Origin: Steroidobacteraceae bacterium
GTDB lineage: Bacteria > Pseudomonadota > Gammaproteobacteria > Steroidobacterales > Steroidobacteraceae
DNA: 64,000 bases
Direction of reading: 5' to 3'
Assembly: GCA_027531255.1 (NCBI GenBank)
Contig: JAPZRU010000005.1
Span: 124,001-188,000 of the forward strand
Shown here: positions 1 to 64,000 of the stretch, piece by piece
Layout: each line of letters begins with the position of its first letter
How positions within the stretch are numbered: the stretch's first letter is position 1
Notes under the pieces: generated by a model
Seen by the model: only the letters and a program-made list of their open reading frames with translations
Told to the model about the DNA's origin: nothing
Databases searched by the model: none
Position numbers and translations under genes: made by a program

Positions 1-53
1 AAGCGGCGACGCAGCTCCGCACTCGAGACGAAGCGGCGGGTGGAATCGTTCAT
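1..53 (-). CDS. alaS: Alanyl-tRNA synthetase, N-terminal fragment cut by the window edge
   Basis: Only the first 17 codons and two bases are present; the gene runs leftward out of the window. It would charge tRNA-Ala in the cytoplasm. The ATG lies at 51-53 and the peptide begins MNDSTRRFVSSAELRRRF. The SSAELRRRF part matches the start of AlaS, where a (S/T)xxELRxxFLxFF helix opens the class II catalytic core. The position directly downstream of recX on the same strand is the usual gammaproteobacterial recA-recX-alaS order. So little of the protein is visible that the call rests mainly on this short motif and on gene order. The 122 bp between this start and recX hold no other gene. Confidence 0.7.
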   Translation of the reverse strand, partial: MNDSTRRFVSSAELRRR

Positions 54-175
54 GGTGGCGGCGGCCGGGCCCCGGGGGCCGGCGGGATTGGCTGGAAAGG
101 ACCGCGAAGTTTACGGCAAAAGGCGCCGCGGTCGGCGGGCTGGAGGCGAAGGCGTCCACCCGGTCGCGGGGTCGC

Positions 176-790
176 TCAGCCGTCGTCCCCGTCGGCCTCG
201 CCGGCTTCCAGATCCGCCTCGTCGAGGTCGTCCACGACGCGGCCCAGCGCCGTGCGCACGTGGGTCATCGAGTAACCGCGGTACAGCAGAAAGCGTACCT
301 GCCGGGCGCGTTCCCTCGGGTCGTCGGGGAGCGCCCGGCCGAACCGCCGCTCGCGCAGCGCGGCGGCGCGATCCGCCCAATCCGGCGACTTCGCATCGAC
401 CGCGGGCTCGATGAGATCGGGTGAGATGCCGAGGCGCTTCAGCTCCAGCGCGATGCGGACGGGACCCTGCCCCTTCGCGACGCGGGACAGCACCGCGGCT
501 TCGACGTAGCGAGCGTCGTCGACGAGCCGCTCTTCTGCCAGCTCGGTGACGGCCGTTTCCGCGGCCCCGGAATCGAAGCCGGCCTGTGCGAGCCGGCCCT
601 TCAGTTCCTTCGAGGCGAAATCGCGACGCGCCAGCAGGCCGATGGCCTTCACGCGCGCCGCATCCGGGCTGGCGGCCTCCTCGGGCGATTTCTGCTTCCG
701 GCTGCGGCCGCTCCCGAGCGAACCGTGGCGCCGGCCGGAGGAGCCGCCGCCGGAGCGACGGCCCCCGAACCCACCCGAGCGGCCAGCCAC
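176..790 (-). CDS. recX: Regulatory protein RecX
   Basis: RecX binds RecA filaments and inhibits recombinase and coprotease activity. The 204-residue product carries the three-helix repeats of the family (for example [18 protein letters not shown], then [21 protein letters not shown] and the [12 protein letters not shown] region). The start is GTG at 788-790, ten bases after the recA stop, consistent with co-transcription and coupling to recA. Oddly, the first 40 or so residues are a Gly/Ser/Arg-rich low-complexity stretch ([20 protein letters not shown]...) that typical RecX proteins of about 150 residues lack. No later start codon precedes the conserved core, so the extension is probably translated. 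The C-terminus is acidic. Confidence 0.93.
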
Positions 791-800
791 CGGCGCTCGC

Positions 801-1853
801 TCAGTCCTCGGCTGCTTCGGCGGCCGCGGCCGCCGGCGGGACCGTGCCCGTCTGGCCGCGCCGCGGCGCGAGGAGCTTCGACCGCAGCGCCGCAGTCAGG
901 TCGTCGGCGACCTTCGGGTTCTGCTGCAGGAACGTGCGGGCGTTGTCCTTGCCCTGGCCGATGCGCTCGCCCTTGCACGAATACCAGGAACCCGACTTCT
1001 CGAGCAGACCGTTGTTGACGGCCATGTCGATCAGTTCGCCCTCGCGGGAGATGCCCTGGCCGTAGAGGATCTCGAACTCGGCCTCGCGGAACGGCGGCGC
1101 GACCTTGTTCTTGACGACCTTCACGCGCGTGCTGTTGCCGATCACTTCCTCGCCGTTCTTCAGCGCGCCGGTGCGGCGGATGTCGAGACGGACCGAGGAG
1201 TAGAACTTCAGCGCGTTGCCACCCGTCGTGGTCTCGGGGTTGCCGAACATCACGCCGATCTTCAGGCGGATCTGGTTGATGAAGATGACGATGGTGTTCG
1301 AGCGCTTGATGTTGCCGGTGAGCTTGCGCAGTGCCTGCGACATCAGGCGCGCGTGCAGGCCGACCTGCAGCTCGCCCATCTCGCCCTCGATCTCCGCCTT
1401 CGGCGTCAGTGCCGCGACCGAGTCGACGACCACGACGTCGACCGCGCCCGAGCGGACCAGCATGTCGGTGATCTCGAGCGCCTGCTCGCCGGTGTCGGGC
1501 TGGGAAACCAGCAGGTCTTCGACCTTGACGCCGAGCTTCTCGGCGTAGGTGGGATCGAGCGCGTGCTCCGCGTCGACGAACGCGCAGGTGCCGCCGAGCT
1601 TCTGGGCCTGCGCGATGACCTCGAGCGTCAGGGTGGTCTTGCCCGAGGATTCCGGCCCGTAGATCTCGACGACGCGGCCGCGCGGCAGGCCGCCGACGCC
1701 GAGCGCGATGTCGAGCGCGAGCGAGCCCGTGGGAATCACGTCGAAATCCATGGCCTGCGAGGCGTCCCCGAGGCGCATGACCGAGCCTTTGCCGAACTGC
1801 TTTTCGATCTGGCCGAGCGCGGCGGCCAGGGCCTTCTTGCGGTTTTCTTCCAT
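801..1853 (-). CDS. recA: Recombinase RecA
   Basis: DNA-dependent ATPase that forms filaments on single-stranded DNA, carries out strand exchange and activates LexA self-cleavage. The 350-residue product has the normal length. Walker A is GPESSGKT at residues 66-73. Also visible are the EIEGEMGE loop 1 region, the FINQIR and [15 protein letters not shown] loop 2 region (the active centre for DNA binding) and the usual acidic Ala/Glu tail. The start ATG gives [13 protein letters not shown], the standard N-terminus. It is followed by recX after 10 bp. A promoter with a LexA-box-like sequence lies about 50-80 bp upstream. Nothing unusual in the protein. Confidence 0.99.
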
Positions 1854-1903
1854 CGGAGCGTTCCTTGGCCGGAGTGGCGGAGAGACGGGTTCGAGTGCTG
1901 CGG

Positions 1904-1933
1904 ATTATGGCACAGGATGGATGTACAGGCGAA
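1904..1933 (-). promoter_or_regulatory. Candidate recA promoter with degenerate LexA box
   Basis: Read on the minus strand, TTCGCC (1928-1933) and CATAAT (1904-1909) are separated by 18 bp, and CATAAT differs from the sigma-70 -10 consensus by one base. Inside the spacer, CTGTACATCCATCCTG (1913-1928) keeps the left half CTGT of the gammaproteobacterial CTGT-N8-ACAG LexA box, but the right half is CCTG. The position over the -35/-10 spacer is right for SOS repression; the match is imperfect, so this is a candidate only. Confidence 0.4.
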
Positions 1934-1996
1934 GCCCTTTTCCTGTGAAAACGTCCAGAAACGCGCGCTGCACCGCCGCTGCCCCGGTGGCCGCCT

Positions 1997-2539
1997 CTAG
2001 CCCGGGAAACGGGCGAGGACGGTGTACCGCGACCCTGTCGGGCCGGCCTCGGAGTCCACGAGCACGAAGCCGTCGAACGGCCAGACGAGCGGTGGGATCG
2101 AGGCGGCGGCCGGACGGCGGGAGAGCTTCCAAGCGAGCGTAATGTGCGGCTGGAAATCGCGCGATTCAAGCTGGAATCCGGCCGCGACCAGCCGGTTTCG
2201 CAGCGCCCCGTGGAGGGCCGCCAGCGCCGGCGCCGGCGCGGTCGGCTCGAGCACCAGCGGCCCGGCGCGGCCCCACGCGACCAGCCGGTCGAAGGTCACC
2301 GTCCCGCGGGCCGCTGCCAGACCGCGGCCGCACGCGAGCACGGCGTCCAGCCGCTCCGCCGGCGTCGCACCGAGGAATGCGAGCGTGACGTGCAGGTTCT
2401 CCGCCGGCACCGCCCGCGCGCCCGCCTCGGCCAGCGAACCGGCCGTCGCGGCCAGGGTCGACGCCCGCAGTTCGGGCGTCGGCCACAGCGCGAAGAACAG
2501 GCGACGCTCGCCGGCCGCCTCGCGCCGCGCCCCGCTCAC
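1997..2539 (-). CDS. thpR: RNA 2',3'-cyclic phosphodiesterase (2H superfamily, LigT/ThpR)
   Basis: Predicted to hydrolyse 2',3'-cyclic phosphate ends of RNA to 2'-phosphates; family members also ligate tRNA halves in vitro. The 180-residue product has both histidine motifs of the 2H fold, HVTL at residues 50-53 and HITL at 132-135, at the expected spacing, and an N-terminal RLFFALWP strand typical of the family. The start is GTG at 2537-2539, which overlaps the pncC stop (GTGA), so translation is probably coupled to pncC. It sits between pncC and recA, making a minus-strand run pncC-thpR-recA-recX. The longer upstream reading frame lies inside pncC and has no family similarity, which supports this start. 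Confidence 0.9.
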
Positions 2540-3033
2540 AACTCCAGGACGCCCGTGAGCGCGTTGGAGACTGCCTTGCGGCGCACCGCGTCGCGGTCGC
2601 CCTTGAACACCTTCAGCCGGGCCTGCGCGCGCACCGAGCGCCCATGCTTCCACGCCCAGCCGAACCACACCGACCCGACCGGCTTGCCGGGCGTTCCGCC
2701 GCCAGGGCCGGCGATGCCGGACACCGCGACCGCGACGTCCGCGCCCGAGCGTTCCAGCGCCCCGATCGCCATCGCCTTGACCACCGGTTCGCTGACCGCG
2801 CCGTGCGCCTCGAGCTCCGCCGGCAGCACGCCGAGCAGCGTGGTCTTCGCGCCGTTGCCGTAGGTCACGTAGCCGGTCTCGAACCACTGCGAGCTGCCGG
2901 GCACGTCCGTCAGCACCTTGCCGATGAACCCGCCGGTGCAGGATTCGGCGGTGGCGATGCGCCGCTCACCCGCGAGCAGGTGCTGCCCGACCTTCACGGC
3001 CAGCCTGAGGAGGTCTTCGTCGGTGTAGCTCAT
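2536..3033 (-). CDS. pncC: Nicotinamide-nucleotide amidohydrolase PncC (CinA C-terminal domain)
   Basis: Deamidates nicotinamide mononucleotide to nicotinic acid mononucleotide, recycling the NMN released by NAD-dependent DNA ligase. The 165-residue protein is the stand-alone CinA C-terminal domain. The nucleophile motif TAESCTGG is at residues 28-35 with Ser31, followed by a YGNGAKTTLLGV segment and the VSGIAGPGGGTPGKPVGSV loop. The ATG at 3031-3033 gives MSYTDEDLLRLA and the expected family length. Position upstream of recA is typical of Gammaproteobacteria. The stop overlaps the thpR start. Confidence 0.94.
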   Translation of the reverse strand: MSYTDEDLLRLAVKVGQHLLAGERRIATAESCTGGFIGKVLTDVPGSSQWFETGYVTYGNGAKTTLLGVLPAELEAHGAVSEPVVKAMAIGALERSGADVAVAVSGIAGPGGGTPGKPVGSVWFGWAWKHGRSVRAQARLKVFKGDRDAVRRKAVSNALTGVLEL

Positions 3034-3378
3034 GCCGCGATGGTAGGGCACTCGCGCGCCCGGATGAACGCGCCCGCCGACACGCTGCCCGAGCTCGGCG
3101 GACGGCGCCGCCGCGGCGCGACGCCCGAGACCGAGGGGCGACGCAGGCTCAGGGCGCGTTGGCGGCCTGCCGTCGCGTTCGACCGCCCCGAGGCCGCATC
3201 GCACCGGGGTCGCTGCCCGGATCGCAATCGGCCCGGCGTCCGGGTAGAGTGCGCACCGCGCGCGGACACCGCTCCGCAGCGCATCGCCGAGGGGGGGAGA
3301 CGTGCCGTCAGTGCGCCGGCGCGCCGGCGGTCCATCCGCCGACCGAATCCCGTCCACCCGCAGCCTCGAGGGTACCCG
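3034..3378. other. Intergenic region between pncC and the TonB receptor
   Basis: 345 bp between two diverging genes. No coding frame with recognisable content is seen. A TAGAGT at 3245-3250 could be a weak -10 for the receptor but has no convincing -35. No operator or riboswitch could be recognised. Confidence 0.5.
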
Positions 3379-5655
3379 ATGAGCCGTTCACGCCTGCTCA
3401 GGCGCGCCGTCCTGTGCGCATGCTCCTTCGCCGCCGTGTCCACCGCGACCGCGCAGCCCGCGCCGTCCGACTCCGTCGCGGCCGAGGGTATCGAAGAGAT
3501 CGTCGTCACCGCGCAGCGCCGCGAGGAGAACCTGCAGAGCGTCCCGCTGTCGGTCGCCGCGCTCGCCGGCGACACGCTGCGCGACTTCCAGGCCGGCGGC
3601 GAGGACATCCTCGCGCTGTCGGGCCGCGTGCCGGGCCTCTACGCCGAGAGCACGACCGGCCGCATCTTCCCGCGCTTCTACATCCGCGGGCTCGGCAACG
3701 TCGACTTCTACCTCGGCGCCTCGCAGCCGGTCTCGATCATCCAGGACGACGTCGTGCTCGAGCACGTCGTGCTGAAGTCGAAGCCGCTGTACGACGTCGC
3801 GCGCATCGAGGTGCTGCGCGGCCCGCAGGGCTCGCTGTTCGGCCGCAACACCACGGCCGGCATCATCAAGTTCGACACCGTGCGCCCGTCGCAGGAGTTC
3901 GACGCCCGGCTCAACACCAGCTACGGCCAGCGCAACACGGCGACCGTGGACGGCGGCATCGGCGGCGCAATCGTCGACGGCGTGCTCGCCGGCCGGCTGT
4001 CGGTGGGCTGGCAGCGGCGCAGCGACTGGGTCGACAACAACTACTCCGGCGTCCTGCGCGACGACACGCGCGCGCCGCAGCGCGACGCGATGGGCGGCTA
4101 CTCCGACGCCAACGTGCGCGGCCAGCTGCTCTGGACGCCGACCGACGCGCTCTCGGTGCTCGGCAGCTTCCACGTCCGCAACTACTCCGGCACGTCGACG
4201 CTGTTCCGCCGCAACGGCCTGACGCGCGGCTCGAACGAGATCAACTCGAACGTCGACTGGGACAGCGTCACGTACGACGAGGCCGCGAACAACCCGCAGG
4301 AATACGACCTGATGGGCGGCCAGGTGCAGGTGACTTACGACTTCGGCCCGACCACCCTGACCTCGATCAGCGCCTGGGAGAGCGCCGAAGGCCTGAGCCG
4401 CGGCGACACCGACGGCGGCGTCGCGACGATCGCCCCGGGCCAGTCGATGGGCCGGCTGCGTTCGCTCGACCAGTACACGCAGGAACTGCGCCTCGCGAGC
4501 AACGGCGACGGGCCGTTCGCGTGGCAGTTCGGCGGCTACTGGTTCCAGTCGGCCGACATCACCGAGTTCTACCAGCGCACGTGGTTCCTCGTGAACGCGC
4601 CGAACCTCGACCCGAACAACTGGGTGCGGCTCAACAACCGGAACGACTCGTGGGCGGTGTTCGGCCAGGGCAGCTGGCAGGTCTCGGACCAGCTGAAGCT
4701 GACGGCCGGTGCGCGCTGGACCGAGGACACGAAGGAGACGCGCCTGCTGCGGGCGCGGCCCAACTTCCCGTCGGCGTTCGCGCGCTTCGTCGAGCTCGAG
4801 GGCTCCGAGCCGAGCTGGGACCTGAGCGCGATGTACCAGTTCACCGACGACGTGAGCGCGTACGCGCGCATCGCGAGCGGCTTCCGCGGCCCGACGATCC
4901 AGGGCCGGTCGGCGGTGTTCAACTCGCCGTTCACGACCGCGGACTCCGAGACGATCCTCTCCTACGAGGTCGGCCTGAAGACGCAGCTGTTCGACCGCCG
5001 CCTGCGCTTCAACGTCGCGGCGTTCACCTACACCGTGGACGACATCCAGCTGAACGGCAACGACGCCAACGGCAACGGCATCCTGTTCAACGCGAAGGAA
5101 GCCGAGGCCTACGGCCTCGAGGCCGACGTCGAGTGGCGCGCGACCGAGCACCTGTCGTTCACGGGCGGCTTCAGCCTGCTCGAGACCGAGATCAAGGACC
5201 CGAACGCGCGCGCGCAGACCTGTGCGCTCGGCGGCGTGCAGGTGTGCACGGTCAAGGATCAGTTCAACACGATCGTGCTGTTCGGCGCGAACGCGTTCCT
5301 GGCGCGGCTCGACGGCAACCCGCTGCCGAACGCGCCCGAGTACACGGTGGACCTGCGCGCGCGCTACGCGGCGCCGTTCGGGCCGAACGGCGAGTGGTTC
5401 GTGACCACGGACTGGAGCCTGCAGGGCTACACGAGCTTCGTGCTGTACGAGTCCGAGGAGTTCAACTCCGACGGCAACTTCGAGGGCGGCCTGCGGCTCG
5501 GCTACGCGCGCAACGGCGGCGCGTGGGAGGTGGCGCTGTACGGCCGCAACATCACGAACGAGAAGAACCTGAAGGGCGCGATCGAGAACCACATGGCGGC
5601 CGTGCTGAACGAGCCGCGCACGGTGGGCGTCTCCTTCACGGTGCGCACCCGCTGA
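3379..5655 (+). CDS. TonB-dependent outer-membrane receptor
   Basis: Active transporter of the outer membrane, energised by TonB/ExbBD; the substrate cannot be told from the sequence. The 758-residue product begins with a signal peptide (MSRSRLLRRAVLCACSFAAVSTATAQ) and a TonB-box-like EEIVVTAQR near residues 36-44. The plug domain contains VPGLYAES, RGLGNVDFY and the IEVLRGPQGSLFGRNTTAG motif, and a 22-strand barrel-type sequence follows, ending in aromatic VGVSFTVRTR. This is the EIVVTAQRREENLQ type common in Xanthomonadales, Sphingomonads and Caulobacter, often linked to plant- or steroid-type compounds. The start ATG at 3379 fits the signal peptide. The frame is intact, unlike the second receptor at 46962. 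Confidence 0.93.
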   Translation: MSRSRLLRRAVLCACSFAAVSTATAQPAPSDSVAAEGIEEIVVTAQRREENLQSVPLSVAALAGDTLRDFQAGGEDILALSGRVPGLYAESTTGRIFPRFYIRGLGNVDFYLGASQPVSIIQDDVVLEHVVLKSKPLYDVARIEVLRGPQGSLFGRNTTAGIIKFDTVRPSQEFDARLNTSYGQRNTATVDGGIGGAIVDGVLAGRLSVGWQRRSDWVDNNYSGVLRDDTRAPQRDAMGGYSDANVRGQLLWTPTDALSVLGSFHVRNYSGTSTLFRRNGLTRGSNEINSNVDWDSVTYDEAANNPQEYDLMGGQVQVTYDFGPTTLTSISAWESAEGLSRGDTDGGVATIAPGQSMGRLRSLDQYTQELRLASNGDGPFAWQFGGYWFQSADITEFYQRTWFLVNAPNLDPNNWVRLNNRNDSWAVFGQGSWQVSDQLKLTAGARWTEDTKETRLLRARPNFPSAFARFVELEGSEPSWDLSAMYQFTDDVSAYARIASGFRGPTIQGRSAVFNSPFTTADSETILSYEVGLKTQLFDRRLRFNVAAFTYTVDDIQLNGNDANGNGILFNAKEAEAYGLEADVEWRATEHLSFTGGFSLLETEIKDPNARAQTCALGGVQVCTVKDQFNTIVLFGANAFLARLDGNPLPNAPEYTVDLRARYAAPFGPNGEWFVTTDWSLQGYTSFVLYESEEFNSDGNFEGGLRLGYARNGGAWEVALYGRNITNEKNLKGAIENHMAAVLNEPRTVGVSFTVRTR

Positions 5656-6329
5656 CGCACTCGGCACCGCCGGCGGGAGGCGTTCCCGCCGGCGAGTTCG
5701 GCGCCTGGCTGCGCGAGATCCGCGCGGCCCTGCGCGACGACCGCGACACCGACGTCGCCTGCGGCACCTGCAGCGCGTGCTGCACGTCGTCGTACTTCGT
5801 CACGCTGCGCCCGACCGACGTCGCGGCGCGCCGGCACGTGCCCGCCGAGCACCTCGTGGACGCGCCGTCGGGACCGCCCGGCACCCAGCTGATCGGCTAC
5901 GACGCCCGGGGCCACTGCCCGATGCTACGCGACGGGCGCTGCTCCATCTACGCGCACCGGCCGCAGACCTGCCGCACCTACGACTGCCGCGTGTACGCCG
6001 CGGCGGGCATCGGCCCCGGGCCGGACAAGCCGGCGATCGCCGCGCGCGTACGCGCCTGGGAGTTCACGTATGCCTCGGCAGCCGCGCGTCTCGAGCACGA
6101 GGCCGTGAAGCGCGCCGCGCAGTTCATGCGCAACGACGCGACGAGCTTCCCGCCCGGCAGCGTTCCGGTGCGACCGAGCGAGGTCGCCGTCGCGGCGGTG
6201 AAGGTCTACGCGGCATTCCTGGGCACGGAGGTGCCGGAGGACGCCGCGGGCAAGGGGCGGCTGGCGACGCACGTGGTCGCACTGCTGCGGGACTTCGCGA
6301 CGGCCGACGCCGGCGGCCGCGCCGAGTAG
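5652..6329 (+). CDS. YkgJ-family cysteine-cluster (putative zinc/iron-binding) protein
   Basis: The protein has the two cysteine groups of the YkgJ (UPF0153) family: CGTCSACC followed by CPMLRDGRCSIYAHRPQTCR and then YDC. These are thought to chelate zinc or iron; no enzymatic role is established. The Cys cluster occurs about 35 residues from the assumed start. The start is a problem: no ATG, GTG or TTG occurs in frame between the receptor stop and the first Cys motif. The only candidates are CTG at 5652, which overlaps the receptor stop as CTGA, and a GTG at 5523 deep inside the receptor gene. I use 5652 (225 residues). The adjacency suggests expression coupled to the TonB receptor. The C-terminal 100 residues are helical and not diagnostic. 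Confidence 0.75.
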   Translation: MTHSAPPAGGVPAGEFGAWLREIRAALRDDRDTDVACGTCSACCTSSYFVTLRPTDVAARRHVPAEHLVDAPSGPPGTQLIGYDARGHCPMLRDGRCSIYAHRPQTCRTYDCRVYAAAGIGPGPDKPAIAARVRAWEFTYASAAARLEHEAVKRAAQFMRNDATSFPPGSVPVRPSEVAVAAVKVYAAFLGTEVPEDAAGKGRLATHVVALLRDFATADAGGRAE

Positions 6330-6378
6330 TCCCCGCGGGGCTCCGCTCCGGCCACCGACCGAGGCGCCCGGCACTGCT

Positions 6379-6400
6379 GCGCGCCCCGCGCGGGGCGCGC
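6379..6400. terminator. 22-nt perfect palindrome between convergent genes
   Basis: The 22 bases are fully self-complementary (arms GCGCGCCCCGC / GCGGGGCGCGC) and lie between the ykgJ-type stop (6329) and the stop of the minus-strand membrane protein (6402). A hairpin or cruciform there could end transcription from both sides, but there is no T-tract on either side, so the function is an inference. Confidence 0.4.
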
Positions 6401-6401
6401 C

Positions 6402-6752
6402 CTACGCGGTGCGCGCCCGACGCGCGGTCACGAACGACCGCACCATCAATGCGAGCAGGCCGCCGCACAGGGCCAGCATGCCGACGTTCACGGTGAGCGC
6501 CAGCGGGCTCATCTGCGCCGCCCGGATGCCGAGCGTCGCCGCCGGCGCGAGCGCCCCCAGCAGCGCGACGACCGCCGCGACGTGCATCAGGTGCCGGCGA
6601 GCGCCCTCGAAGGCGAGCGCCAGACCACCGAGGAGCGCCAGCACTCCGCCGGCGTACGCCGGGAGCAGCGCGGTCCGGCTCCCGGACCCGACGAAGGCGC
6701 CGACGCCGAGGGCGATCAGCAGCACGGCGAAAACGAGCGTCGGCTTCGGCAT
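6402..6752 (-). CDS. Small four-helix integral membrane protein, function unknown
   Basis: 116 residues beginning [20 protein letters not shown]. About four hydrophobic segments are visible (approximately residues 5-24, 30-48, 55-75 and 83-105), with a basic C-terminus (TARRARTA) that suggests a cytoplasmic tail. Similar small proteins with an MPKPTLxFxxLLIxLGxxxF opening are widespread as unannotated inner-membrane proteins in Proteobacteria and Planctomycetes; none has a function that I know of. It is transcribed divergently from mutS and converges on the ykgJ-type gene. The start ATG at 6750-6752 is the only one that precedes the first membrane segment directly. Confidence 0.8.
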
Positions 6753-6908
6753 GGTCAGAGTCCTCGCGAGGGGTGGTGGCACGGTGCACTCGGCACGATC
6801 GCCACGCTTGGAGAGGCTGCGCGCCCGCGGGTTCCCCGCGGCACGCCGATTCCGGAGCGACGGAATGGTACCCTCGCGCCGCACCGAGGACGAACGATCC
6901 AGGACACC

Positions 6909-9521
6909 GTGGACAAGGCGCAGACCCCGCCGGAGCCGTCGACCCACACCCCGATGATGCAGCAGTACCTCCGCATCAAGGCGGAGCACCCGGACGTGCT
7001 GCTCTTCTACCGGATGGGCGACTTCTACGAACTCTTCTACGACGACGCGCGCCGCGGCGCGAAGCTGCTCGACATCGCGCTGACCACCCGCGGCCAGTCG
7101 GCCGGTCAGCCGATCGCGATGGCAGGCGTGCCGGTCGCCACCGTCGAGACCTACCTCGCTAAGCTCGTGAAACTCGGCGAGTCGGTCGCGATCTGCGAGC
7201 AGGTCGGCGAGGTCGGCAAGCAGAAGGGCCCGGTCGAGCGGAAGGTGGTCCGCATCGTCACGCCCGGCACGGTCACCGAGGACGGGCTGCTGGACGAGCG
7301 GCGCGACACGCTGGTGGCGGCCGTGGCGAACGTCGGGGCGCGGCATGGCCTCGCGTGGCTCGAGCTCGCGAGCGGCCGCTTCACCGTGACGGAAGTCGAC
7401 GGGCGCGAGGCGCTCGACGCGGAACTCGCGCGCCTGCGGCCGGCGGAACTGCTGGTGCCGGACGGCGCGGGACTCGACGACGCGCCCGCCGCACGCCCTC
7501 GCCCGCCGTGGCACTTCGAGACGGGCGTCGCGACGCGGCTGCTGACGCAGCAGTTCCGGGTCAAGGACCTCGCCGGCTATGGCTGCGAATCGAAGCCGGT
7601 GGCGGTGGCGGCGGCCGGCGCGCTCCTGCAGTACGTGCTCGACACCCAGCGCAGCGCGCTGCCGCACCTGTCGGGACTCGCCACGGAGGAACGCGACGCC
7701 GCGGTGCTGCTCGACCCCGCGACGCGCCGCAACCTCGAGCTCGAGCTGAGCCTGTCCGGCCGGGCCGAGTGCACGCTCGCCGGCGTCTTCGACCGCACCG
7801 CGACGCCGATGGGCGCGCGCGAGCTCCGGCGCTGGATCGCGCGTCCGCTGCGCGACGACGCGGTGCTGCGCGAGCGCCTGCACGCGATCCGCACGCTGGT
7901 GGACGCGCGCCGCGTGCCCGCGATCCAGGACGCGCTGCGCGGCATCGGCGACCTCGAGCGCATCCTCGCGCGCGTCGCCCTGCGCAGCGCACGGCCGCGC
8001 GATCTCGCGCAGCTGCGCGCGGCACTCGGCCGGTTGCCGGCGCTCGCCGGGCTCGTCGCCGAGCACGACGCGCCGCTGCTCGGCTCCACGCGCGAGGCGC
8101 TCGTCGGTCACGCCGACCTGCAGGAGCATCTCTCTCGCGCGCTCGTCGAGAGCCCGCCGCACCTGCTGCGCGACGGCGGCGTGATCGCGCCGGGGTGGGA
8201 CGCCGAGCTCGACGAACTGCGGCGCATCTCGACCGACACGGACGCATGGCTGCTGGAACTCGAGGCGCGCGAGCGCGCGCGCACCGGGCTCGCGAGCCTG
8301 AAGCTCGCCTACAACCGCGTGTCGGGCTTCTACATCGAGCTGAACCGGCGCGACGCCGAGAACGTGCCGCCCGACTACGTGCGGCGCCAGACCGTCAAGA
8401 ACGCCGAGCGCTTCCTGACCCCGGAACTGAAGCAGTTCGAGGACAAGGTGCTGGGCGCACGCGACCGCTCGCTCGCGCGCGAGAAGGAACTCTACGATGC
8501 GCTGCTCGACCGGCTGACCGAGCGCCTCGGCGCGCTGCAGGCGACGGCCCGCGCGGTGACGCTGGTGGACGTACTCGGGAACCTCGCGGAACGCGCCGTG
8601 GAGCTGCGCCTGGTCGAGCCGGAGCTGGTGGACGAGCCGCGCCTCTGCATCGAGGGCGGCCGGCACCCGGTGGTCGAGAGCTTTCTCGACGCGCCGTTCG
8701 TGCCGAACGACCTCGACCTCGACGACCGTCGCCGGATGCTCGTGATCACCGGCCCGAACATGGGCGGCAAGTCCACCTACATGCGGCAGGTGGCGCTGAT
8801 CGCGATCCTGGCGCGCATCGGGTCGTTCGTGCCGGCCGATCGCGCGGTGGTGGGCCCGCTCGACCGCATCTACACGCGCATCGGCGCCGCGGACGACCTC
8901 GCCGGCGGGCGCTCGACCTTCATGGTCGAGATGACCGAGACCGCGAACATCCTCAACAACGCCACTGACCGCAGCCTGGTGCTGATGGACGAGATCGGCC
9001 GTGGCACCAGCACTTTTGACGGGCTGTCGCTCGCGTGGGCGTCGGCCGGGCACATGGCGCGGAAGGTGCGCGCGTTCACCCTGTTCGCGACGCACTACTT
9101 CGAGCTGACCACGCTGTCCGAGCAGGCGGCGGGCGTGCAGAACGTGCACCTCGACGCCACGGAGCACGGCGAGTCGCTCGTCTTCCTGCACGCGGTGAAG
9201 CCGGGACCGGCGAGCCGCAGCTACGGCCTGCAGGTGGCGCGGCTGGCCGGCGTGCCGCGCGCGGTGATCGCGGCCGCGCGGCAGTACCTCGCGAAGCTCG
9301 AGAAGCGCGACCACGAACTGCAGCCGCCCGGGCCCCAGGCCGAGCTGTCTTTCGCCGCGCCCGCGACCGCGCCGACCGGCGCGACGCCGGCCGAGGATGC
9401 AACCGCGGCGATTGCGCTGCTCGAAGCAGTCGCGGCGCTCGACCCGGACACGCTGACGCCGCGCGAAGCGCTCGAGGTGCTGTACCGGCTCAAGGGGCTC
9501 GCGACCGACCGGGGCTCCTGA
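6909..9521 (+). CDS. mutS: DNA mismatch repair protein MutS
   Basis: Recognises base mismatches and small loops and recruits MutL. The 870-residue protein has the normal length. The mismatch-reading motif is GDFYELF (Phe39, Glu41), followed by connector, lever and clamp domains. The ATPase domain shows Walker [10 protein letters not shown] near residue 615, the [15 protein letters not shown] signature region and Walker [17 protein letters not shown]. The start is taken as GTG at 6909, because MutS proteins carry about ten residues before the HTPMMQQYL motif; the ATG at 6954 would remove them. It converges on the hydrolase gene with 17 bp between stops. The C-terminal [18 protein letters not shown] segment resembles the MutS tetramerisation tail. 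Confidence 0.98.
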
Positions 9522-9538
9522 GGCCGCCGCGCCGGCGC

Positions 9539-10234
9539 TCAGTTCCGCGGCGGCGCCGCGGTGAAGCGTCCCGTGTCGAGGAAGCGCGCGACCTTGTCCG
9601 CGACGTCCTCCGACAGCAGCATCCCCATGTGGCTGACCGGCAGCACGAGATGCTCGGTGGCACCGGCGAGCCGCGTCTCCTCCACCGACACGGTGCCGTC
9701 GTTGGGGCCCTGCATGTCGCCGACGAAACGACCGAGCCCGACCGGGCGCGAGCCCGCGACTACGCCGAGGGCCGACGCACGTTCCCAGCGCCGCGGGCCG
9801 GGATCGAGCAGCTCGCTGGCCGGCAGGTTGCCGAGCAGCAGGTGCGCCCCGGGCCACTTCACGAGACCGCGCGCCGCCTGGCTGCCGTTCACGGGCGAGC
9901 CGAGCAGCACCACGCGTCCCAGTTCGAGGTCCGGCAGGCGCGACGCGAGCCGCAGCACCAGGAGGCCGCCGAGGCTGTGACCGACCAGGTGCGCGGGCCC
10001 CGGCACCGCGAGGATGCGCTCGCGCAGTTCCTCGACGACGGAGTCCGCCGTCGCGGTCAGCGAGCGGTAGTGGTACTGCTCGACTTGGAAGCCGCGCCCG
10101 GCGAGACGCTGGCGCAGCACCGAGGCCTCGACGCCGGTCATCCACAGGCCGTGGATGAAGATCACGTGGCGGTTCGGCGTGGCGGCGGACACGTTGGTGG
10201 ACGACTCGATTCCCGGGCGCACGCGATTATCCAC
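9539..10234 (-). CDS. Alpha/beta hydrolase (lipase/esterase-like)
   Basis: 231 residues with a cytoplasmic-looking N-terminus. The alpha/beta hydrolase signature is clear: HVIFIHGLWMTG (oxyanion-hole strand HG), nucleophile elbow GHSLGG with Ser87, a likely acid in PNDGTV and the catalytic His in VSHMGML. The sequence resembles the AXE1/PGAP1-like hydrolases that act on acyl esters; the substrate is unknown. No signal peptide or lid domain is obvious. The gene lies between mutS (convergent) and aspS (same strand, upstream gene ending at 10322) and is separated from aspS by a palindromic repeat at 10277-10324. Specific function is not assigned. Confidence 0.85.
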   Translation of the reverse strand: MDNRVRPGIESSTNVSAATPNRHVIFIHGLWMTGVEASVLRQRLAGRGFQVEQYHYRSLTATADSVVEELRERILAVPGPAHLVGHSLGGLLVLRLASRLPDLELGRVVLLGSPVNGSQAARGLVKWPGAHLLLGNLPASELLDPGPRRWERASALGVVAGSRPVGLGRFVGDMQGPNDGTVSVEETRLAGATEHLVLPVSHMGMLLSEDVADKVARFLDTGRFTAAPPRN

Positions 10235-10276
10235 GGCGCGGGCGCACGCGCCGATGACGATGCCGACACGTCCCCC

Positions 10277-10324
10277 GAAAATGGGGACGTTCCCCGTTTC
10301 AGGCCGACATGGGGTGTCCCCTTA
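10277..10324. repeat. Short GGGG/CCCC palindromes at the aspS 3' end
   Basis: Two small inverted repeats in tandem: GAAAATGGGGACGTTCCCCG followed by TTTC (10277-10300, GGGGA-CGT-TCCCC core) and TGGGGTGTCCCCTTAC (10310-10325), the latter containing the aspS stop codon. Similar elements recur at other gene ends in this window (12123, 20209, 21908, 23074, 43798, 44252, 54656). Confidence 0.6.
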
Positions 10325-12091
10325 CGCCTGCGGGAGGCGCAGCCGGATGTGCAGGTCGCGCAGCTGCTGCTCCGAGACCGGCGTCGGCGCCTCCGTCAGC
10401 GGATCGAACGCGGTCTGCGTCTTCGGGAACGCGATCACCTCGCGGATCGAATCCGCATGGCTCATCAGCATCGTCAGGCGATCGAGACCGAACGCGATGC
10501 CGCCGTGCGGCGGCGCGCCGAACTGCAGCGCCTCCAGGAGGAAGCCGAACTTCAGCTGCGCTTCCTCGCGCGAGATGCCGAGCAGGTCGAACACCGCCGA
10601 CTGCAGGTCCTGCCGGTATATGCGGACGCTCCCGCCGCCGATCTCGGAGCCGTTCAGCACCATGTCGTATGCGTTCGCGAGCGCGGCGCCCGGATTCGCG
10701 CGAAGCCGATCGACGTCCGGGTCCTTGGGCGACGTGAACGGGTGGTGCATCGCCACCCACCGCTTCGCGTCCTCGTCGTACTCGAACATCGGGAAGTCGA
10801 CGACCCACAGCGGCCGCCACGCGTTCGCGACGAGACCGCGATCCTGGCCCACCTTCAGGCGCAGCGCGCCGAGGCTGTCGTTCACGACCTTCGCCCGATC
10901 GGCGCCGAAGAAGATCAGGTCGCCGGTCTGCGCGCCGGTGCGCTCGAGGATGCCGGCGATCGCGGCATCCGACAGGAACTTCAGGATCGGCGCCTGCAGC
11001 CCGTCGCGCCCCTTCGCGGCGTCGTTGACCTTGATGTACGCGAGGCCCTTCGCGCCGTAGCGCGCGACGTAGGCGGTGTAGCCGTCGATGTCGCCGCGCG
11101 AGAGCTCGTTGCCGCCCGGCACCCGCAGCGCCGCGACGCGCCCTTCCGGATCCTTCGCGGGGCCGGCGAACACCTTGAACTCGGTGTCCTGCACCAGGTC
11201 CGCGACGTCGACGAGCTCCAGCGGGATCCGCAGGTCGGGCTTGTCGGACGCGTAGCGGCGCATCGCCTCCGCGTAGGTCATGCGCGGGAACGGGTTCGGC
11301 AGGTCCACGTCGAGCACGACCTTGAACAGGTCGCGGACCAGCCCTTCCATCAGGTCCATGATCTGGTCCTGCGTCAGGAAGCTGGTCTCGATGTCGACCT
11401 GCGTGAAGTCGGGCTGGCGGTCGGCGCGCAGGTCCTCGTCGCGGAAGCAGCGCACGATCTGGTAGTAGCGGTCGAAGCCCGAGACCATCAGCAGCTGCTT
11501 GAAGATCTGGGGCGACTGCGGCAGCGCGAAGAACTTGCCGGGATGCGTGCGCGAGGGCACCAGGTAGTCGCGCGCGCCCTCGGGCGTGGCCTTCGTCAGC
11601 ATCGGCGTCTCGATGTCGACGAAGCCGTTGCCGTCGAGGTAGTTGCGGATCGCGCGCGTGGCCTGGTGGCGCAGCAGCAGGCGCTTCTGCATCACGTCTC
11701 GGCGCAGGTCGAGATAGCGGTACTTGAGCCGCACCTCCTCGCGCACGTCCTCGTCGAGCTGGAACGGCAGCGGCTCGGAACGGTTCAGGATCGTCAGCTC
11801 GTGCGCCAGCAGTTCGACCTGGCCCGAGGCGAGATTCGCGTTCGCGGTGCCGGCCGGCCGGTGGCGCACCACGCCCTTCACCTGCACCACCCACTCGCCG
11901 CGCACGCGCTCGGCGTTCGCGAACGTGTCGGCGCGGTCCGGGTCGAACACGACCTGCAGCAGCCCCTCGCGGTCGCGCAGGTCCACGAAGATCACGCCGC
12001 CGTGGTCGCGCCGGCGGTGGGCCCAGCCCGCCACGGTGACCGTCTGGCCGACCAGCTTCTCGTTGACGTGACCGCAGTAGTGGGAACGCAT
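10322..12091 (-). CDS. aspS: Aspartyl-tRNA synthetase, probably non-discriminating type
   Basis: Class II synthetase that charges tRNA-Asp. The 589-residue bacterial-type protein has an N-terminal OB-fold anticodon domain, the motif 2 [16 protein letters not shown] and motif 3 [10 protein letters not shown], plus the GAD insertion domain in the middle. The anticodon domain contains [10 protein letters not shown] with His30 and RPAGT with Gly81. In Pseudomonas aeruginosa the equivalent His and Gly mark an enzyme that also charges tRNA-Asn, with GatCAB converting Asp-tRNA-Asn to Asn-tRNA-Asn. By analogy this enzyme is probably non-discriminating; that is inference. The start [15 protein letters not shown] is standard. 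The fmdB-like gene upstream on the same strand is a usual neighbour. Confidence 0.98.
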
Positions 12092-12122
12092 GGGGAGGAC
12101 TCGCGAAATCGGGGGGCGGCAA

Positions 12123-12179
12123 AGGGGCCCGCCCCCTGCCCCCGGCGCCGATGCGGACGGGGACAGGGGGCGGGCCCCT
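12123..12179. repeat. Perfect 16-bp inverted repeat upstream of aspS
   Basis: AGGGGCCCGCCCCCTG (12123-12138) and its exact complement (12164-12179) enclose a 25-nt spacer. It lies in the 151-bp gap between fmdB-like and aspS, 32 bp before the aspS start, where a stable RNA hairpin could form in the aspS leader. It is longer than, but similar in composition to, the other GGGG/CCCC repeats in the window. Confidence 0.65.
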
Positions 12180-12242
12180 GCGCAGCCGCGGAATGGTACG
12201 GGCCGGGGCTGGAGGCGGCAAATCCGCCGGCCGGAGCCCCGC

Positions 12243-12659
12243 TCAGCGGCGTCGGGCGGCCTTCTTCGCGGGCTTCGCGGCCGCCTTGCGCGCCGCGGGC
12301 CGGGCCGGCGCCCGGGTCGGCTTCGCCTTCGGCGCCTTCACGGCCGGCTTCGAGTCGGCCTTGGCCTCGGGCTTCGCGTCGGGCTTCGCGTCGGGCTTCG
12401 ACTCACTCTTCGACTCGGACGGGGAGTCCGAGGACTGCCCCTTGTCGTCGCCGACGAGGTTGCGCCGGGTCTCCTGGTCCGACTTGAAGTCGGTCTCGTA
12501 CCAGCCGCCACCCTTCAGCCGGAACACCGGGGCGGAAACGAGCTTCTGGAGCTTGAACTGGCCGCAGGACGGGCACTTGCGCAGCGGCGGGTCGCTGATC
12601 TTCTGCAGGACCTCGTGGTGTGCACCGCAGGCCCTGCACTGGTACTCGTAGAACGGCAT
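12243..12659 (-). CDS. FmdB-family zinc-ribbon protein with long basic tail
   Basis: 138 residues. The first 70 are the FmdB (CxxC_CxxC_SSSS) regulatory-type zinc ribbon: [17 protein letters not shown] with Cys8 and Cys11, and KCPSCG with Cys29 and Cys32, then the [14 protein letters not shown] end motif. Members are small zinc-binding proteins of unresolved role. This gene is a conserved neighbour of aspS in Gammaproteobacteria. From residue 75 on the sequence becomes low complexity: first Ser/Asp/Glu/Lys-rich, with PDAK repeats, then Lys/Ala/Pro/Arg-rich, ending AKKAARRR. Such tails vary in the family, but the histone-H1-like end resembles the extension on SucD in this window. The start ATG at 12657-12659 is the family start. 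Confidence 0.9.
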
Positions 12660-12817
12660 GCGCCTCCCTCGGCGTGGTTTTCGCGTCGGCGCCGCAGATG
12701 GGGCCGCCACGGCCGCGCTGCAAGGGCGCGGGGCGGCGCAGCATACCAGCGCCGGACGCGCCGGCACCCCGCCCCGCCTCCCGGCAGCCCGCGAACGGGG
12801 CCGCCGGGAGCGCCGCC

Positions 12818-13500
12818 TCACGGCAGCCGCACGACCTCGATCCGGAAGATCGCCGTCGTGCCGCAGACCTCGTTGCCGACGATCAGCAGCGGCTGGTCGT
12901 TCGGGCTCTCCGCCGCCGGCACTAACGCCAGCCCCTCGGGCCCGAGGTCGCCGACGACCGGCACTTCGGCCTGCGGGCTCTTCGTGAAGTCGCGCGGGTT
13001 CACGTACTGCACGAAGCGCGCGTTGGTGTCGTGCCCGGTGTTGAAATACGCGGGGAAGCGCGTCGCGGTGATCCGCTCGAAGTCCGCAGCGCCGTCGTAG
13101 GTCTGCGTGCCGTCCGCGACCGACCAGATCGAGAACGAGCGCGCACCGAGCACGTGCAGCTGGTCGAAGTCGCCGTCGCCGTCGAGGTCGAGGTCGAGGT
13201 CGCCGGTGGCGCGCGACCCCGTGATGCGGGCGAGCGCGCCCGGCGAACTGGCAGGCGGCGATCGCATCGGGCTGGTACATGCCCCGCACGGGCCAGTTGC
13301 GGATGCGGATCTGCGGGTCGCTCTGCGGGTCGCGGTCGCTCGGGTCGAGCTCGTAGCCGAGCCGCAGCGACTCGTCCGAGGCCGTCGGCGTCAGGCCGGT
13401 TTCCTCGAGGCCGATCACAGACAGCCCCGCGAACACGCCGGGGGTGACCGGACGCCCGCCCGCGTCGACGACCTCGGCGCCGGCCGGCGCGCCTACCTGG
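12818..13500 (-). pseudogene. Choice-of-anchor I family protein, decayed (deletion and frame change)
   Basis: Two pieces of one family lie in different minus-strand frames. The upstream piece (13500 down to about 13240) contains YELDPSDRDP, IRIRNWPVRGMYQPDAIAA, matching the family's DPSDRDxxIxIRNWPVxGMYQPDAIA block. The downstream piece (about 13267-12818) contains ALARITG, DLDGDGDFDQLHVLGARSFS and ITATRFPAYFN, and ends in VRLP. In intact members about 100 residues, including a TANEGDAR motif, lie between these blocks; here they are absent and the frame changes at about 13250. The N-terminal part of the protein is also missing. Intact members are extracellular propeller-like proteins sometimes annotated as phytase/phosphatase-like. 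A rearranged or mis-assembled gene is equally possible. Confidence 0.7.
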
Positions 13501-13539
13501 AGCGCTGCAGTTCCTCGGCGTACCGGTTCCGCCGCGCGT

Positions 13540-13727
13540 GATCTCGTCGGCCGGCTGGTGCCCGCCCGCCGCGTTGCGACCGGCGACGGCAACGAGGTCG
13601 CCTCGCTCGCGTTCGCGCCGGAGACGGCGCGAGCGTCGCGGTCGGCGGTCGCGGCTGCGTGCGCGTGTTCGGCTGGGCGGACGGGCCGCCGCGGCTCGCG
13701 CCCGTCGCCGCACCGGTCGGCCGCTGA
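13540..13727 (+). pseudogene. Possible WD40-like fragment with 2-nt frameshift
   Basis: On the plus strand, GRLVPARRVATGDGNEVASL then AFAP reads in one frame and DGASVAVGGRGCVRVFGWAD reads on in another, ending at TGA 13725-13727. Removing the two bases GA near 13620 joins them into a typical WD40 repeat (VASLAFAPDGASVAVGG). A 10-bp stem hairpin follows at 13744-13770. The fragment is short, has no start and opposes the decayed gene next to it, so this is a tentative reading. Confidence 0.25.
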
Positions 13728-13743
13728 GGAGCGGCCGCGCACA

Positions 13744-13770
13744 CCGGCAGCCCGACCCCGGGGCTGCCGG
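13744..13770. terminator. Hairpin with 10-bp stem
   Basis: CCGGCAGCCC (13744-13753) pairs perfectly with GGGCTGCCGG (13761-13770) across a 7-nt loop. It lies 17 bp after the stop of the plus-strand fragment and 56 bp beyond the clpB stop (13827) in the clpB direction. There is no T-tract, so a terminator role is uncertain. Confidence 0.4.
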
Positions 13771-13826
13771 CGCGTGCAGTTCGACGACCGCCGGCCGGCG
13801 CCCGAGGGGGCCCGGCCGGCGTCGCT

Positions 13827-16430
<2,604 letters not shown>

Positions 16431-16467
16431 GGGCCGGGCTCCCGCAACGGTGGAGGTTGCTCGCTAC

Positions 16468-16493
16468 GTGGGGCTGGCACGGGGGAATTCAAC
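16468..16493 (-). promoter_or_regulatory. Sigma-32 (heat-shock) promoter of clpB
   Basis: On the minus strand GTTGAA (16488-16493), a 14-bp spacer and CCCCAC (16468-16473) closely match the RpoH consensus CTTGAA-N11-15-CCCCAT. The -10 box is 37 bp before the clpB start. Both the fit and the gene make this a strong candidate. Confidence 0.75.
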
Positions 16494-16537
16494 GGACCCG
16501 CGGCACGGCGGCGCAACCGGCACTGCCGGCGGGCGGC

Positions 16538-17359
16538 TCAGAACGGCCGCGACGTCCCGCCCAGGGGCACGCCCGGCTGCGTCAGCCAGATCGCGAGCAG
16601 CCCGAGCAGGATCAGGGCGACCTGCTGCACGGACGTCTTCGGGTCCACCTTGCGGTGCAGGCCCGGGATCAGGTCGGCGACCGCGACGTAGAGCAGCGAG
16701 GCCGCGGCGAACGCCAGCGCGTACGGCAGCCACTGCCGCGCCTCCGCGAGCACGAAGTACGCGATCACCGCGCCGACCACGGCCGCCAACCCGACCAGGA
16801 GGTTCAGCACGATCGCGCGCAAGCGGCTCATGCCGCTGTTGAGCAGCACGCCGACGTCGCCGATCTCGGTCGGCAGTTCGTGCGTGAACACGGCTATCGC
16901 CGTCGCGACGCCGAGCGGCGGCGAAGTCAGGTAGGCCGAGGCGATGACGATCCCGTCGAGCAGGTTGTGCGCGGCATCGCCCGCCAGCAGCATCGGGCCG
17001 CTCGCGCGCGTGCGCGCGGCGTCGCTGGCGCCGTGCGCGTCGCAGGCCTCGTGGTGGCAGTGGTGCCAGAGCACGAACTTCTCGAGCAGGAAGAACAGCA
17101 GCAGCCCCGCGAGCAGCGCGAGCCCGAGCTTGTGGCCGTTCCAGAGGCCCGCACCGGCGATCGCGGACGGCAGCAGCCCGATCAGCGCGGCGCCGAGCAG
17201 CGCGCCGGTGGCGAAGCTGACGAGGTGCGGCACGGCGAACCGGCGCAGGCGGTCCGGCAGCAGCACGAACACCGAGGCGACGAGCGCGGAAGCGAGGCCG
17301 ACGGCGGCGGTGAGCCCGACGATGGACCACAGCGCGTCGGGCGACGGGGGCGCGAACAT
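16538..17359 (-). CDS. ZIP-family metal cation transporter
   Basis: Inner-membrane transporter, probably for zinc or another divalent metal, moving it into the cytoplasm. The 273-residue protein has eight hydrophobic segments. The metal path motifs are present: HNLLDG in helix 4 and [10 protein letters not shown] in helix 5. A histidine/cysteine-rich loop ([13 protein letters not shown], near residues 97-109) sits between helices 3 and 4, as in other ZIP proteins, and could bind metal. The sequence is closest to the ZIP/GufA-like branch. It is transcribed alone, followed by clpB on the same strand after 107 bp that hold the clpB promoter. A -10-like TAGACT lies only 6 bp before the ATG. Confidence 0.92.
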
Positions 17360-17365
17360 CCGGCC

Positions 17366-17371
17366 AGTCTA
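17366..17371 (-). promoter_or_regulatory. -10-like TAGACT directly before the ZIP start
   Basis: On the minus strand the sequence reads TGCTAGACTGGCCGGATG: an extended -10 (TGC-TAGACT), six bases, then the ATG of the ZIP gene. If used, transcription would start at or next to the ATG, giving a leaderless message. The -35 (TTAAGT, 18 bp upstream) is weak. Confidence 0.35.
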
Positions 17372-17431
17372 GCAGGCGGCGACGTTACAACTTAACGGCG
17401 AGCCGCGGCCGAAGCCCGCCCGGCGTGCGCC

Positions 17432-18253
17432 TCAGCCCGCGATCCAGGCCAGCGTCGCCATCCGGCCGGATCGGGGATCCCGCCGGTGCGAGTACCAGCG
17501 GGCAGCCTCGGTGTGGGTGCAGGTGTCGAGCGCCGCGACGGCCTCGACCCCGAGCGCCGCGAGCCGCAGGCGCGCGAGGCGCACGAGATCTGCCTGCCAG
17601 CGTCCCCGTGCATTGCGCTCGAAGGCCCGGGCCGCCGCGTCGCGCGCGGCCGCCGCAGCCACCAGGCTGCCGGCCGGCGGGACGTAGGCGAGGAACGCTT
17701 CGCGCACCTCGTCGCCGACCTCGAACGCGTCGCGGCCGATCGCCGGTCCGAGCCACGCGACGAACTCGCGACCCGCCCCACCGAGAGCTTCCACCGTACG
17801 CTCGATCACACCTCCGGCGAGACCGCGCCAGCCGGCATGCGCCGCGCCGAGCCGACCGCCGTCGCGGCTCGCCAGCACGACGGGCAGGCAGTCCGCGGTC
17901 TGGATCGCGAGTACGCGGCCGGGCTCGAAAGTCACGGCGGCGTCGGCCTCCGGCCACGTCTCGGGACGCGACGGGTCGACGCGCGAGTCGACGCCCTCGT
18001 GGACGACGACGCCGGTCCCGTGCACCTGCCGCAGCCACAGCGGCTCGGCGGGCAGCGCGAGGGCCTCGCGCACGCGGCGGCGATTCTCCAGCGCCGCGGC
18101 GGGCGCGTCGTCGACATGCAGTGCGAGGTTCAGGCTGGCGCAGCCGCCGGTGGAGACGCCGCCGGCCCGCGTCGTCACCCAGGCGCGGACGCCCGGGGGT
18201 GCAGCCCACTTTGCCGGGATCGCGAGCGGAGCGCTCACGCCGTCAGCGGACAT
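17432..18253 (-). CDS. pgeF: Peptidoglycan editing factor PgeF / multicopper polyphenol oxidoreductase-like (YfiH)
   Basis: DUF152 protein. Family members have been reported as purine nucleoside phosphorylase/adenosine deaminase-like, as polyphenol oxidases and, in E. coli, as a factor that prevents mis-incorporation of L-Ser in peptidoglycan. The 273-residue product has the family's metal-ligand motifs: RQVHG, QTADCLP and AHAGWRG (His-Cys-His) and the terminal TCTHTEAARWYSHRRD segment. The start at 18253 lies 11 bp inside rluD, so rluD and pgeF are translationally linked, the common rluD-pgeF pairing. In many genomes bamD is divergent to rluD, as here. Confidence 0.93.
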   Translation of the reverse strand: MSADGVSAPLAIPAKWAAPPGVRAWVTTRAGGVSTGGCASLNLALHVDDAPAAALENRRRVREALALPAEPLWLRQVHGTGVVVHEGVDSRVDPSRPETWPEADAAVTFEPGRVLAIQTADCLPVVLASRDGGRLGAAHAGWRGLAGGVIERTVEALGGAGREFVAWLGPAIGRDAFEVGDEVREAFLAYVPPAGSLVAAAAARDAAARAFERNARGRWQADLVRLARLRLAALGVEAVAALDTCTHTEAARWYSHRRDPRSGRMATLAWIAG

Positions 18254-19217
18254 CGCGCTCGCGCGCCGCCGCGAGCCGCGCGTCCTCGCGCAGCGCGTCG
18301 AGCAGTTCCGCGAAGTCCGGCGGCAGCGGGGCTTCGAACTCGAGCGTCTCGCCGGTATCGGGATGCTCGAAAGCCAGCCGTGCCGCGTGCAGCGCCTGGC
18401 GACGGAAGCCGCGCAGCGCCTCGGCGAGTCGCGGTGTCGCCGCCTTGGGCAGGACCAGCCGCTTGCCGTAGAGCGCGTCGCCGACCAGCGGATAGCCGAT
18501 GTGCGTGAGGTGCACGCGGATCTGGTGCGTGCGGCCGGTCTCGAGCTTCACGCGCACGTGGGTGTGCACGCGGAAGCGTTCCGCCACGCGGTAGTGCGTG
18601 ATCGCCTCGCGACCGTCGCCGCGCACGGCCTGGCGCAGGCGATCGACCGGGTGCCGGTCGATCGGCGCGTCGACGGTGCCGCCGCCGGTCATCACCCCGA
18701 TGCACACCGCCTCGTACTCGCGCGAGACCTCGCGCGCCTCCAGGGCGCGCGTCAGCGCCGCGTGCGCACGCGGCGTGCGCGCGACGACCAGCAGGCCGCT
18801 CGTGTCCTTGTCGAGCCGGTGCACGATGCCCGCGCGCGGCAGCTTGGCGAGCCCGGGATCGGCGTGCAGCAGCGCGTTCTGCAGCGTGGAATCCGGGTTG
18901 CCGGCACCCGGATGCACGACGAGACCGACCGGCTTGTCGATCACGAACACCGCGTCGTCGCGGTGCACGAAGCGCAGGTCGATCGGCTGCGGGGCCACTT
19001 CGACGCGGGCCTCCTCGGTGGGCTCGACCTGCACCAGTTCGCCGCCGGCGACCAGGTCGCGCGGCCGCGGCGCGCGCCCATCGACGAGCACGCGGCCGGC
19101 CTCGATCCAGGCCTTCAGCCGCGAGCGCGAGTGGTCGGGGAACAACGCCGCGAGCGCCTGGTCCAAACGCTGGCCACGGCTCTCGTCGGGGATGCGGGCT
19201 TCGAGGCGGGCGGGCAT
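18243..19217 (-). CDS. rluD: Ribosomal large subunit pseudouridine synthase D
   Basis: Isomerises uridines 1911, 1915 and 1917 (E. coli numbering) of helix 69 of 23S rRNA to pseudouridine, aiding ribosome assembly. The 324-residue product has an N-terminal S4 RNA-binding domain (GQRLDQALAALFPDHSRSRL...) and the RluA-type catalytic domain with the active-site Asp in HRLDKDTSGLLV, plus the GRTHQIRVHL motif. The start ATG at 19215-19217 gives MPARLEARIPDE. Divergent from bamD, and overlapping pgeF downstream by 11 bp. Confidence 0.95.
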   Translation of the reverse strand: MPARLEARIPDESRGQRLDQALAALFPDHSRSRLKAWIEAGRVLVDGRAPRPRDLVAGGELVQVEPTEEARVEVAPQPIDLRFVHRDDAVFVIDKPVGLVVHPGAGNPDSTLQNALLHADPGLAKLPRAGIVHRLDKDTSGLLVVARTPRAHAALTRALEAREVSREYEAVCIGVMTGGGTVDAPIDRHPVDRLRQAVRGDGREAITHYRVAERFRVHTHVRVKLETGRTHQIRVHLTHIGYPLVGDALYGKRLVLPKAATPRLAEALRGFRRQALHAARLAFEHPDTGETLEFEAPLPPDFAELLDALREDARLAAARERDVR

Positions 19218-19232
19218 CCGGAAAACATACGC

Positions 19233-19238
19233 TATACT
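19233..19238 (+). promoter_or_regulatory. Candidate -10 element for bamD
   Basis: TATACT in the 94-115 bp gap between the divergent rluD and bamD starts is a good -10 hexamer in the bamD direction. No clear -35 is visible 16-18 bp before it; this is a weak candidate. Confidence 0.3.
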
Positions 19239-19332
19239 CCGCGGCGTTGCATGGGCCGGGTTCGGGCTCCGCGCGGGCGCCGCACCGCCTCCCGCGCCGC
19301 CTCGTCACTACGTGAGTGTCCGCGTGCCGACC

Positions 19333-20208
19333 GTGATTTCCGCTACGTCGACGACTTCCCGCGCCACGACCCGCGGCACTGCCGCACGCTCCGGCGACGC
19401 CCCGTCCGTCCGTCCGGTCGGCTCCGGTAGCCGCAGGAGTGCGCTCGTGCTCGCCGTCGTGCTCGCGAGCGCGACCGTCGCGGGCTGCTTCAACACCCGC
19501 GACGAGCAGATGGGCATGGGCAGCCCCGACGTCCTCTACCAGCGCGCGTCGGAAGCGCTGGCGGGCGGCAACTACGAGGGCGCGATCCGCGTCTACGAGG
19601 CGCTGGAGGCGCGCTTCCCGTTCAGCGACGGGGCGCGCCAGGCGCGCCTCGACCTGATGTACGCGTACTACCGGCAGGGCAAGAAGGAAGAGGCCGTCGA
19701 CGCGGCGGACACCTTCATCCGCGAGAATCCGACACACCCGCGCATCGACTACGCCTACTATGTCAAGGGCCTCGTCTACTTCGAGCGCGACCCGAACTTC
19801 CTCGAGCGCTGGTTCGACGTCGACCTGACGGAGCGCCCGCCGCAGGATGCGCGCCAGTCGTTCGACGCGTTCGCGCGCGTCGTCACGCAGTTCCCGCGCA
19901 GCGAGTACGCGCCGGATTCGCGCCAGCGCATGATCTACCTGCGCAATCGCCTGGCCGAGTACGAGATCAACGTCGCGGACTACTACCTGCGCCGCGGCGC
20001 GTGGGTCGCGGCGGCGGCGCGCGGCCGCTACGTGATCGAGAACTACGACGGCGCGCCCGCGGTGCGCGACGCGCTCGAGATCATGGTCGAGTCCTACCGC
20101 CAGCTCGGTCTCGAGGACCTCGCGAGCCAGAGCGCGAGCGTGCTGGCGGCGAACTTCCCGGAACGCGCCAGGCAGCTCGAAGACAAGCCCTGGTGGCGGT
20201 TCTGGTAG
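19333..20208 (+). CDS. bamD: Outer-membrane assembly lipoprotein BamD
   Basis: Lipoprotein of the BAM complex that inserts beta-barrel proteins into the outer membrane. After the lipobox ATVAGC (lipidated Cys) the protein contains five TPR-like repeats, starting SPDVLYQRASEALAGGNYEG and ARFPFSDGARQARLDLMYAYY, ending EDKPWWRFW, which is typical of BamD. No ATG precedes the signal segment in frame. GTG codons at 19312, 19324 and 19333 are the options; I chose the last, which still gives an unusually long leader of about 50 residues (GSGSRRSALVLAVVLASATV before the Cys). GTG 19447 would remove the basic n-region. The real start is therefore uncertain; the identity is not. It converges on nadE. 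Confidence 0.92.
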   Translation: MISATSTTSRATTRGTAARSGDAPSVRPVGSGSRRSALVLAVVLASATVAGCFNTRDEQMGMGSPDVLYQRASEALAGGNYEGAIRVYEALEARFPFSDGARQARLDLMYAYYRQGKKEEAVDAADTFIRENPTHPRIDYAYYVKGLVYFERDPNFLERWFDVDLTERPPQDARQSFDAFARVVTQFPRSEYAPDSRQRMIYLRNRLAEYEINVADYYLRRGAWVAAAARGRYVIENYDGAPAVRDALEIMVESYRQLGLEDLASQSASVLAANFPERARQLEDKPWWRFW

Positions 20209-20230
20209 GAAGAGGGGTCGGTCACCTTTA
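20209..20230. repeat. GGGGTCGG repeat between bamD and nadE stops
   Basis: GAAGAGGGGTCGGTCACCTTTA fills the entire space between two convergent genes and includes the nadE stop codon. Same core (GGGGTCGG) as the copies at 44252 and, on the opposite strand, 21908 and 23074. The inverted half here is imperfect. Confidence 0.5.
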
Positions 20231-21871
20231 CCTGCCGCCCAGCCGGTAACCGGACGTGATCGGGTAACGCCAGTCGCGGCCGAATGCGCGGCCGCTGATG
20301 CGGATGCCGGGCGGCGCCTGCCGACGCTTGTACTCGTTGCGCTTCACGAGCTCCAGCACGCGCACCACCGTGGTGCGCTCGAAGCCGCGCGCGCAGATCT
20401 CGTCCACCGACAGGTCTTCCTCGATGAAGGCCTCGAGGATCGGGTCCAGCACCTCGTAGGGCGGCAGCGAGTCGGTGTCCCTCTGGTCGGGCCGCAGCTC
20501 GGCGCTCGGCGGGCGGTCGATCACGCGCTGCGGGATCGCGGGCGTTCCCGGCGTCAGGCCGTTGCGGTACGCGCAGAGCCGGTAGACCAGCAGCTTTCCG
20601 CAGTCCTTGATCGGTGCGAAGCCGCCCGCCATGTCGCCGTAGAGCGTGGCGTAGCCGACCGCCATCTCGCTCTTGTTGCCGGTCGTCAGGACCATCGCGC
20701 CGGTCTTGTTCGAGATCGCCATCAGCAGCACGCCGCGGCAGCGCGACTGGATGTTCTCCTCGGTGGTGTCCGGCCGGCGTCCCGCGAACTCGTCGCGCAG
20801 CGCCGCGAGCGTCGCGTCGAACATGCCCTCGATCGGGATCACGCTGTACTTGACGCCGAGGTCGCGCGCCTGCGCGGCGGCCTCCTCGAGGCTCAACGAC
20901 GCGGTGTAGCGGGACGGCATCATCACCGCCTGCACGCGCTCGGCGCCGAGTGCGTCCACCGCGATCGCGAGCGTCAGCGCGGAGTCCACGCCGCCCGAGA
21001 GCCCCAGCACGACGCCGGGGAAGCGGTGCTTGCGCACGTAGTCGCGCACGCCGAGCACGAGCGCCGAGTAGACGCTCGCCTCCTCTCCCTGCTCGGGCTC
21101 GACGCGGCCGGGACGCGGGCGCAGCCGGCCGTCGCGCCGTTCGAACTCCACGGTCTCGAGCGCCTCGGCCCACGCCGGCAGGCGCTGGACCACCGTCCCG
21201 TCCACGTCCATCACGAAGCTGTTGCCGTCGAAAACCAGCTCGTCCTGGCCGCCGACGAGGTTCACGTAGACGACCGGCAGCCCGACCTCGGCGATGCGCG
21301 CGCGCAGGATCGCCTCGCGCTGCCGCTGCTTGTGCAGCTGGAACGGCGAGGCGTTGATCACGAGCAGCAACTCCGCGCCCGAAGCCTTCGCGAGCGCGGC
21401 CGGCTCCGGCTCCCAGACGTCCTCGCAGACCAGCAGCCCGACGCGTGCGCCCTTCACGTCCACGAGCGTCGGCACGACCCCGGTCGCGAAGTAGCGCTTC
21501 TCGTCGAAGACCTTGTAGTTGGGCAGCCGCTGCTTGCGGTAGTTGGCGTAGACGCGCCCGTCGCGCAGCAGCGCCGCGGAGTTGTAGATCCGGCCGCCGT
21601 CGTACTCGGGATAGCCGACCAGCACGTCGATGCCGGCGGTCTCGGCGCAGAGGCGGCCGAGCGCCGACTGCACCTGCCGGCGGAAGCCCGAGTGGAACAG
21701 CAGATCCTCGGGCGGGTATCCGGCGAGCGCGAGCTCGGGGCACATCACCAGGTCCGCGCCCCGGCCGGCCGCCTCGCGGGCGACCTCGACGACACGGGAG
21801 GCGTTACCGTCGACGTCGCCGACGAACAGGTTCAGCTGCGCGAGGGCGATCTTGAGGGTCTGGGTGCTCAT
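20228..21871 (-). CDS. nadE: Glutamine-dependent NAD+ synthetase
   Basis: Amidates nicotinic acid adenine dinucleotide to NAD+, the last step of NAD synthesis, using glutamine. The 547-residue protein is a two-domain enzyme. The N-terminal nitrilase-type glutaminase has the Glu in MCPELALAGYPPEDLL (Glu46), a Lys in YRKQRLPNY and the Cys in LLVCEDVWEP. The C-terminal synthetase has the P-loop GLSGGVDSAL, the EENIQSRCRG segment and TTGNKSEMAVGYATLYGDM. The start ATG at 21869-21871 (MSTQTLKIALAQLN) fits the family. A palindromic repeat separates it from sucD upstream. Converges on bamD. Confidence 0.97.
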   Translation of the reverse strand: MSTQTLKIALAQLNLFVGDVDGNASRVVEVAREAAGRGADLVMCPELALAGYPPEDLLFHSGFRRQVQSALGRLCAETAGIDVLVGYPEYDGGRIYNSAALLRDGRVYANYRKQRLPNYKVFDEKRYFATGVVPTLVDVKGARVGLLVCEDVWEPEPAALAKASGAELLLVINASPFQLHKQRQREAILRARIAEVGLPVVYVNLVGGQDELVFDGNSFVMDVDGTVVQRLPAWAEALETVEFERRDGRLRPRPGRVEPEQGEEASVYSALVLGVRDYVRKHRFPGVVLGLSGGVDSALTLAIAVDALGAERVQAVMMPSRYTASLSLEEAAAQARDLGVKYSVIPIEGMFDATLAALRDEFAGRRPDTTEENIQSRCRGVLLMAISNKTGAMVLTTGNKSEMAVGYATLYGDMAGGFAPIKDCGKLLVYRLCAYRNGLTPGTPAIPQRVIDRPPSAELRPDQRDTDSLPPYEVLDPILEAFIEEDLSVDEICARGFERTTVVRVLELVKRNEYKRRQAPPGIRISGRAFGRDWRYPITSGYRLGGR

Positions 21872-21907
21872 GCTCGGACCGATTTCGCTGCGGGCTCCGC
21901 AAAGGCG

Positions 21908-21935
21908 GAGGGGCCAGACGCGAGTCCGACCCCTC
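21908..21935. repeat. GAGGGG/CCCCTC imperfect palindrome between sucD and nadE
   Basis: GAGGGGCCAGAC (21908-21919) pairs with GTCCGACCCCTC (21924-21935) at 10 of 12 positions around a 4-nt loop. It lies 45 bp after the sucD stop in the sucD direction and just upstream of nadE, so a hairpin would form at the 3' end of the suc transcript. Same family as the copies at 23074 and 44252. Confidence 0.55.
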
Positions 21936-21980
21936 CTGTCGATCGCGCAAGTGCGGGCGCCGTCGACGCCCACCGAGCGC

Positions 21981-23039
21981 TCAACGGCGCTTCGCGCCTT
22001 TCCGGCCGAGCTTGCGCTGCACCGGCGCCTTCGCGGACGCCCTGGACTTCGCCGGGGACTTTACGGACACCTTCGTCCTGGCGGCCGCCTTGCCCTTGGC
22101 CGCAGGCTTGCCCTTCGCCACCGCCTTCGCGGGCGCCTTGGCCACCGCCTTCGTCGCCTTGCCCTTCGCGCCCTTCAGCAGCGCCGCCATCGCGGACCCG
22201 AGCTCGGCCGGCGACTTCACGGTCTTCACGCCCGCCTTCTCGAGCGCGCGGAACTTGTCCGCCGCCGTGCCCTTGCCGCCGCTGATCACCGCACCGGCGT
22301 GCCCCATCCGCTTGCCCGGCGGCGCCGTCACGCCCGCGATGTACGCGACCACCGGCTTCGTGACGTGCCTGCGGATGTACTCCGCGCCCGCCTCCTCGTC
22401 GCTGCCGCCGATCTCGCCGACCATGATGATGCCTTCGGTCTGCGGGTCGTCCTGGAACAGCGCGAGCACGTCGACGAAGTTCATGCCGCGCACCGGGTCG
22501 CCGCCGATGCCGACGCAGGTGCTCTGGCCGAGCCCCTCGTTCGTGGTCTGGAACACCGCCTCGTAGGTCAGCGTACCCGAGCGCGAGACGATGCCGACGC
22601 GCCCCTTCTGGTGGATGAACCCCGGCATGATGCCGACCTTCGCCTCGCCCGGCGTGATCACGCCCGGGCAGTTCGGGCCGACGAGGCGGCAGTCGTACTG
22701 CTTCAACGCCTCCTTCACCTTGATCATGTCGTTCACCGGGATGCCCTCGGTGATGCACACGACCAGCCTGATGCCGGCATCCGCGGCCTCGAGGATCGCG
22801 TCCGCGGCGCCCGCCGCCGGCACGTAGATCATCGAGACGTCCGCGCCGGTCTGCTTCACGGCCTCGTGCGCGGTGTCGAACACCGGCAGGCCGAGGTGCG
22901 TCTGTCCGCCGCGGCCCGGCGTGACGCCGCCGACCACCTTCGTGCCGTAGGCGATGCACTGCTCGGAGTGGAACGTGCCCTGCTTGCCGGTGAAGCCCTG
23001 GCAGATCACGCGGCTCTTCTTCGAAAGTAGAATGCTCAT
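21981..23039 (-). CDS. sucD: Succinyl-CoA synthetase alpha subunit with lysine/alanine-rich tail
   Basis: With SucC it interconverts succinyl-CoA and succinate, coupled to nucleotide triphosphate formation, in the citric acid cycle. Residues 1-288 are a normal SucD: CoA-binding Rossmann domain ([18 protein letters not shown]), [23 protein letters not shown] and the phosphohistidine loop [14 protein letters not shown]. The usual protein ends near residue 290. Here about 64 further residues follow (289-352), almost all Lys, Ala, Arg, Pro and Ser ([18 protein letters not shown] and similar, ending RKGAKRR), resembling histone-H1 or AlgP tails. The tail is in frame and has the same base composition as its neighbours. 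sucC lies upstream with a palindrome in the 57-bp gap. Confidence 0.97.
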
Positions 23040-23073
23040 GTCGTTCGTATCCTGGTCGGCTGTCCGCGGCGTG

Positions 23074-23098
23074 GAAGAAGGGATCGGACCCCTCCTTC
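23074..23098. repeat. Palindrome overlapping the sucC stop
   Basis: GAAGAAGGG and CCCCTCCTTC form an imperfect hairpin around ATCGGA. The sucC stop codon (23097-23099) lies at its edge. As an RNA hairpin between sucC and sucD it could protect or separate the two messages; that role is inferred. Confidence 0.55.
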
Positions 23099-24260
23099 AG
23101 CCCTTCGCCAGTGCGACGGCCTTGGTGGCCGCGTCGGTCAGGTCCTTCGCCGGGGTGATCGCGAGGCCGCTCTCGGCGAGCTGCCTGCGCGCGATCTCCG
23201 CGTTCGTGCCCTCGAGGCGCACGATCACCGGCACCTGCACGCCGACCGTCTTCACGGCCTCGACGATGCCCTGCGCGATGATGTCGCAGCGGACGATGCC
23301 GCCGAAGATGTTGACGAGGATCGCCTTCACCTTCGGGTTCGAGAGGATCAGCTTGAAGGCCGCCGTGACGCGCTCTGGCGTGGCGCCACCGCCGACGTCC
23401 AGGAAGTTCGCGGGCGCCCCGCCGTGCAGCTTGATCAGGTCCATCGTCGCCATCGCGAGGCCGGCGCCGTTGACCATGCAGGCGATGTCGCCGTCGAGCG
23501 AGACGTAGTTGAGGTCGTGCTCCGCGGCCTTCGCCTCCGCCTCGTCCTCCTGCGCGCGGTCGCGGTACGCGCTCACCGTCTTCTGCCGGAACACCGCGTT
23601 CGAGTCGATGCCGATCTTGGCGTCGAGCGCGACCACGTGGCCGTCCTTCGTCACGATCAGCGGATTCACCTCGACCAGCGAGGCGTCGTTGTCGAGATAC
23701 AGCTGGTAGATGCCGCGCGCGACCTTCTCGAACTCGGCGATCTGCTCGCCCTTCAACCCCAGCCCGAACGCGAGCTCGCGGCACTGGAAGCCCCGCAGCC
23801 CCGCCGCCGGGTGGATCTCGACGCGCAGGATCTTCCCGGGCGTCTTCTCGGCGACTTCCTCGATGTCCATGCCCCCGGCCGCGGAGGCGATGAACGACAG
23901 CCGGCTGCGGTCGCGGTTCAGCAGCAGCGAGAGGTACAGCTCGCGGTCGATGCCGGACCCGACCTCGACGTAGACCTGGTTGATCGGCAGGCCCTCGGCG
24001 CCGGTCTGCTTGGTGACGAGCCGCTGGCCCAGCATCTTCGCCGCGGCCTCGCGGACCTCGCCCTTCGAGCGACACAGCTTCACGCCGCCCGCCTTCCCGC
24101 GCCCGCCCGCGTGCACCTGCGCCTTCACGACCCACAGCGCGCCGCCGAGCGACTCCGCCGCCGACGCGGCCTCGTCGGCCGTGGCCGCGACCTTGCCCTT
24201 CGGCACCGGGATGCCGTAGCGCGCGAACAGTTCCTTCGACTGGTATTCGTGCAGGTTCAT
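23097..24260 (-). CDS. sucC: Succinyl-CoA synthetase beta subunit
   Basis: Nucleotide-binding subunit of succinyl-CoA synthetase in the citric acid cycle. The 387-residue protein has the ATP-grasp fold (MNLHEYQSKELFARYGIPVP, VVKAQVHAGGRGKAGGVK) and the conserved SLVEVNPLIVTKDG, ANFLDVGGGAT and NIFGGIVRCD blocks. The start ATG at 24258-24260 is canonical. It is the first gene of sucC-sucD, divergent from pilS, with a candidate sigma-70 promoter at 24361-24390. The 57-bp gap to sucD contains a GGGG/CCCC palindrome. Confidence 0.98.
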   Translation of the reverse strand: MNLHEYQSKELFARYGIPVPKGKVAATADEAASAAESLGGALWVVKAQVHAGGRGKAGGVKLCRSKGEVREAAAKMLGQRLVTKQTGAEGLPINQVYVEVGSGIDRELYLSLLLNRDRSRLSFIASAAGGMDIEEVAEKTPGKILRVEIHPAAGLRGFQCRELAFGLGLKGEQIAEFEKVARGIYQLYLDNDASLVEVNPLIVTKDGHVVALDAKIGIDSNAVFRQKTVSAYRDRAQEDEAEAKAAEHDLNYVSLDGDIACMVNGAGLAMATMDLIKLHGGAPANFLDVGGGATPERVTAAFKLILSNPKVKAILVNIFGGIVRCDIIAQGIVEAVKTVGVQVPVIVRLEGTNAEIARRQLAESGLAITPAKDLTDAATKAVALAKG

Positions 24261-24360
24261 TCGTTCGGTCGCGCGGGATCGCGCCTCCCTGGGGGTCGTT
24301 CTACGAGAGCCGGCGCGTGCGCACCGGTCGGATCCGGCAACGGGGGCACCGGAGCCGCGT

Positions 24361-24390
24361 ATTCTGCGGCAGTGCAATACGGGTTGGCAA
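24361..24390 (-). promoter_or_regulatory. Candidate sigma-70 promoter of sucCD
   Basis: On the minus strand TTGCCA (24385-24390), an 18-bp spacer and CAGAAT (24361-24366) match the -35 in five of six and the -10 in four of six positions, 100 bp before the sucC start in the divergent sucC/pilS region. Confidence 0.45.
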
Positions 24391-24559
24391 AGAACGGCGG
24401 CGCAGGCGCGCCGCGTGCGACGCACTCCAAAGCGCCATTGGCGTGCCCCGTGTTGTAAGGCGGCGTGCTACCGCCTACCCTGCCGCGCGACGTCGCGAAC
24501 CACCCGCTGCTCGTCGTCGCGTCGCCCTGCCGTCACCGCCGTGCGGATGCCGTGAGCCC

Positions 24560-26182
24560 ATGAACACCCTCGCCTCGCCGCTCGCGATCACGCCCGAACT
24601 GTCGTGGCGCGTGCTCCGCCTGCTGAACCTGTTCCGGATCCTCGTGCCGACGGTGCTGCTGACGGTGTTCGCGTTCGGCCAGGAACCGCGGGTGGTCGGC
24701 AACGCGAACCCCGAGCTGTTCGGCGCCGTCTGCCTCGCCTACTTCACGCTCGCGCTCGTGTTCGTCGCGCTGCTGAAGCGGCGCTGGCCCGGCTTCCTGT
24801 GGCAGGCCTACGGCCCGGTGCTCGTCGACCTGGTCGCGCTCACCCTGATCGTGTACGCGAGCGGCGGCGCGGAGAGCGGCCTCGGCATCCTCATGCTGGT
24901 GCCGGTCGGCGCCGTGTCGCTGCTCGGTACGCATCGCCCCGCCCTGCTGATCGCCGCGGCGGCGAGCCTCGGGCTGCTGTCCCAGCAGGTGGCGCTCTGG
25001 CTCGCGGAAGTCACCGGCATCGCCGGCTTCGCGCAGGCGGGCTACTACGGCGGCATCCTGTTCGCGGTCGCCGGCACGGGCGCGTTTCTCGCCGGCCGGC
25101 TGCGCGAGACCGAGGCGGTCGTGCGCCAGCGCGACATCGACCTCGCGAACCTCGCGGAGCTGTCCGAGTACATCGTGCAGCACCTGCGCGAGAGCATCGT
25201 GGTGGTGGACTCCGAGGACCGGATCCGCCTCATCAACGAGTCCGCTCGCCAGATCCTGGGACCCGCCGCGCGGCCGGGGCAGCTGCTCGGCGAGGTCGCC
25301 CCGCGCCTGCTCTACCACGTGGAGAGCTGGCGGCGCCGCCCCGAGGGCACCGCGACCGAGTCCGCGAAGCTGGTCTCGGCCGACGGAGCCTGCGAGGTCG
25401 AGGCCTACTTCGCGCCGCTCGGCGGCCAGCGCCCGGCACCGGTCATCGTGTTCCTGGAGGACACGAGCCGCCTCGCCGAGCGCGTGCAGCAGAGCAAGCT
25501 CGCCGCGCTCGGCCGGCTGTCCGCGAGCATCGCGCACGAGATCCGGAACCCCGTGGGCGCCATGAGCCACGCCGCGCAGCTGCTCGCCGAGTCGCCGTCG
25601 CTGTCGCCCCAGGAGCAGCGGATGACGCAGATCATCACGGCCAACGCCGAGCGCGTGAGCTCCATCATCACGAACGTGCTGCAGCTGTCGCGGCGCGAGT
25701 CGACGAAGCCCGAGCGGCTGTACGCCCACGCGTGGCTCGAGGACTTCCTGCAGGAATTCCGCGCGACGCTGCAGGTGTCCGAGGCGCGCCTCGTCGCGCT
25801 CGCGCCGGCCGACGACGTGGAGGTCCGCGTCGATCCCTCGCACCTGCACCAGATCGTCTGGAATCTCTGCGAGAACGCGCTGCGCCACAGCGCCGAGGTG
25901 GCGGGCGAACCGCCCGTGGAGGTGCGCCTCGGCCGGCTGCAGGTGAACGCCCGGCCGTTCCTCGAGGTGGCGGACCGCGGCAGCGGCATCGCGCCCGAGG
26001 CCGCGGACCGCATCTTCGAGCCCTTCTTCACGAACCGGCAGGGCGGCACCGGGCTCGGCCTCTTCATCGCGCGCGAGCTCGCGCAGACCAACGGCGCGGT
26101 GCTGCTCTACGAGCCGCGCGCCGGCGGTGGTAGCATTTTCCGCGTGATATTCAACGACCCCCAGCGCTGGGAACCGGCGTGA
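24560..26182 (+). CDS. pilS: Two-component sensor histidine kinase PilS
   Basis: Membrane sensor kinase that phosphorylates PilR and controls type IV pilin expression. The 540-residue protein has six hydrophobic segments in the first 190 residues, a PAS-like domain (about 215-305: SEYIVQHLRESIVVVDSEDRI), the H-box SIAHEIRNPVGAM with the phosphoacceptor His326, N-box NLCENALRHS and G-box GTGLGLFIA. The start ATG at 24560 fits. The stop overlaps the pilR start (GTGA), so the pair is co-translated. In Pseudomonas, PilS senses pilin subunits in the membrane; the same is likely here. The 299-bp region before it is shared with sucC. Confidence 0.95.
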   Translation: MNTLASPLAITPELSWRVLRLLNLFRILVPTVLLTVFAFGQEPRVVGNANPELFGAVCLAYFTLALVFVALLKRRWPGFLWQAYGPVLVDLVALTLIVYASGGAESGLGILMLVPVGAVSLLGTHRPALLIAAAASLGLLSQQVALWLAEVTGIAGFAQAGYYGGILFAVAGTGAFLAGRLRETEAVVRQRDIDLANLAELSEYIVQHLRESIVVVDSEDRIRLINESARQILGPAARPGQLLGEVAPRLLYHVESWRRRPEGTATESAKLVSADGACEVEAYFAPLGGQRPAPVIVFLEDTSRLAERVQQSKLAALGRLSASIAHEIRNPVGAMSHAAQLLAESPSLSPQEQRMTQIITANAERVSSIITNVLQLSRRESTKPERLYAHAWLEDFLQEFRATLQVSEARLVALAPADDVEVRVDPSHLHQIVWNLCENALRHSAEVAGEPPVEVRLGRLQVNARPFLEVADRGSGIAPEAADRIFEPFFTNRQGGTGLGLFIARELAQTNGAVLLYEPRAGGGSIFRVIFNDPQRWEPA

Positions 26183-27519
26183 ACCGGGCCCGCGTCCTTA
26201 TCGTCGACGACGAACCGGATCTCTGCGAGCTGCTGTCGATCACCCTCGGCCGCATGCAGCTCGACTCGAGCGCCGTGCACACGCTGCGCGACGCCCGCGA
26301 GGCGCTGACGCAGGGCCGCTACGACGTCTGCCTCACCGACATGCAGCTGCCGGATGGCAACGGCCTGTCGCTCGTAGAGTGGATGCAGACGGCCGCGCCG
26401 GAAACGCCGGTCGCCGTGATCACCGCGCACGGCAACGTAGAATCGGCCGTGAAGTCGCTGAAGCTCGGTGCGTTCGACTTCGTCTCGAAGCCCCTCGATC
26501 TCGCGGACCTGCGCAAGCTGGTCGGCCAGGCCGTGAAACTGGCCGGACGCGACATCGGCGCCGAGACCGCCGTGATCACCGCACCGCGCCTGCTCGGGCG
26601 CTCGAAGGCGATGGACGACCTGCGCGAGATGATCGGCCGCGTCGCCCGTTCGCAGGCCCCGGTTCACATCGCGGGCGAGTCCGGCACCGGCAAGGAGCTG
26701 GTCGCCCATCTGATCCACGAGACCGGCGCCCGGCGCGACGGCCCGTTCGTGCCCGTGAACTGCGGCGCGATCCCGACCGAGCTGATGGAGAGCGAGCTGT
26801 TCGGCCACAGGCGCGGCAGCTTCACCGGCGCGGTCGCGGACAAGAAGGGCCTGATCCAGGCCGCCGAGGGCGGCACGCTGCTGCTCGACGAGGTCGCGGA
26901 CCTGCCGCTGCACATGCAGGTGAAGCTGCTGCGCGTGATCCAGGAGAAGGCGGTGCGGCCGGTCGGCGAGAGCCGCGAGGTGCCGGTCGACGTGCGCATC
27001 CTGTCCGCGACGCACAAGGATCTCGCCGCGCTGGTCGCGGAGGGGAAGTTCCGCGAGGACCTCTACTACCGCATCAACGTCATCGAGATGAAGGTGCCGC
27101 CGCTGCGGGCCAAGCTCGAGGACGTGCCGGACCTCGCGAAGGCGATCCTGGCGCGGCTCGCGAAGCGCTCGAAGACGGCGGTGCCGGAGATTGCGGCGGA
27201 CGCGATGCGGGTGCTGGCGACGTACCACTATCCCGGCAACGTGCGGGAACTGGAAAACATGCTGGAGCGCGCGCTGACGCTCTGCGTGGACGGGCGCATC
27301 ACGGCGGCGGACATCCAGGTGCGGCAGACGCCGGTGGCGGCGGTGGCGCCGGTGGACATCGGCGAGGGCGCGCTGGACGAGCAGGTCGAGCACATCGAGC
27401 GCGACGCGATCCTGAAGGCGCTCGAGCAGACCCGCTACAACAAGACGGCGGCGGCGAAGGTGCTGGGGATCACGTTCCGGGCGCTCAGGTACCGGATCAA
27501 GAAGCTGGGGATCGAGTAG
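26179..27519 (+). CDS. pilR: Sigma-54-dependent response regulator PilR
   Basis: Activates sigma-54 transcription of pilA. The 446-residue protein has an N-terminal receiver domain with acidic pocket Asp10-Asp11 and phosphorylation site Asp54 in LTDMQLPDGNG, an AAA+ domain with Walker A GESGTGKE (166-173) and the sigma-54 contact loop GSFTGA (213-218, a known variant of GAFTGA), and a Fis-type helix-turn-helix at the C-terminus (NKTAAAKVLGITFRALRYRI). The GTG start at 26179 overlaps the pilS stop by 4 bp. The likely target is pilA, 274 bp downstream, which has an exact sigma-54 site and an upstream repeat array. Confidence 0.96.
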   Translation: MNRARVLIVDDEPDLCELLSITLGRMQLDSSAVHTLRDAREALTQGRYDVCLTDMQLPDGNGLSLVEWMQTAAPETPVAVITAHGNVESAVKSLKLGAFDFVSKPLDLADLRKLVGQAVKLAGRDIGAETAVITAPRLLGRSKAMDDLREMIGRVARSQAPVHIAGESGTGKELVAHLIHETGARRDGPFVPVNCGAIPTELMESELFGHRRGSFTGAVADKKGLIQAAEGGTLLLDEVADLPLHMQVKLLRVIQEKAVRPVGESREVPVDVRILSATHKDLAALVAEGKFREDLYYRINVIEMKVPPLRAKLEDVPDLAKAILARLAKRSKTAVPEIAADAMRVLATYHYPGNVRELENMLERALTLCVDGRITAADIQVRQTPVAAVAPVDIGEGALDEQVEHIERDAILKALEQTRYNKTAAAKVLGITFRALRYRIKKLGIE

Positions 27520-27538
27520 CGTCTGCGTTCGGCGGTAC

Positions 27539-27613
27539 GTGACGTAACGTCCGTGCGGGTGACGCGACGCAGGTGACGCGCAGCGTCACTTTGTGACGCG
27601 AACGTCGCGTCAG
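27539..27613. promoter_or_regulatory. GTGACG repeat array, candidate PilR enhancer of pilA
   Basis: GTGACG occurs at 27539, 27559, 27573 and 27593 (spacings 20, 14 and 20 bp) and in inverted form as GCGTCAC at 27583 and CGCGTCAG at 27606. GTGACGC-GCA-GCGTCAC (27573-27589) is a perfect 7-bp-arm inverted repeat. The array ends 85 bp before the sigma-54 -24 element, a normal enhancer distance. That PilR binds it is inference. Confidence 0.55.
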
Positions 27614-27698
27614 GTCCGCCTCCGCAGCCGACGCGATACCGACACCATCCGGCTGTTTTCCGAATTTCTACAAGGACTTACCGGCGCACGGCAAAGGT

Positions 27699-27714
27699 TG
27701 GCACGGCGCTTGCT
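27699..27714 (+). promoter_or_regulatory. Sigma-54 promoter of pilA
   Basis: TGGCACGGCGCTTGCT matches the RpoN consensus TGGCACG-N4-TTGC(A/T) at every fixed position. It lies 78 bp before the pilA start and downstream of pilR, as in other pilSRA loci. Confidence 0.9.
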
Positions 27715-27792
27715 TCTTCGGGGGCAGGGACGGATGCACCGTTCCGGATTTCGAACCCGAGCGCCCGTCGCTCAACACTCCAGGGAGTTTTC

Positions 27793-28314
27793 ATGCGCAA
27801 GCAGCTTCAGAAGGGCTTCACGCTCATCGAACTGATGATCGTGGTGGCCATCATCGGCATCCTCGCGGCCATCGCGATCCCGGCCTACCAGGACTACACG
27901 ATCCGGTCGCAGGTCTCCGAAGGCCTGACACTGGCGGCTGCGGCGAGGACCGCCGTGGCCGAAGCGTTCACCGACAACGGCACCGCGCCGGCCGACCGCC
28001 TGGAAGCCGGTATGACGGAGAACGCCACCGACACGAGCGGCAACTACGTGACCGAGGTCGCAGTCGATAACGGCACGATCACCATCACGTACGGCAACGA
28101 GGCAAACGCGGCGATCAACGGCGGCACGCTCGTCCTGACTCCGTACCAGACCGCCGACCGCTCGGTCGTCTGGCGCTGTGGCGCGGCCCCGGAGCCGGCG
28201 GGCGAAGGCGTTGAGCCGCTCGGCACGGACACGGAACAGACCGCTGAGTACGCTGCCGGCTCCATCTCGGATGACGGCAACAACCAGTTCCTGCCTGCTG
28301 CCTGCCGTCCGTAA
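27793..28314 (+). CDS. pilA: Type IVa major pilin PilA
   Basis: Structural subunit of the type IV pilus. The 173-residue prepilin has an 8-residue leader MRKQLQKG, cleaved by PilD before [20 protein letters not shown], with the invariant Glu5 of the mature chain, and a hydrophobic N-terminal helix that serves as both membrane anchor and pilus core. The globular part is rich in Thr, Asn and Ala; the two cysteines (WRCGAAP and AACRP at the end) would form the C-terminal disulfide loop. A Shine-Dalgarno AGGGAG (27782-27787) precedes the ATG. Preceded by a sigma-54 promoter and followed by a strong terminator at 28338-28368, so it is probably transcribed alone. Confidence 0.96.
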
Positions 28315-28337
28315 TCGGCACTCAGGTTTGCGATCCA

Positions 28338-28368
28338 GAGGGGGCCCGCACGGGCCCCCTCGTCTTTT
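28338..28368 (+). terminator. Rho-independent terminator of pilA
   Basis: GAGGGGGCCCG (28338-28348) and CGGGCCCCCTC (28351-28361) form a perfect 11-bp stem with a 2-nt gap, followed by GTCTTTT. It lies 24 bp after the pilA stop. Confidence 0.85.
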
Positions 28369-28555
28369 CGCGGCGACCGGACCGTCGGTTGAGCGGATGG
28401 AACGCGACTGAAGGCTGGGAGTCCGGCCGCAGGCTGAGAATCACGTCACCCGGACCCGGCCGATATTGTGCGAATATGGAGGGCATTTGACAATTCACCG
28501 GGGAACCCCCTCCGGTACGATCTTCGCGGCGCCCAGCGAACTCCAAGAAACGTCC

Positions 28556-30302
28556 ATGAACGACAACGCATTGTCGGCAACCAGTCGGATCGCGCGGAGC
28601 GCGAACGTCGGGCTGCCGGAGAAGCTGGTTCAGGACGGTCTCCTGGCTGAAGCGGCCATGGCTGACGCCCAGCGCGGCGCCAAGGAAGCCCGCCAGTCCC
28701 TGGTCTCCTATCTCGTCGAGAAGAACATCAGTGCAGGCGCGCGAGATCGCGATTACTGCAGCCAGCATGTTCGGCGTGCCTCTGCTCGACCTCGACTCCG
28801 TGCAAGTCGATCTCGACACGATCAAGCTCGTCAACGACAAGCTCCTGCAGAAGCACCGCATCCTGCCGCTGATGAAGCGGGGCCGGCGCCTGTTCGTCGC
28901 GGTCTCCGACCCCACGAACCTGCACGGCATCGACGAGATCCGCTTCTCGACGTCGCTCAACGTCGAACCGGTGGTGGTCGAGGACGACAAGCTCGGCAAG
29001 GTCCTCGGCAAGACCATGGAGCAGGTCGACACCTCCATGCCGGCGCTGGCCGAGGACGACTTCGATCTCGAGAATCTGGAGGTCACCGGTGGCGACGAGG
29101 AGGTCGACCCGACGGCCGCCGGCCGTGACGACGTCGAAGACGCGCCGATCGTCCGCTTCGTCAACAAGGTGATGCTGGACGCCATCAAGAAGGGCGCTTC
29201 CGACATCCACTTCGAGCCATACGAGAAGAGCTACCGCGTACGCCTGCGCGTGGACGGCGTCCTGAAGGAGGTCGCCGTGCCACCGGTGCAACTGGCACAG
29301 AAGATCTCGGCCCGCATCAAGGTGATGGCGAGGCTCGACATCGCGGAGCGGCGCGTCCCGCAGGACGGCCGCATCAAGATGAAGCTGTCGAAGAACCGCT
29401 CCATCGATTTCCGCGTGAGCACCTGCCCCACGCTGTGGGGCGAGAAGATCGTGATGCGTATCCTCGATCCCTCGAGCGCCTCGCTCGGGATCGACGCGCT
29501 CGGGTACGAGCCCTTCCAGAAGGAGCTCTACCTCAAGTACCTCAAGAAGCCGCAGGGCATGATCCTCGTCACCGGGCCGACCGGTTCCGGCAAGACGGTC
29601 TCGCTCTACACTGGCCTCAACATCCTGAACGTCGAGGACACGAACATCTCGACGGCCGAGGATCCGGCGGAAATCATCCTGCCCGGCATCAACCAGGTGA
29701 ACGTGAACCCGAAGGTAGGCCTGACGTTCGCCTCGGCGTTGCGCGCCTTCCTGCGCCAGGACCCCGACGTCGTGATGGTCGGCGAAATCCGAGATCTTGA
29801 GACGGCAGAGATCGCGATCAAGGCCGCGCAGACCGGCCACCTCGTGCTCTCCACGCTCCACACGAACGATGCACCGCAGACGCTGACGCGTCTCGTGGAC
29901 ATGGGCGTGAAGCCCTATGCGATCGCGACTTCGGTCTCCCTGATCATCGCCCAGCGACTCGCGCGCCGGCTCTGCAGCCACTGCAAGCAGCCCGTCGAGA
30001 TCCCGCCCGACGCGCTCCTCAAGGAGGGCTTCACCGAGGCGAACATCGCCTCGGGCTTCAAGGTCTACGCGCCGAAGGGTTGCGGCAACTGCACCGACGG
30101 CTACAAGGGCCGCTGCGGCATCTACCAGGTGATGCCGGTCACCGACGCGATCGGCCGCATCATCATGGAAGGCGGCAACGCGATCACGATCGCGGACCAG
30201 GCGAAGGTCGAAGGAGTCTGGGACCTGCGCACGTCCGGCCTGAAGAAGGTACGGGACGGCGTCACCAGTCTCGAAGAAGTCAACAGCGTGACCGTCGACT
30301 GA
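28556..30302 (+). CDS. pilB: Type IV pilus assembly ATPase PilB, frame broken near codon 58
   Basis: Cytoplasmic hexameric ATPase that drives pilus extension. The body, read from about 28731 to 30302, has the T2SSE N-domain, Walker A GPTGSGKT, Asp box and Walker B region (AFLRQDPDVVMVGEIRD), the His box TLHTNDAPQT and the tetracysteine zinc motif (CSHC and CGNC). The normal PilB N-terminus (LVQDGLLAEAAMADAQRG, LVSYLVEKNI) is encoded just upstream from ATG 28556, but in another frame. Deleting one base (A28730) joins the two as EKNIVQAREIAITAASMFG, the expected family sequence, giving about 581 residues. As written, translation could restart at GTG 28731, giving 523 residues without the N1 region. 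A true mutation and a sequencing error are both possible. Confidence 0.93.
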
Positions 30303-30337
30303 CACGAGCGCTCTGAAGGAATCCGGAGACACCCGTC

Positions 30338-31558
30338 ATGGCGCAGGCCAGCACGATCTCGAAGCAGACGCCCTTCGTCTGGGAAGGCAAGGACAAGAAG
30401 GGCAACAAGGTCCGGGGCAAGAGCATCGCCGCGAACGAGCAGGCGCTGCGCGCGGACCTGCGCCGGCAGGGCGTGGTGCCCACCCGTATCAAGAAGCAGA
30501 GCGCGGCGCTCGGGGCCGGCAAGAAGCCGACGCCCGAGGACATCGCGATCTTCTTCCGGCAGCTTGCGACCATGCTCACGGCGGGCATACCGCTGGTGCA
30601 GGCGTTCGAGATCGTCGGCGCCGGTCACGACAAGCCCGCGGTGCAGAAGCTGATCCTCGACATCAAGGCGCAGGTCGAGAGCGGCCAGACGCTGCACGAG
30701 GCGCTGCGCAAGCACCCGATGTACTTCGACGATCTCTCGGTCAACCTGGTCGAGGCGGGGGAGCAGGCCGGCGCCCTAGAGAACCTGCTCGACAAGATCG
30801 CGACGTACAAGGAGAAGACCGAGGCGATCAAGAAGAAGATCAAGAAGGCGTTGTTCTATCCGGCGGCGGTCATGGTCGTCGCCGTGATCGTCACGGTGAT
30901 CCTGCTGATCTTCGTGATTCCCCAGTTCGAGAGCCTGTTCAAGGGTTTCGGCGCCGACCTGCCCGCGTTCACGCAGTTCGTGATCGATCTGTCGAAGTTC
31001 GTGCAGGACCAGGGCTGGCTGCTGGCGATCGCGACCGGGGGCGCCATCTACGCGTTCGTGTACTTCCACAAGCGCTCGCGCAAGATGCGCGAGGCCGTCG
31101 ATCGGGCGATGCTGAAGTTCCCGATCATCGGCCCGATCCTCTTGAAGGCCGCGATCGCCCGCTACGCGCGCACGCTGTCCACGACTTTCGCTGCCGGCGT
31201 GCCGCTGGTCGAGGCGCTGAACTCCGTGGCCGGCGCCACCGGCAACATCGTCTACGAGACCGCCGTGCTGCGCATGAAGGACGAGGTCGCCACCGGCGTG
31301 CGCCTCCAGCGCGCCATGGAGAACACCGCCCTCTTCCCGAACATGGTCAACCAGATGATCGCCGTCGGCGAAGAATCCGGCTCCCTCGACCAGATGGCCG
31401 GCAAGGTCGCCGACTTCTACGAACTCGAGGTCGACGCGGCGGTCGATTCGATGTCGAGCCTGCTCGAGCCGCTGATCATGGCGATCCTCGGCGTGCTGGT
31501 CGGCGGCCTCGTGATCGCGATGTACCTGCCGATCTTCAAGCTCGGCGCGGTCGTCTGA
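30338..31558 (+). CDS. pilC: Type IV pilus inner-membrane platform protein PilC
   Basis: Polytopic protein of the inner-membrane platform that links the PilB/PilT motors to the growing pilus. The 406-residue product has the duplicated T2SSF domain (IAIFFRQLATMLTAGIPLVQ near 70, and a second copy YARTLSTTFAAGVPLVEALN near 285). Membrane segments lie around residues 170-195, 225-245 and 378-400 (LIMAILGVLVGGLVIAMYLP). It follows pilB by 35 bp and precedes pilD by 19 bp, the standard pilBCD operon. A GGAG Shine-Dalgarno precedes the ATG. Confidence 0.96.
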   Translation: MAQASTISKQTPFVWEGKDKKGNKVRGKSIAANEQALRADLRRQGVVPTRIKKQSAALGAGKKPTPEDIAIFFRQLATMLTAGIPLVQAFEIVGAGHDKPAVQKLILDIKAQVESGQTLHEALRKHPMYFDDLSVNLVEAGEQAGALENLLDKIATYKEKTEAIKKKIKKALFYPAAVMVVAVIVTVILLIFVIPQFESLFKGFGADLPAFTQFVIDLSKFVQDQGWLLAIATGGAIYAFVYFHKRSRKMREAVDRAMLKFPIIGPILLKAAIARYARTLSTTFAAGVPLVEALNSVAGATGNIVYETAVLRMKDEVATGVRLQRAMENTALFPNMVNQMIAVGEESGSLDQMAGKVADFYELEVDAAVDSMSSLLEPLIMAILGVLVGGLVIAMYLPIFKLGAVV

Positions 31559-31577
31559 TACTCGGGCGCGGGGCGCG

Positions 31578-32474
31578 ATGGAACTCTTCGTCGCCCTTCG
31601 CGAGATCCCCTGGTCGTTCGTGCTGCTCGCGGGCCTCCTCGGCCTGCTCGTCGGCAGCTTCCTGAACGTCGTCATCCATCGTCTGCCGAAGATGATGGAG
31701 AACGAGTGGCGCGCCCAGTGCGCCGAGCTGGCCGAGCAGGACGCGACAGCCGCCGAGCGTCCCGCCCCGCCCACCTACAACCTCGTCACCCCCCGCTCCG
31801 CCTGCCCCTCCTGCGGCGCACCGGTGACCGCCGCCCAGAACATCCCCGTCCTTTCCTGGCTGCTGCTCCGCGGCCGCTGCGCCTCGTGCAAGGCACCCAT
31901 CTCCGGCCGGTATCCCATCGTCGAAGCCGCGACCGGCCTCCTCTCCGCCTATGTCGCCTTCCACTTCGGCTGGGGCCCAGAGGCCGCCTGTGCGCTCGTG
32001 ATCACGTGGTTCCTGATCGCGATGACGGGCATCGACCTCGACACCCAGTTGCTGCCCGACAGCCTCACGCTGCCCCTGATGTGGCTCGGCCTGCTCGCCG
32101 CCGCCTTCCTCGGCCGCGGCGCGGAGCCGATCCCGGTCGACCTGCAGAGCGCCGTGCTCGGCGCCGCCTTCGGGTACCTGAGCCTCTGGAGCATCTTCCA
32201 CCTCTTTCGCCTCCTGACCGGCAAGGAAGGCATGGGCTACGGCGACTTCAAGCTGTTCGCCGCGCTGGGCGCCTGGCTCGGCTGGCAGATGCTGCTGCCC
32301 GTGATCCTCTTCTCCGCGGCCACCGGCGCGGTGATCGGCATCCTGCTGATCGTGTTGCGGCGCCACGGCCGCGAGGTGCCGATCCCGTTCGGCCCGTACC
32401 TCGCGGCGGCCGGCTGGCTGGTGATGATGTTCGCGCCGCAGCTGGTCGAACCCTGGTGGGCGCTGGCGCGGTAG
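31578..32474 (+). CDS. pilD: Prepilin leader peptidase / N-methyltransferase PilD
   Basis: Inner-membrane aspartic protease that removes the leader from PilA and other pilin-like proteins and methylates the new N-terminal Phe. The 298-residue protein has an N-terminal methyltransferase domain with the tetracysteine motif (Cys76, Cys79, Cys101, Cys104: CPSC and CASC), several membrane helices, and the two catalytic Asp motifs GIDLDTQLLPD (151-161) and GMGYGDFKLFA. The start ATG at 31578 fits. Last pil gene of the operon; coaE follows after 34 bp. Confidence 0.96.
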   Translation: MELFVALREIPWSFVLLAGLLGLLVGSFLNVVIHRLPKMMENEWRAQCAELAEQDATAAERPAPPTYNLVTPRSACPSCGAPVTAAQNIPVLSWLLLRGRCASCKAPISGRYPIVEAATGLLSAYVAFHFGWGPEAACALVITWFLIAMTGIDLDTQLLPDSLTLPLMWLGLLAAAFLGRGAEPIPVDLQSAVLGAAFGYLSLWSIFHLFRLLTGKEGMGYGDFKLFAALGAWLGWQMLLPVILFSAATGAVIGILLIVLRRHGREVPIPFGPYLAAAGWLVMMFAPQLVEPWWALAR

Positions 32475-32508
32475 GGCCCCACCCTTCCCGCCGCGCTACG
32501 ATTCGGCG

Positions 32509-33114
32509 ATGGCTCTCCTGCGGATCGGCCTGACGGGCGGCATCGCGAGCGGCAAGTCCGCGGTCGCGGATGCGTTCGCACGCCGCGGCATCGAGATCGT
32601 CGACACCGACGTGCTCGCCCGCGAGGTCGTCGAGCCCGGCACCCCTGCCCTCGCCGCCGTGGTCGAAACCTTCGGCCCGGACGTGCTCGGCCCGGACGGC
32701 CGCCTCGACCGCCGCCGCCTTCGCACCCGCGTCTTCGCGGATCCCGCGGAACGGCAGCGGCTGGAAGCGATCCTGCACCCCGCGATCCGGGCCGCGATGC
32801 GCTCGCGCGCCGCGGCCGCGACCACGCCGTACGTCGTGATCGCGATCCCTCTGCTGGTCGAGAACGGCCTCCAGTCGCAGGTGGACCGGGTGCTGGTCGT
32901 GGACTGTCCGCCCGAACTGCAGCTCGCACGCCTGCTGGCCCGCGACGGCGAGACGCCCGAAGGCGCCCGGGCGATCCTCGCGGCACAGGCCACGCGCGAA
33001 GCGCGGCTGGTCGAGGCCGACGACGTCGTGACCAACGCGGGGACCCTGGCCGAACTCGAGGCGCAGGTGGCGGCTCTCCACGAGCGCTACCTCGCGCTCG
33101 CGGCGGGACCCTGA
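32509..33114 (+). CDS. coaE: Dephospho-CoA kinase
   Basis: Phosphorylates the 3'-hydroxyl of dephospho-CoA in the last step of coenzyme A synthesis. The 201-residue protein starts MALLRIGLTGGIASGKSAVA with a P-loop at residues 10-17, then VDTDVLAREVV (catalytic Asp region), HPAIR and VIAIPLLVENG. Location after pilD, before zapD and yacG, is the usual gammaproteobacterial order. The last 10 residues are ordinary. Confidence 0.96.
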   Translation: MALLRIGLTGGIASGKSAVADAFARRGIEIVDTDVLAREVVEPGTPALAAVVETFGPDVLGPDGRLDRRRLRTRVFADPAERQRLEAILHPAIRAAMRSRAAAATTPYVVIAIPLLVENGLQSQVDRVLVVDCPPELQLARLLARDGETPEGARAILAAQATREARLVEADDVVTNAGTLAELEAQVAALHERYLALAAGP

Positions 33115-33215
33115 GGGGCGGGGTCGCCAGCCCCCCACCACGCCATCCGCCTGCCCCCGTGTCGCCGCGTCCGGTCGACTTGGCGGGTTTACGCGGCAGG
33201 CCCCGCCCCGCAGAA

Positions 33216-33221
33216 TAGACT
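33216..33221 (+). promoter_or_regulatory. -10-like TAGACT before zapD
   Basis: TAGACT ends one base before the annotated ATG at 33223. If it is a real -10, the message would start downstream of that ATG, and translation would have to begin at GTG 33277. The same hexamer precedes the ZIP gene, the prolyl oligopeptidase and lpxC. No clear -35 at normal spacing. Confidence 0.25.
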
Positions 33222-33222
33222 G

Positions 33223-34029
33223 ATGCAGCCGACGGCCCAGCCAGAGCCCCAGCCCGAGGCGGCGCGCCGTACGGTCGTGTACGAGCAGCCGCTGAACGAG
33301 CGCATGCGCACGTTCCTGCGGGTCGAGTTCCTCTACCAGCAGGCGCTCTACCACAACGAGACGCCGAGCTCCTGGAGCAGCCGGGCGGCGGTCCAGAGCC
33401 TGCTCGAGATCCTCGCGATCACCGCCCGCGGCGACGCCCGGAGCGACGTGCTGAAGGAGCTCGAGCGGCAGATGGCGATCCTCCGGGACTACGCCACGCG
33501 GCCGGGCGTGGACACCGGCCGGCTCCGCGCCGTCGTCGCGCGGCTCGGCGAGCGCCGGGACGAACTGCAGGCCGCGAGCAGCACCGTGCTGGCCCGGTTG
33601 CGGGACAGCGAGTTCCTGGCCGCGATCAAGCACCGCAGCGCCATTCCGGGCGGCACCTGCGAGTTCGACCTGCCGGACTACTACCATTGGCTCAACCTGC
33701 CGGCCGACGTGCGGCAGTCGGACTTCGCGGAGTGGCTCGGCATCCTGCGCCCGCTCTGCGAGAGCATCGGCGACCTCCTGTGGGTCACGCGCGAGAACGC
33801 GCGCCCGCGGCGCGAGGTCGCGAGCGGGGGCACGTTCCAGCTCGCCTTCGACCGCGAGACGCCGATCCAGCTGCTGCGCATCACGCTGCCCGGCGACTCG
33901 GGGCTCTACCCCGAGATCAGCGGCAGCCACCACCGCTGCAGCATCCGCTTCCTGAACTGGGTCGACGTCGCGTCGCGCCCGGTCCAGGCCGCCGGCGACG
34001 TGCCATTCGTGCTGACCTGCTGCACCTGA
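33223..34029 (+). CDS. zapD: Cell division protein ZapD
   Basis: Cytoplasmic protein that bundles FtsZ filaments and stabilises the Z-ring. The 268-residue product carries the family signature [21 protein letters not shown] near the N-terminus and the later [20 protein letters not shown] and FRGE-like [12 protein letters not shown] segments; it ends VLTCCT. The ATG at 33223 gives a 19-residue Pro/Gln/Ala-rich lead-in that E. coli ZapD lacks; GTG 33277 would start [12 protein letters not shown] and is closer to the family start. The choice is uncertain. It sits between coaE and yacG as usual. Confidence 0.92.
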
Positions 34030-34114
34030 GGCGGCCGCGCGTGAGCGCCCTGCCGCGATGCGCCTCGGCCCTGCACGCCGCACCCCCGCACGCCCGCCCG
34101 GCCGTGTTTCGCCG

Positions 34115-34366
34115 ATGACCGCGCCACGCGCCAAGTGCCCCACCTGCGGCCACTCCATGGAGTGGTCACCCGCGAACCCGTGGCGGCCGTTCTGCGGCGA
34201 GCGTTGCAGGCTGATCGACCTCGGCGCGTGGCTGACGGAGCGGCACGCGATCCCCGGCGAGCCTGCACCCGCGCCGGGCGACGCGGTTCCTGTCGATGAT
34301 GGGGTTGGCGACGATCGGCGTGGCGACGACGGTAGGCGCGCGGGTGGACCGCGTCGCGGGCGCTGA
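34115..34366 (+). CDS. yacG: DNA gyrase inhibitor YacG (zinc finger)
   Basis: Small zinc protein that binds GyrB and blocks DNA binding by gyrase. The 83-residue product has the four zinc ligands Cys8, Cys11, Cys27 and Cys31 (CPTC and FCGERC) and the [17 protein letters not shown] core. The last 35 residues are Asp/Gly/Arg-rich ([18 protein letters not shown]) and are probably disordered. ATG 34115 is the first in frame with family sequence. Last gene of the pil-coaE-zapD-yacG run. The nudix mutT that often follows yacG is at 45829 here. Confidence 0.93.
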
Positions 34367-34390
34367 AGCCCTGCAGGAGCATCGATACCC

Positions 34391-34999
34391 ATGAAGCTGT
34401 ACAGCAACCGCTTCGCCCCGAGCCCCCGCCGCGTGCGCATGTATGCCGCCGAGAAGGGCCTGAGCCTCGACGTCGTCGAGGTGGACCTCGCCGCCGGCGA
34501 GCACCAGGCGCCGGGCTACCGCGTCGTCAACCCGCTCTCGGAGGTGCCGACCCTCGAACTGGGCGACGGCACGCGCGTCACCGAGTCGCTCGCGATCTGC
34601 CGCTGGCTCGAAGAACTGCACCCGGTGCCGCCGCTGTTCGGTCGCGACGCCGACGAGCGCCGCGAGGTCAACCGCTGGATCGATCGCCTGATGTTCCGCC
34701 TCTACGTGCCGACCACGCACGTGTTCCGGCACACGCACTCGTTCTGGGCCACGCGCCTGCAGCAGGTGCCCGCGTGGGGCGAGCAGCAGCGCACGACCGT
34801 GCTCGCGGAGTACGCCGCGCTCGACGCACTGCTCGCGGAGCGCGAGTACGTCGCGGGCGCCACGTTCTCGATGGCCGACATCGTCGCCTTCACGTCGATC
34901 GACTTCGGCAAGCCTTCGGGCCTGCGCCTCGGCGAAGCGCACGCGCACGCGCGCCGCTGGTACGAAGCGGTGAAGGCGCGGCCCAGCGCGGCGGCCTGA
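34391..34999 (+). CDS. Glutathione S-transferase family protein
   Basis: 202 residues with the thioredoxin-like N-terminal domain of GSTs (MKLYSNRFAPSPRRVRMYAA; a Ser/Pro in the region of the catalytic residue; NPLSEVPTLELGDGTRVTES with the cis-Pro and glutathione-binding ES) and an all-helical C-terminal domain containing FSMADIVAF, the N-capping box. Cytosolic and probably glutathione-dependent; substrate unknown. The stop overlaps the start of the methyltransferase gene by one base (TGATG), so the two are coupled, which fits thiol- or xenobiotic-related roles for both. Confidence 0.88.
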   Translation: MKLYSNRFAPSPRRVRMYAAEKGLSLDVVEVDLAAGEHQAPGYRVVNPLSEVPTLELGDGTRVTESLAICRWLEELHPVPPLFGRDADERREVNRWIDRLMFRLYVPTTHVFRHTHSFWATRLQQVPAWGEQQRTTVLAEYAALDALLAEREYVAGATFSMADIVAFTSIDFGKPSGLRLGEAHAHARRWYEAVKARPSAAA

Positions 35000-35751
35000 T
35001 GGATCCGGAGTTCTGGCTGGAGCGCTGGCGCACCGGCCGGACGGGCTGGCACCAGGCGGCGCCGCATCCGTTCCTCACGCAGGGGCTCTTCGACGACGCG
35101 CTCGCGCCGGGCGCCGGCGCGGCGAGTGCGGCAGACGACGCGCGAATGGGCGCCGACACGAGGACCGTGGACTCCGGCAACGGCTTCGGCATCCGCGCCG
35201 CACGACCGCGCGTGTTCGTGCCGCTGTGCGGCGCCAGCGTGGACATGGCCTGGCTGCGCACCCGTGGCTACGAGGTCGTCGGGCTCGACCTGTCCGCGGA
35301 CGCGCTGCGCGCGTTCCTCGACGAACGGGGCCTCGCCCCTCGCATCGAGCGCGTGGGTGCCTTCGAGCGGTTCGTGGCGCCCGGGTTCGAACTCTACGCC
35401 GGCGACTTCTTCGCGGCAGACCCGCAGTTGCTGGGCCGCTTCGGCGCGGTCTACGACCGTGCGGCGCTGGTAGCGCTCCCGGCGGCGCTGCGGGACCGCT
35501 ATGCGCGCACGCTCGCGGCGCTGTGCGCGACGGCCACGCGCGTCGCGCTGGTCGCGTTCGAATACGACCCCGCGCGCGCGAGCGGACCACCGTTCCCCGT
35601 CTGGCCCGACGAGATCGAACGGCTGTACTCGACTGCGTTCGAGATCCGCTGCGTCGCGCGCGTCGACGTGCTCGCCGACAACCCCCGGCTGCGCGAGCGC
35701 GGCCTCGAGGCTTTGCACGAAACGGGGTACGTGCTGGTCAAGCGCCCGTAG
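34999..35751 (+). CDS. TPMT-family S-adenosylmethionine methyltransferase
   Basis: Class I methyltransferase of the thiopurine/chalcogen methyltransferase family; bacterial members methylate selenite, tellurite or thiol compounds. The 250-residue product opens with MDPEFWLERWRTGRTGWHQ, the family N-terminus, followed by the SAM-binding segment RVFVPLCGASVDMAWLRTRG, EVVGLDLS and the acidic FGAVYDRAALVALP motif. Between residues 37 and 65 there is an extra stretch (GAGAASAADDARMGADTRTV...) that usual members lack; it is in frame and may be a loop. Coupled to the GST gene upstream. A plant- or drug-related substrate is unknown. Confidence 0.86.
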   Translation: MDPEFWLERWRTGRTGWHQAAPHPFLTQGLFDDALAPGAGAASAADDARMGADTRTVDSGNGFGIRAARPRVFVPLCGASVDMAWLRTRGYEVVGLDLSADALRAFLDERGLAPRIERVGAFERFVAPGFELYAGDFFAADPQLLGRFGAVYDRAALVALPAALRDRYARTLAALCATATRVALVAFEYDPARASGPPFPVWPDEIERLYSTAFEIRCVARVDVLADNPRLRERGLEALHETGYVLVKRP

Positions 35752-35835
35752 GAGCGTATCGGCCGTCGTCGCGCGTCGATCGCGGGGGTGGGCGCCGCCG
35801 TCCGGGCGTCCGCCCATCGAGACGCCTCGCGACCC

Positions 35836-36858
35836 TCAGCGCGCGCCCCGTTCGACGCGCACGACCTGCTTGCCGACGTTCAGGCCCTCGTAGAGCCGGA
35901 TCAGCGCACGCGGCATCTGCTCGAGGCCCTCGAGCACGTCTTCCTGGTAGGTCATGCGCCCCGCGGCGATCCACTCCGCCATCTGCGCCTCGGCCCTCGC
36001 GAAGTGCGCCTCGAGGTCGTAGATGAAGAAGCCCTCCATCCGCGCACGACGCTTGCCGATCATGTCCCAGTTCCGCATGCGGTACGCGTCATCGGGCGAC
36101 TTGAGGTACTCGGAGATGCGCCCGCAGATCACGACGCGCGCGTAGCGGTTGATGCGAGCCAGCGCGTGGTCGAGGATCGCGCCGCCGACGTTGTCGAAGA
36201 ACACGTCGACGCCCTGGGGGCAGTGCTCGGCGAGCTTCGCGGGCACGTCGTCGGTGCGGTAGTTGATCGCGGCGTCGTAGCCGAGCTTCGAGGCCAGGAG
36301 CGCGCACTTCTCGTCGGTACCCGCGATGCCGACGACGCGCGCACCGAGATTGCGCGCGACGAAGCCGCAGTTCGAGCCCACGCCGCCAGCGGCGCCCGAG
36401 ACGAGCACGGTGTCGCCCGCCTGCACGCGGCCGATCTCGGTGAGGCCGAGGTAGGCGGTGAAGCCCGTGACGCCGAGCACGCCGAGCGCGGTCGAGAACG
36501 GCACGAGTCGCTGCGCGACCCTGTAGGCCATCCAGTAGGGCGAAGCGTCGAGCCGCGCGTAGTCCTGCCAGCCGAGCTTCGCCTGCACGACGTCGCCGAC
36601 CGCGAAAGCCGGGTTGCGACTGGCGACCACGCGGCCGACGCCGCGGCCGCGCATCACTTCGCCGATCTCCATCGGCTTCTCGATGCCGGCGCCGTCGAGC
36701 ATGTACATGCGCATGACCGGCGCGAGCGACAGGTACATCGTGCGCACGAGGTACTGGCCGTCCTCGACGAGTTCCGGCACCGGCGACTCCACCATCCGGA
36801 AGTCGCTCTCGCGGACCGCACCCTGCGGGCGCGCGGCCATCACCCACTGGCGATTCAA
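35836..36858 (-). CDS. NADP-dependent oxidoreductase, CurA/leukotriene B4 dehydrogenase-like
   Basis: Medium-chain dehydrogenase without the catalytic zinc; relatives reduce double bonds of alpha,beta-unsaturated ketones (curcumin, leukotriene B4). The 340-residue product has the family start NRQWVMAARPQG, the YLSLAPVMRMYM segment, the nucleotide-binding loop VSGAAGGVGS and a tail KQVVRVER. The chosen start is TTG at 36856-36858, overlapping the DPP IV stop (TTGA), because the NRQW motif is nearly invariant at the N-terminus; the alternative ATG at 36840 would remove it. It forms a coupled pair with DPP IV. It converges on the TPMT-like gene. Confidence 0.88.
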   Translation of the reverse strand: MNRQWVMAARPQGAVRESDFRMVESPVPELVEDGQYLVRTMYLSLAPVMRMYMLDGAGIEKPMEIGEVMRGRGVGRVVASRNPAFAVGDVVQAKLGWQDYARLDASPYWMAYRVAQRLVPFSTALGVLGVTGFTAYLGLTEIGRVQAGDTVLVSGAAGGVGSNCGFVARNLGARVVGIAGTDEKCALLASKLGYDAAINYRTDDVPAKLAEHCPQGVDVFFDNVGGAILDHALARINRYARVVICGRISEYLKSPDDAYRMRNWDMIGKRRARMEGFFIYDLEAHFARAEAQMAEWIAAGRMTYQEDVLEGLEQMPRALIRLYEGLNVGKQVVRVERGAR

Positions 36859-39191
36859 CGCAGGTGCTCGAGGAGATAGCGGCCGATGAGCGCGTGCGCG
36901 TGCGGCCCGACGTCGGCGTGGCGCAGCAGGCCGTGCTTGTGGCCGGGATAGACCATCGAGTCGAACTGCAGGCCGCGCCGCTGCAGGTCGGCGAACAGTC
37001 GCGTGCTGTGGGTGAACAGCACGTTGTCGTCGGCCATGCCGTGGATCACGAGCAGCCGGCCCGAAAGGCCGCCGGCGTGGGCCATGACGCTGCTGGACTC
37101 GTAGCCCTGCGGGTTGTCCTGCGGCGTCCCCATGTAGCGCTCGGTGTAGTGGGTGTCGTAGAGCTCCCAGTGGGTGACGGGTGCACCCGACACGCCGACC
37201 GCGAACTCGTCCGGCGCACGCACCATCATGTTCAGCGCCATGTAGCCGCCGTAGCTCCAGCCGTACACGCCGACGCGCGCGCCGTCCACGTACGGCCGCC
37301 GCTTCAGCCAGCGCAGCGCCGCGACCTGGTCGGCCGTCTCGATCTCGCCCATGCGCCGGTAGAGCGCGGCATCCGCCTTCACGCCCTGCCGGCCGGCGCC
37401 GCGGTTGTCGACCGCGAACACCAGCACGCCCCGGCGCACGAGCCAGTTGCGGAACTGGAACACGACCGACGGCGCCCACTGGTTCTGCACGTAGCCCGCG
37501 TGCGGACCGCCATAGACGTGCACGACGACCGGGTACTTGCGCGACGGTTCGAAGTCGCGCGGCTTCATCAGCACGTACGGCAGCGGCGTGCCATCGGCGC
37601 CCGGCACGGTGCCGAACTCGAACTGCGGATGCCCGGCCAGGTACGGCGCGTACGGATGCTGCGCGTCGAGCCGGTTCTCGACCAGCCACGCGAGCCGCTC
37701 GCCGCTCGCGTCGTAGAGCCCGAGTGCTGGCGGCCGGTCGACGCTGGAGTAGGTCGCGAGGTACCGGCGCGCGTCGGCCGACATCCGCACGTTGTCGTGC
37801 CAGCCCGCCTCGCGCGTCAGGCGCGTGGGCTCCGTCGGGGCGGTCGCGTCCAGCGGCACCGAGTAGAGATGACGCTCCGCGTAGCCGTCGCGCGTGCCCG
37901 TGAAGTAGACGAGGCGGCGTCGCTCGTCGACGCCGACCACCGCGCGCGACGCGCCGATCACGAGCCAGTCGCCGGCCGTGAGCTGCGCGAGCAGCCTGCC
38001 GTCCGCGTCGTAGCGGTAGAGGTGCGGGAAGCCCGAGCGCTGCGAGGTCCACAGGAAGCCGCCGTCGCGCAGGAAGCGCAGGTCGTTGTGCAGCTCGACC
38101 CAGTGCTCCGCGGTCTCGGCGAACAGCAGCCGGCCATCGCCGGTGCGCGCGTCGAACTTCAGCAGGTCGAGACGCTTCTGGTCGCGCGTCTGCCGCTGCA
38201 CGAGCAGGTGCCGCCCGTCCGGGTACCAGTCCACGCGCGCGAGGTAGTAGTCGGTGGTCGGCGCGCCGGTGACCGCGGTGCCCGCGAGATCCAGCTGGCG
38301 GCGCTCGCCGCTCTCGAGGTCGAGCACGTACAGTTCGACGAGCGCGTTCGCGGCGCCGGCCTCGGGATAGCGCTGGCGGATCACCTCCACGTCGTCCGCG
38401 AAGATCTCGAAGCGCTCGAGCTCCGCGACCGGCGCTTCGTCCACGCGCGCGTAGGCGACACGCGCCTCGTCCGGCGACCACCAGTAGCCGGTGTCGCGGT
38501 CCATCTCCTCCTGCGCGATGAACTCCGCCACGCCGTTCGAGACGGTGCCGCCGCCGTCGGTCGTCAGGCGGCGCTCGAGGTTCGACCGGAGATCGAAGGC
38601 GTAGAGGTCCTGCTCGCGCACGTAGGAGATGTAGCGGGCGCGTGGCGAGAACCTCGGATCGGTCTCGGCGGCCGCGGTTTCGGTGAGGCGACGCGTCGCG
38701 CGCTTCGCGTCGGCACCGAGCGCGTAGTGGTAGAGGTCGCCGTTCAGCGGGAACAGCAGCGCCTGGCCGTCCGGCGCGAACCCGTAGTCCACGATGCCGC
38801 GCAGCGCCGAGGTGCGCTGCCGCTCGCGGCGCGCCTCTTCCTCGGCCGACAGCCGGCCTTCCTGCGGCACCACGTCGCGCGAGTCCACGAGCCGGCGCGT
38901 GCGCTTCGTCGCCACGTCATATTCCCAGACGTCGTAGCGATCCTTGTCGTCCGCGGCGCCCTGCAGGAACGTGACACGCGAGCCATCCGGCGCGAACTTC
39001 GGCAGCCGGAGCGTCGGACCGCCGAGGTCCGGCGCCGCGTACAGGCGCGCGATCGTGAGGTCGGTGGATTGCGGGTCGGGCATGGCGGCGGCAGGAGCCG
39101 CGACGGCGGCTGGAATCGGACCGAGGAAGAACAGCGCCGCGAAGGACGCAACGAGGCCTGCTGGCGTTCCGCCAGCTCGGGTGACGCGCAT
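36855..39191 (-). CDS. Dipeptidyl peptidase IV (serine peptidase S9B)
   Basis: Removes X-Pro or X-Ala dipeptides from peptide N-termini, probably in the periplasm. The 778-residue protein has a signal peptide (MRVTRAGGTPAGLVASFAAL...AVAAPAAA), an eight-bladed propeller with a double Glu motif (AEFIAQEEMDRDTGYWWS), and a catalytic domain with nucleophile GWSYGGYMAL, acid MADDNVLF and His in GHKHGLL. The start ATG at 39189-39191 fits the signal peptide; the longer upstream frame does not. Divergent from the prolyl oligopeptidase, with 76 bp between them. Both are typical of Xanthomonadales-type peptide users. Confidence 0.95.
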   Translation of the reverse strand: MRVTRAGGTPAGLVASFAALFFLGPIPAAVAAPAAAMPDPQSTDLTIARLYAAPDLGGPTLRLPKFAPDGSRVTFLQGAADDKDRYDVWEYDVATKRTRRLVDSRDVVPQEGRLSAEEEARRERQRTSALRGIVDYGFAPDGQALLFPLNGDLYHYALGADAKRATRRLTETAAAETDPRFSPRARYISYVREQDLYAFDLRSNLERRLTTDGGGTVSNGVAEFIAQEEMDRDTGYWWSPDEARVAYARVDEAPVAELERFEIFADDVEVIRQRYPEAGAANALVELYVLDLESGERRQLDLAGTAVTGAPTTDYYLARVDWYPDGRHLLVQRQTRDQKRLDLLKFDARTGDGRLLFAETAEHWVELHNDLRFLRDGGFLWTSQRSGFPHLYRYDADGRLLAQLTAGDWLVIGASRAVVGVDERRRLVYFTGTRDGYAERHLYSVPLDATAPTEPTRLTREAGWHDNVRMSADARRYLATYSSVDRPPALGLYDASGERLAWLVENRLDAQHPYAPYLAGHPQFEFGTVPGADGTPLPYVLMKPRDFEPSRKYPVVVHVYGGPHAGYVQNQWAPSVVFQFRNWLVRRGVLVFAVDNRGAGRQGVKADAALYRRMGEIETADQVAALRWLKRRPYVDGARVGVYGWSYGGYMALNMMVRAPDEFAVGVSGAPVTHWELYDTHYTERYMGTPQDNPQGYESSSVMAHAGGLSGRLLVIHGMADDNVLFTHSTRLFADLQRRGLQFDSMVYPGHKHGLLRHADVGPHAHALIGRYLLEHLR

Positions 39192-39233
39192 GGATCGGCT
39201 CCGTGGAACCGCGGGGGCCCGGGGCAGGTCTGC

Positions 39234-39239
39234 TAGACT
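39234..39239 (+). promoter_or_regulatory. Extended -10 of the prolyl oligopeptidase gene
   Basis: TGCTAGACT: an extended -10 (TGC) with the hexamer TAGACT, 28 bp before the start at 39268, in the short divergent gap with DPP IV. No good -35 is seen. Confidence 0.4.
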
Positions 39240-39267
39240 GCCGGTGATCCAGCGGAGTCTATTCGGC

Positions 39268-41556
39268 ATGCGTACCCCGGTCCACCCGAGCGTCGCGCTC
39301 GTCGCCGTCGCCCTGGTTTCGGGCTGCGCGTCGAGCGGCGGCGCCGGCTTCGCATCGGGGCCGGCGGCAGCTGCTCCGCAGGCCGCGCCGTCCGCAGCAG
39401 CGACCGCCGTGAAGTCCGCCGTCACGCCCGGGGCGTCCCGCACTCCCTACCCCGCCACGCCGCGCGACACGCAGGTGGACGTGTATCACGGCACGCGCGT
39501 CGAGGATCCCTACCGCTGGCTCGAGCGCACGGACACCGACGCGGTCCGCGACTGGGTGCGTGCGCAGAACGCCCACTCGCAGCCGCGGCTCGAGGCGCTG
39601 CCGGGGCGCGAGGGAGTGAAGCAGCGGCTCGCGCAGCTCTGGGACTACGAGCGCTGGGGCGCGGTGCTGCGCGGCGGCGACGACTTCGTGGTGCCGGTGA
39701 AGCGCGGCGGGCGTTATTTCTGGCTGCACAACTCGGGCCGGCAGGACCAGAGCGTGCTGCAGGTCGCGGACGCTCTCGACGCGACGCCGCGCGTCCTGCT
39801 CGACCCGAACCAGTTCGCCGACGACCGCACGGTCGCGCTCGCGGACTTCCACGTCTCGCCCGACGGCACGCACGTGGCGTATGCGACCTCCGACGGCGGT
39901 TCGGACTGGAAGACCTGGCGCATCGTGCGCGTCGACACCGACGAGGACCTGCCCGAGACGCTGGAGCTGACGAAGTTCACCGAGGTCGCGTGGGCACCGG
40001 ACGGCCGGGGCTTCTACTACTCGCGCTATCCCGCGAAGACGACCGTCGACGAAGACGAGGAGCGCGACGGCACCGGCGACGACGGCCGCCAGGTCTCCGT
40101 GTGGTACCACGTGCTCGGCACGCCGCAGGCCTCGGACCGCTTCGTCCATGCGATCGCCGATCATCCGACCCGCAACCCGTATGCGGAGGAGGTGACCGAG
40201 GACGGCCGCTTGCTGGTGCTCAGGATCGACGACGGGTTCGCGACGAACGGCCTCTACTACCTCGACCTGTCGCGCCCGGACGCCGAGGCGGTGCGACTGC
40301 TCGATGCCTGGGACGCGCGCTACGAATACCTCGGCGCACGCGGCCGCACGTTCTACGTGCACACCACGCAGGCCGCGCCGCGCGGCCGCATCGTCGCGAT
40401 CGACCTCGATGCGCCGCAACCGTCGCGCTGGCGCACGCTCGTGCCCGAATCCCGCGACGCGATCGAGCGCGCGGAACTGATCGGTGGCCACTTCGTCCTC
40501 AGCTACCTGCGCGACGCGCGTTCCGCGGTGCGCGTGCACCGGCTCGACGGGTCCCTGCGCGGCGAAGTGCAGCTGCCCGGTCTCGGCCAGGTGGCCGCGT
40601 TCCGCGGGCGCCCCGGCGAATCCGAGGCCTTCTTCGCGTACACCGACTTCCTGACGCCCTGGACGATCCATCGCTACGACGTCGCCGCCGACCGCGTGGA
40701 CGCCTTCCGCCGGCCGGGCGTCGCGTTCGACGCGTCCCGCTACGTCACAGAGCAGGTGTTCTACCGCTCGAAGGACGGCACCCGCGTGCCGATGTTCGTC
40801 ACGCAGCGGCGCGACCTCGTCCGCGACGGCAGCCAGCCGACGCTCCTGTACGGCTACGGGGGCTTCGACGTGGCGATGAAGCCGACCTTCTCGGTGCCGG
40901 TCGCGGCGTGGCTGGAGATGGGCAGCGTGTACGCGGTCGCGAACCTCCGCGGTGGTGGCGAGTACGGCCAGGAGTGGCATCTCGCCGGCATCAAGACGCG
41001 CAGGCAGAACGTGTTCGACGACTTCCACGCGGCGGCGGAGTGGCTGGTCGAGAACCGCTACACGTCGCGCACCCGTCTCGGCATCGCCGGCCGCAGCAAC
41101 GGCGGCCTGCTGGTCGCCGCGGCGCTGCTGCAGCGGCCGGACCTCTACGGCGCCGCGCTCCCCGCGGTCGGCGTGCTCGACATGCTCCGCTACCACACCG
41201 CGAGCGCGAACGCGCGCCAGTGGTCGAGCGACTACGGGCTCGCGGAGGACCCGCAGGAGTTCACGGCGCTGCGTGCCTACTCGCCGGTCCACAACGTGCG
41301 TGCCGGCCGGTGCTACCCGCCGACGCTGATCACCACCGCCGAGCGCGACGACCGCGTCGTGCCCTGGCACAGCTACAAGTTCGCGGCGGCGCTGCAGGCG
41401 GCGCAGCCCGTGAACTGCCTCAACCCCGCGTGGCTGCGCGTCGAGACGCGCGCGGGCCACGGCGCGGGCAAGCCCACCTGGATGCAGATCGAGGACTACG
41501 CGGACCAGTGGGCCTTCCTGGCCGCGCACCTCGGAATGGATGCGAACCGGCCATGA
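39268..41556 (+). CDS. Prolyl oligopeptidase lipoprotein (S9A)
   Basis: Cleaves after proline in short peptides. The 762-residue protein begins with a lipoprotein signal peptide MRTPVHPSVALVAVALVSGC, so it is probably anchored to the periplasmic face of a membrane. An Ala/Gly/Ser-rich linker follows, then the N-terminal motif RVEDPYRWLE, a seven-bladed propeller (about 110-450) and the catalytic domain with PTLLYGYGGF, nucleophile GRSNGGLLV, acid ERDDRVVP and His in RAGHGAGK. The stop overlaps the start of the regulator at 41553 (ATGA). Divergent from DPP IV. The pair would supply di- and oligopeptides for uptake. Confidence 0.95.
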   Translation: MRTPVHPSVALVAVALVSGCASSGGAGFASGPAAAAPQAAPSAAATAVKSAVTPGASRTPYPATPRDTQVDVYHGTRVEDPYRWLERTDTDAVRDWVRAQNAHSQPRLEALPGREGVKQRLAQLWDYERWGAVLRGGDDFVVPVKRGGRYFWLHNSGRQDQSVLQVADALDATPRVLLDPNQFADDRTVALADFHVSPDGTHVAYATSDGGSDWKTWRIVRVDTDEDLPETLELTKFTEVAWAPDGRGFYYSRYPAKTTVDEDEERDGTGDDGRQVSVWYHVLGTPQASDRFVHAIADHPTRNPYAEEVTEDGRLLVLRIDDGFATNGLYYLDLSRPDAEAVRLLDAWDARYEYLGARGRTFYVHTTQAAPRGRIVAIDLDAPQPSRWRTLVPESRDAIERAELIGGHFVLSYLRDARSAVRVHRLDGSLRGEVQLPGLGQVAAFRGRPGESEAFFAYTDFLTPWTIHRYDVAADRVDAFRRPGVAFDASRYVTEQVFYRSKDGTRVPMFVTQRRDLVRDGSQPTLLYGYGGFDVAMKPTFSVPVAAWLEMGSVYAVANLRGGGEYGQEWHLAGIKTRRQNVFDDFHAAAEWLVENRYTSRTRLGIAGRSNGGLLVAAALLQRPDLYGAALPAVGVLDMLRYHTASANARQWSSDYGLAEDPQEFTALRAYSPVHNVRAGRCYPPTLITTAERDDRVVPWHSYKFAAALQAAQPVNCLNPAWLRVETRAGHGAGKPTWMQIEDYADQWAFLAAHLGMDANRP

Positions 41557-43796
41557 AGCGGCGGAGCTATCTCGAACTCGGCAAGCGCAACGTCTTCGGC
41601 AAGCCCCAGAAGAAGCCGATCGGACCGGTGGCACCGCCGCCGGATCCGCAGCAGGTGCCCGACTTCGATCTCGGCACCTGGCGCGTACGGCCGGCGCTCG
41701 CGCGGATGACGCGCGCGGACCGCCTCGTCGCCCTCGAGGAACTCGAACTGCGCACGCTGCTGTGCCTCGTCGAGGCGCCCCCGGAGGGCGTGAATCGCGA
41801 GGAACTGGCGCTCCGCGTGTTCGGCAAGGGCGAGAGCATCGACGAGCGCCTGAAGCGCATCCTGAGCTTCCTGCGCCGCGTGTTCTCGGAAGACGGCGCG
41901 GTGCGCATCGAGAACGCGCCCGGAGACGCGTATCGTCTCGTGGTCGGCGAGCCCGTGCGCTCCCGCCCGCCGGGCGCGTCCGGCGTGGCCGACGCGGAGG
42001 GTCTGTCGTCGACACCGCTGGATCGCGGGCTCGCCCCGGGTTCGCTCAAGCGCCGGCGCAAGGCCAGTTCGATCCTGATCGCGGGCGTGGTGGTCGCCGC
42101 GATCGGCACCGGCTTCTGGCTGCTGCTCGACGACGGTGGCAAGGTGCTCTACGGCCGCGTGACCGGCACCGCGTCGCTCGCGAACGCGCCGGGCCCCGAG
42201 CTCAGCCCGAGCTTCTCGCCCGACGCGCGCCAGGCGGTCTACAGCTGGCAGCGCGAGGGCACACGCGACGCGAAGCTGTACGTGCGTGGCGTCGGCGCCG
42301 CCGGTGGCGCGCCGCGCGCGCTGACCTCGGGCCCGGGCGAGGACATCAATCCCGCGTGGTCGCCGGCGGGCGGGCTGATCGCGTTCCAGCGCGTGGACGG
42401 CCCCCAGTGCGAGGTGTTCGTGATCGTACCGGACGGCACGGGCGAGCGGCGGATCGGCGAATGCAGCGCCGACGCCCTCGGGCCGCTGGCGTGGCGCCCC
42501 GACGGCAGCGCGGTGATCTACGCGTTCAGGACCGCGCCGGTGCTGCCGACCCAGCTCGTCGCGGTGACCCTCGCGGACCTCAAGATGACCGGCGTGACGA
42601 ACCCGGTGATCGGCATGCCCGGTGACTCGCAGCCGGAACTCGCGAGCACCGGACGTCGCCTCGCGTTCCAGCGCTCGCGCTCCGTCGGCGTAGCGGACCT
42701 GTCGATGATCGAGCTGTCGATCGGCGAGGTCGAGCGCGTCACGCGCGACGGCCTCGAGCTCTACGGCAGCACGTGGGAGCCCGGCGGCCGTTCGATCCTG
42801 TTCGCGAGCCCGCGCGGCGGGCGCGGCGAGATCTGGCGCACGCGCTTCGACGGCACGTTCGAGCTCGTCGTCGGCTCGCGCCGCGGCGACCTGCGCGCAC
42901 CGACGCTGTCGGGCGACGGCACGCGGCTCGCCTACGAACGCTGGAACGTGCAGACGCGCCTGCTCGCCGTGCCGCTGACCGCCGATCTCGAGCAGCCCCC
43001 GAGCCCGTGGCTCACACCCACCGCCTTCGACCGCGAGCCGCAGCTCTCGCCCGATCGCTCGCGCGTCGCGTTCGTCTCGGATCGCGACGGCCGGGACCAG
43101 CTGTGGATGGTCGAGTCCGCGCCCGACGCGGCCCCGCGCGTGCTGACGCGCTTCGACGTGGACGGCCTGCAGGCGCCGCGCTGGTCCCCCGACGGCCGGC
43201 GCCTCGTGGTCGCCGCCGCGCAGGGCGGTCGCTGGTCGCTGTGGCTCGTGGACGCGGCCGACGGCAGCGCGTCCCGGATCGACACCGGCGCGGCCAGCCA
43301 GGCCTTCGCGCCCAGCTTCTCGCGGGACGGGCGCTGGCTCTACTACGCCGCGGATTCGAGCGGGCGCTGGGAGATCTGGCGTCGCGAGTGGCCGGACGGG
43401 AGCGCCGCGCAGCAGCTCACGCAGGCGGGCGGGCTCGCGGCGCTCGAGTCGCGGGACGGCGAGTTCCTGTACTTCGTGCGGCCCGACCGCAACGGCCTGT
43501 GGCGGCGCTCGCGCGAGCCCGGCGGCGACGACCTGCTCGTCACCGGCGAACTCGCGGCGGCGGACTGGAACAACTGGTTCGTCACCGAGGACGGCGTCTA
43601 CTTCGTCGCGCGTCCCGACCGCGAGAACGCGCAGCTCGCGAAGTGGTCGCTGACCGAGGAAGCCGTGCAGCGGATCCGGCCGCTGCCGGGGCTGCTGCCG
43701 CGGTCGGGCCTCACGCTGAGCCCCGACGGGCGCGCGGTGCTGGCCACGCAGGTCGCGAAGACCGAGGTCGATCTGGAGGTCGCGACGCTCGAGTAA
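41553..43796 (+). CDS. Membrane-anchored winged-helix regulator with TolB-like propeller
   Basis: 747 residues in three parts. Residues 30-130 resemble the OmpR/CadC-type winged helix (FDLGTWRVRPALARMTRADR, LEELELRTLLCLVEAPPEG, ERLKRILSFLRRVF). A basic stretch RRRK precedes a single membrane helix (SSILIAGVVVAAIGTGFWLL, about 171-190). The rest, outside the membrane, is a series of TolB/PD40-like propeller repeats (SPSFSPDARQAVYSW, NPAWSPAGGLIAF, APRWSPDGRRLVV). Such ToxR/CadC-like proteins sense periplasmic signals and bind DNA directly. No peptidase residues are seen. The 4-bp overlap with the oligopeptidase suggests it controls that gene or senses its products; this is inference. Confidence 0.85.
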   Translation: MKRRSYLELGKRNVFGKPQKKPIGPVAPPPDPQQVPDFDLGTWRVRPALARMTRADRLVALEELELRTLLCLVEAPPEGVNREELALRVFGKGESIDERLKRILSFLRRVFSEDGAVRIENAPGDAYRLVVGEPVRSRPPGASGVADAEGLSSTPLDRGLAPGSLKRRRKASSILIAGVVVAAIGTGFWLLLDDGGKVLYGRVTGTASLANAPGPELSPSFSPDARQAVYSWQREGTRDAKLYVRGVGAAGGAPRALTSGPGEDINPAWSPAGGLIAFQRVDGPQCEVFVIVPDGTGERRIGECSADALGPLAWRPDGSAVIYAFRTAPVLPTQLVAVTLADLKMTGVTNPVIGMPGDSQPELASTGRRLAFQRSRSVGVADLSMIELSIGEVERVTRDGLELYGSTWEPGGRSILFASPRGGRGEIWRTRFDGTFELVVGSRRGDLRAPTLSGDGTRLAYERWNVQTRLLAVPLTADLEQPPSPWLTPTAFDREPQLSPDRSRVAFVSDRDGRDQLWMVESAPDAAPRVLTRFDVDGLQAPRWSPDGRRLVVAAAQGGRWSLWLVDAADGSASRIDTGAASQAFAPSFSRDGRWLYYAADSSGRWEIWRREWPDGSAAQQLTQAGGLAALESRDGEFLYFVRPDRNGLWRRSREPGGDDLLVTGELAAADWNNWFVTEDGVYFVARPDRENAQLAKWSLTEEAVQRIRPLPGLLPRSGLTLSPDGRAVLATQVAKTEVDLEVATLE

Positions 43797-43797
43797 C

Positions 43798-43842
43798 GGG
43801 GACGGTGCCCATCTCCGGAAAAGGGTCAGCCCCCTTTTCCGG
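43798..43842. repeat. GGGGAC and AAAAGGG palindromes after the regulator gene
   Basis: GGGGACGGTGCCCA (43798-43811) is followed by an exact 11-bp inverted repeat, CCGGAAAAGGG (43815-43825) and CCCTTTTCCGG (43832-43842) with a 6-nt loop. It begins two bases after the regulator stop codon and could act as its terminator. Confidence 0.65.
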
Positions 43843-43894
43843 GCGCCTTTCCGCCGTCGGACTTCTTTACGACTCGGATTCCGTCAAATCGCGC

Positions 43895-43940
43895 GATGCG
43901 ACGTAATCCGCCGCAACGCGCGCCCGGATGCGACGTAATC
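43895..43940. promoter_or_regulatory. Tandem 14-bp direct repeat, candidate activator sites
   Basis: GATGCGACGTAATC occurs exactly twice (43895-43908 and 43927-43940), starts 32 bp apart, about three helical turns. It ends 72 bp upstream of a consensus sigma-54 promoter, a typical enhancer position. The 7-bp core GACGTAA also occurs at 27541-27547 in the pilA upstream array. Confidence 0.6.
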
Positions 43941-44011
43941 AGGAAACGTGTGCGAACTGCGTCGCGGTTTCGCGGCGCCCGGGCGCCGCGGGGCGCCACC
44001 GACCGTGCGAG

Positions 44012-44027
44012 TGGCACGTGCGTTGCT
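44012..44027 (+). promoter_or_regulatory. Consensus sigma-54 promoter of the 57-residue gene
   Basis: TGGCACGTGCGTTGCT matches TGGCACG-N4-TTGC(A/T) exactly. It lies 48 bp before a start codon with a strong Shine-Dalgarno sequence and downstream of a tandem 14-bp repeat. Confidence 0.8.
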
Positions 44028-44074
44028 CCTTTTCCCTCCGCGGCGCGACCGGCGCCGAGTTCCGGAGGAATGCG

Positions 44075-44248
44075 ATGAGCGCCAAGGCTGTCGAACGTTA
44101 CCGACTGCGACTGTCCGACGTACCGGCGACCCGCGCCGCCGCGCGCGTCGATCGCCACGCCGCGATCACGCGCGAGCTCGGCACCTTCGCCAAGTATCAG
44201 GACTGGGCCGAGAAGCTGAAGGACAACTGGAAGGCCCCGGCGAAATGA
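44075..44248 (+). CDS. Small 57-residue protein of unknown function, sigma-54-controlled
   Basis: I do not recognise a family. The product starts MSAKAVERYRLRLSDVPATR and ends KLKDNWKAPAK; it has no Cys, no signal peptide and no membrane segment, and looks helical and slightly basic (alternating Arg/Lys and Asp/Glu). The Shine-Dalgarno GGAGGA (44064-44069) lies five bases before the ATG at 44075. Coding status is supported by the exact sigma-54 promoter 48 bp upstream, the Shine-Dalgarno, and termination just before a palindromic repeat shared with the convergent aldehyde dehydrogenase gene. A function in stress, nitrogen or surface physiology would be guesswork. Confidence 0.65.
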   Translation: MSAKAVERYRLRLSDVPATRAAARVDRHAAITRELGTFAKYQDWAEKLKDNWKAPAK

Positions 44249-44251
44249 CGA

Positions 44252-44268
44252 AAGGGGTCGGTCCCCTT
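44252..44268. repeat. AAGGGGTCGGTCCCCTT palindrome between convergent genes
   Basis: A 17-nt palindrome with 6-bp arms (AAGGGG/CCCCTT) lies between the stop of the 57-residue gene (44248) and the stop of the aldehyde dehydrogenase (44271), where it can form the same hairpin in both messages. Its core equals that at 20209. Confidence 0.65.
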
Positions 44269-44270
44269 CT

Positions 44271-45722
44271 TCAGTTCAGCAGCGCTTCGTCGAACTGGCG
44301 GATCGCGGCGGGCGCGCCGGTCTGCATCAGCAGCGCCTTCCTGCGCAGGAAGCGCGTGAGGCCCGCGCTGCCCATCCGCGAGCCGCCCATGCCGGACAGC
44401 TTGAACGAGTGCTTCTCGCACTCGTGCATCACGCCGGTCAGCGCGCCGTCGTTGAGGCTTACTCCGCCGGCGTCGAGGCGCCGCGCGATCGCCTCGCCTT
44501 CCTCCAGGGAGCCCGCGATCACCGCGGCCGACAGGCCGTAGACGCCGAAGTTCGCGAGCCGTACCGCCTCGTCGACGTCGCGGTACTTCATCACCGGCAT
44601 CACCGGACCGAAGGTTTCCTCGGTCATCACGTCCATCTCGTGCGTCACGTCGACGAGCACCGTCGGTCGCAACCACTTGCCGCCGTGGTCCTCGACCTCG
44701 CCGCCGGCGAGCACGCGCGCGCCCTTCGCCACCGCGTCGGCGATCTGCGCCTGCACGACCTCCGCCTGCCGGCCCCAGATGAACGGACCGATCTCGCCGC
44801 GGTTCGCGTCGGGCCACGTGATGCCGACCGCCCTCGCCTTCTCGCTCAGCCGCGCGACGAAGTCCGTGTAGATGCTCTCGTGCACGTACACGCGCTCGAG
44901 CGACTGGCAGGCCTGGCCGGTCGCGAGCACGGAAGCGCGCAGCACCGTCTCGGCCGCACGCTCGACGTCGGCGCTCGCGGTGACGATCACGGGATCCTTG
45001 CCGCCGAGCTCGAGGAACGCCGGGATGAACGCGCGCGCGCAGGCCTCGGCGACGATGCGCCCCGTCTTCACGCTCCCGGTGAAACAGACGACGTCGACGA
45101 GCGGGATCAGCGCGGCACCGGTTTCGCCGGCGCCCGGCTCGACGGCCAGCACCCGCGCGAGCTCGGGCACCTCTTCGATCGCGCGCTTCAGCGGCGTCAC
45201 GAAGCGCGGCGTGACCTCGGACGGCTTCACCAGCACCGCGCAGCCCGCGAGCAGCGCGGGAATCGCGTCGATGAAGCTCAGCACCAGCGGGAAGTTCCAC
45301 GGGCTGATCACGCCGACCAGCGGGTACGGCACGTACTGGTTGCGCCAGCGGATCGACGGCACCGCGCCCGAAGTGCCCTCGGGCTCGCGCAGCAGTTGCG
45401 GCGCCTCGCGGCACCAGCGGTCGATGGCCCCGAGCGTGGAGCCGAACTCGCCGAACGCGATCAGTCGCCGCGCGGTGTCGGTCGCGAGTGCGCCCACGAT
45501 GTCTGCCTTGTGCCGCTCCAGCGCGGCCTTCCAGCGGCTCAGCACCTCGATCCGGTGCTCGATCCCGGCGTCGCGCCACGCGGGCTGCGCCGCCCGCAGC
45601 CGTCCCGCGATCTCGCCGAGCGCGGCAGCGGACGGCGGCGTGAACTCGTAGTCGAACTCGCCCGTCCGCGGGTTGCGGACGCGGATCGGTGCGGGCGGGG
45701 CGAGCGGCGTGGCGGCGGACAT
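44271..45722 (-). CDS. NAD(P)-dependent aldehyde dehydrogenase
   Basis: Oxidises an aldehyde to the carboxylic acid. The 483-residue protein has the ALDH fold: GVISPWNFPLVLSFIDAIPA, VLVKPSEVTPRFV (cofactor Lys), FTGSVKTGRIV, the general base Glu in FLELGGKDPV and the nucleophile in GQACQSLERVYV. The C-terminus (LTGVMHECEKHSFKLSGMGG) fits a less studied ALDH group, so the substrate cannot be named. The start ATG at 45720-45722 is preceded by GAGGAG with a 6-base spacer; a longer frame up to 45758 is possible. It converges on the small sigma-54 gene and lies downstream of the MutT fusion on the same strand. Confidence 0.92.
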   Translation of the reverse strand: MSAATPLAPPAPIRVRNPRTGEFDYEFTPPSAAALGEIAGRLRAAQPAWRDAGIEHRIEVLSRWKAALERHKADIVGALATDTARRLIAFGEFGSTLGAIDRWCREAPQLLREPEGTSGAVPSIRWRNQYVPYPLVGVISPWNFPLVLSFIDAIPALLAGCAVLVKPSEVTPRFVTPLKRAIEEVPELARVLAVEPGAGETGAALIPLVDVVCFTGSVKTGRIVAEACARAFIPAFLELGGKDPVIVTASADVERAAETVLRASVLATGQACQSLERVYVHESIYTDFVARLSEKARAVGITWPDANRGEIGPFIWGRQAEVVQAQIADAVAKGARVLAGGEVEDHGGKWLRPTVLVDVTHEMDVMTEETFGPVMPVMKYRDVDEAVRLANFGVYGLSAAVIAGSLEEGEAIARRLDAGGVSLNDGALTGVMHECEKHSFKLSGMGGSRMGSAGLTRFLRRKALLMQTGAPAAIRQFDEALLN

Positions 45723-45828
45723 GGCGGGCTCCTCGCCGCGCGGTGGAGTGCGCGGCACCCTGGGTCGGAGTGGGCGGCGGCGATTATAGGCGCACGTCGG
45801 TCACCGGCCGGTCGGAACCGCGGCGGCT

Positions 45829-46707
45829 TCAGAGCCGCTCGATGCCGCCGAGCCCGCCCGACTTCCACCAGAGCTTGCCGGTCGCGGCCACGTTCATGGC
45901 GGCCGGCGGCGCCGGCGCCGCCACGTTCACGTAGAACGGCAGGCCGAGCGCGGCAATGCCCGGCCAGTCCTCGGTGGCGAGGCCGCGCTCGGGCACCAGC
46001 ACGAAATCGGCCCCGTGCGCGGCGGCGCGGCGCGCGTCGTCGGCCGAGTGCACCAGGACGCCGCGGAGCGTGCGATCGCCGGGCGCGCGATCGACCGGCC
46101 GCACGGCGGAATCGACGCGGCCCGCGCCGAGTTCCGGCGGACCGTGCGGATCGAGCACGAACAGCGCGTCCCCGTGATCGCGCAGGCGCCGCACGACGCC
46201 CGGATCGCGCGGCAGCGCCGGCACGATCCACGCGACCCGCTCGCGCGTGCGGCCCACCGGGATGCGCTCGACCAGCGTGTCGGGGTCGTCGACGCGCACG
46301 AACGTGGCGGGCAGCCGCAGTGCGGTGACGATCGGCCGGTCCGCCTCGAGGATGTCGGCGTCGGGCAGTTCCTCGCGCTCGCACCAGCGCAGCTGCTGGC
46401 CGTCGAGCGGGGCGATCTCCCCGCGCCAGCCCTCGACCAGCCAGCAGTCGATGTGCACCGCCGGCGCGTCGGGCGCGTAGCGGTGCGTCACGGCCAGCAG
46501 CGGGCGGGCGCGGCTGACCTGGATGCCGAGTTCCTCCAGCAGTTCGCGGTTCAGCGTGTCGCGCGCAGCCTCGTGCGCGAGGCGCTTGCCGCCCGGGAAC
46601 TCCCAGCGGCCCGCCAGCGCCTTGCCGGGCGGACGCTGGGCGATCAGCACGCGGCCGCGGGCGTCGACCAGCGCGCCGGCGACGACGCGGACGGGAGACT
46701 CGGACAT
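45829..46707 (-). CDS. mutT: Nudix hydrolase MutT fused to a thiamine-phosphate-synthase-like domain
   Basis: The N-terminal 130 residues are MutT, which hydrolyses 8-oxo-dGTP to prevent mutations. The Nudix box is complete: GKRLAHE, AARDTLN, RELLEELGI (pattern GX5EX7REUXEEXGU). The C-terminal half resembles the TIM-barrel thiamine-phosphate synthase domain (GADFVLVPERGLATEDWPGI, LGLPFYVNV), a fusion common in Pseudomonas and Xanthomonads; whether this half is active is unknown. The 292-residue product starts MSESPVRVVAGALVD at 46705-46707. In many relatives this gene follows yacG; here it is separated by about 11 kb. Confidence 0.9.
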   Translation of the reverse strand: MSESPVRVVAGALVDARGRVLIAQRPPGKALAGRWEFPGGKRLAHEAARDTLNRELLEELGIQVSRARPLLAVTHRYAPDAPAVHIDCWLVEGWRGEIAPLDGQQLRWCEREELPDADILEADRPIVTALRLPATFVRVDDPDTLVERIPVGRTRERVAWIVPALPRDPGVVRRLRDHGDALFVLDPHGPPELGAGRVDSAVRPVDRAPGDRTLRGVLVHSADDARRAAAHGADFVLVPERGLATEDWPGIAALGLPFYVNVAAPAPPAAMNVAATGKLWWKSGGLGGIERL

Positions 46708-46826
46708 GGGCGGACTCGGGCAAGCCGGGAGAAGCGCGCATTCTGCGTGATCCGGGATCGGCCCGCCGCGCCCGCGGCGCGCCGCTTTGGGGCACGCGCG
46801 CGTCCCGCAGCACCTCCTCGGTACGC

Positions 46827-46842
46827 GTTGCAACGGTGCAAC
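46827..46842. promoter_or_regulatory. GTTGCA/TGCAAC inverted repeat upstream of the second TonB receptor
   Basis: GTTGCAACGGTGCAAC has exact 6-bp arms and a 4-nt centre. A related TTGCACCGTGGCTGTTG occurs at about 46903-46920, nearer the receptor start. Together they look like operator half-sites in the divergent region between mutT and the receptor; no regulator is encoded nearby. Confidence 0.35.
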
Positions 46843-46961
46843 AGAATTGTCCCGGACGTGCAGACCACACAGGCGCGGCTCGCTCAAGACCCTGTTGCGT
46901 AATTGCACCGTGGCTGTTGTCCACTAGCTGGGCCGTCAAGGCCCCACAGGGAGCTCCAATA

Positions 46962-49893
46962 ATGAAGTCCAGACCCTCGTCGCCCCTGAGGGCGGCGATC
47001 TCGTGCGCATTGCTCGCGGCCACCGCGCCGGCGGCATTCGCACAGCAGCAGACGCCGGCACCGACCGACGGTGCAGACACGCTCGAAGCCGTCGTCGTGA
47101 CGGGCACGCGCATCCAGCGCGACCCGAACGCCACCGCGCCGCTGCCGATCAGCTCGATCAGCGTCGACGACCTGCGCGCCTCGGGCGCGAACGACACGAC
47201 GGCGGCGCTGCGCCAGATCCCCGCGCTGGTCTCGTCGAGCACGGTCGCCGACTCCATCGAGCGCGGTCCCGCGAACACCATCGGCCAGGCGACGCTCAAC
47301 CTGCGCCAGCTCGGCTCGAACCGTACGCTCGTGCTCGTCGACGGCTACCGGCACGTCTCGGGCGTCGCCGGCTCGCAGGCCGTGGACGTCTCGACGATCC
47401 CGTCCGCGCTGATCGAGCGCGTCGACGTCATGACCGGCGGCGCCTCGGCGGTGTATGGCGCCGATGCAGTCGCCGGCGTGGTGAACTACATCCTCCGCCG
47501 CGACTTGGAGGGCCTCGAGTTCGGCTTCCAGCCCGGCGTGTCCTCCGAGGGCGACGGCGAGAGCTACCGGCTCGAGGCAACGTGGGGCCGCAACTTCGCC
47601 GACGGGCGCGGCAACCTGACCGTGAGCGCGGGCTTCACCGACGAGGCCGAGGTGCTGCTCGGCGACCGCGAGTTCACCGCCAACAACGGTCGCGCCAACA
47701 ACAGCACCACCTATTCGCACCCGGACCGCCGCTTCCAGAAGGGCGACGTCAACCCGGCGAAGATGCCCAACTTCGCCGCCCGCTTCCGTCTTGGCGGACC
47801 CGGGCCGGCGTCCACGCGGTTCCCCTACGGCGTGGCCATCCCGACGTCTGCGCAGGCCACGACGCTCTGGCCTGGCGGCCTGACCGCCGCGGAACAGGCG
47901 CTGATCCAGCGCGCCGCTAACGCGCCGCTGTTCAAGATCGCCCGCGACCCGCGCTTCGGCATCAGTTCCGGTGCCGGCCTGATCTTCCGCGCGGACTTCC
48001 GCCAGTTCACCACCGACCTCAACGGCAACGGGATCCCGGACTGCCAGGACAGCTTCATCGGTCGCTTCGGCTTCGGCGGCGGCGGTGCGGTCGAGCGCAC
48101 CAACCAGAATTCGCTGATCCCCGGCAGCGAGCGCTTCTACACCAACATCCGCGGCCGCTGGGAGTTCTCGGAGTCGGTCGAGGCCTTCGCGGACGCGAAG
48201 TTCGCGCGCAACCAGGCGGTCTCGCGGAACAGCTACAACACGTTCTACGACACGCTGCGGATATTCCCGGACAACCCGTTCATCCCGGCCGCGCTGCGGG
48301 CCGAGTCGAACGCCGCGGGCGGCCTGCGCGTCAGCCGCGACATGCTGGATCTCGGCGACAACGAGCGCACCGCGGACCGCCGCACCTTCCGCCTGGTCAC
48401 CGGCCTGCGCGGCGACCCCGGCTCGCACCTGCGCTACGAGGTCGCGGCCAACATCGGTCGCACCGACACGGAGGACACCAACGCCAACTCCGTGCTGTAC
48501 GACCGCCTGTTCGCCGCGATCGACGTGATCGCCGGCCCCGGCGGCCGGCCGATCTGCCGCTCGGACGTCAGCAACGTCCCACACCCGGGCAGCGAGGAGT
48601 TCCCGCGCATCAGGCCGGGCTTCTTCACGTTCCGTCCCGGCGACGGCCAGTGCCGACCGGCCAACATCCTGGCCGGCGAACAGTCGGTCAGGGCCGATGC
48701 GGTCGCGTTCATCACCACGCCGACCACGGACGAGTTCCAGCTCGACCAGCGCGTGCTGACGGTCGCGTTCAACGGCGACACCGGCGCGTTCTTCTCGCTG
48801 CCGGGCGGCCCGGTGCAGTTCGCGGCGGGCGCCGAGTATCGCGAGGAGGAGTCGGAGTCGATCTTCGACCCGCTCGATCGCGGCCTGCTGCCCGCGAACT
48901 CGCCAGCGGGTCCGGCCGGCACGTTCATCGGCGACATCTCGCTGAACCAGTCGCTGGTGTTCGACGCCCAGACTCGCACCTTCAACTCGGGAGGCAAGTT
49001 CGACGTCAAGGAGGTGTTCGCCGAGGTCTCGATCCCGCTGGTCAAGGACGTGCCGTTCGTGCGCGAACTGTCGCGCCGACGGCATTCCGCCGGGTTTCGA
49101 GGACCCGCTGACCGCGCGGTTCTCCGGCACCAGCGGCGGCAACCCGGCGCTCGAGGAGGAGCAGGCCAAGACCTACACCATCGGTGCGGTGATCCAGCCG
49201 CGCTGGGTGCCCGGCCTCAGCCTCTCGTTCGACTGCTACTCGATCGAGATCGAGGACGCGATCGCCGCGGTCTCGGCGCAGGACATCGTCAACGCCTGCT
49301 ACGGGCTCCCGACGTTCCCGAACCAGTACTGCGCGCTGTTCGAGCGCAACCAGACCGCAGGACCGACCTTCAAGGGCTTCCGGTTCCTGCGCCAGACGCA
49401 GCTGAACTACGGGCGCATCGAGACCTCCGGCGTCGACTTCGTCGGCGACTACCGCTTCGACCTCGCCGGCAATGCGTTCACGATCGGGATGGTGGCGAAC
49501 TGGTCCGAGAAGCTGAACCGCTTCTTCGACCCGGTCCGCACCCAGTTCGTGAACCCGGGCCTGCAGGAACTGGGCGCGCCGAAGTGGTCCGGCCTCGCGT
49601 CGCTCGGCTTCGCGCGCGGCCCGCTGTCGCTGCGGTACCAGATGCAGTACCTCGGCGAGCAGGCTGTCGCGAGCGCGGTGCAGATCGAGCGGGTCGCGCT
49701 CGAATTCGGCGCGGAAGGCATGGCGGACGAGTACATCGTCCACGGGTCGTCCGGCAACTTCGAGTGGAACCAGTACACGTTCTGCGCGGGCGTGAACAAC
49801 CTCACGAACGAGAAGCCGTTCCTCGCGAGCTCCGCCTACCCGGTCAGCGGCATGGGTCGCTTCTGCTTCGCCGGGGTGAAGGCGCGGCTCTGA
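46962..49893 (+). pseudogene. TonB-dependent receptor with internal deletion and frame change
   Basis: Codes for a signal peptide (MKSRPSSPLRAAISCALLAA...AFAQ), a TonB-box/plug region (EAVVVTGTRIQRDPNATAPL, LGSNRTLVLVDGYR, VDVMTGGASAVYGADAVAGV) and a large barrel, of the type with long extracellular loops found in Xanthomonadales and Sphingomonads. Up to residue 704 (FVRELS, about 49073) one frame is used; from ANCRADGIPPGF on, a second frame continues to KARL at 49893. About 95-100 residues that normally lie between these points (including the barrel motif RAPNIGELF in relatives) are missing. The junction is the 13-bp GCGCGAACTGTCG at 49061-49073, which reads correctly in both frames. The gene is therefore broken in this sequence, by a real deletion or by an assembly collapse. 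Confidence 0.85.
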
Positions 49894-49922
49894 GCGCCTG
49901 AAGCGGTCGTCCGGACGATCGG

Positions 49923-49956
49923 GGGCCCCGTCACCGAAAGGTGGCGGGGCCCTTTT
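49923..49956 (+). terminator. Rho-independent terminator
   Basis: GGGCCCCGTCACC (49923-49935) and GGTGGCGGGGCCC (49940-49952) form a 13-bp stem with one G-T pair and a GAAA tetraloop, followed by TTTT. It lies 29 bp after the receptor stop. Confidence 0.9.
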
Positions 49957-50005
49957 CGTTTCGGGAGCCAGCCGTCAGGGGGCGCGCGGGATGTCCGACG
50001 GCCCG

Positions 50006-52780
50006 TCAGGCGTTCTCGAGATTGCCGTGGCAGTGCTTGTACTTCTTGCCCGAGCCGCAGGGGCACGGCTCGTTGCGACCCACCTTCGGCGTCGTGCGCG
50101 CGAAGGTCGGCACGGGCGCCGCGCGCGGCTCGGGCTCGGCGGTCGGCAGCGGGGCGTTCAGCGGGCCCGCGGCGGCGGTCTCGGGATCCACGTCCGCCTG
50201 CACGGGCGGCGGCGCCGCGTGCTGGAACTGCATCATCCGGGCGAGCCGCGCCTGGCGCTCCTGCTCCTCGCGCTCGATCTCGGCTTCGCTCCGCACCTGC
50301 ATGCGCGCGAGCAGCGTGACGGTGTCCCGCTTGATGCGCTCCAGCATCGCCTGGAACAGCTCGAAGGCCTCACGCTTGTACTCCTGCTTCGGGTTCTTCT
50401 GCGCGTAGGAGCGCAGGAAGATGCCCTGCCGCATGTAGTCCATCGCGGCCAGGTGCTCGCGCCAGTGCGTGTCGACCATCTGCAGCATCAGCGTGCGCTC
50501 TATCCGGCGCAGTTCCGGCCCCCCGAGCAGCGACTCCTTCTGCGCGTACGACTGCGCCAGCGCCTCCAGCAGGTGCTTCTGCACGTCCGCCGGGCCGCGG
50601 GTGTCGTCGGCCTCGAGGAAGCCCTCGAGGTCCACCGGCACGCCGAAGTCGCGCGCGATCGCCTCCCGCAGGCCCTCGACGTTCCACTGGCCCTCGAGGC
50701 TGTCCGGCGGCATGTGCTCGGCGACGATGCCGGCCACGACCTCCTCGCGCAGCGACACGATCGTGTCGCCGATGTCCTCGGCCGCCATCAGCTCGTTGCG
50801 CTGGCCGTAGACCACCTTGCGCTGGTCGTTCGCGACGTCGTCGTACTCGAGCAGGTTCTTGCGGAGGTCGAAGTTGTAGGCCTCGACCTTGCGCTGCGCG
50901 CGCTCGATCTGGCGGGTGAGCATGCCGCTCTCGATCGCCTCGCCCGCCTTCATGCCGACGCGCGACAGCAGCCCCTTCATGCGCTCGGGGTCGCCGAAGA
51001 TGCGCATCAGGTTGTCTTCGAGCGAGAGGTAGAAGCGGCTCGAGCCCGGGTCGCCCTGGCGGCCGGAGCGGCCGCGCAGCTGGTTGTCGATGCGGCGGGA
51101 CTCGTGGCGCTCCGTGCCGATGATGTGCAGGCCGCCGGCGGCCAGCACCTTCTCGTGGCGCTCCTTCCACTCGGTGCGCGCGTTCGCGAGCGCCTCGGGG
51201 TCGGTCGAGGCGATCGCCTCGCCCTGCGCGTCGAACTCGGGCTTGCCGCCGAGCACGATGTCGGTGCCGCGGCCGGCCATGTTGGTCGCGATCGTGATCG
51301 CGCCGGGTCGCCCGGCCTGCGCGACGATCTGCGCCTCGCGGTCGTGCTGCTTGGCGTTCAGCACCTGGTGCACGATGCCGTGCTTCTGGAGTTCCTTCGA
51401 CAGCAGCTCCGAGGTCTCGATCGAGGTCGTGCCAACCAGCACCGGCTGGCTGCGCGAGATGCAGTCGCGGATGTCCTCGACGATCGCCTCGAACTTGTCC
51501 TTCTGCGTCAGGTAGACGAGGTCCGGGTTGTCCTTGCGGACCATCGGGCGGTGCGTCGGGATCACCACCACCTCGAGACCGTAGATCTGCTGGAACTCGA
51601 AGGCTTCCGTGTCGGCCGTGCCGGTCATGCCGGACAGCTTCTCGTACATGCGGAAGTAGTTCTGGAACGTGATCGAGGCGATCGTCTGGTTCTCTTCGCG
51701 GACCCGGACCTTCTCCTTCGCCTCGACCGCCTGGTGCAGGCCGTCGGACCAGCGGCGGCCCGGCATCGTGCGGCCGGTGAACTCGTCGACGATGATCACC
51801 TCGCCGTTGCGCACGATGTACTCGACGTCCCTGCGGTAGATCGAGTGCGCGCGCAGCGCGGCGTTCAGGTGGTGCATCAGCCGGATGTTGGCCGCGTCGT
51901 AGAGGCTCTCGCCCTCGCGCAGCAGCCCGGCCTCGGACATCAGCGCCTCGACCGTCTCGTGGCCCTGCTCCGTCAGGTGCGCCTGCTTCTGCTTCTCGTC
52001 GACCCAGAAGTCGCCGTCGTTCGACTCCTCGTCGGTCGCCTTGCCGAGCTTGGGCACCAGCTCGTTGATCGCGAGGTAGAGCTCGGTGCTCTCCTCGGCC
52101 GGGCCCGAGATGATCAGCGGCGTGCGCGCCTCGTCGATCAGGATCGAGTCCACCTCGTCGACGATCGCGTAGGCGAGGCTGCGCTGCACGCGGTCCTCCT
52201 GCCGGAACGCGAGGTTGTCGCGCAGGTAGTCGAAGCCGTACTCGTTGTTCGTGCCGTAGGTGATGTCGCAGCCGTAGGCGGCGCGCTTCTCCTCCGGACT
52301 CTGGCCGGCGCGGACCACGCCGACGGTGAGGCCGAGGAAGCGGTACACGGGCCCCATCCACTCCGCGTCGCGGGTGGCGAGGTAGTCGTTGACGGTGACG
52401 ACGTGCACGCCCTTCGCGGGCAGCGCGTTCAGGTACGTCGGCAGCGTCGCGACGAGCGTCTTGCCCTCGCCGGTGCGCATCTCGGCGATCTTGCCCTCGT
52501 GAAGCACCATGCCGCCGATCAGCTGCACGTCGAAGTGGCGCAGGCCGATCGTGCGGCGCGCGGCCTCGCGCACCGCAGCGAAGGCCTCGGGCAGCAGCTG
52601 TTCGAGGGCCTCGCCCTTCGCGAGCCGCTCGCGGAACTGCGCGGTGAGCTGCGGGAAGCCCTCGTCCGGCAGCGCCTTCATCCGCTCCTCGAGTGCGTTC
52701 GCGGCCGCCACTTGCTTCGCGTAGCCGCGGACCAGCCGCTGGTTGCGGCTGCCGAAGATCATCGTCAGGAAATTCAGCAC
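50006..52780 (-). CDS. secA: Protein translocase ATPase SecA
   Basis: Motor of the Sec pathway that pushes unfolded proteins through SecYEG. The 924-residue protein has DEAD-type motifs (Walker [12 protein letters not shown], Walker [15 protein letters not shown]), [14 protein letters not shown] and the [11 protein letters not shown] region in NBD2, helical scaffold and wing domains, and a C-terminal zinc motif [14 protein letters not shown]. The start is GTG at 52778-52780 ([15 protein letters not shown]), matching the family; the longer frame upstream is not conserved. The order M23 peptidase, secA downstream of it and dciA divergent is known from Xanthomonadales. Confidence 0.98.
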
Positions 52781-52905
52781 GGTGCAGGGTCCTTCAGGCG
52801 CGGCCGGGCGCGACGGGGGCGGCCGCGCGGGGTGGGCTCGAGCGCGGCCGGAAGGGGAACGGCCGACGCCCGCGCCAGGGTCCGGAGCGGCTCGTAAAAC
52901 GCGCA

Positions 52906-52911
52906 ACTATA
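52906..52911 (-). promoter_or_regulatory. Candidate -10 of secA
   Basis: TATAGT on the minus strand, about 126 bp before the secA GTG. No convincing -35. A GGGGAC-type sequence similar to the palindromic repeats (52921 onward) lies just upstream. Confidence 0.3.
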
Positions 52912-53012
52912 CAGGGACTTGGGGACGGTCGGGCCGCCCGCCAAGGGGTGGGACCGTGGGGTGCGGAGCCGGTTCCGGAAGAGCCGCAGCGGCCGGACCG
53001 CGTCCGATGGCC

Positions 53013-53960
53013 TCAGCGACCGGCCATCAGGGGCGGCGCGGCGTTCCGGTTGATGAACGACATCGGGTCGACCTGGCGACCGTCGCGCAGCACCTCGAAG
53101 TGGAGATGCGGACCGGTCGAACGGCCGGTCGAGCCGATGGTCGACAGGGGGTCGCCCTTCTGCACGGTATCGCCGGCCTTCACGAGGTTGCGCGCGTTGT
53201 GCGCGTACCGCGTGACGTAGCCGTTGCCGTGGTTGACCTCGACCATGTTGCCGTAGCCCATCTTTTCGCCGGCGAAGCTGACGACACCGGTGGCGACGGA
53301 CACCACGGTCGAGCCCGGCGGGCCCGCGAAGTCCACGCCGGCATGGAACGCGGTGCGGCCGCTGAACGGATCGACGCGCATGCCGAACGGCGAGGAGATG
53401 AAGCCGGTCAGCACGGGGCGACCCTGCGGCAGGATCTGGTGGCGCAGTTCGCGGGTCAGGATGACGTTCTCGAGCGCACCGAGCTGGCGCTCGCGGTCCT
53501 CGAGCTGGACGGCCAGCCGGTCGAGCATGTCGGTCAGCACGGGCGCCGCGGCCGACAGGCCCTCGCCGCCGTGCTCGAAGCCGCCGACGGGGGGCGCGCT
53601 GTCGAAGTCGAACTCGCCCTTGTCGAGCTTCGCCATCTCGGTGAGGCGCTTGCCCAGCGCGTCGAGGCGGATCACGTGGGCGTTCATCTGGCCGACGCGC
53701 AGGGCGAGCGCGTCGACCTTCTGCTGCAGCAGGCGGCGCGCGGACTCGACCTCGGCACGCTGGAACGCGAGTTCCTCGGACCAGCCCGCGAACTGGGCCG
53801 AACCGCTGCCGAGTACCCGCGAGCCGAACAGCGAACCCGCCGCGAACGTGGCGCCCAGCAGCGCGACGACGAGCACCGCCATCCCGGCGATCACCGGCGG
53901 CGAGCGCAGGTCGAACTGGCGCGCGCGCCCGTCGCGCTGACTGAAGAAGATGACGTTCAT
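53013..53960 (-). CDS. M23-family peptidoglycan endopeptidase-like protein
   Basis: 315 residues with a cytoplasmic N-terminus, one membrane helix (about residues 24-46: VIAGMAVLVVALLGATFAAG), a coiled-coil segment (LAFQRAEVESARRLLQQKVD and following) and a C-terminal LytM/peptidase M23 domain with zinc ligands in FHAGVDFAG and HLHFEVL. It should act in the periplasm on peptidoglycan crosslinks, or serve as an activator if inactive; the ligands look complete. The start ATG at 53958-53960 (MNVIFFSQRDGRARQFDL) is typical of this group next to secA. Divergent from dciA. Confidence 0.92.
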   Translation of the reverse strand: MNVIFFSQRDGRARQFDLRSPPVIAGMAVLVVALLGATFAAGSLFGSRVLGSGSAQFAGWSEELAFQRAEVESARRLLQQKVDALALRVGQMNAHVIRLDALGKRLTEMAKLDKGEFDFDSAPPVGGFEHGGEGLSAAAPVLTDMLDRLAVQLEDRERQLGALENVILTRELRHQILPQGRPVLTGFISSPFGMRVDPFSGRTAFHAGVDFAGPPGSTVVSVATGVVSFAGEKMGYGNMVEVNHGNGYVTRYAHNARNLVKAGDTVQKGDPLSTIGSTGRSTGPHLHFEVLRDGRQVDPMSFINRNAAPPLMAGR

Positions 53961-54345
53961 CGGCGTGCTTCCGAAGGCAAAGCCAATCGAGCGCCCCGTG
54001 GCGGAGCGTCCTTCCCACCCCTCGCGGCCGTGCTGCAGCAGGTGCGGCTGGCCGAAGCGCCCCAGGGCCCCGCTGCCGGGGCATCGCCCGGTGCGGCGGC
54101 TGCGGGGAGCGAACCTCGCGGCCGTGCCGCGCGTTCCGGACCTTGCGGCCCACCCACTGTGTTCATGCCTGGCAACCCCGCTGTCGTAACTCGGCGGCAC
54201 GAGGCGCCGGAATCGTAGACCGGTGGCTTTGCGTCCCCGCCTTTCGACGGGTTTGCCCTTGATCAGAGCGGGGGACCATGCCACAACGGCGTCGGCCGGA
54301 ACAACACCTTTTGTCCCATCGCAGCGTGTGCAAATCACGGAATCC
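53961..54345. other. Divergent region between the M23 peptidase and dciA
   Basis: 385 bp with no recognisable gene. Promoters for both directions should lie here, but no hexamer pair stands out; no hairpin or repeat was seen. Confidence 0.4.
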
Positions 54346-54657
54346 ATGAGGAAATCCGGACCCAACCCCTTGTCGATCAGCGACTTGCTAGGCCAAGGTA
54401 ATGCAACGCTCGAACGATTGCGCGCCGGTGCCCGGGCCGCCGACCGGACGCTCGAAGCCACTCGCGGTGCGCTCGAGCCCGAGGTGCGCGAGCACGTCTG
54501 GGGGGCGGTGCTGGAGGCCGACCGGCTGGTCGTACTGGTCGATTCGGCCGGCTGGGCGACCCGCGTGCGCTACGCGGGGCCGGAACTACGGGCGGGGGTG
54601 GCTGCGGCCCTGGGCAAGCCGGTGAAGAAACTCGCGGTGCGGGTACGGCCGCGGTGA
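54346..54657 (+). CDS. dciA: DciA-type DUF721 protein (replicative helicase loader)
   Basis: 103 residues, MRKSGPNPLSISDLLGQGNA..., with the DUF721 core LEPEVREHVWGAVLEADRLV, a hydrophobic strand and a basic tail (KKLAVRVRPR). DciA is the ancestral bacterial loader/operator of the DnaB helicase in genomes that lack DnaC. The position between lpxC (convergent) and the M23 peptidase/secA pair is usual in Gammaproteobacteria. ATG 54346 is the first that fits the family; an in-frame upstream extension to 54223 is not conserved-looking. Confidence 0.85.
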   Translation: MRKSGPNPLSISDLLGQGNATLERLRAGARAADRTLEATRGALEPEVREHVWGAVLEADRLVVLVDSAGWATRVRYAGPELRAGVAAALGKPVKKLAVRVRPR

Positions 54658-54679
54658 AAAGGGGCCGGTCTCCTCTTCA
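54656..54679. repeat. GAAAAGGGGCCGGTCTCCTCTTCA at dciA and lpxC stops
   Basis: A GGGG...CC palindrome of the same family as at 44252 and 43798. It spans the space between the stop codons of the convergent dciA (54655-54657) and lpxC (54677-54679) and includes parts of both. Confidence 0.5.
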
Positions 54680-55603
54680 GACGCCGACGGCGGCGGCCGA
54701 GAGGTAGGAGATCGGCGCGGAAGCGCGGTCCTCGAACGTGACCTCTTCCCACGCGGTACGGTCCGCCATCAGCGCACGGACCAGCCGGTTGTTCAGGCCG
54801 TGGCCCGACTTGAAGGCCGAGAACTCGCCGACGAGGCCGTGGCCGAGCAGGTAAAGGTCCCCGATCGCGTCGAGGATCTTGTGCTTCACGAACTCGTCCT
54901 CGAAGCGCAGGCCGTCCTCGTTCAGCACGCGGAAGTCGTCGAGAACGATGGCGTTGTCCATCGTGCCGCCGAGCCCGAGGTTGCGGGCCCGCATCTTCTC
55001 GAGGTCGCGCATGAAGCCGAACGTCCGCGCGCGGCTGATCTCGCGCAGGAACGACGTGGTCGAGAAGTCCATCGTCGCGCGCTGCGAGCGCTTGCGGAAC
55101 ACCGGGTGGTCGAACTCGATCTCGAAGTTGACCTTGAAGCCGTCGAAGGGCTCGAAGCGCGCCCACTTGTCGCCGTCGCGGACCTCGACGGGCTTGCGGA
55201 TGCGGACGAAGCGCTTCGCGGCGTTCTGCTCCTCCATGCCGGCCGACTGCAGCAGGAACACGAACGGCGCGGCGCTGCCGTCCATGATCGGCACCTCGGC
55301 CGCCGAAAGCTCGATGTAGGCGTTGTCGACCCCGAGGCCGGCGAACGCAGACATCAGGTGCTCGACGGTCGAGACCTTCACGCCACCGCCCGCGTCCAGG
55401 TTCGCGAGCGTGGTGCCGAGCATCGTGTCGACGACGTAGTCCGCGCGTGCGGCGACGTCGACCGGCTCGTCGAGATCGGTGCGCCGGAACACGAGTCCGG
55501 TGTTGGGCGCGGCGGGACGCAGGGTCATGAGCACCTTGCGGCCCGTGTGCAGCCCGACGCCCGTAGCGTGGACCGTGTTCTTCAGCGTTCTCTGCTTCAG
55601 CAT
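54677..55603 (-). CDS. lpxC: UDP-3-O-acyl-N-acetylglucosamine deacetylase
   Basis: Zinc amidase that commits UDP-GlcNAc to lipid A synthesis. The 308-residue protein has the zinc ligand His in [17 protein letters not shown], the ligands His and Asp in [15 protein letters not shown], the conserved [11 protein letters not shown] (substrate Glu/Asp region) and [40 protein letters not shown] is the canonical start. A sigma-70-like promoter lies at 55693-55721, so it can be transcribed apart from ftsZ, as in E. coli. Confidence 0.98.
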
Positions 55604-55930
55604 GTCCTGTTCCGTCCGCGGCTTCCGCGCGACCGTCGGCGCCGAGGCGCCGAGGCGCCGCCGGCCTCCCGGATCTGCCGGGCAGATCGATCAGTCTAAG
55701 GGTGCGTACCGTGCCCCTCAACCGTTGCCCTTTCGCGACAGGTGCGGCGGAGGCAGGGCGGTCGGCGCACGGTCGAGGACCCTGGCCGGCCAGCCCAGGA
55801 GCCCTGCCGACGGCTCGACCGCGGGGCCCCGGGGCGCCGCGGAGCGCTGGGCGCGGAGTCGTCCGCGCGCCAGCGCGTTCAGCCGCCGGTCGTCCCGCAT
55901 GCGCCGCTCCCGGACCCGTCGACGCCCCGC
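55604..55930. other. Gap between ftsZ and lpxC
   Basis: 327 bp with no credible gene. It holds the lpxC promoter (55693-55721) and otherwise nothing that I can name. Confidence 0.5.
55693..55721 (-). promoter_or_regulatory. Sigma-70 promoter of lpxC
   Basis: On the minus strand TTGAGG (55716-55721), exactly 17 bp, TAGACT (55693-55698). About 90 bp of leader would precede the lpxC start. Confidence 0.6.
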
Positions 55931-57112
55931 TCAGTCCGCCTGCCGGCGCAGGAACGCCGGGATGTCGAGCAGGTCGTCGCTCTCGAGGTCCGCGCGCAGC
56001 CCGTCGCCCACCGCGGTCTTGCGCTGGATCGCCGGCCGCTCGAGCTGCGACCAGTCCGGCGCGCTCGCCGCGACCGCGGGCTTCCTGACCACGCGCATCG
56101 TCGGCTGCTGCTCCGTGCGGTGCTGCTGCTGCGCCGGGGTGATCGTGCGCGTGACCGGGCGACCCAGGCCGGTCGCGACCACCGTGACGCGCAGCTCGTC
56201 CTTCATGTCCGGCTCGATCACGGTGCCGACCACCACGGTCGCGTCCTCGCTCGCGAACTGCTTGACGGTGTTGCCGACCTCCTCGAACTCGCCGATCGCC
56301 ATGTCCATGCCGGCGGTGACGTTGACGAGGATGCCCTGCGCGCCCGCGAGGTTGATGTCCTCGAGCAGCGGGCTCGACACCGCCATCTCGGCGGCGACGC
56401 GCGCGCGGTCCTCGCCGGTGGCGTGGCCGGTGCCCATCATCGCCATGCCGGTCTCGCTCATCACCGTGCGCACGTCGGCGAAGTCGACGTTGATCAGGCC
56501 GGGCCGCGTGATCAGCTCGGCGATGCCCTGCACCGCGCCCTGCAGCACGCCGTTGGCCGACTGGAAGGCGTCGAGCAGGCGGGTCTTCGGGCCGAGCACG
56601 CTGAGCAGCTTCTGGTTCGGGATCGTGATCAGCGAGTCGACGTACTTGCCGAGTTCGGCGATGCCCATGTCGGCGACCGACATGCGCTTGTTGCCCTCCA
56701 TCGTGAACGGCCGCGTGACGACCGCGACCGTCAGGATGCCGAGCTCCTTCGCGGCCTGCGCGACGACCGGCGCCGCGCCCGTGCCCGTGCCGCCGCCCAT
56801 GCCGGCGGTGATGAAGAGCATGTCGCAGCCTTCGATCAGCTCGATGATCCGGTCGCGGTCCTCCATCGCCGCCTGGCGGCCGACGTCGGGATTCGCGCCG
56901 GCGCCGAGGCCCTTCGTGATGTTCGAGCCGATCTGCAGCGTGGTCTTGACCGCCGCCTTCTTCAGCACCTGCGCGTCGGTGTTCAGGCAGATGAACTCCA
57001 CGCCCTCGATGCCCGAGGTGAGCATGTGGTCGACGGCATTGCAGCCGGCGCCGCCGACGCCGAGCACCTTGATGACGGCGTTCTGGCTGTAGGCATCCAT
57101 CAGTTCGAACAT
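55931..57112 (-). CDS. ftsZ: Cell division GTPase FtsZ
   Basis: Tubulin-like GTPase that forms the Z-ring. The 393-residue protein has the tubulin signature GMGGGTGTGAAPVVA, the T7 loop NVDFADVRTVM and the C-terminal peptide DLLDIPAFLRRQAD that binds FtsA and ZipA. The start MFELMDAYSQNAVIKVLGVG is normal. 58 bp separate it from ftsA. The C-terminal linker is Gln/Ala-rich. Confidence 0.99.
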   Translation of the reverse strand: MFELMDAYSQNAVIKVLGVGGAGCNAVDHMLTSGIEGVEFICLNTDAQVLKKAAVKTTLQIGSNITKGLGAGANPDVGRQAAMEDRDRIIELIEGCDMLFITAGMGGGTGTGAAPVVAQAAKELGILTVAVVTRPFTMEGNKRMSVADMGIAELGKYVDSLITIPNQKLLSVLGPKTRLLDAFQSANGVLQGAVQGIAELITRPGLINVDFADVRTVMSETGMAMMGTGHATGEDRARVAAEMAVSSPLLEDINLAGAQGILVNVTAGMDMAIGEFEEVGNTVKQFASEDATVVVGTVIEPDMKDELRVTVVATGLGRPVTRTITPAQQQHRTEQQPTMRVVRKPAVAASAPDWSQLERPAIQRKTAVGDGLRADLESDDLLDIPAFLRRQAD

Positions 57113-57170
57113 GTGAGGCTCCTTGGACGTGAATCGGAAAGACGAGAGTGAGGGGTGAAGCGAAGCGAAC

Positions 57171-58409
57171 TCAGAAGTAGCCCTGGAACCACGACTTCAT
57201 GCGGTCGAGCACGTTCGTGGCGTTGCCGCCGAGCGCCGGGCGCGCCGCGCCCGCGAGGTCGACCTGCGACCGCGCGTAGAGCAGCAGGCCCACGCCGGTG
57301 GCGTGGATGGGATTCCGGACGACGTCGACGAGGCCGGTGACGCCCTGTGGCTGGCCGAGCCGCACCGGCACGTGGAAGACTTCCTCGGCGAGCTCGACGG
57401 CGCCTTCCATCTTGGCGCTGCCGCCGGTCAGCACGATGCCGGCGGCGATGCCCTCCTCGAAGCCCGAGCGGCGCAGCTCGTCGCGCACGAGGTTGTACAG
57501 CTCCTCGTAGCGCGGCTCGACGATCTCGGCGAGCGTCTGGCGGGCGAGCCGGCGCGGCGGACGGTCGCCGACGCTCGGCACCTCGATCGTCTCGTCCGGA
57601 TTCGCGAGCTGCGACAGCGCGCAGGCGTAGCGGATCTTGATCTCCTCCGCGTGCTGCGTCGGCGTGCGCATCGAGACCGCGATGTCGTTCGTGACCTGGT
57701 CGCCTGCGATCGGGATCACGGCGGTGTGGCGCAGCGCGCCGCCGGCGAACACCGCGAGGTCGGTCGTGCCGCCGCCGATGTCGACGAGGCAGACGCCCAG
57801 TTCCTTCTCGTCGTCGGTCAGCACCGCGTACGAGGACGCCCACTGCTCGAGCACGATGTCCTCGACCTCGAGCCCGCAGCGCTGCACGCACTTGACGATG
57901 TTCTGCGCCGCGCTCTCGGCGCCCGTGACGATGTGCACGCGCGCCTCGAGGCGCACGCCGGACATGCCGATCGGGTCGCGGATGCCCTCCTGGCTGTCGA
58001 TGATGAACTCCTGCGGGATCACGTGGACGATGCGCTGGTCGGCCGGCAGCGCGACCGCCTGCGCGGCGTCCATCACGCGCGCAACGTCGCCCTGCGTGAC
58101 CTCCTTGTCCTTGATCGCGACGATGCCGTGGCTGTTCAGGCTGCGGACGTGGCTGCCGGCGATGCCCGTGTGCACCGCGTTGATCTCGACGCCGGCCATC
58201 AGCTCGGCCTGCTCGACCGCGCGCTGGATCGACTGCACCGTCGAGTCGATGTTGACGACCACGCCGCGCTTCAGGCCGCGCGAGGGGTGCGAGCCGATCC
58301 CGATCACCTCGAGCTCGCCGTCGGGCTTCAGCTCGCCGACGAGCGCGACCACCTTCGAGGTGCCGATGTCGAGCCCGACGATAAGGTTCCGATCCGTCCG
58401 TTTAGGCAT
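57171..58409 (-). CDS. ftsA: Cell division protein FtsA
   Basis: Actin-like ATPase that tethers FtsZ to the membrane and recruits later division proteins. The 412-residue product has the phosphate loop VGLDIGTSKVVALVG, VCLVDIGGGTTDLAVF, the adenosine loop GIVLTGGSAKMEGA and a C-terminal amphipathic helix (DRMKSWFQGYF) for membrane binding. The start overlaps the ftsQ stop by 8 bp. Confidence 0.98.
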   Translation of the reverse strand: MPKRTDRNLIVGLDIGTSKVVALVGELKPDGELEVIGIGSHPSRGLKRGVVVNIDSTVQSIQRAVEQAELMAGVEINAVHTGIAGSHVRSLNSHGIVAIKDKEVTQGDVARVMDAAQAVALPADQRIVHVIPQEFIIDSQEGIRDPIGMSGVRLEARVHIVTGAESAAQNIVKCVQRCGLEVEDIVLEQWASSYAVLTDDEKELGVCLVDIGGGTTDLAVFAGGALRHTAVIPIAGDQVTNDIAVSMRTPTQHAEEIKIRYACALSQLANPDETIEVPSVGDRPPRRLARQTLAEIVEPRYEELYNLVRDELRRSGFEEGIAAGIVLTGGSAKMEGAVELAEEVFHVPVRLGQPQGVTGLVDVVRNPIHATGVGLLLYARSQVDLAGAARPALGGNATNVLDRMKSWFQGYF

Positions 58410-59232
58410 CTTGGTCCAGGTCCCGTTGCACTGTCGGCTGCACGGTCGGCGCGGCGGCGCTCGCCGCAGCGGCCGTCCGCCAGCCCACCGAGAATCCGTT
58501 GGAGTAACGCATGTCCACGTAGGCGATGTCGTTCGCGCGGGCGGCGACCACCGGCGCGCCGACGGCGATGAAGCGCTCCATCCGGCTCTCGAGCTGCTTG
58601 CGCCCGAGCCGCACGGTCACGCCGTTCGAGAGTTCGAGCTCCCAGGCGCCGCGGGCGTCGAGGCGCAGGCTAGTGACGCGCAGCCCCGCCTCCACGAGCC
58701 GCGGGTAGACCTGGAAGTAGAGCGCGGCGACCTGCGCCTCCGTGCCGTCCGGGCCCGCGAGCTGCGGCAGTTCCGGCGGCGCGTGCCGCGCGTGCCTGAC
58801 GAACAGCTCGCCGCGCGTGTTCAGCAGGCCGGACGCGCCCCAGCGGGCCGCCGCGACCTGCTCGGTCACCTGCACCTGCAGGCCGTCCGGCCACCGCCGC
58901 TGCACGCGCGCGCGATCGACCCACGGCAGTTCCTCGATCGCCGACTGCAGCGCGTCGAGGTCGGCCGTGACGAAGCCGCCCGCCAGCCGATCGCGCACGA
59001 CGCGCTCCACGTCCGCCGGCTGCACGCGCTGGAATGCGCCCGCCATCTCCACCGTGCGCACCGGGCGGTTCAGCGCGAACGTGAGCGAGAGCGCGAGCCC
59101 GGCGACCGCCGCGCACCCGACCAGCACCGAGCCCAGGCGAGCCCAGTTCACCTCGGGCAGGACGAAGCGCCGGCGCTCGACGCGCTTGCGGTTCTTCCGA
59201 CGCAGGCTCAGCCAGTCGGCGAAGCGGCTCAC
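58402..59232 (-). CDS. ftsQ: Cell division protein FtsQ
   Basis: Bitopic inner-membrane protein that links FtsA/Z to FtsB/L in the divisome. The 276-residue product has a basic cytoplasmic start ([15 protein letters not shown]), one membrane helix (around residues 33-53), the POTRA domain ([20 protein letters not shown]) and a beta domain, ending in the Ala-rich region [11 protein letters not shown] at 59230-59232 overlaps the ddl stop (GTGA). Sequence diverges strongly in this family, so the call leans on gene order too. Confidence 0.93.
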
Positions 59233-60170
59233 CGGCGCGCACCTCCGTCGCGGTCGAAGCTGGTCTCGAGGATCCGCCAGACGAGCTCGTCGAACTCGAT
59301 GCCGGTGGCGCGCGCCGCCTTGGGCACCAGCGAGTGGCTGGTCATGCCGGGCGTCGTGTTGACCTCGAGCAGGAAGTTGCGGCCGGCGCGGTCGCGCATC
59401 ACGTCCACGCGGCCCCAGCCGTGGCAGCCGGCGGCGCGGAACGCGGCCAGCGCGAGCGCGCGCATCTCCGCCTCCGCGGCGCCCGCGAGGCCGGGACAGA
59501 GGTACTGCGTGTCCTCGGCCACGTACTTGGCGTGGTAGTCGTAGTACTCGCCGGCCGGCACGATCCGGATCGTCGGCAGCGCGACGTCGCCCAGGATGCC
59601 GACCGTGTACTCGCCGCCCTCGATGAGCTCCTCCACCAGGAGCTCGCCGGGATAGCGGGCCGCGAGCTCGACCGCCGCGGGCAGGTCCTCGGCCGCGAAC
59701 ACGCGGGACACGCCCACGCTCGAGCCCTCGCACGAGGGCTTCACGATCAGCGGCAGCCCGATGCGGGCGGCGACCGCCGCGACGTCCTCGCCCTTGGCGA
59801 GGCGCGCGTAGCGCGGCGTCGGCAGGCCGAGCGACATCCACACCTGCTTGGTGCGGATCTTGTCGAGCGTCAGCGCGGAGCCGAGCACGCCGGAGCCGGT
59901 GTACGGCACGCCGAGCGCCTCGAGCAGCCCCTGCACGACGCCGTTCTCGCCCTCGCCGCCGTGCATGATGTTGAAGACGCGGTCGAAGCGGCCCTGGTCG
60001 AGCGCGCTGACGAGCGCCGGGATGCCATCGACCGGCTGCGCGTCGACGCCCCGCTGCCGCAGCGCCTCGAGCACGTTGGCGCCACTGTTCAGCGACACCT
60101 CGCGCTCGGACGAGGTGCCGCCGAGCAGCACGGCGACGCGCCCGAAGGCCTTAGGGTCGCGCGCGGTCAC
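59229..60170 (-). CDS. ddl: D-alanine--D-alanine ligase
   Basis: Forms the D-Ala-D-Ala dipeptide for peptidoglycan. The 313-residue ATP-grasp enzyme has [19 protein letters not shown], the [18 protein letters not shown] motif, [13 protein letters not shown], and [21 protein letters not shown] at 60168-60170 overlaps the murB stop (GTGA). The position before ftsQ is that of ddlB. Confidence 0.96.
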
Positions 60171-61080
60171 GCCTGCTCTCCCACGATTCGCACCTCGGTC
60201 GAGAGACGCACGCCGTGCGCGCGCTCGACGACGTCGCGCACGTGCGCGATCAGCCGCTCGAGATCCTCGGCCGTGGCCTCGCCCTCGTTGATCAGGAAGT
60301 TCGCGTGCTTGGTCGACACGCGGGCACCGCCGATCGCGAAGCCCTTGAGGCCCGCGGCCTCGATCAGCCGCGCGGCGTGGTCGCCGGGGGGATTCGTGAA
60401 CGTCGAGCCGCAGCTCCACTCGCCGATCGGCTGGGTCTCGCGGCGGCGCTCCAGCAGCACCTTGATGCCGTCGAGCGTCGCGTCGGGCCGCGGCTCGAAC
60501 TCGAAGCGCGCGCCCACGAACCACTCCTGCGGGGCCGGCGACTCGACGTGGCGGTAGCCGTAGCGGTACTCGGCGGCGGCGCGCGTGCGGCGCGTGCCGC
60601 CGCGGTCCACGACGTCCACGGCCACGACGTGCGGCCAGGTCTCGCCGCCCCACGCGCCGGCGTTCATCGCCAGCGCACCGCCGACCGTGCCGGGGATGCC
60701 GGCGAAGAACTCCGCGGGGCCGAGGCCCCACTTCACGCACTGGCGGGCGACGCGCGCGCAGGGCACGCCGGCGTCGGCGTGCACCCGCGTATCGTCGAGG
60801 CGCTCGAGCCGGTCGAGGCCGCCGTGCAGCGAGATCGTCACGCCTCGCAGTCCACCGTCGCGCACCAGCACGTTGCTGCCGAGACCGACGAAATGCACCG
60901 GCACGCTCGCCGGCAGGTGGCGCAGGAACGCCGCCAGCTCGTCGGCATCCGCGGGCTCGTACCACGCGTCCGCCGGCCCGCCGACGTGCCACGAGGTGTG
61001 ACGCGCCAGCGGCTCGTCGAAGCGCACGCGTGGCAGGAACTCTCGCGCGATCGAGCGGCGGTCGAGGAGCGCGCTGGCGT

Positions 61081-61084
<4 letters not shown>
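60167..61084 (-). CDS. murB: UDP-N-acetylenolpyruvoylglucosamine reductase
   Basis: FAD enzyme that reduces enolpyruvyl-UDP-GlcNAc to UDP-MurNAc. The 305-residue protein has [31 protein letters not shown], the flavin loop [39 protein letters not shown] (catalytic Ser) and [10 protein letters not shown]. It is of the shorter type without the extra C-terminal domain. The ATG overlaps the murC stop (ATGA). Confidence 0.96.
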
Positions 61085-62531
<1,447 letters not shown>

Positions 62532-62535
<4 letters not shown>

Positions 62536-63614
62536 GGACGACCCCCCGCGGCCGCGAAGCAGAGATCCGCGAGCCGCTCGGCCGCGCCCGGGTGCGCCGC
62601 GGCGCGCGCGGCCTCGGCCATCGCGGCCCGGCGGCGCGGATCGTGGCCCACGACGCCCTGCAGTTCCTGCGCGAGCCGCTCCGCGGTCAGCGTCGCCTCG
62701 GGCAGCAGCACGGCCGCGCCGCGGCTGGCGAGGAAGCGCGCGTTCGCGGTCTGGTGGTCGTCCACTGCGGCCGGGAACGGCACCAGCAGGCTCGGCAGGC
62801 CCGCGGCCGCGAGCTCCGCGACCGTGAGCGCGCCGCTGCGGCAGACCGCGGCGTCCGCCCACGCGTACGCGCCGGCCATGTCGTCGATGAATTCCCGCAC
62901 GTCGGCCTCGATGCCCGCGGCCGCGTAGGCCTTCGCGACCTCGTCGCGACGGTTGCGACCGGTCTGATGCAGCACCTCGGGACGCTCGCGCGGCGGCAGC
63001 AGCGCCAGCGCGGCGGGCACCAGCCGGTTGATCGCGGCCGCGCCCTGGCTGCCGCCGAACACGAGCAGTCGGGCTCGCGAGTGCGTCGCCGCGCGCGCCG
63101 CGGGCGGCGGCAGCGACTCGATTTCCGTGCGCACCGGGTTGCCGGTGACGACCGCGCCCGTCCCCGCGCCGAACGCGTTCGGGAACGCGCACGCGACCGT
63201 GCGGGCGAAGCGCGCGAGCACCCGGTTGGTGAAGCCGGCGATCGCGTTCTGCTCGTGGATCACCAGCGGCCGGCGCGTGAGCCACGCGGCGAGGCCGCCC
63301 GGGCCCGCGACGAAGCCGCCGAGCCCGAGCACCACGTCCGGCTGCACGCGCTTCACGGCGGCCAGCGCGTCGGCTAGTGCGCGGAACAGCTTGAACGGCG
63401 CGGCGGCGAGCGTGACGAGTCCCTTGCCGCGCAGGCCGCCCACGCGGACCCACTCGACCGGGATGCCGGCGGCGGGCACCAGCCGCGCCTCGATGCCGGC
63501 CTGGGTTCCGAGCCACGCGACCGCGCAGCCGCGCGACTGCAGCACGCGCGCGACCGCGAGCGCGGGGAACACGTGCCCGCCGGTGCCGCCGGCCATGATC
63601 AGCACGCGCTTCAC
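62532..63614 (-). CDS. murG: UDP-N-acetylglucosamine--MurNAc-(pentapeptide) pyrophosphoryl-undecaprenol transferase
   Basis: Peripheral inner-membrane glycosyltransferase that makes lipid II. The 360-residue protein has the N-terminal [16 protein letters not shown] loop, [30 protein letters not shown] and the UDP-sugar site region [16 protein letters not shown]. Overlaps ftsW upstream by 4 bp (ATGA). Confidence 0.97.
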
Positions 63615-64000
63615 GGCTTCGGGCCTCCGCGGACCAGCGCCGCCCGCGAGGTCTGCACCTCGTGGTAGACGCGCAGCAGGATGCCGAGCCAGCCGAGCGT
63701 GACCAGCAGGCTCGAGCGGCCGTAGGAAACGAGGGGCAGCGTCAGCCCCTTCGTGGGCAGCAGGCCCATGTTCACGCCCATGTTGATCAGCGCCTGCAGA
63801 CCGAACCAGATGCCGAACGCGGCCGCGAGGTAGGCCTGGAACTTCAGCCCCTGCTGCGCGGCCATCTTCGCGATCTGCAGCGAGCGGACCGACAGCGCGA
63901 GCACGAGCGCGACGATCAGCACGATCCCGGCGAAGCCGAGTTCCTCCGCCAGCACCGCGAACACGAAGTCGGTGTGCGCCTCGGGCAGGTAGAAGAGCTT
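63611..64000 (-). CDS. ftsW: Lipid II polymerase FtsW, C-terminal part (cut by window edge)
   Basis: Septal peptidoglycan glycosyltransferase of the SEDS family. Only the last 129 residues are in the window: [20 protein letters not shown], membrane helices, [20 protein letters not shown] and SYGRSSLLV (usual motif SYGGSS; Arg variants are known), then a tail ending VRGGPKP. The stop overlaps the murG start. The order murG-ftsW at this point is canonical. Confidence 0.95.

Follow-up and report, generated by a model that had tools for sequence, protein, structure and literature searches.

A predicted sigma-54-dependent extra copy of an order-wide small-protein gene in a Steroidobacteraceae genome

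The window analysed here (the whole 64,000-nucleotide stretch of DNA from a Steroidobacteraceae bacterium) contains a 57-aa gene that, judged from its sequence, is an extra copy of a small-protein gene widespread in the order and has acquired a sigma-54 promoter. We consider it fairly probable that the locus forms a single-gene sigma-54 unit in which an NtrC-type activator acts from three upstream sites, S0 to S2, and that its product is a variant of the canonical protein for specific conditions. The family is called RHAAIT, a name coined in this analysis. The features of the locus and the canonical copy of the same genome, with its different promoter region, were read from the DNA as follows:

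43877-43890, minus strand: putative activator site S0, GATTTGACGGAATC on the minus strand (GATTCCGTCAAATC on the plus strand), 11/14 match to S1
43895-43908, plus strand: putative activator site S1, GATGCGACGTAATC, exact copy; the genome has this 14-mer at no other locus
43927-43940, plus strand: putative activator site S2, GATGCGACGTAATC, second exact copy, likewise confined to this locus
44012-44027, plus strand: sigma-54 promoter TGGCACGTGCGTTGCT, exact consensus, with the GG of -24 at 44013-44014 and the GC of -12 at 44025-44026
44064-44069, plus strand: Shine-Dalgarno sequence GGAGGA, 5 nt before the ATG
44075-44248, plus strand: 57-aa gene of the RHAAIT small-protein family, the second copy in this genome, with the core spanning residues 26-55 (profile E = 5e-16)
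44252-44268, plus strand: REP-like inverted repeat AAGGGGTCGGTCCCCTT, just past the stop codon
C35:62560-62649, minus strand: canonical RHAAIT copy of the same genome (profile match)

The promoter and the sigma-54 system of the genome

The promoter TGGCACGTGCGTTGCT matches 12/12 constrained positions with the correct -24/-12 spacing, and its position places the expected transcription start of the 57-aa gene near 44037-44038. Within the window, exact matches to TGGCACRNNNNTTGCW comprise this site and one more (27699, before pilA), with 0.02 expected by chance; the promoter scan detected no sigma-70 promoter at the 57-aa gene. Genome-wide, the exact pattern occurs 16 times versus once for the reversed control, and about one exact site is expected by chance in the whole genome. 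Both the pattern match and the genome-wide counts confirm the exact promoter claimed in the first-pass annotation.

Since RpoN is encoded in the genome (by a single rpoN) and the exact sites outnumber the control in this way, the promoter class is real in this bacterium. Transcription from sigma-54 promoters requires an ATP-hydrolysing activator, and a genome search identified about 11 activator genes with strong AAA+ domains. The genes behind exact sites include pilA, fliL and genes coding for a PEP-CTERM protein, proteins with BON and S30AE domains, an M48 peptidase and a lipoprotein, the last of these divergent from a short activator gene; pilA, fliL, the PEP-CTERM protein and this lipoprotein are typical of sigma-54 control. 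Sigma-54 sites in relatives were found before pilA, flgB and fliL-like genes.

The pilA promoter of the window (27699-27714) has pilR just upstream (about 26590-27090). The S30AE gene encodes an HPF/RaiA-like ribosome-associated protein and follows its exact promoter at L215:7743 (G000:C29:54742). An exact sigma-54 promoter precedes the PEP-CTERM protein gene, and the same genome encodes the PEP-CTERM response regulator PrsR (TIGR02915 above cut-off; L223, G000:C40:26977-27477, and L222:7009-7752). The short activator gene on C28 is flanked by two exact sigma-54 promoters (region L213:4480-10211). On one side lies the divergent lipoprotein gene, an arrangement that recurs in another genus (G011), while the other promoter precedes an operon of genes for a lipoprotein-type envelope protein, a YqjD-like and a holin-like protein, with otsAB-like genes nearby; the whole has the appearance of a module for envelope or osmotic stress, parts of which are conserved in other genera. 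Upstream of a flgB-like gene and of a sensor-kinase gene (L043 and L051), both with exact sigma-54 sites, stands the 18-bp near-palindrome CGCGTGACGCGGTTCACG, probably the site of a flagellar-type activator.

Upstream sites and the search for their activator

The two exact copies of GATGCGACGTAATC reported in the first-pass annotation stand at 43895 and 43927, their starts 32 bp apart (about three helical turns), and 71 bp separate S2 from the promoter. The earlier count of two missed a third, inverted site, S0, at 43877-43890, whose reverse complement differs from GATGCGACGTAATC at 3/14 positions and which forms with S1 an imperfect palindrome (43875-43910, 86% in the repeat analysis). The idea put forward there, conditional expression through an activator bound to the repeats, retains its sigma-54 promoter, its real gene and its activator-like putative sites, with the number of sites corrected.

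Scanning the genome for further copies placed the exact 14-mer GATGCGACGTAATC at this locus and nowhere else. The pattern common to S0-S2, GATNNGACGNAATC, has exactly three occurrences in the 4.2 Mb genome, all at this locus, a descriptive count because the pattern was derived from the three sites themselves. All three end in a GAT-N8-ATC dyad, and dyad ends are a common look of NtrC-type activator sites. Such dyad motifs have been reported at sites of this type (PMC4641369). The locus thereby carries three repeated or dyad sites, one of them inverted, in the region 70-150 bp upstream. What makes these sites convincing is the third inverted copy, their uniqueness in the genome and their position upstream of an exact sigma-54 site.

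Upstream of the other 15 exact sigma-54 promoters the motif does not appear, the best matches there having at least 4 mismatches, as in background, so none of the sigma-54 activators of the genome could be tied to GATNNGACGNAATC. Nor was it found at other targets or near an activator gene; it occurs at this locus only. The best candidate, the C28 activator, was set aside: phylogenetic footprinting of its orthologues recovered sigma-54 sites without the GATNNGACGNAATC motif, and about one match like the 14-bp match AACTGCGTCGCGGT, shared by the window locus and the lipoprotein promoter beside that activator gene, is expected by chance by our own estimate over all promoter pairs. The fliL promoter of a relative (L264) has a one-mismatch site upstream, a weak lead given 29 promoters tested.

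The repeats could alternatively bind a repressor or an ordinary regulator, the activator of a genuine sigma-54 promoter acting from weaker, unrecognised sites or from solution. Some sigma-54 activators do work without a specific site, and the motif occurs at this promoter alone and could be linked to none of the activators of this genome. However, the position about 70-135 bp upstream, the helical phasing and the dyad-like ends all have the look of activator sites, and we regard this alternative as unlikely.

The RHAAIT family and its two copies

The 57-aa gene (57 codons, ATG at 44075, stop ending at 44248) and its GGAGGA were correctly described in the first-pass annotation, and conservation of the core in hundreds of genomes supports the frame as a real gene. 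It stands alone, with a TolB-like gene before it (same strand, ending at 43796) and an aldehyde dehydrogenase gene on the opposite strand, both named by eye from their translations; no activator gene adjoins it. The AAGGGGTCGGTCCCCTT repeat possibly marks the end of the transcript, and the terminator scan did not score it as an intrinsic terminator. REP-like inverted repeats of the form AAGGGGTC-NG-NCCCCTT have 9 matches in the window versus 0.09 expected, including those at 43820-43836, 44252-44268, 12122, 20212 and 23078, the first two of which flank the gene.

The product had been said to match no known family, which did not hold: its sequence includes RHAAITRxLYTWSSYKxWADKVxxSW, the core of a family of small proteins (57-87 residues). 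Searching related genomes, as had been proposed, proved productive. A single-sequence search detected the core in 17/40 genomes, in addition to the second copy in this genome, and the core profile matched in 229/296 genomes and 56/68 genera of the order, with a single genome outside it in a 369-genome sample of the class. Named matches belong to Steroidobacteraceae and other gammaproteobacterial metagenome assemblies, and a single-protein search of 84,980 named genomes returned no close relative of the window copy. No Pfam or NCBIfam model matches the product; the family is uncharacterised, widespread in the order and not found in these curated libraries. A PDB search of the product gave two insignificant matches only, and AlphaFold2 predicted three helices with modest confidence (pLDDT 71 overall, 76-85 in the core).

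Nearly every genome sampled contains a single copy; the assemblies behind the second matches in G157 and G286 have 6% contamination, and a further second match, in G097, is weak. At 53 of the 56 named loci whose flanks were long enough, a ParA-like gene (for a ParA/MinD-like ATPase) follows the canonical gene in convergent orientation. Of the canonical genes that could be tested, about 58, a box, TGTGANNCAGTTCCTG, precedes 53, mostly with CGTA or CTA some 20 bp further on; none of these loci has a sigma-54 match of at least 11/12 upstream. The box could be assigned to no known sigma factor or regulator (L027:7531-7821, L106-L168). Near the canonical gene lie htpG and a gene that, judged by eye, is ppnN-like and probably encodes a nucleosidase (L027, L030, L031, L106-L168). 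The canonical copy of this genome keeps both the box and the ParA neighbour, and the window copy has neither. Because the canonical copy, in relatives as in this genome, has a ParA neighbour and a different box, the window gene is a paralogue that acquired a sigma-54 promoter. The upstream alignment suggested in the first-pass annotation thus yielded another box in the canonical homologues instead of a near-consensus sigma-54 site; the sigma-54 arrangement is unseen in relatives because they do not have the extra copy. Relatives yielded neither a second copy behind a sigma-54 promoter nor, among the genomes sampled, an orthologue of the window copy with the same promoter.

That such a second copy was seen in no other of the family members sampled would also fit a decaying duplicate of little function, copied beside a pre-existing or chance sigma-54 site, as would the N-terminal part, shorter than and different from that of canonical proteins, and the REP-like repeats on both sides of the gene. 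Yet the window copy keeps all seven residues invariant among 15 sequences (R27, H28, A30, I31, L35, Y41 and W44), its Shine-Dalgarno sequence and -24/-12 boxes are perfect, and a chance exact site is expected about once per genome. We therefore judge such decay quite unlikely.

Proposed mechanism and comparison with known systems

Exact 14-mer direct repeats no more than about 60 bp apart occur at 4 places in 289 kb of the genome (about 1 per 70 kb); the S1/S2 pair alone is only mildly unusual, and the exact direct repeat is weaker evidence than the first-pass annotation took it to be. That the repeats arose by chance or as a by-product of duplication, with the activator of the promoter bound elsewhere, is nevertheless quite unlikely, given the third inverted copy (3 or fewer mismatches were reached in just 4/400 random 300-bp stretches of the genome) and the dissimilar flanks of S1 and S2, which speak against a recent tandem duplication.

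We infer activator binding, transcription and protein action as follows. The locus would be a sigma-54-dependent unit of one gene. Its product, an additional, lineage-specific copy of a small helical protein found across the order, would probably be made in response to a specific signal only. An NtrC-type ATPase activator would bind the three GATNNGACGNAATC sites as oligomers, about 70-135 bp upstream, and contact RNA polymerase-sigma-54 at 44012-44027 by DNA looping; with the signal present, transcription would start near 44037. The 57-aa product would then act as a condition-specific version of the canonical protein and, as the conserved core suggests, most likely bind the same partner. The first candidate for this partner is the ParA-like ATPase beside the canonical locus, a proposal drawn from a gene neighbourhood that the window copy does not share. 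A more far-reaching proposal, to which we give little probability, is that GATNNGACGNAATC would be the site of a new sigma-54 activator with a single target, a paralogue modulating an order-wide housekeeping-type ParA-associated small protein, which would amount to signal-dependent swapping of a small adaptor subunit.

The locus points to an uncharacterised small-protein family beside a ParA-like ATPase in most members of a bacterial order. With a second copy under predicted sigma-54 control in one genome, the pair would offer a direct handle on the function of the family, through the signal that switches on the second copy and the partner bound by both copies.

Among known systems, the Desulfovibrio vulgaris regulome has paired activator half-sites upstream of -24/-12 promoters (PMC4641369), and its NtrC-type systems resemble the present locus in site layout, whereas GATNNGACGNAATC was matched to no activator here. 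PEP-CTERM/PrsR sigma-54 regulons have been described (PMC9850573, PMC1569441), and this genome likewise has PrsR and an exact sigma-54 site before a PEP-CTERM gene; the window product differs in lacking a PEP-CTERM sorting signal, and the upstream motif is not common to both. The pilA promoter at 27699 is alike in its exact -24/-12 boxes, its small gene and the activator sites expected upstream, but has TGACGC-type upstream repeats and an adjacent activator gene, pilR, unlike the window gene. Closest is the canonical RHAAIT copy: in place of its convergent ParA-like gene and TGTGANNCAGTTCCTG...CGTA box, the window copy has a sigma-54 promoter, while both share the 30-residue core, the seven invariant residues, the small size and a position outside Pfam and NCBIfam families.
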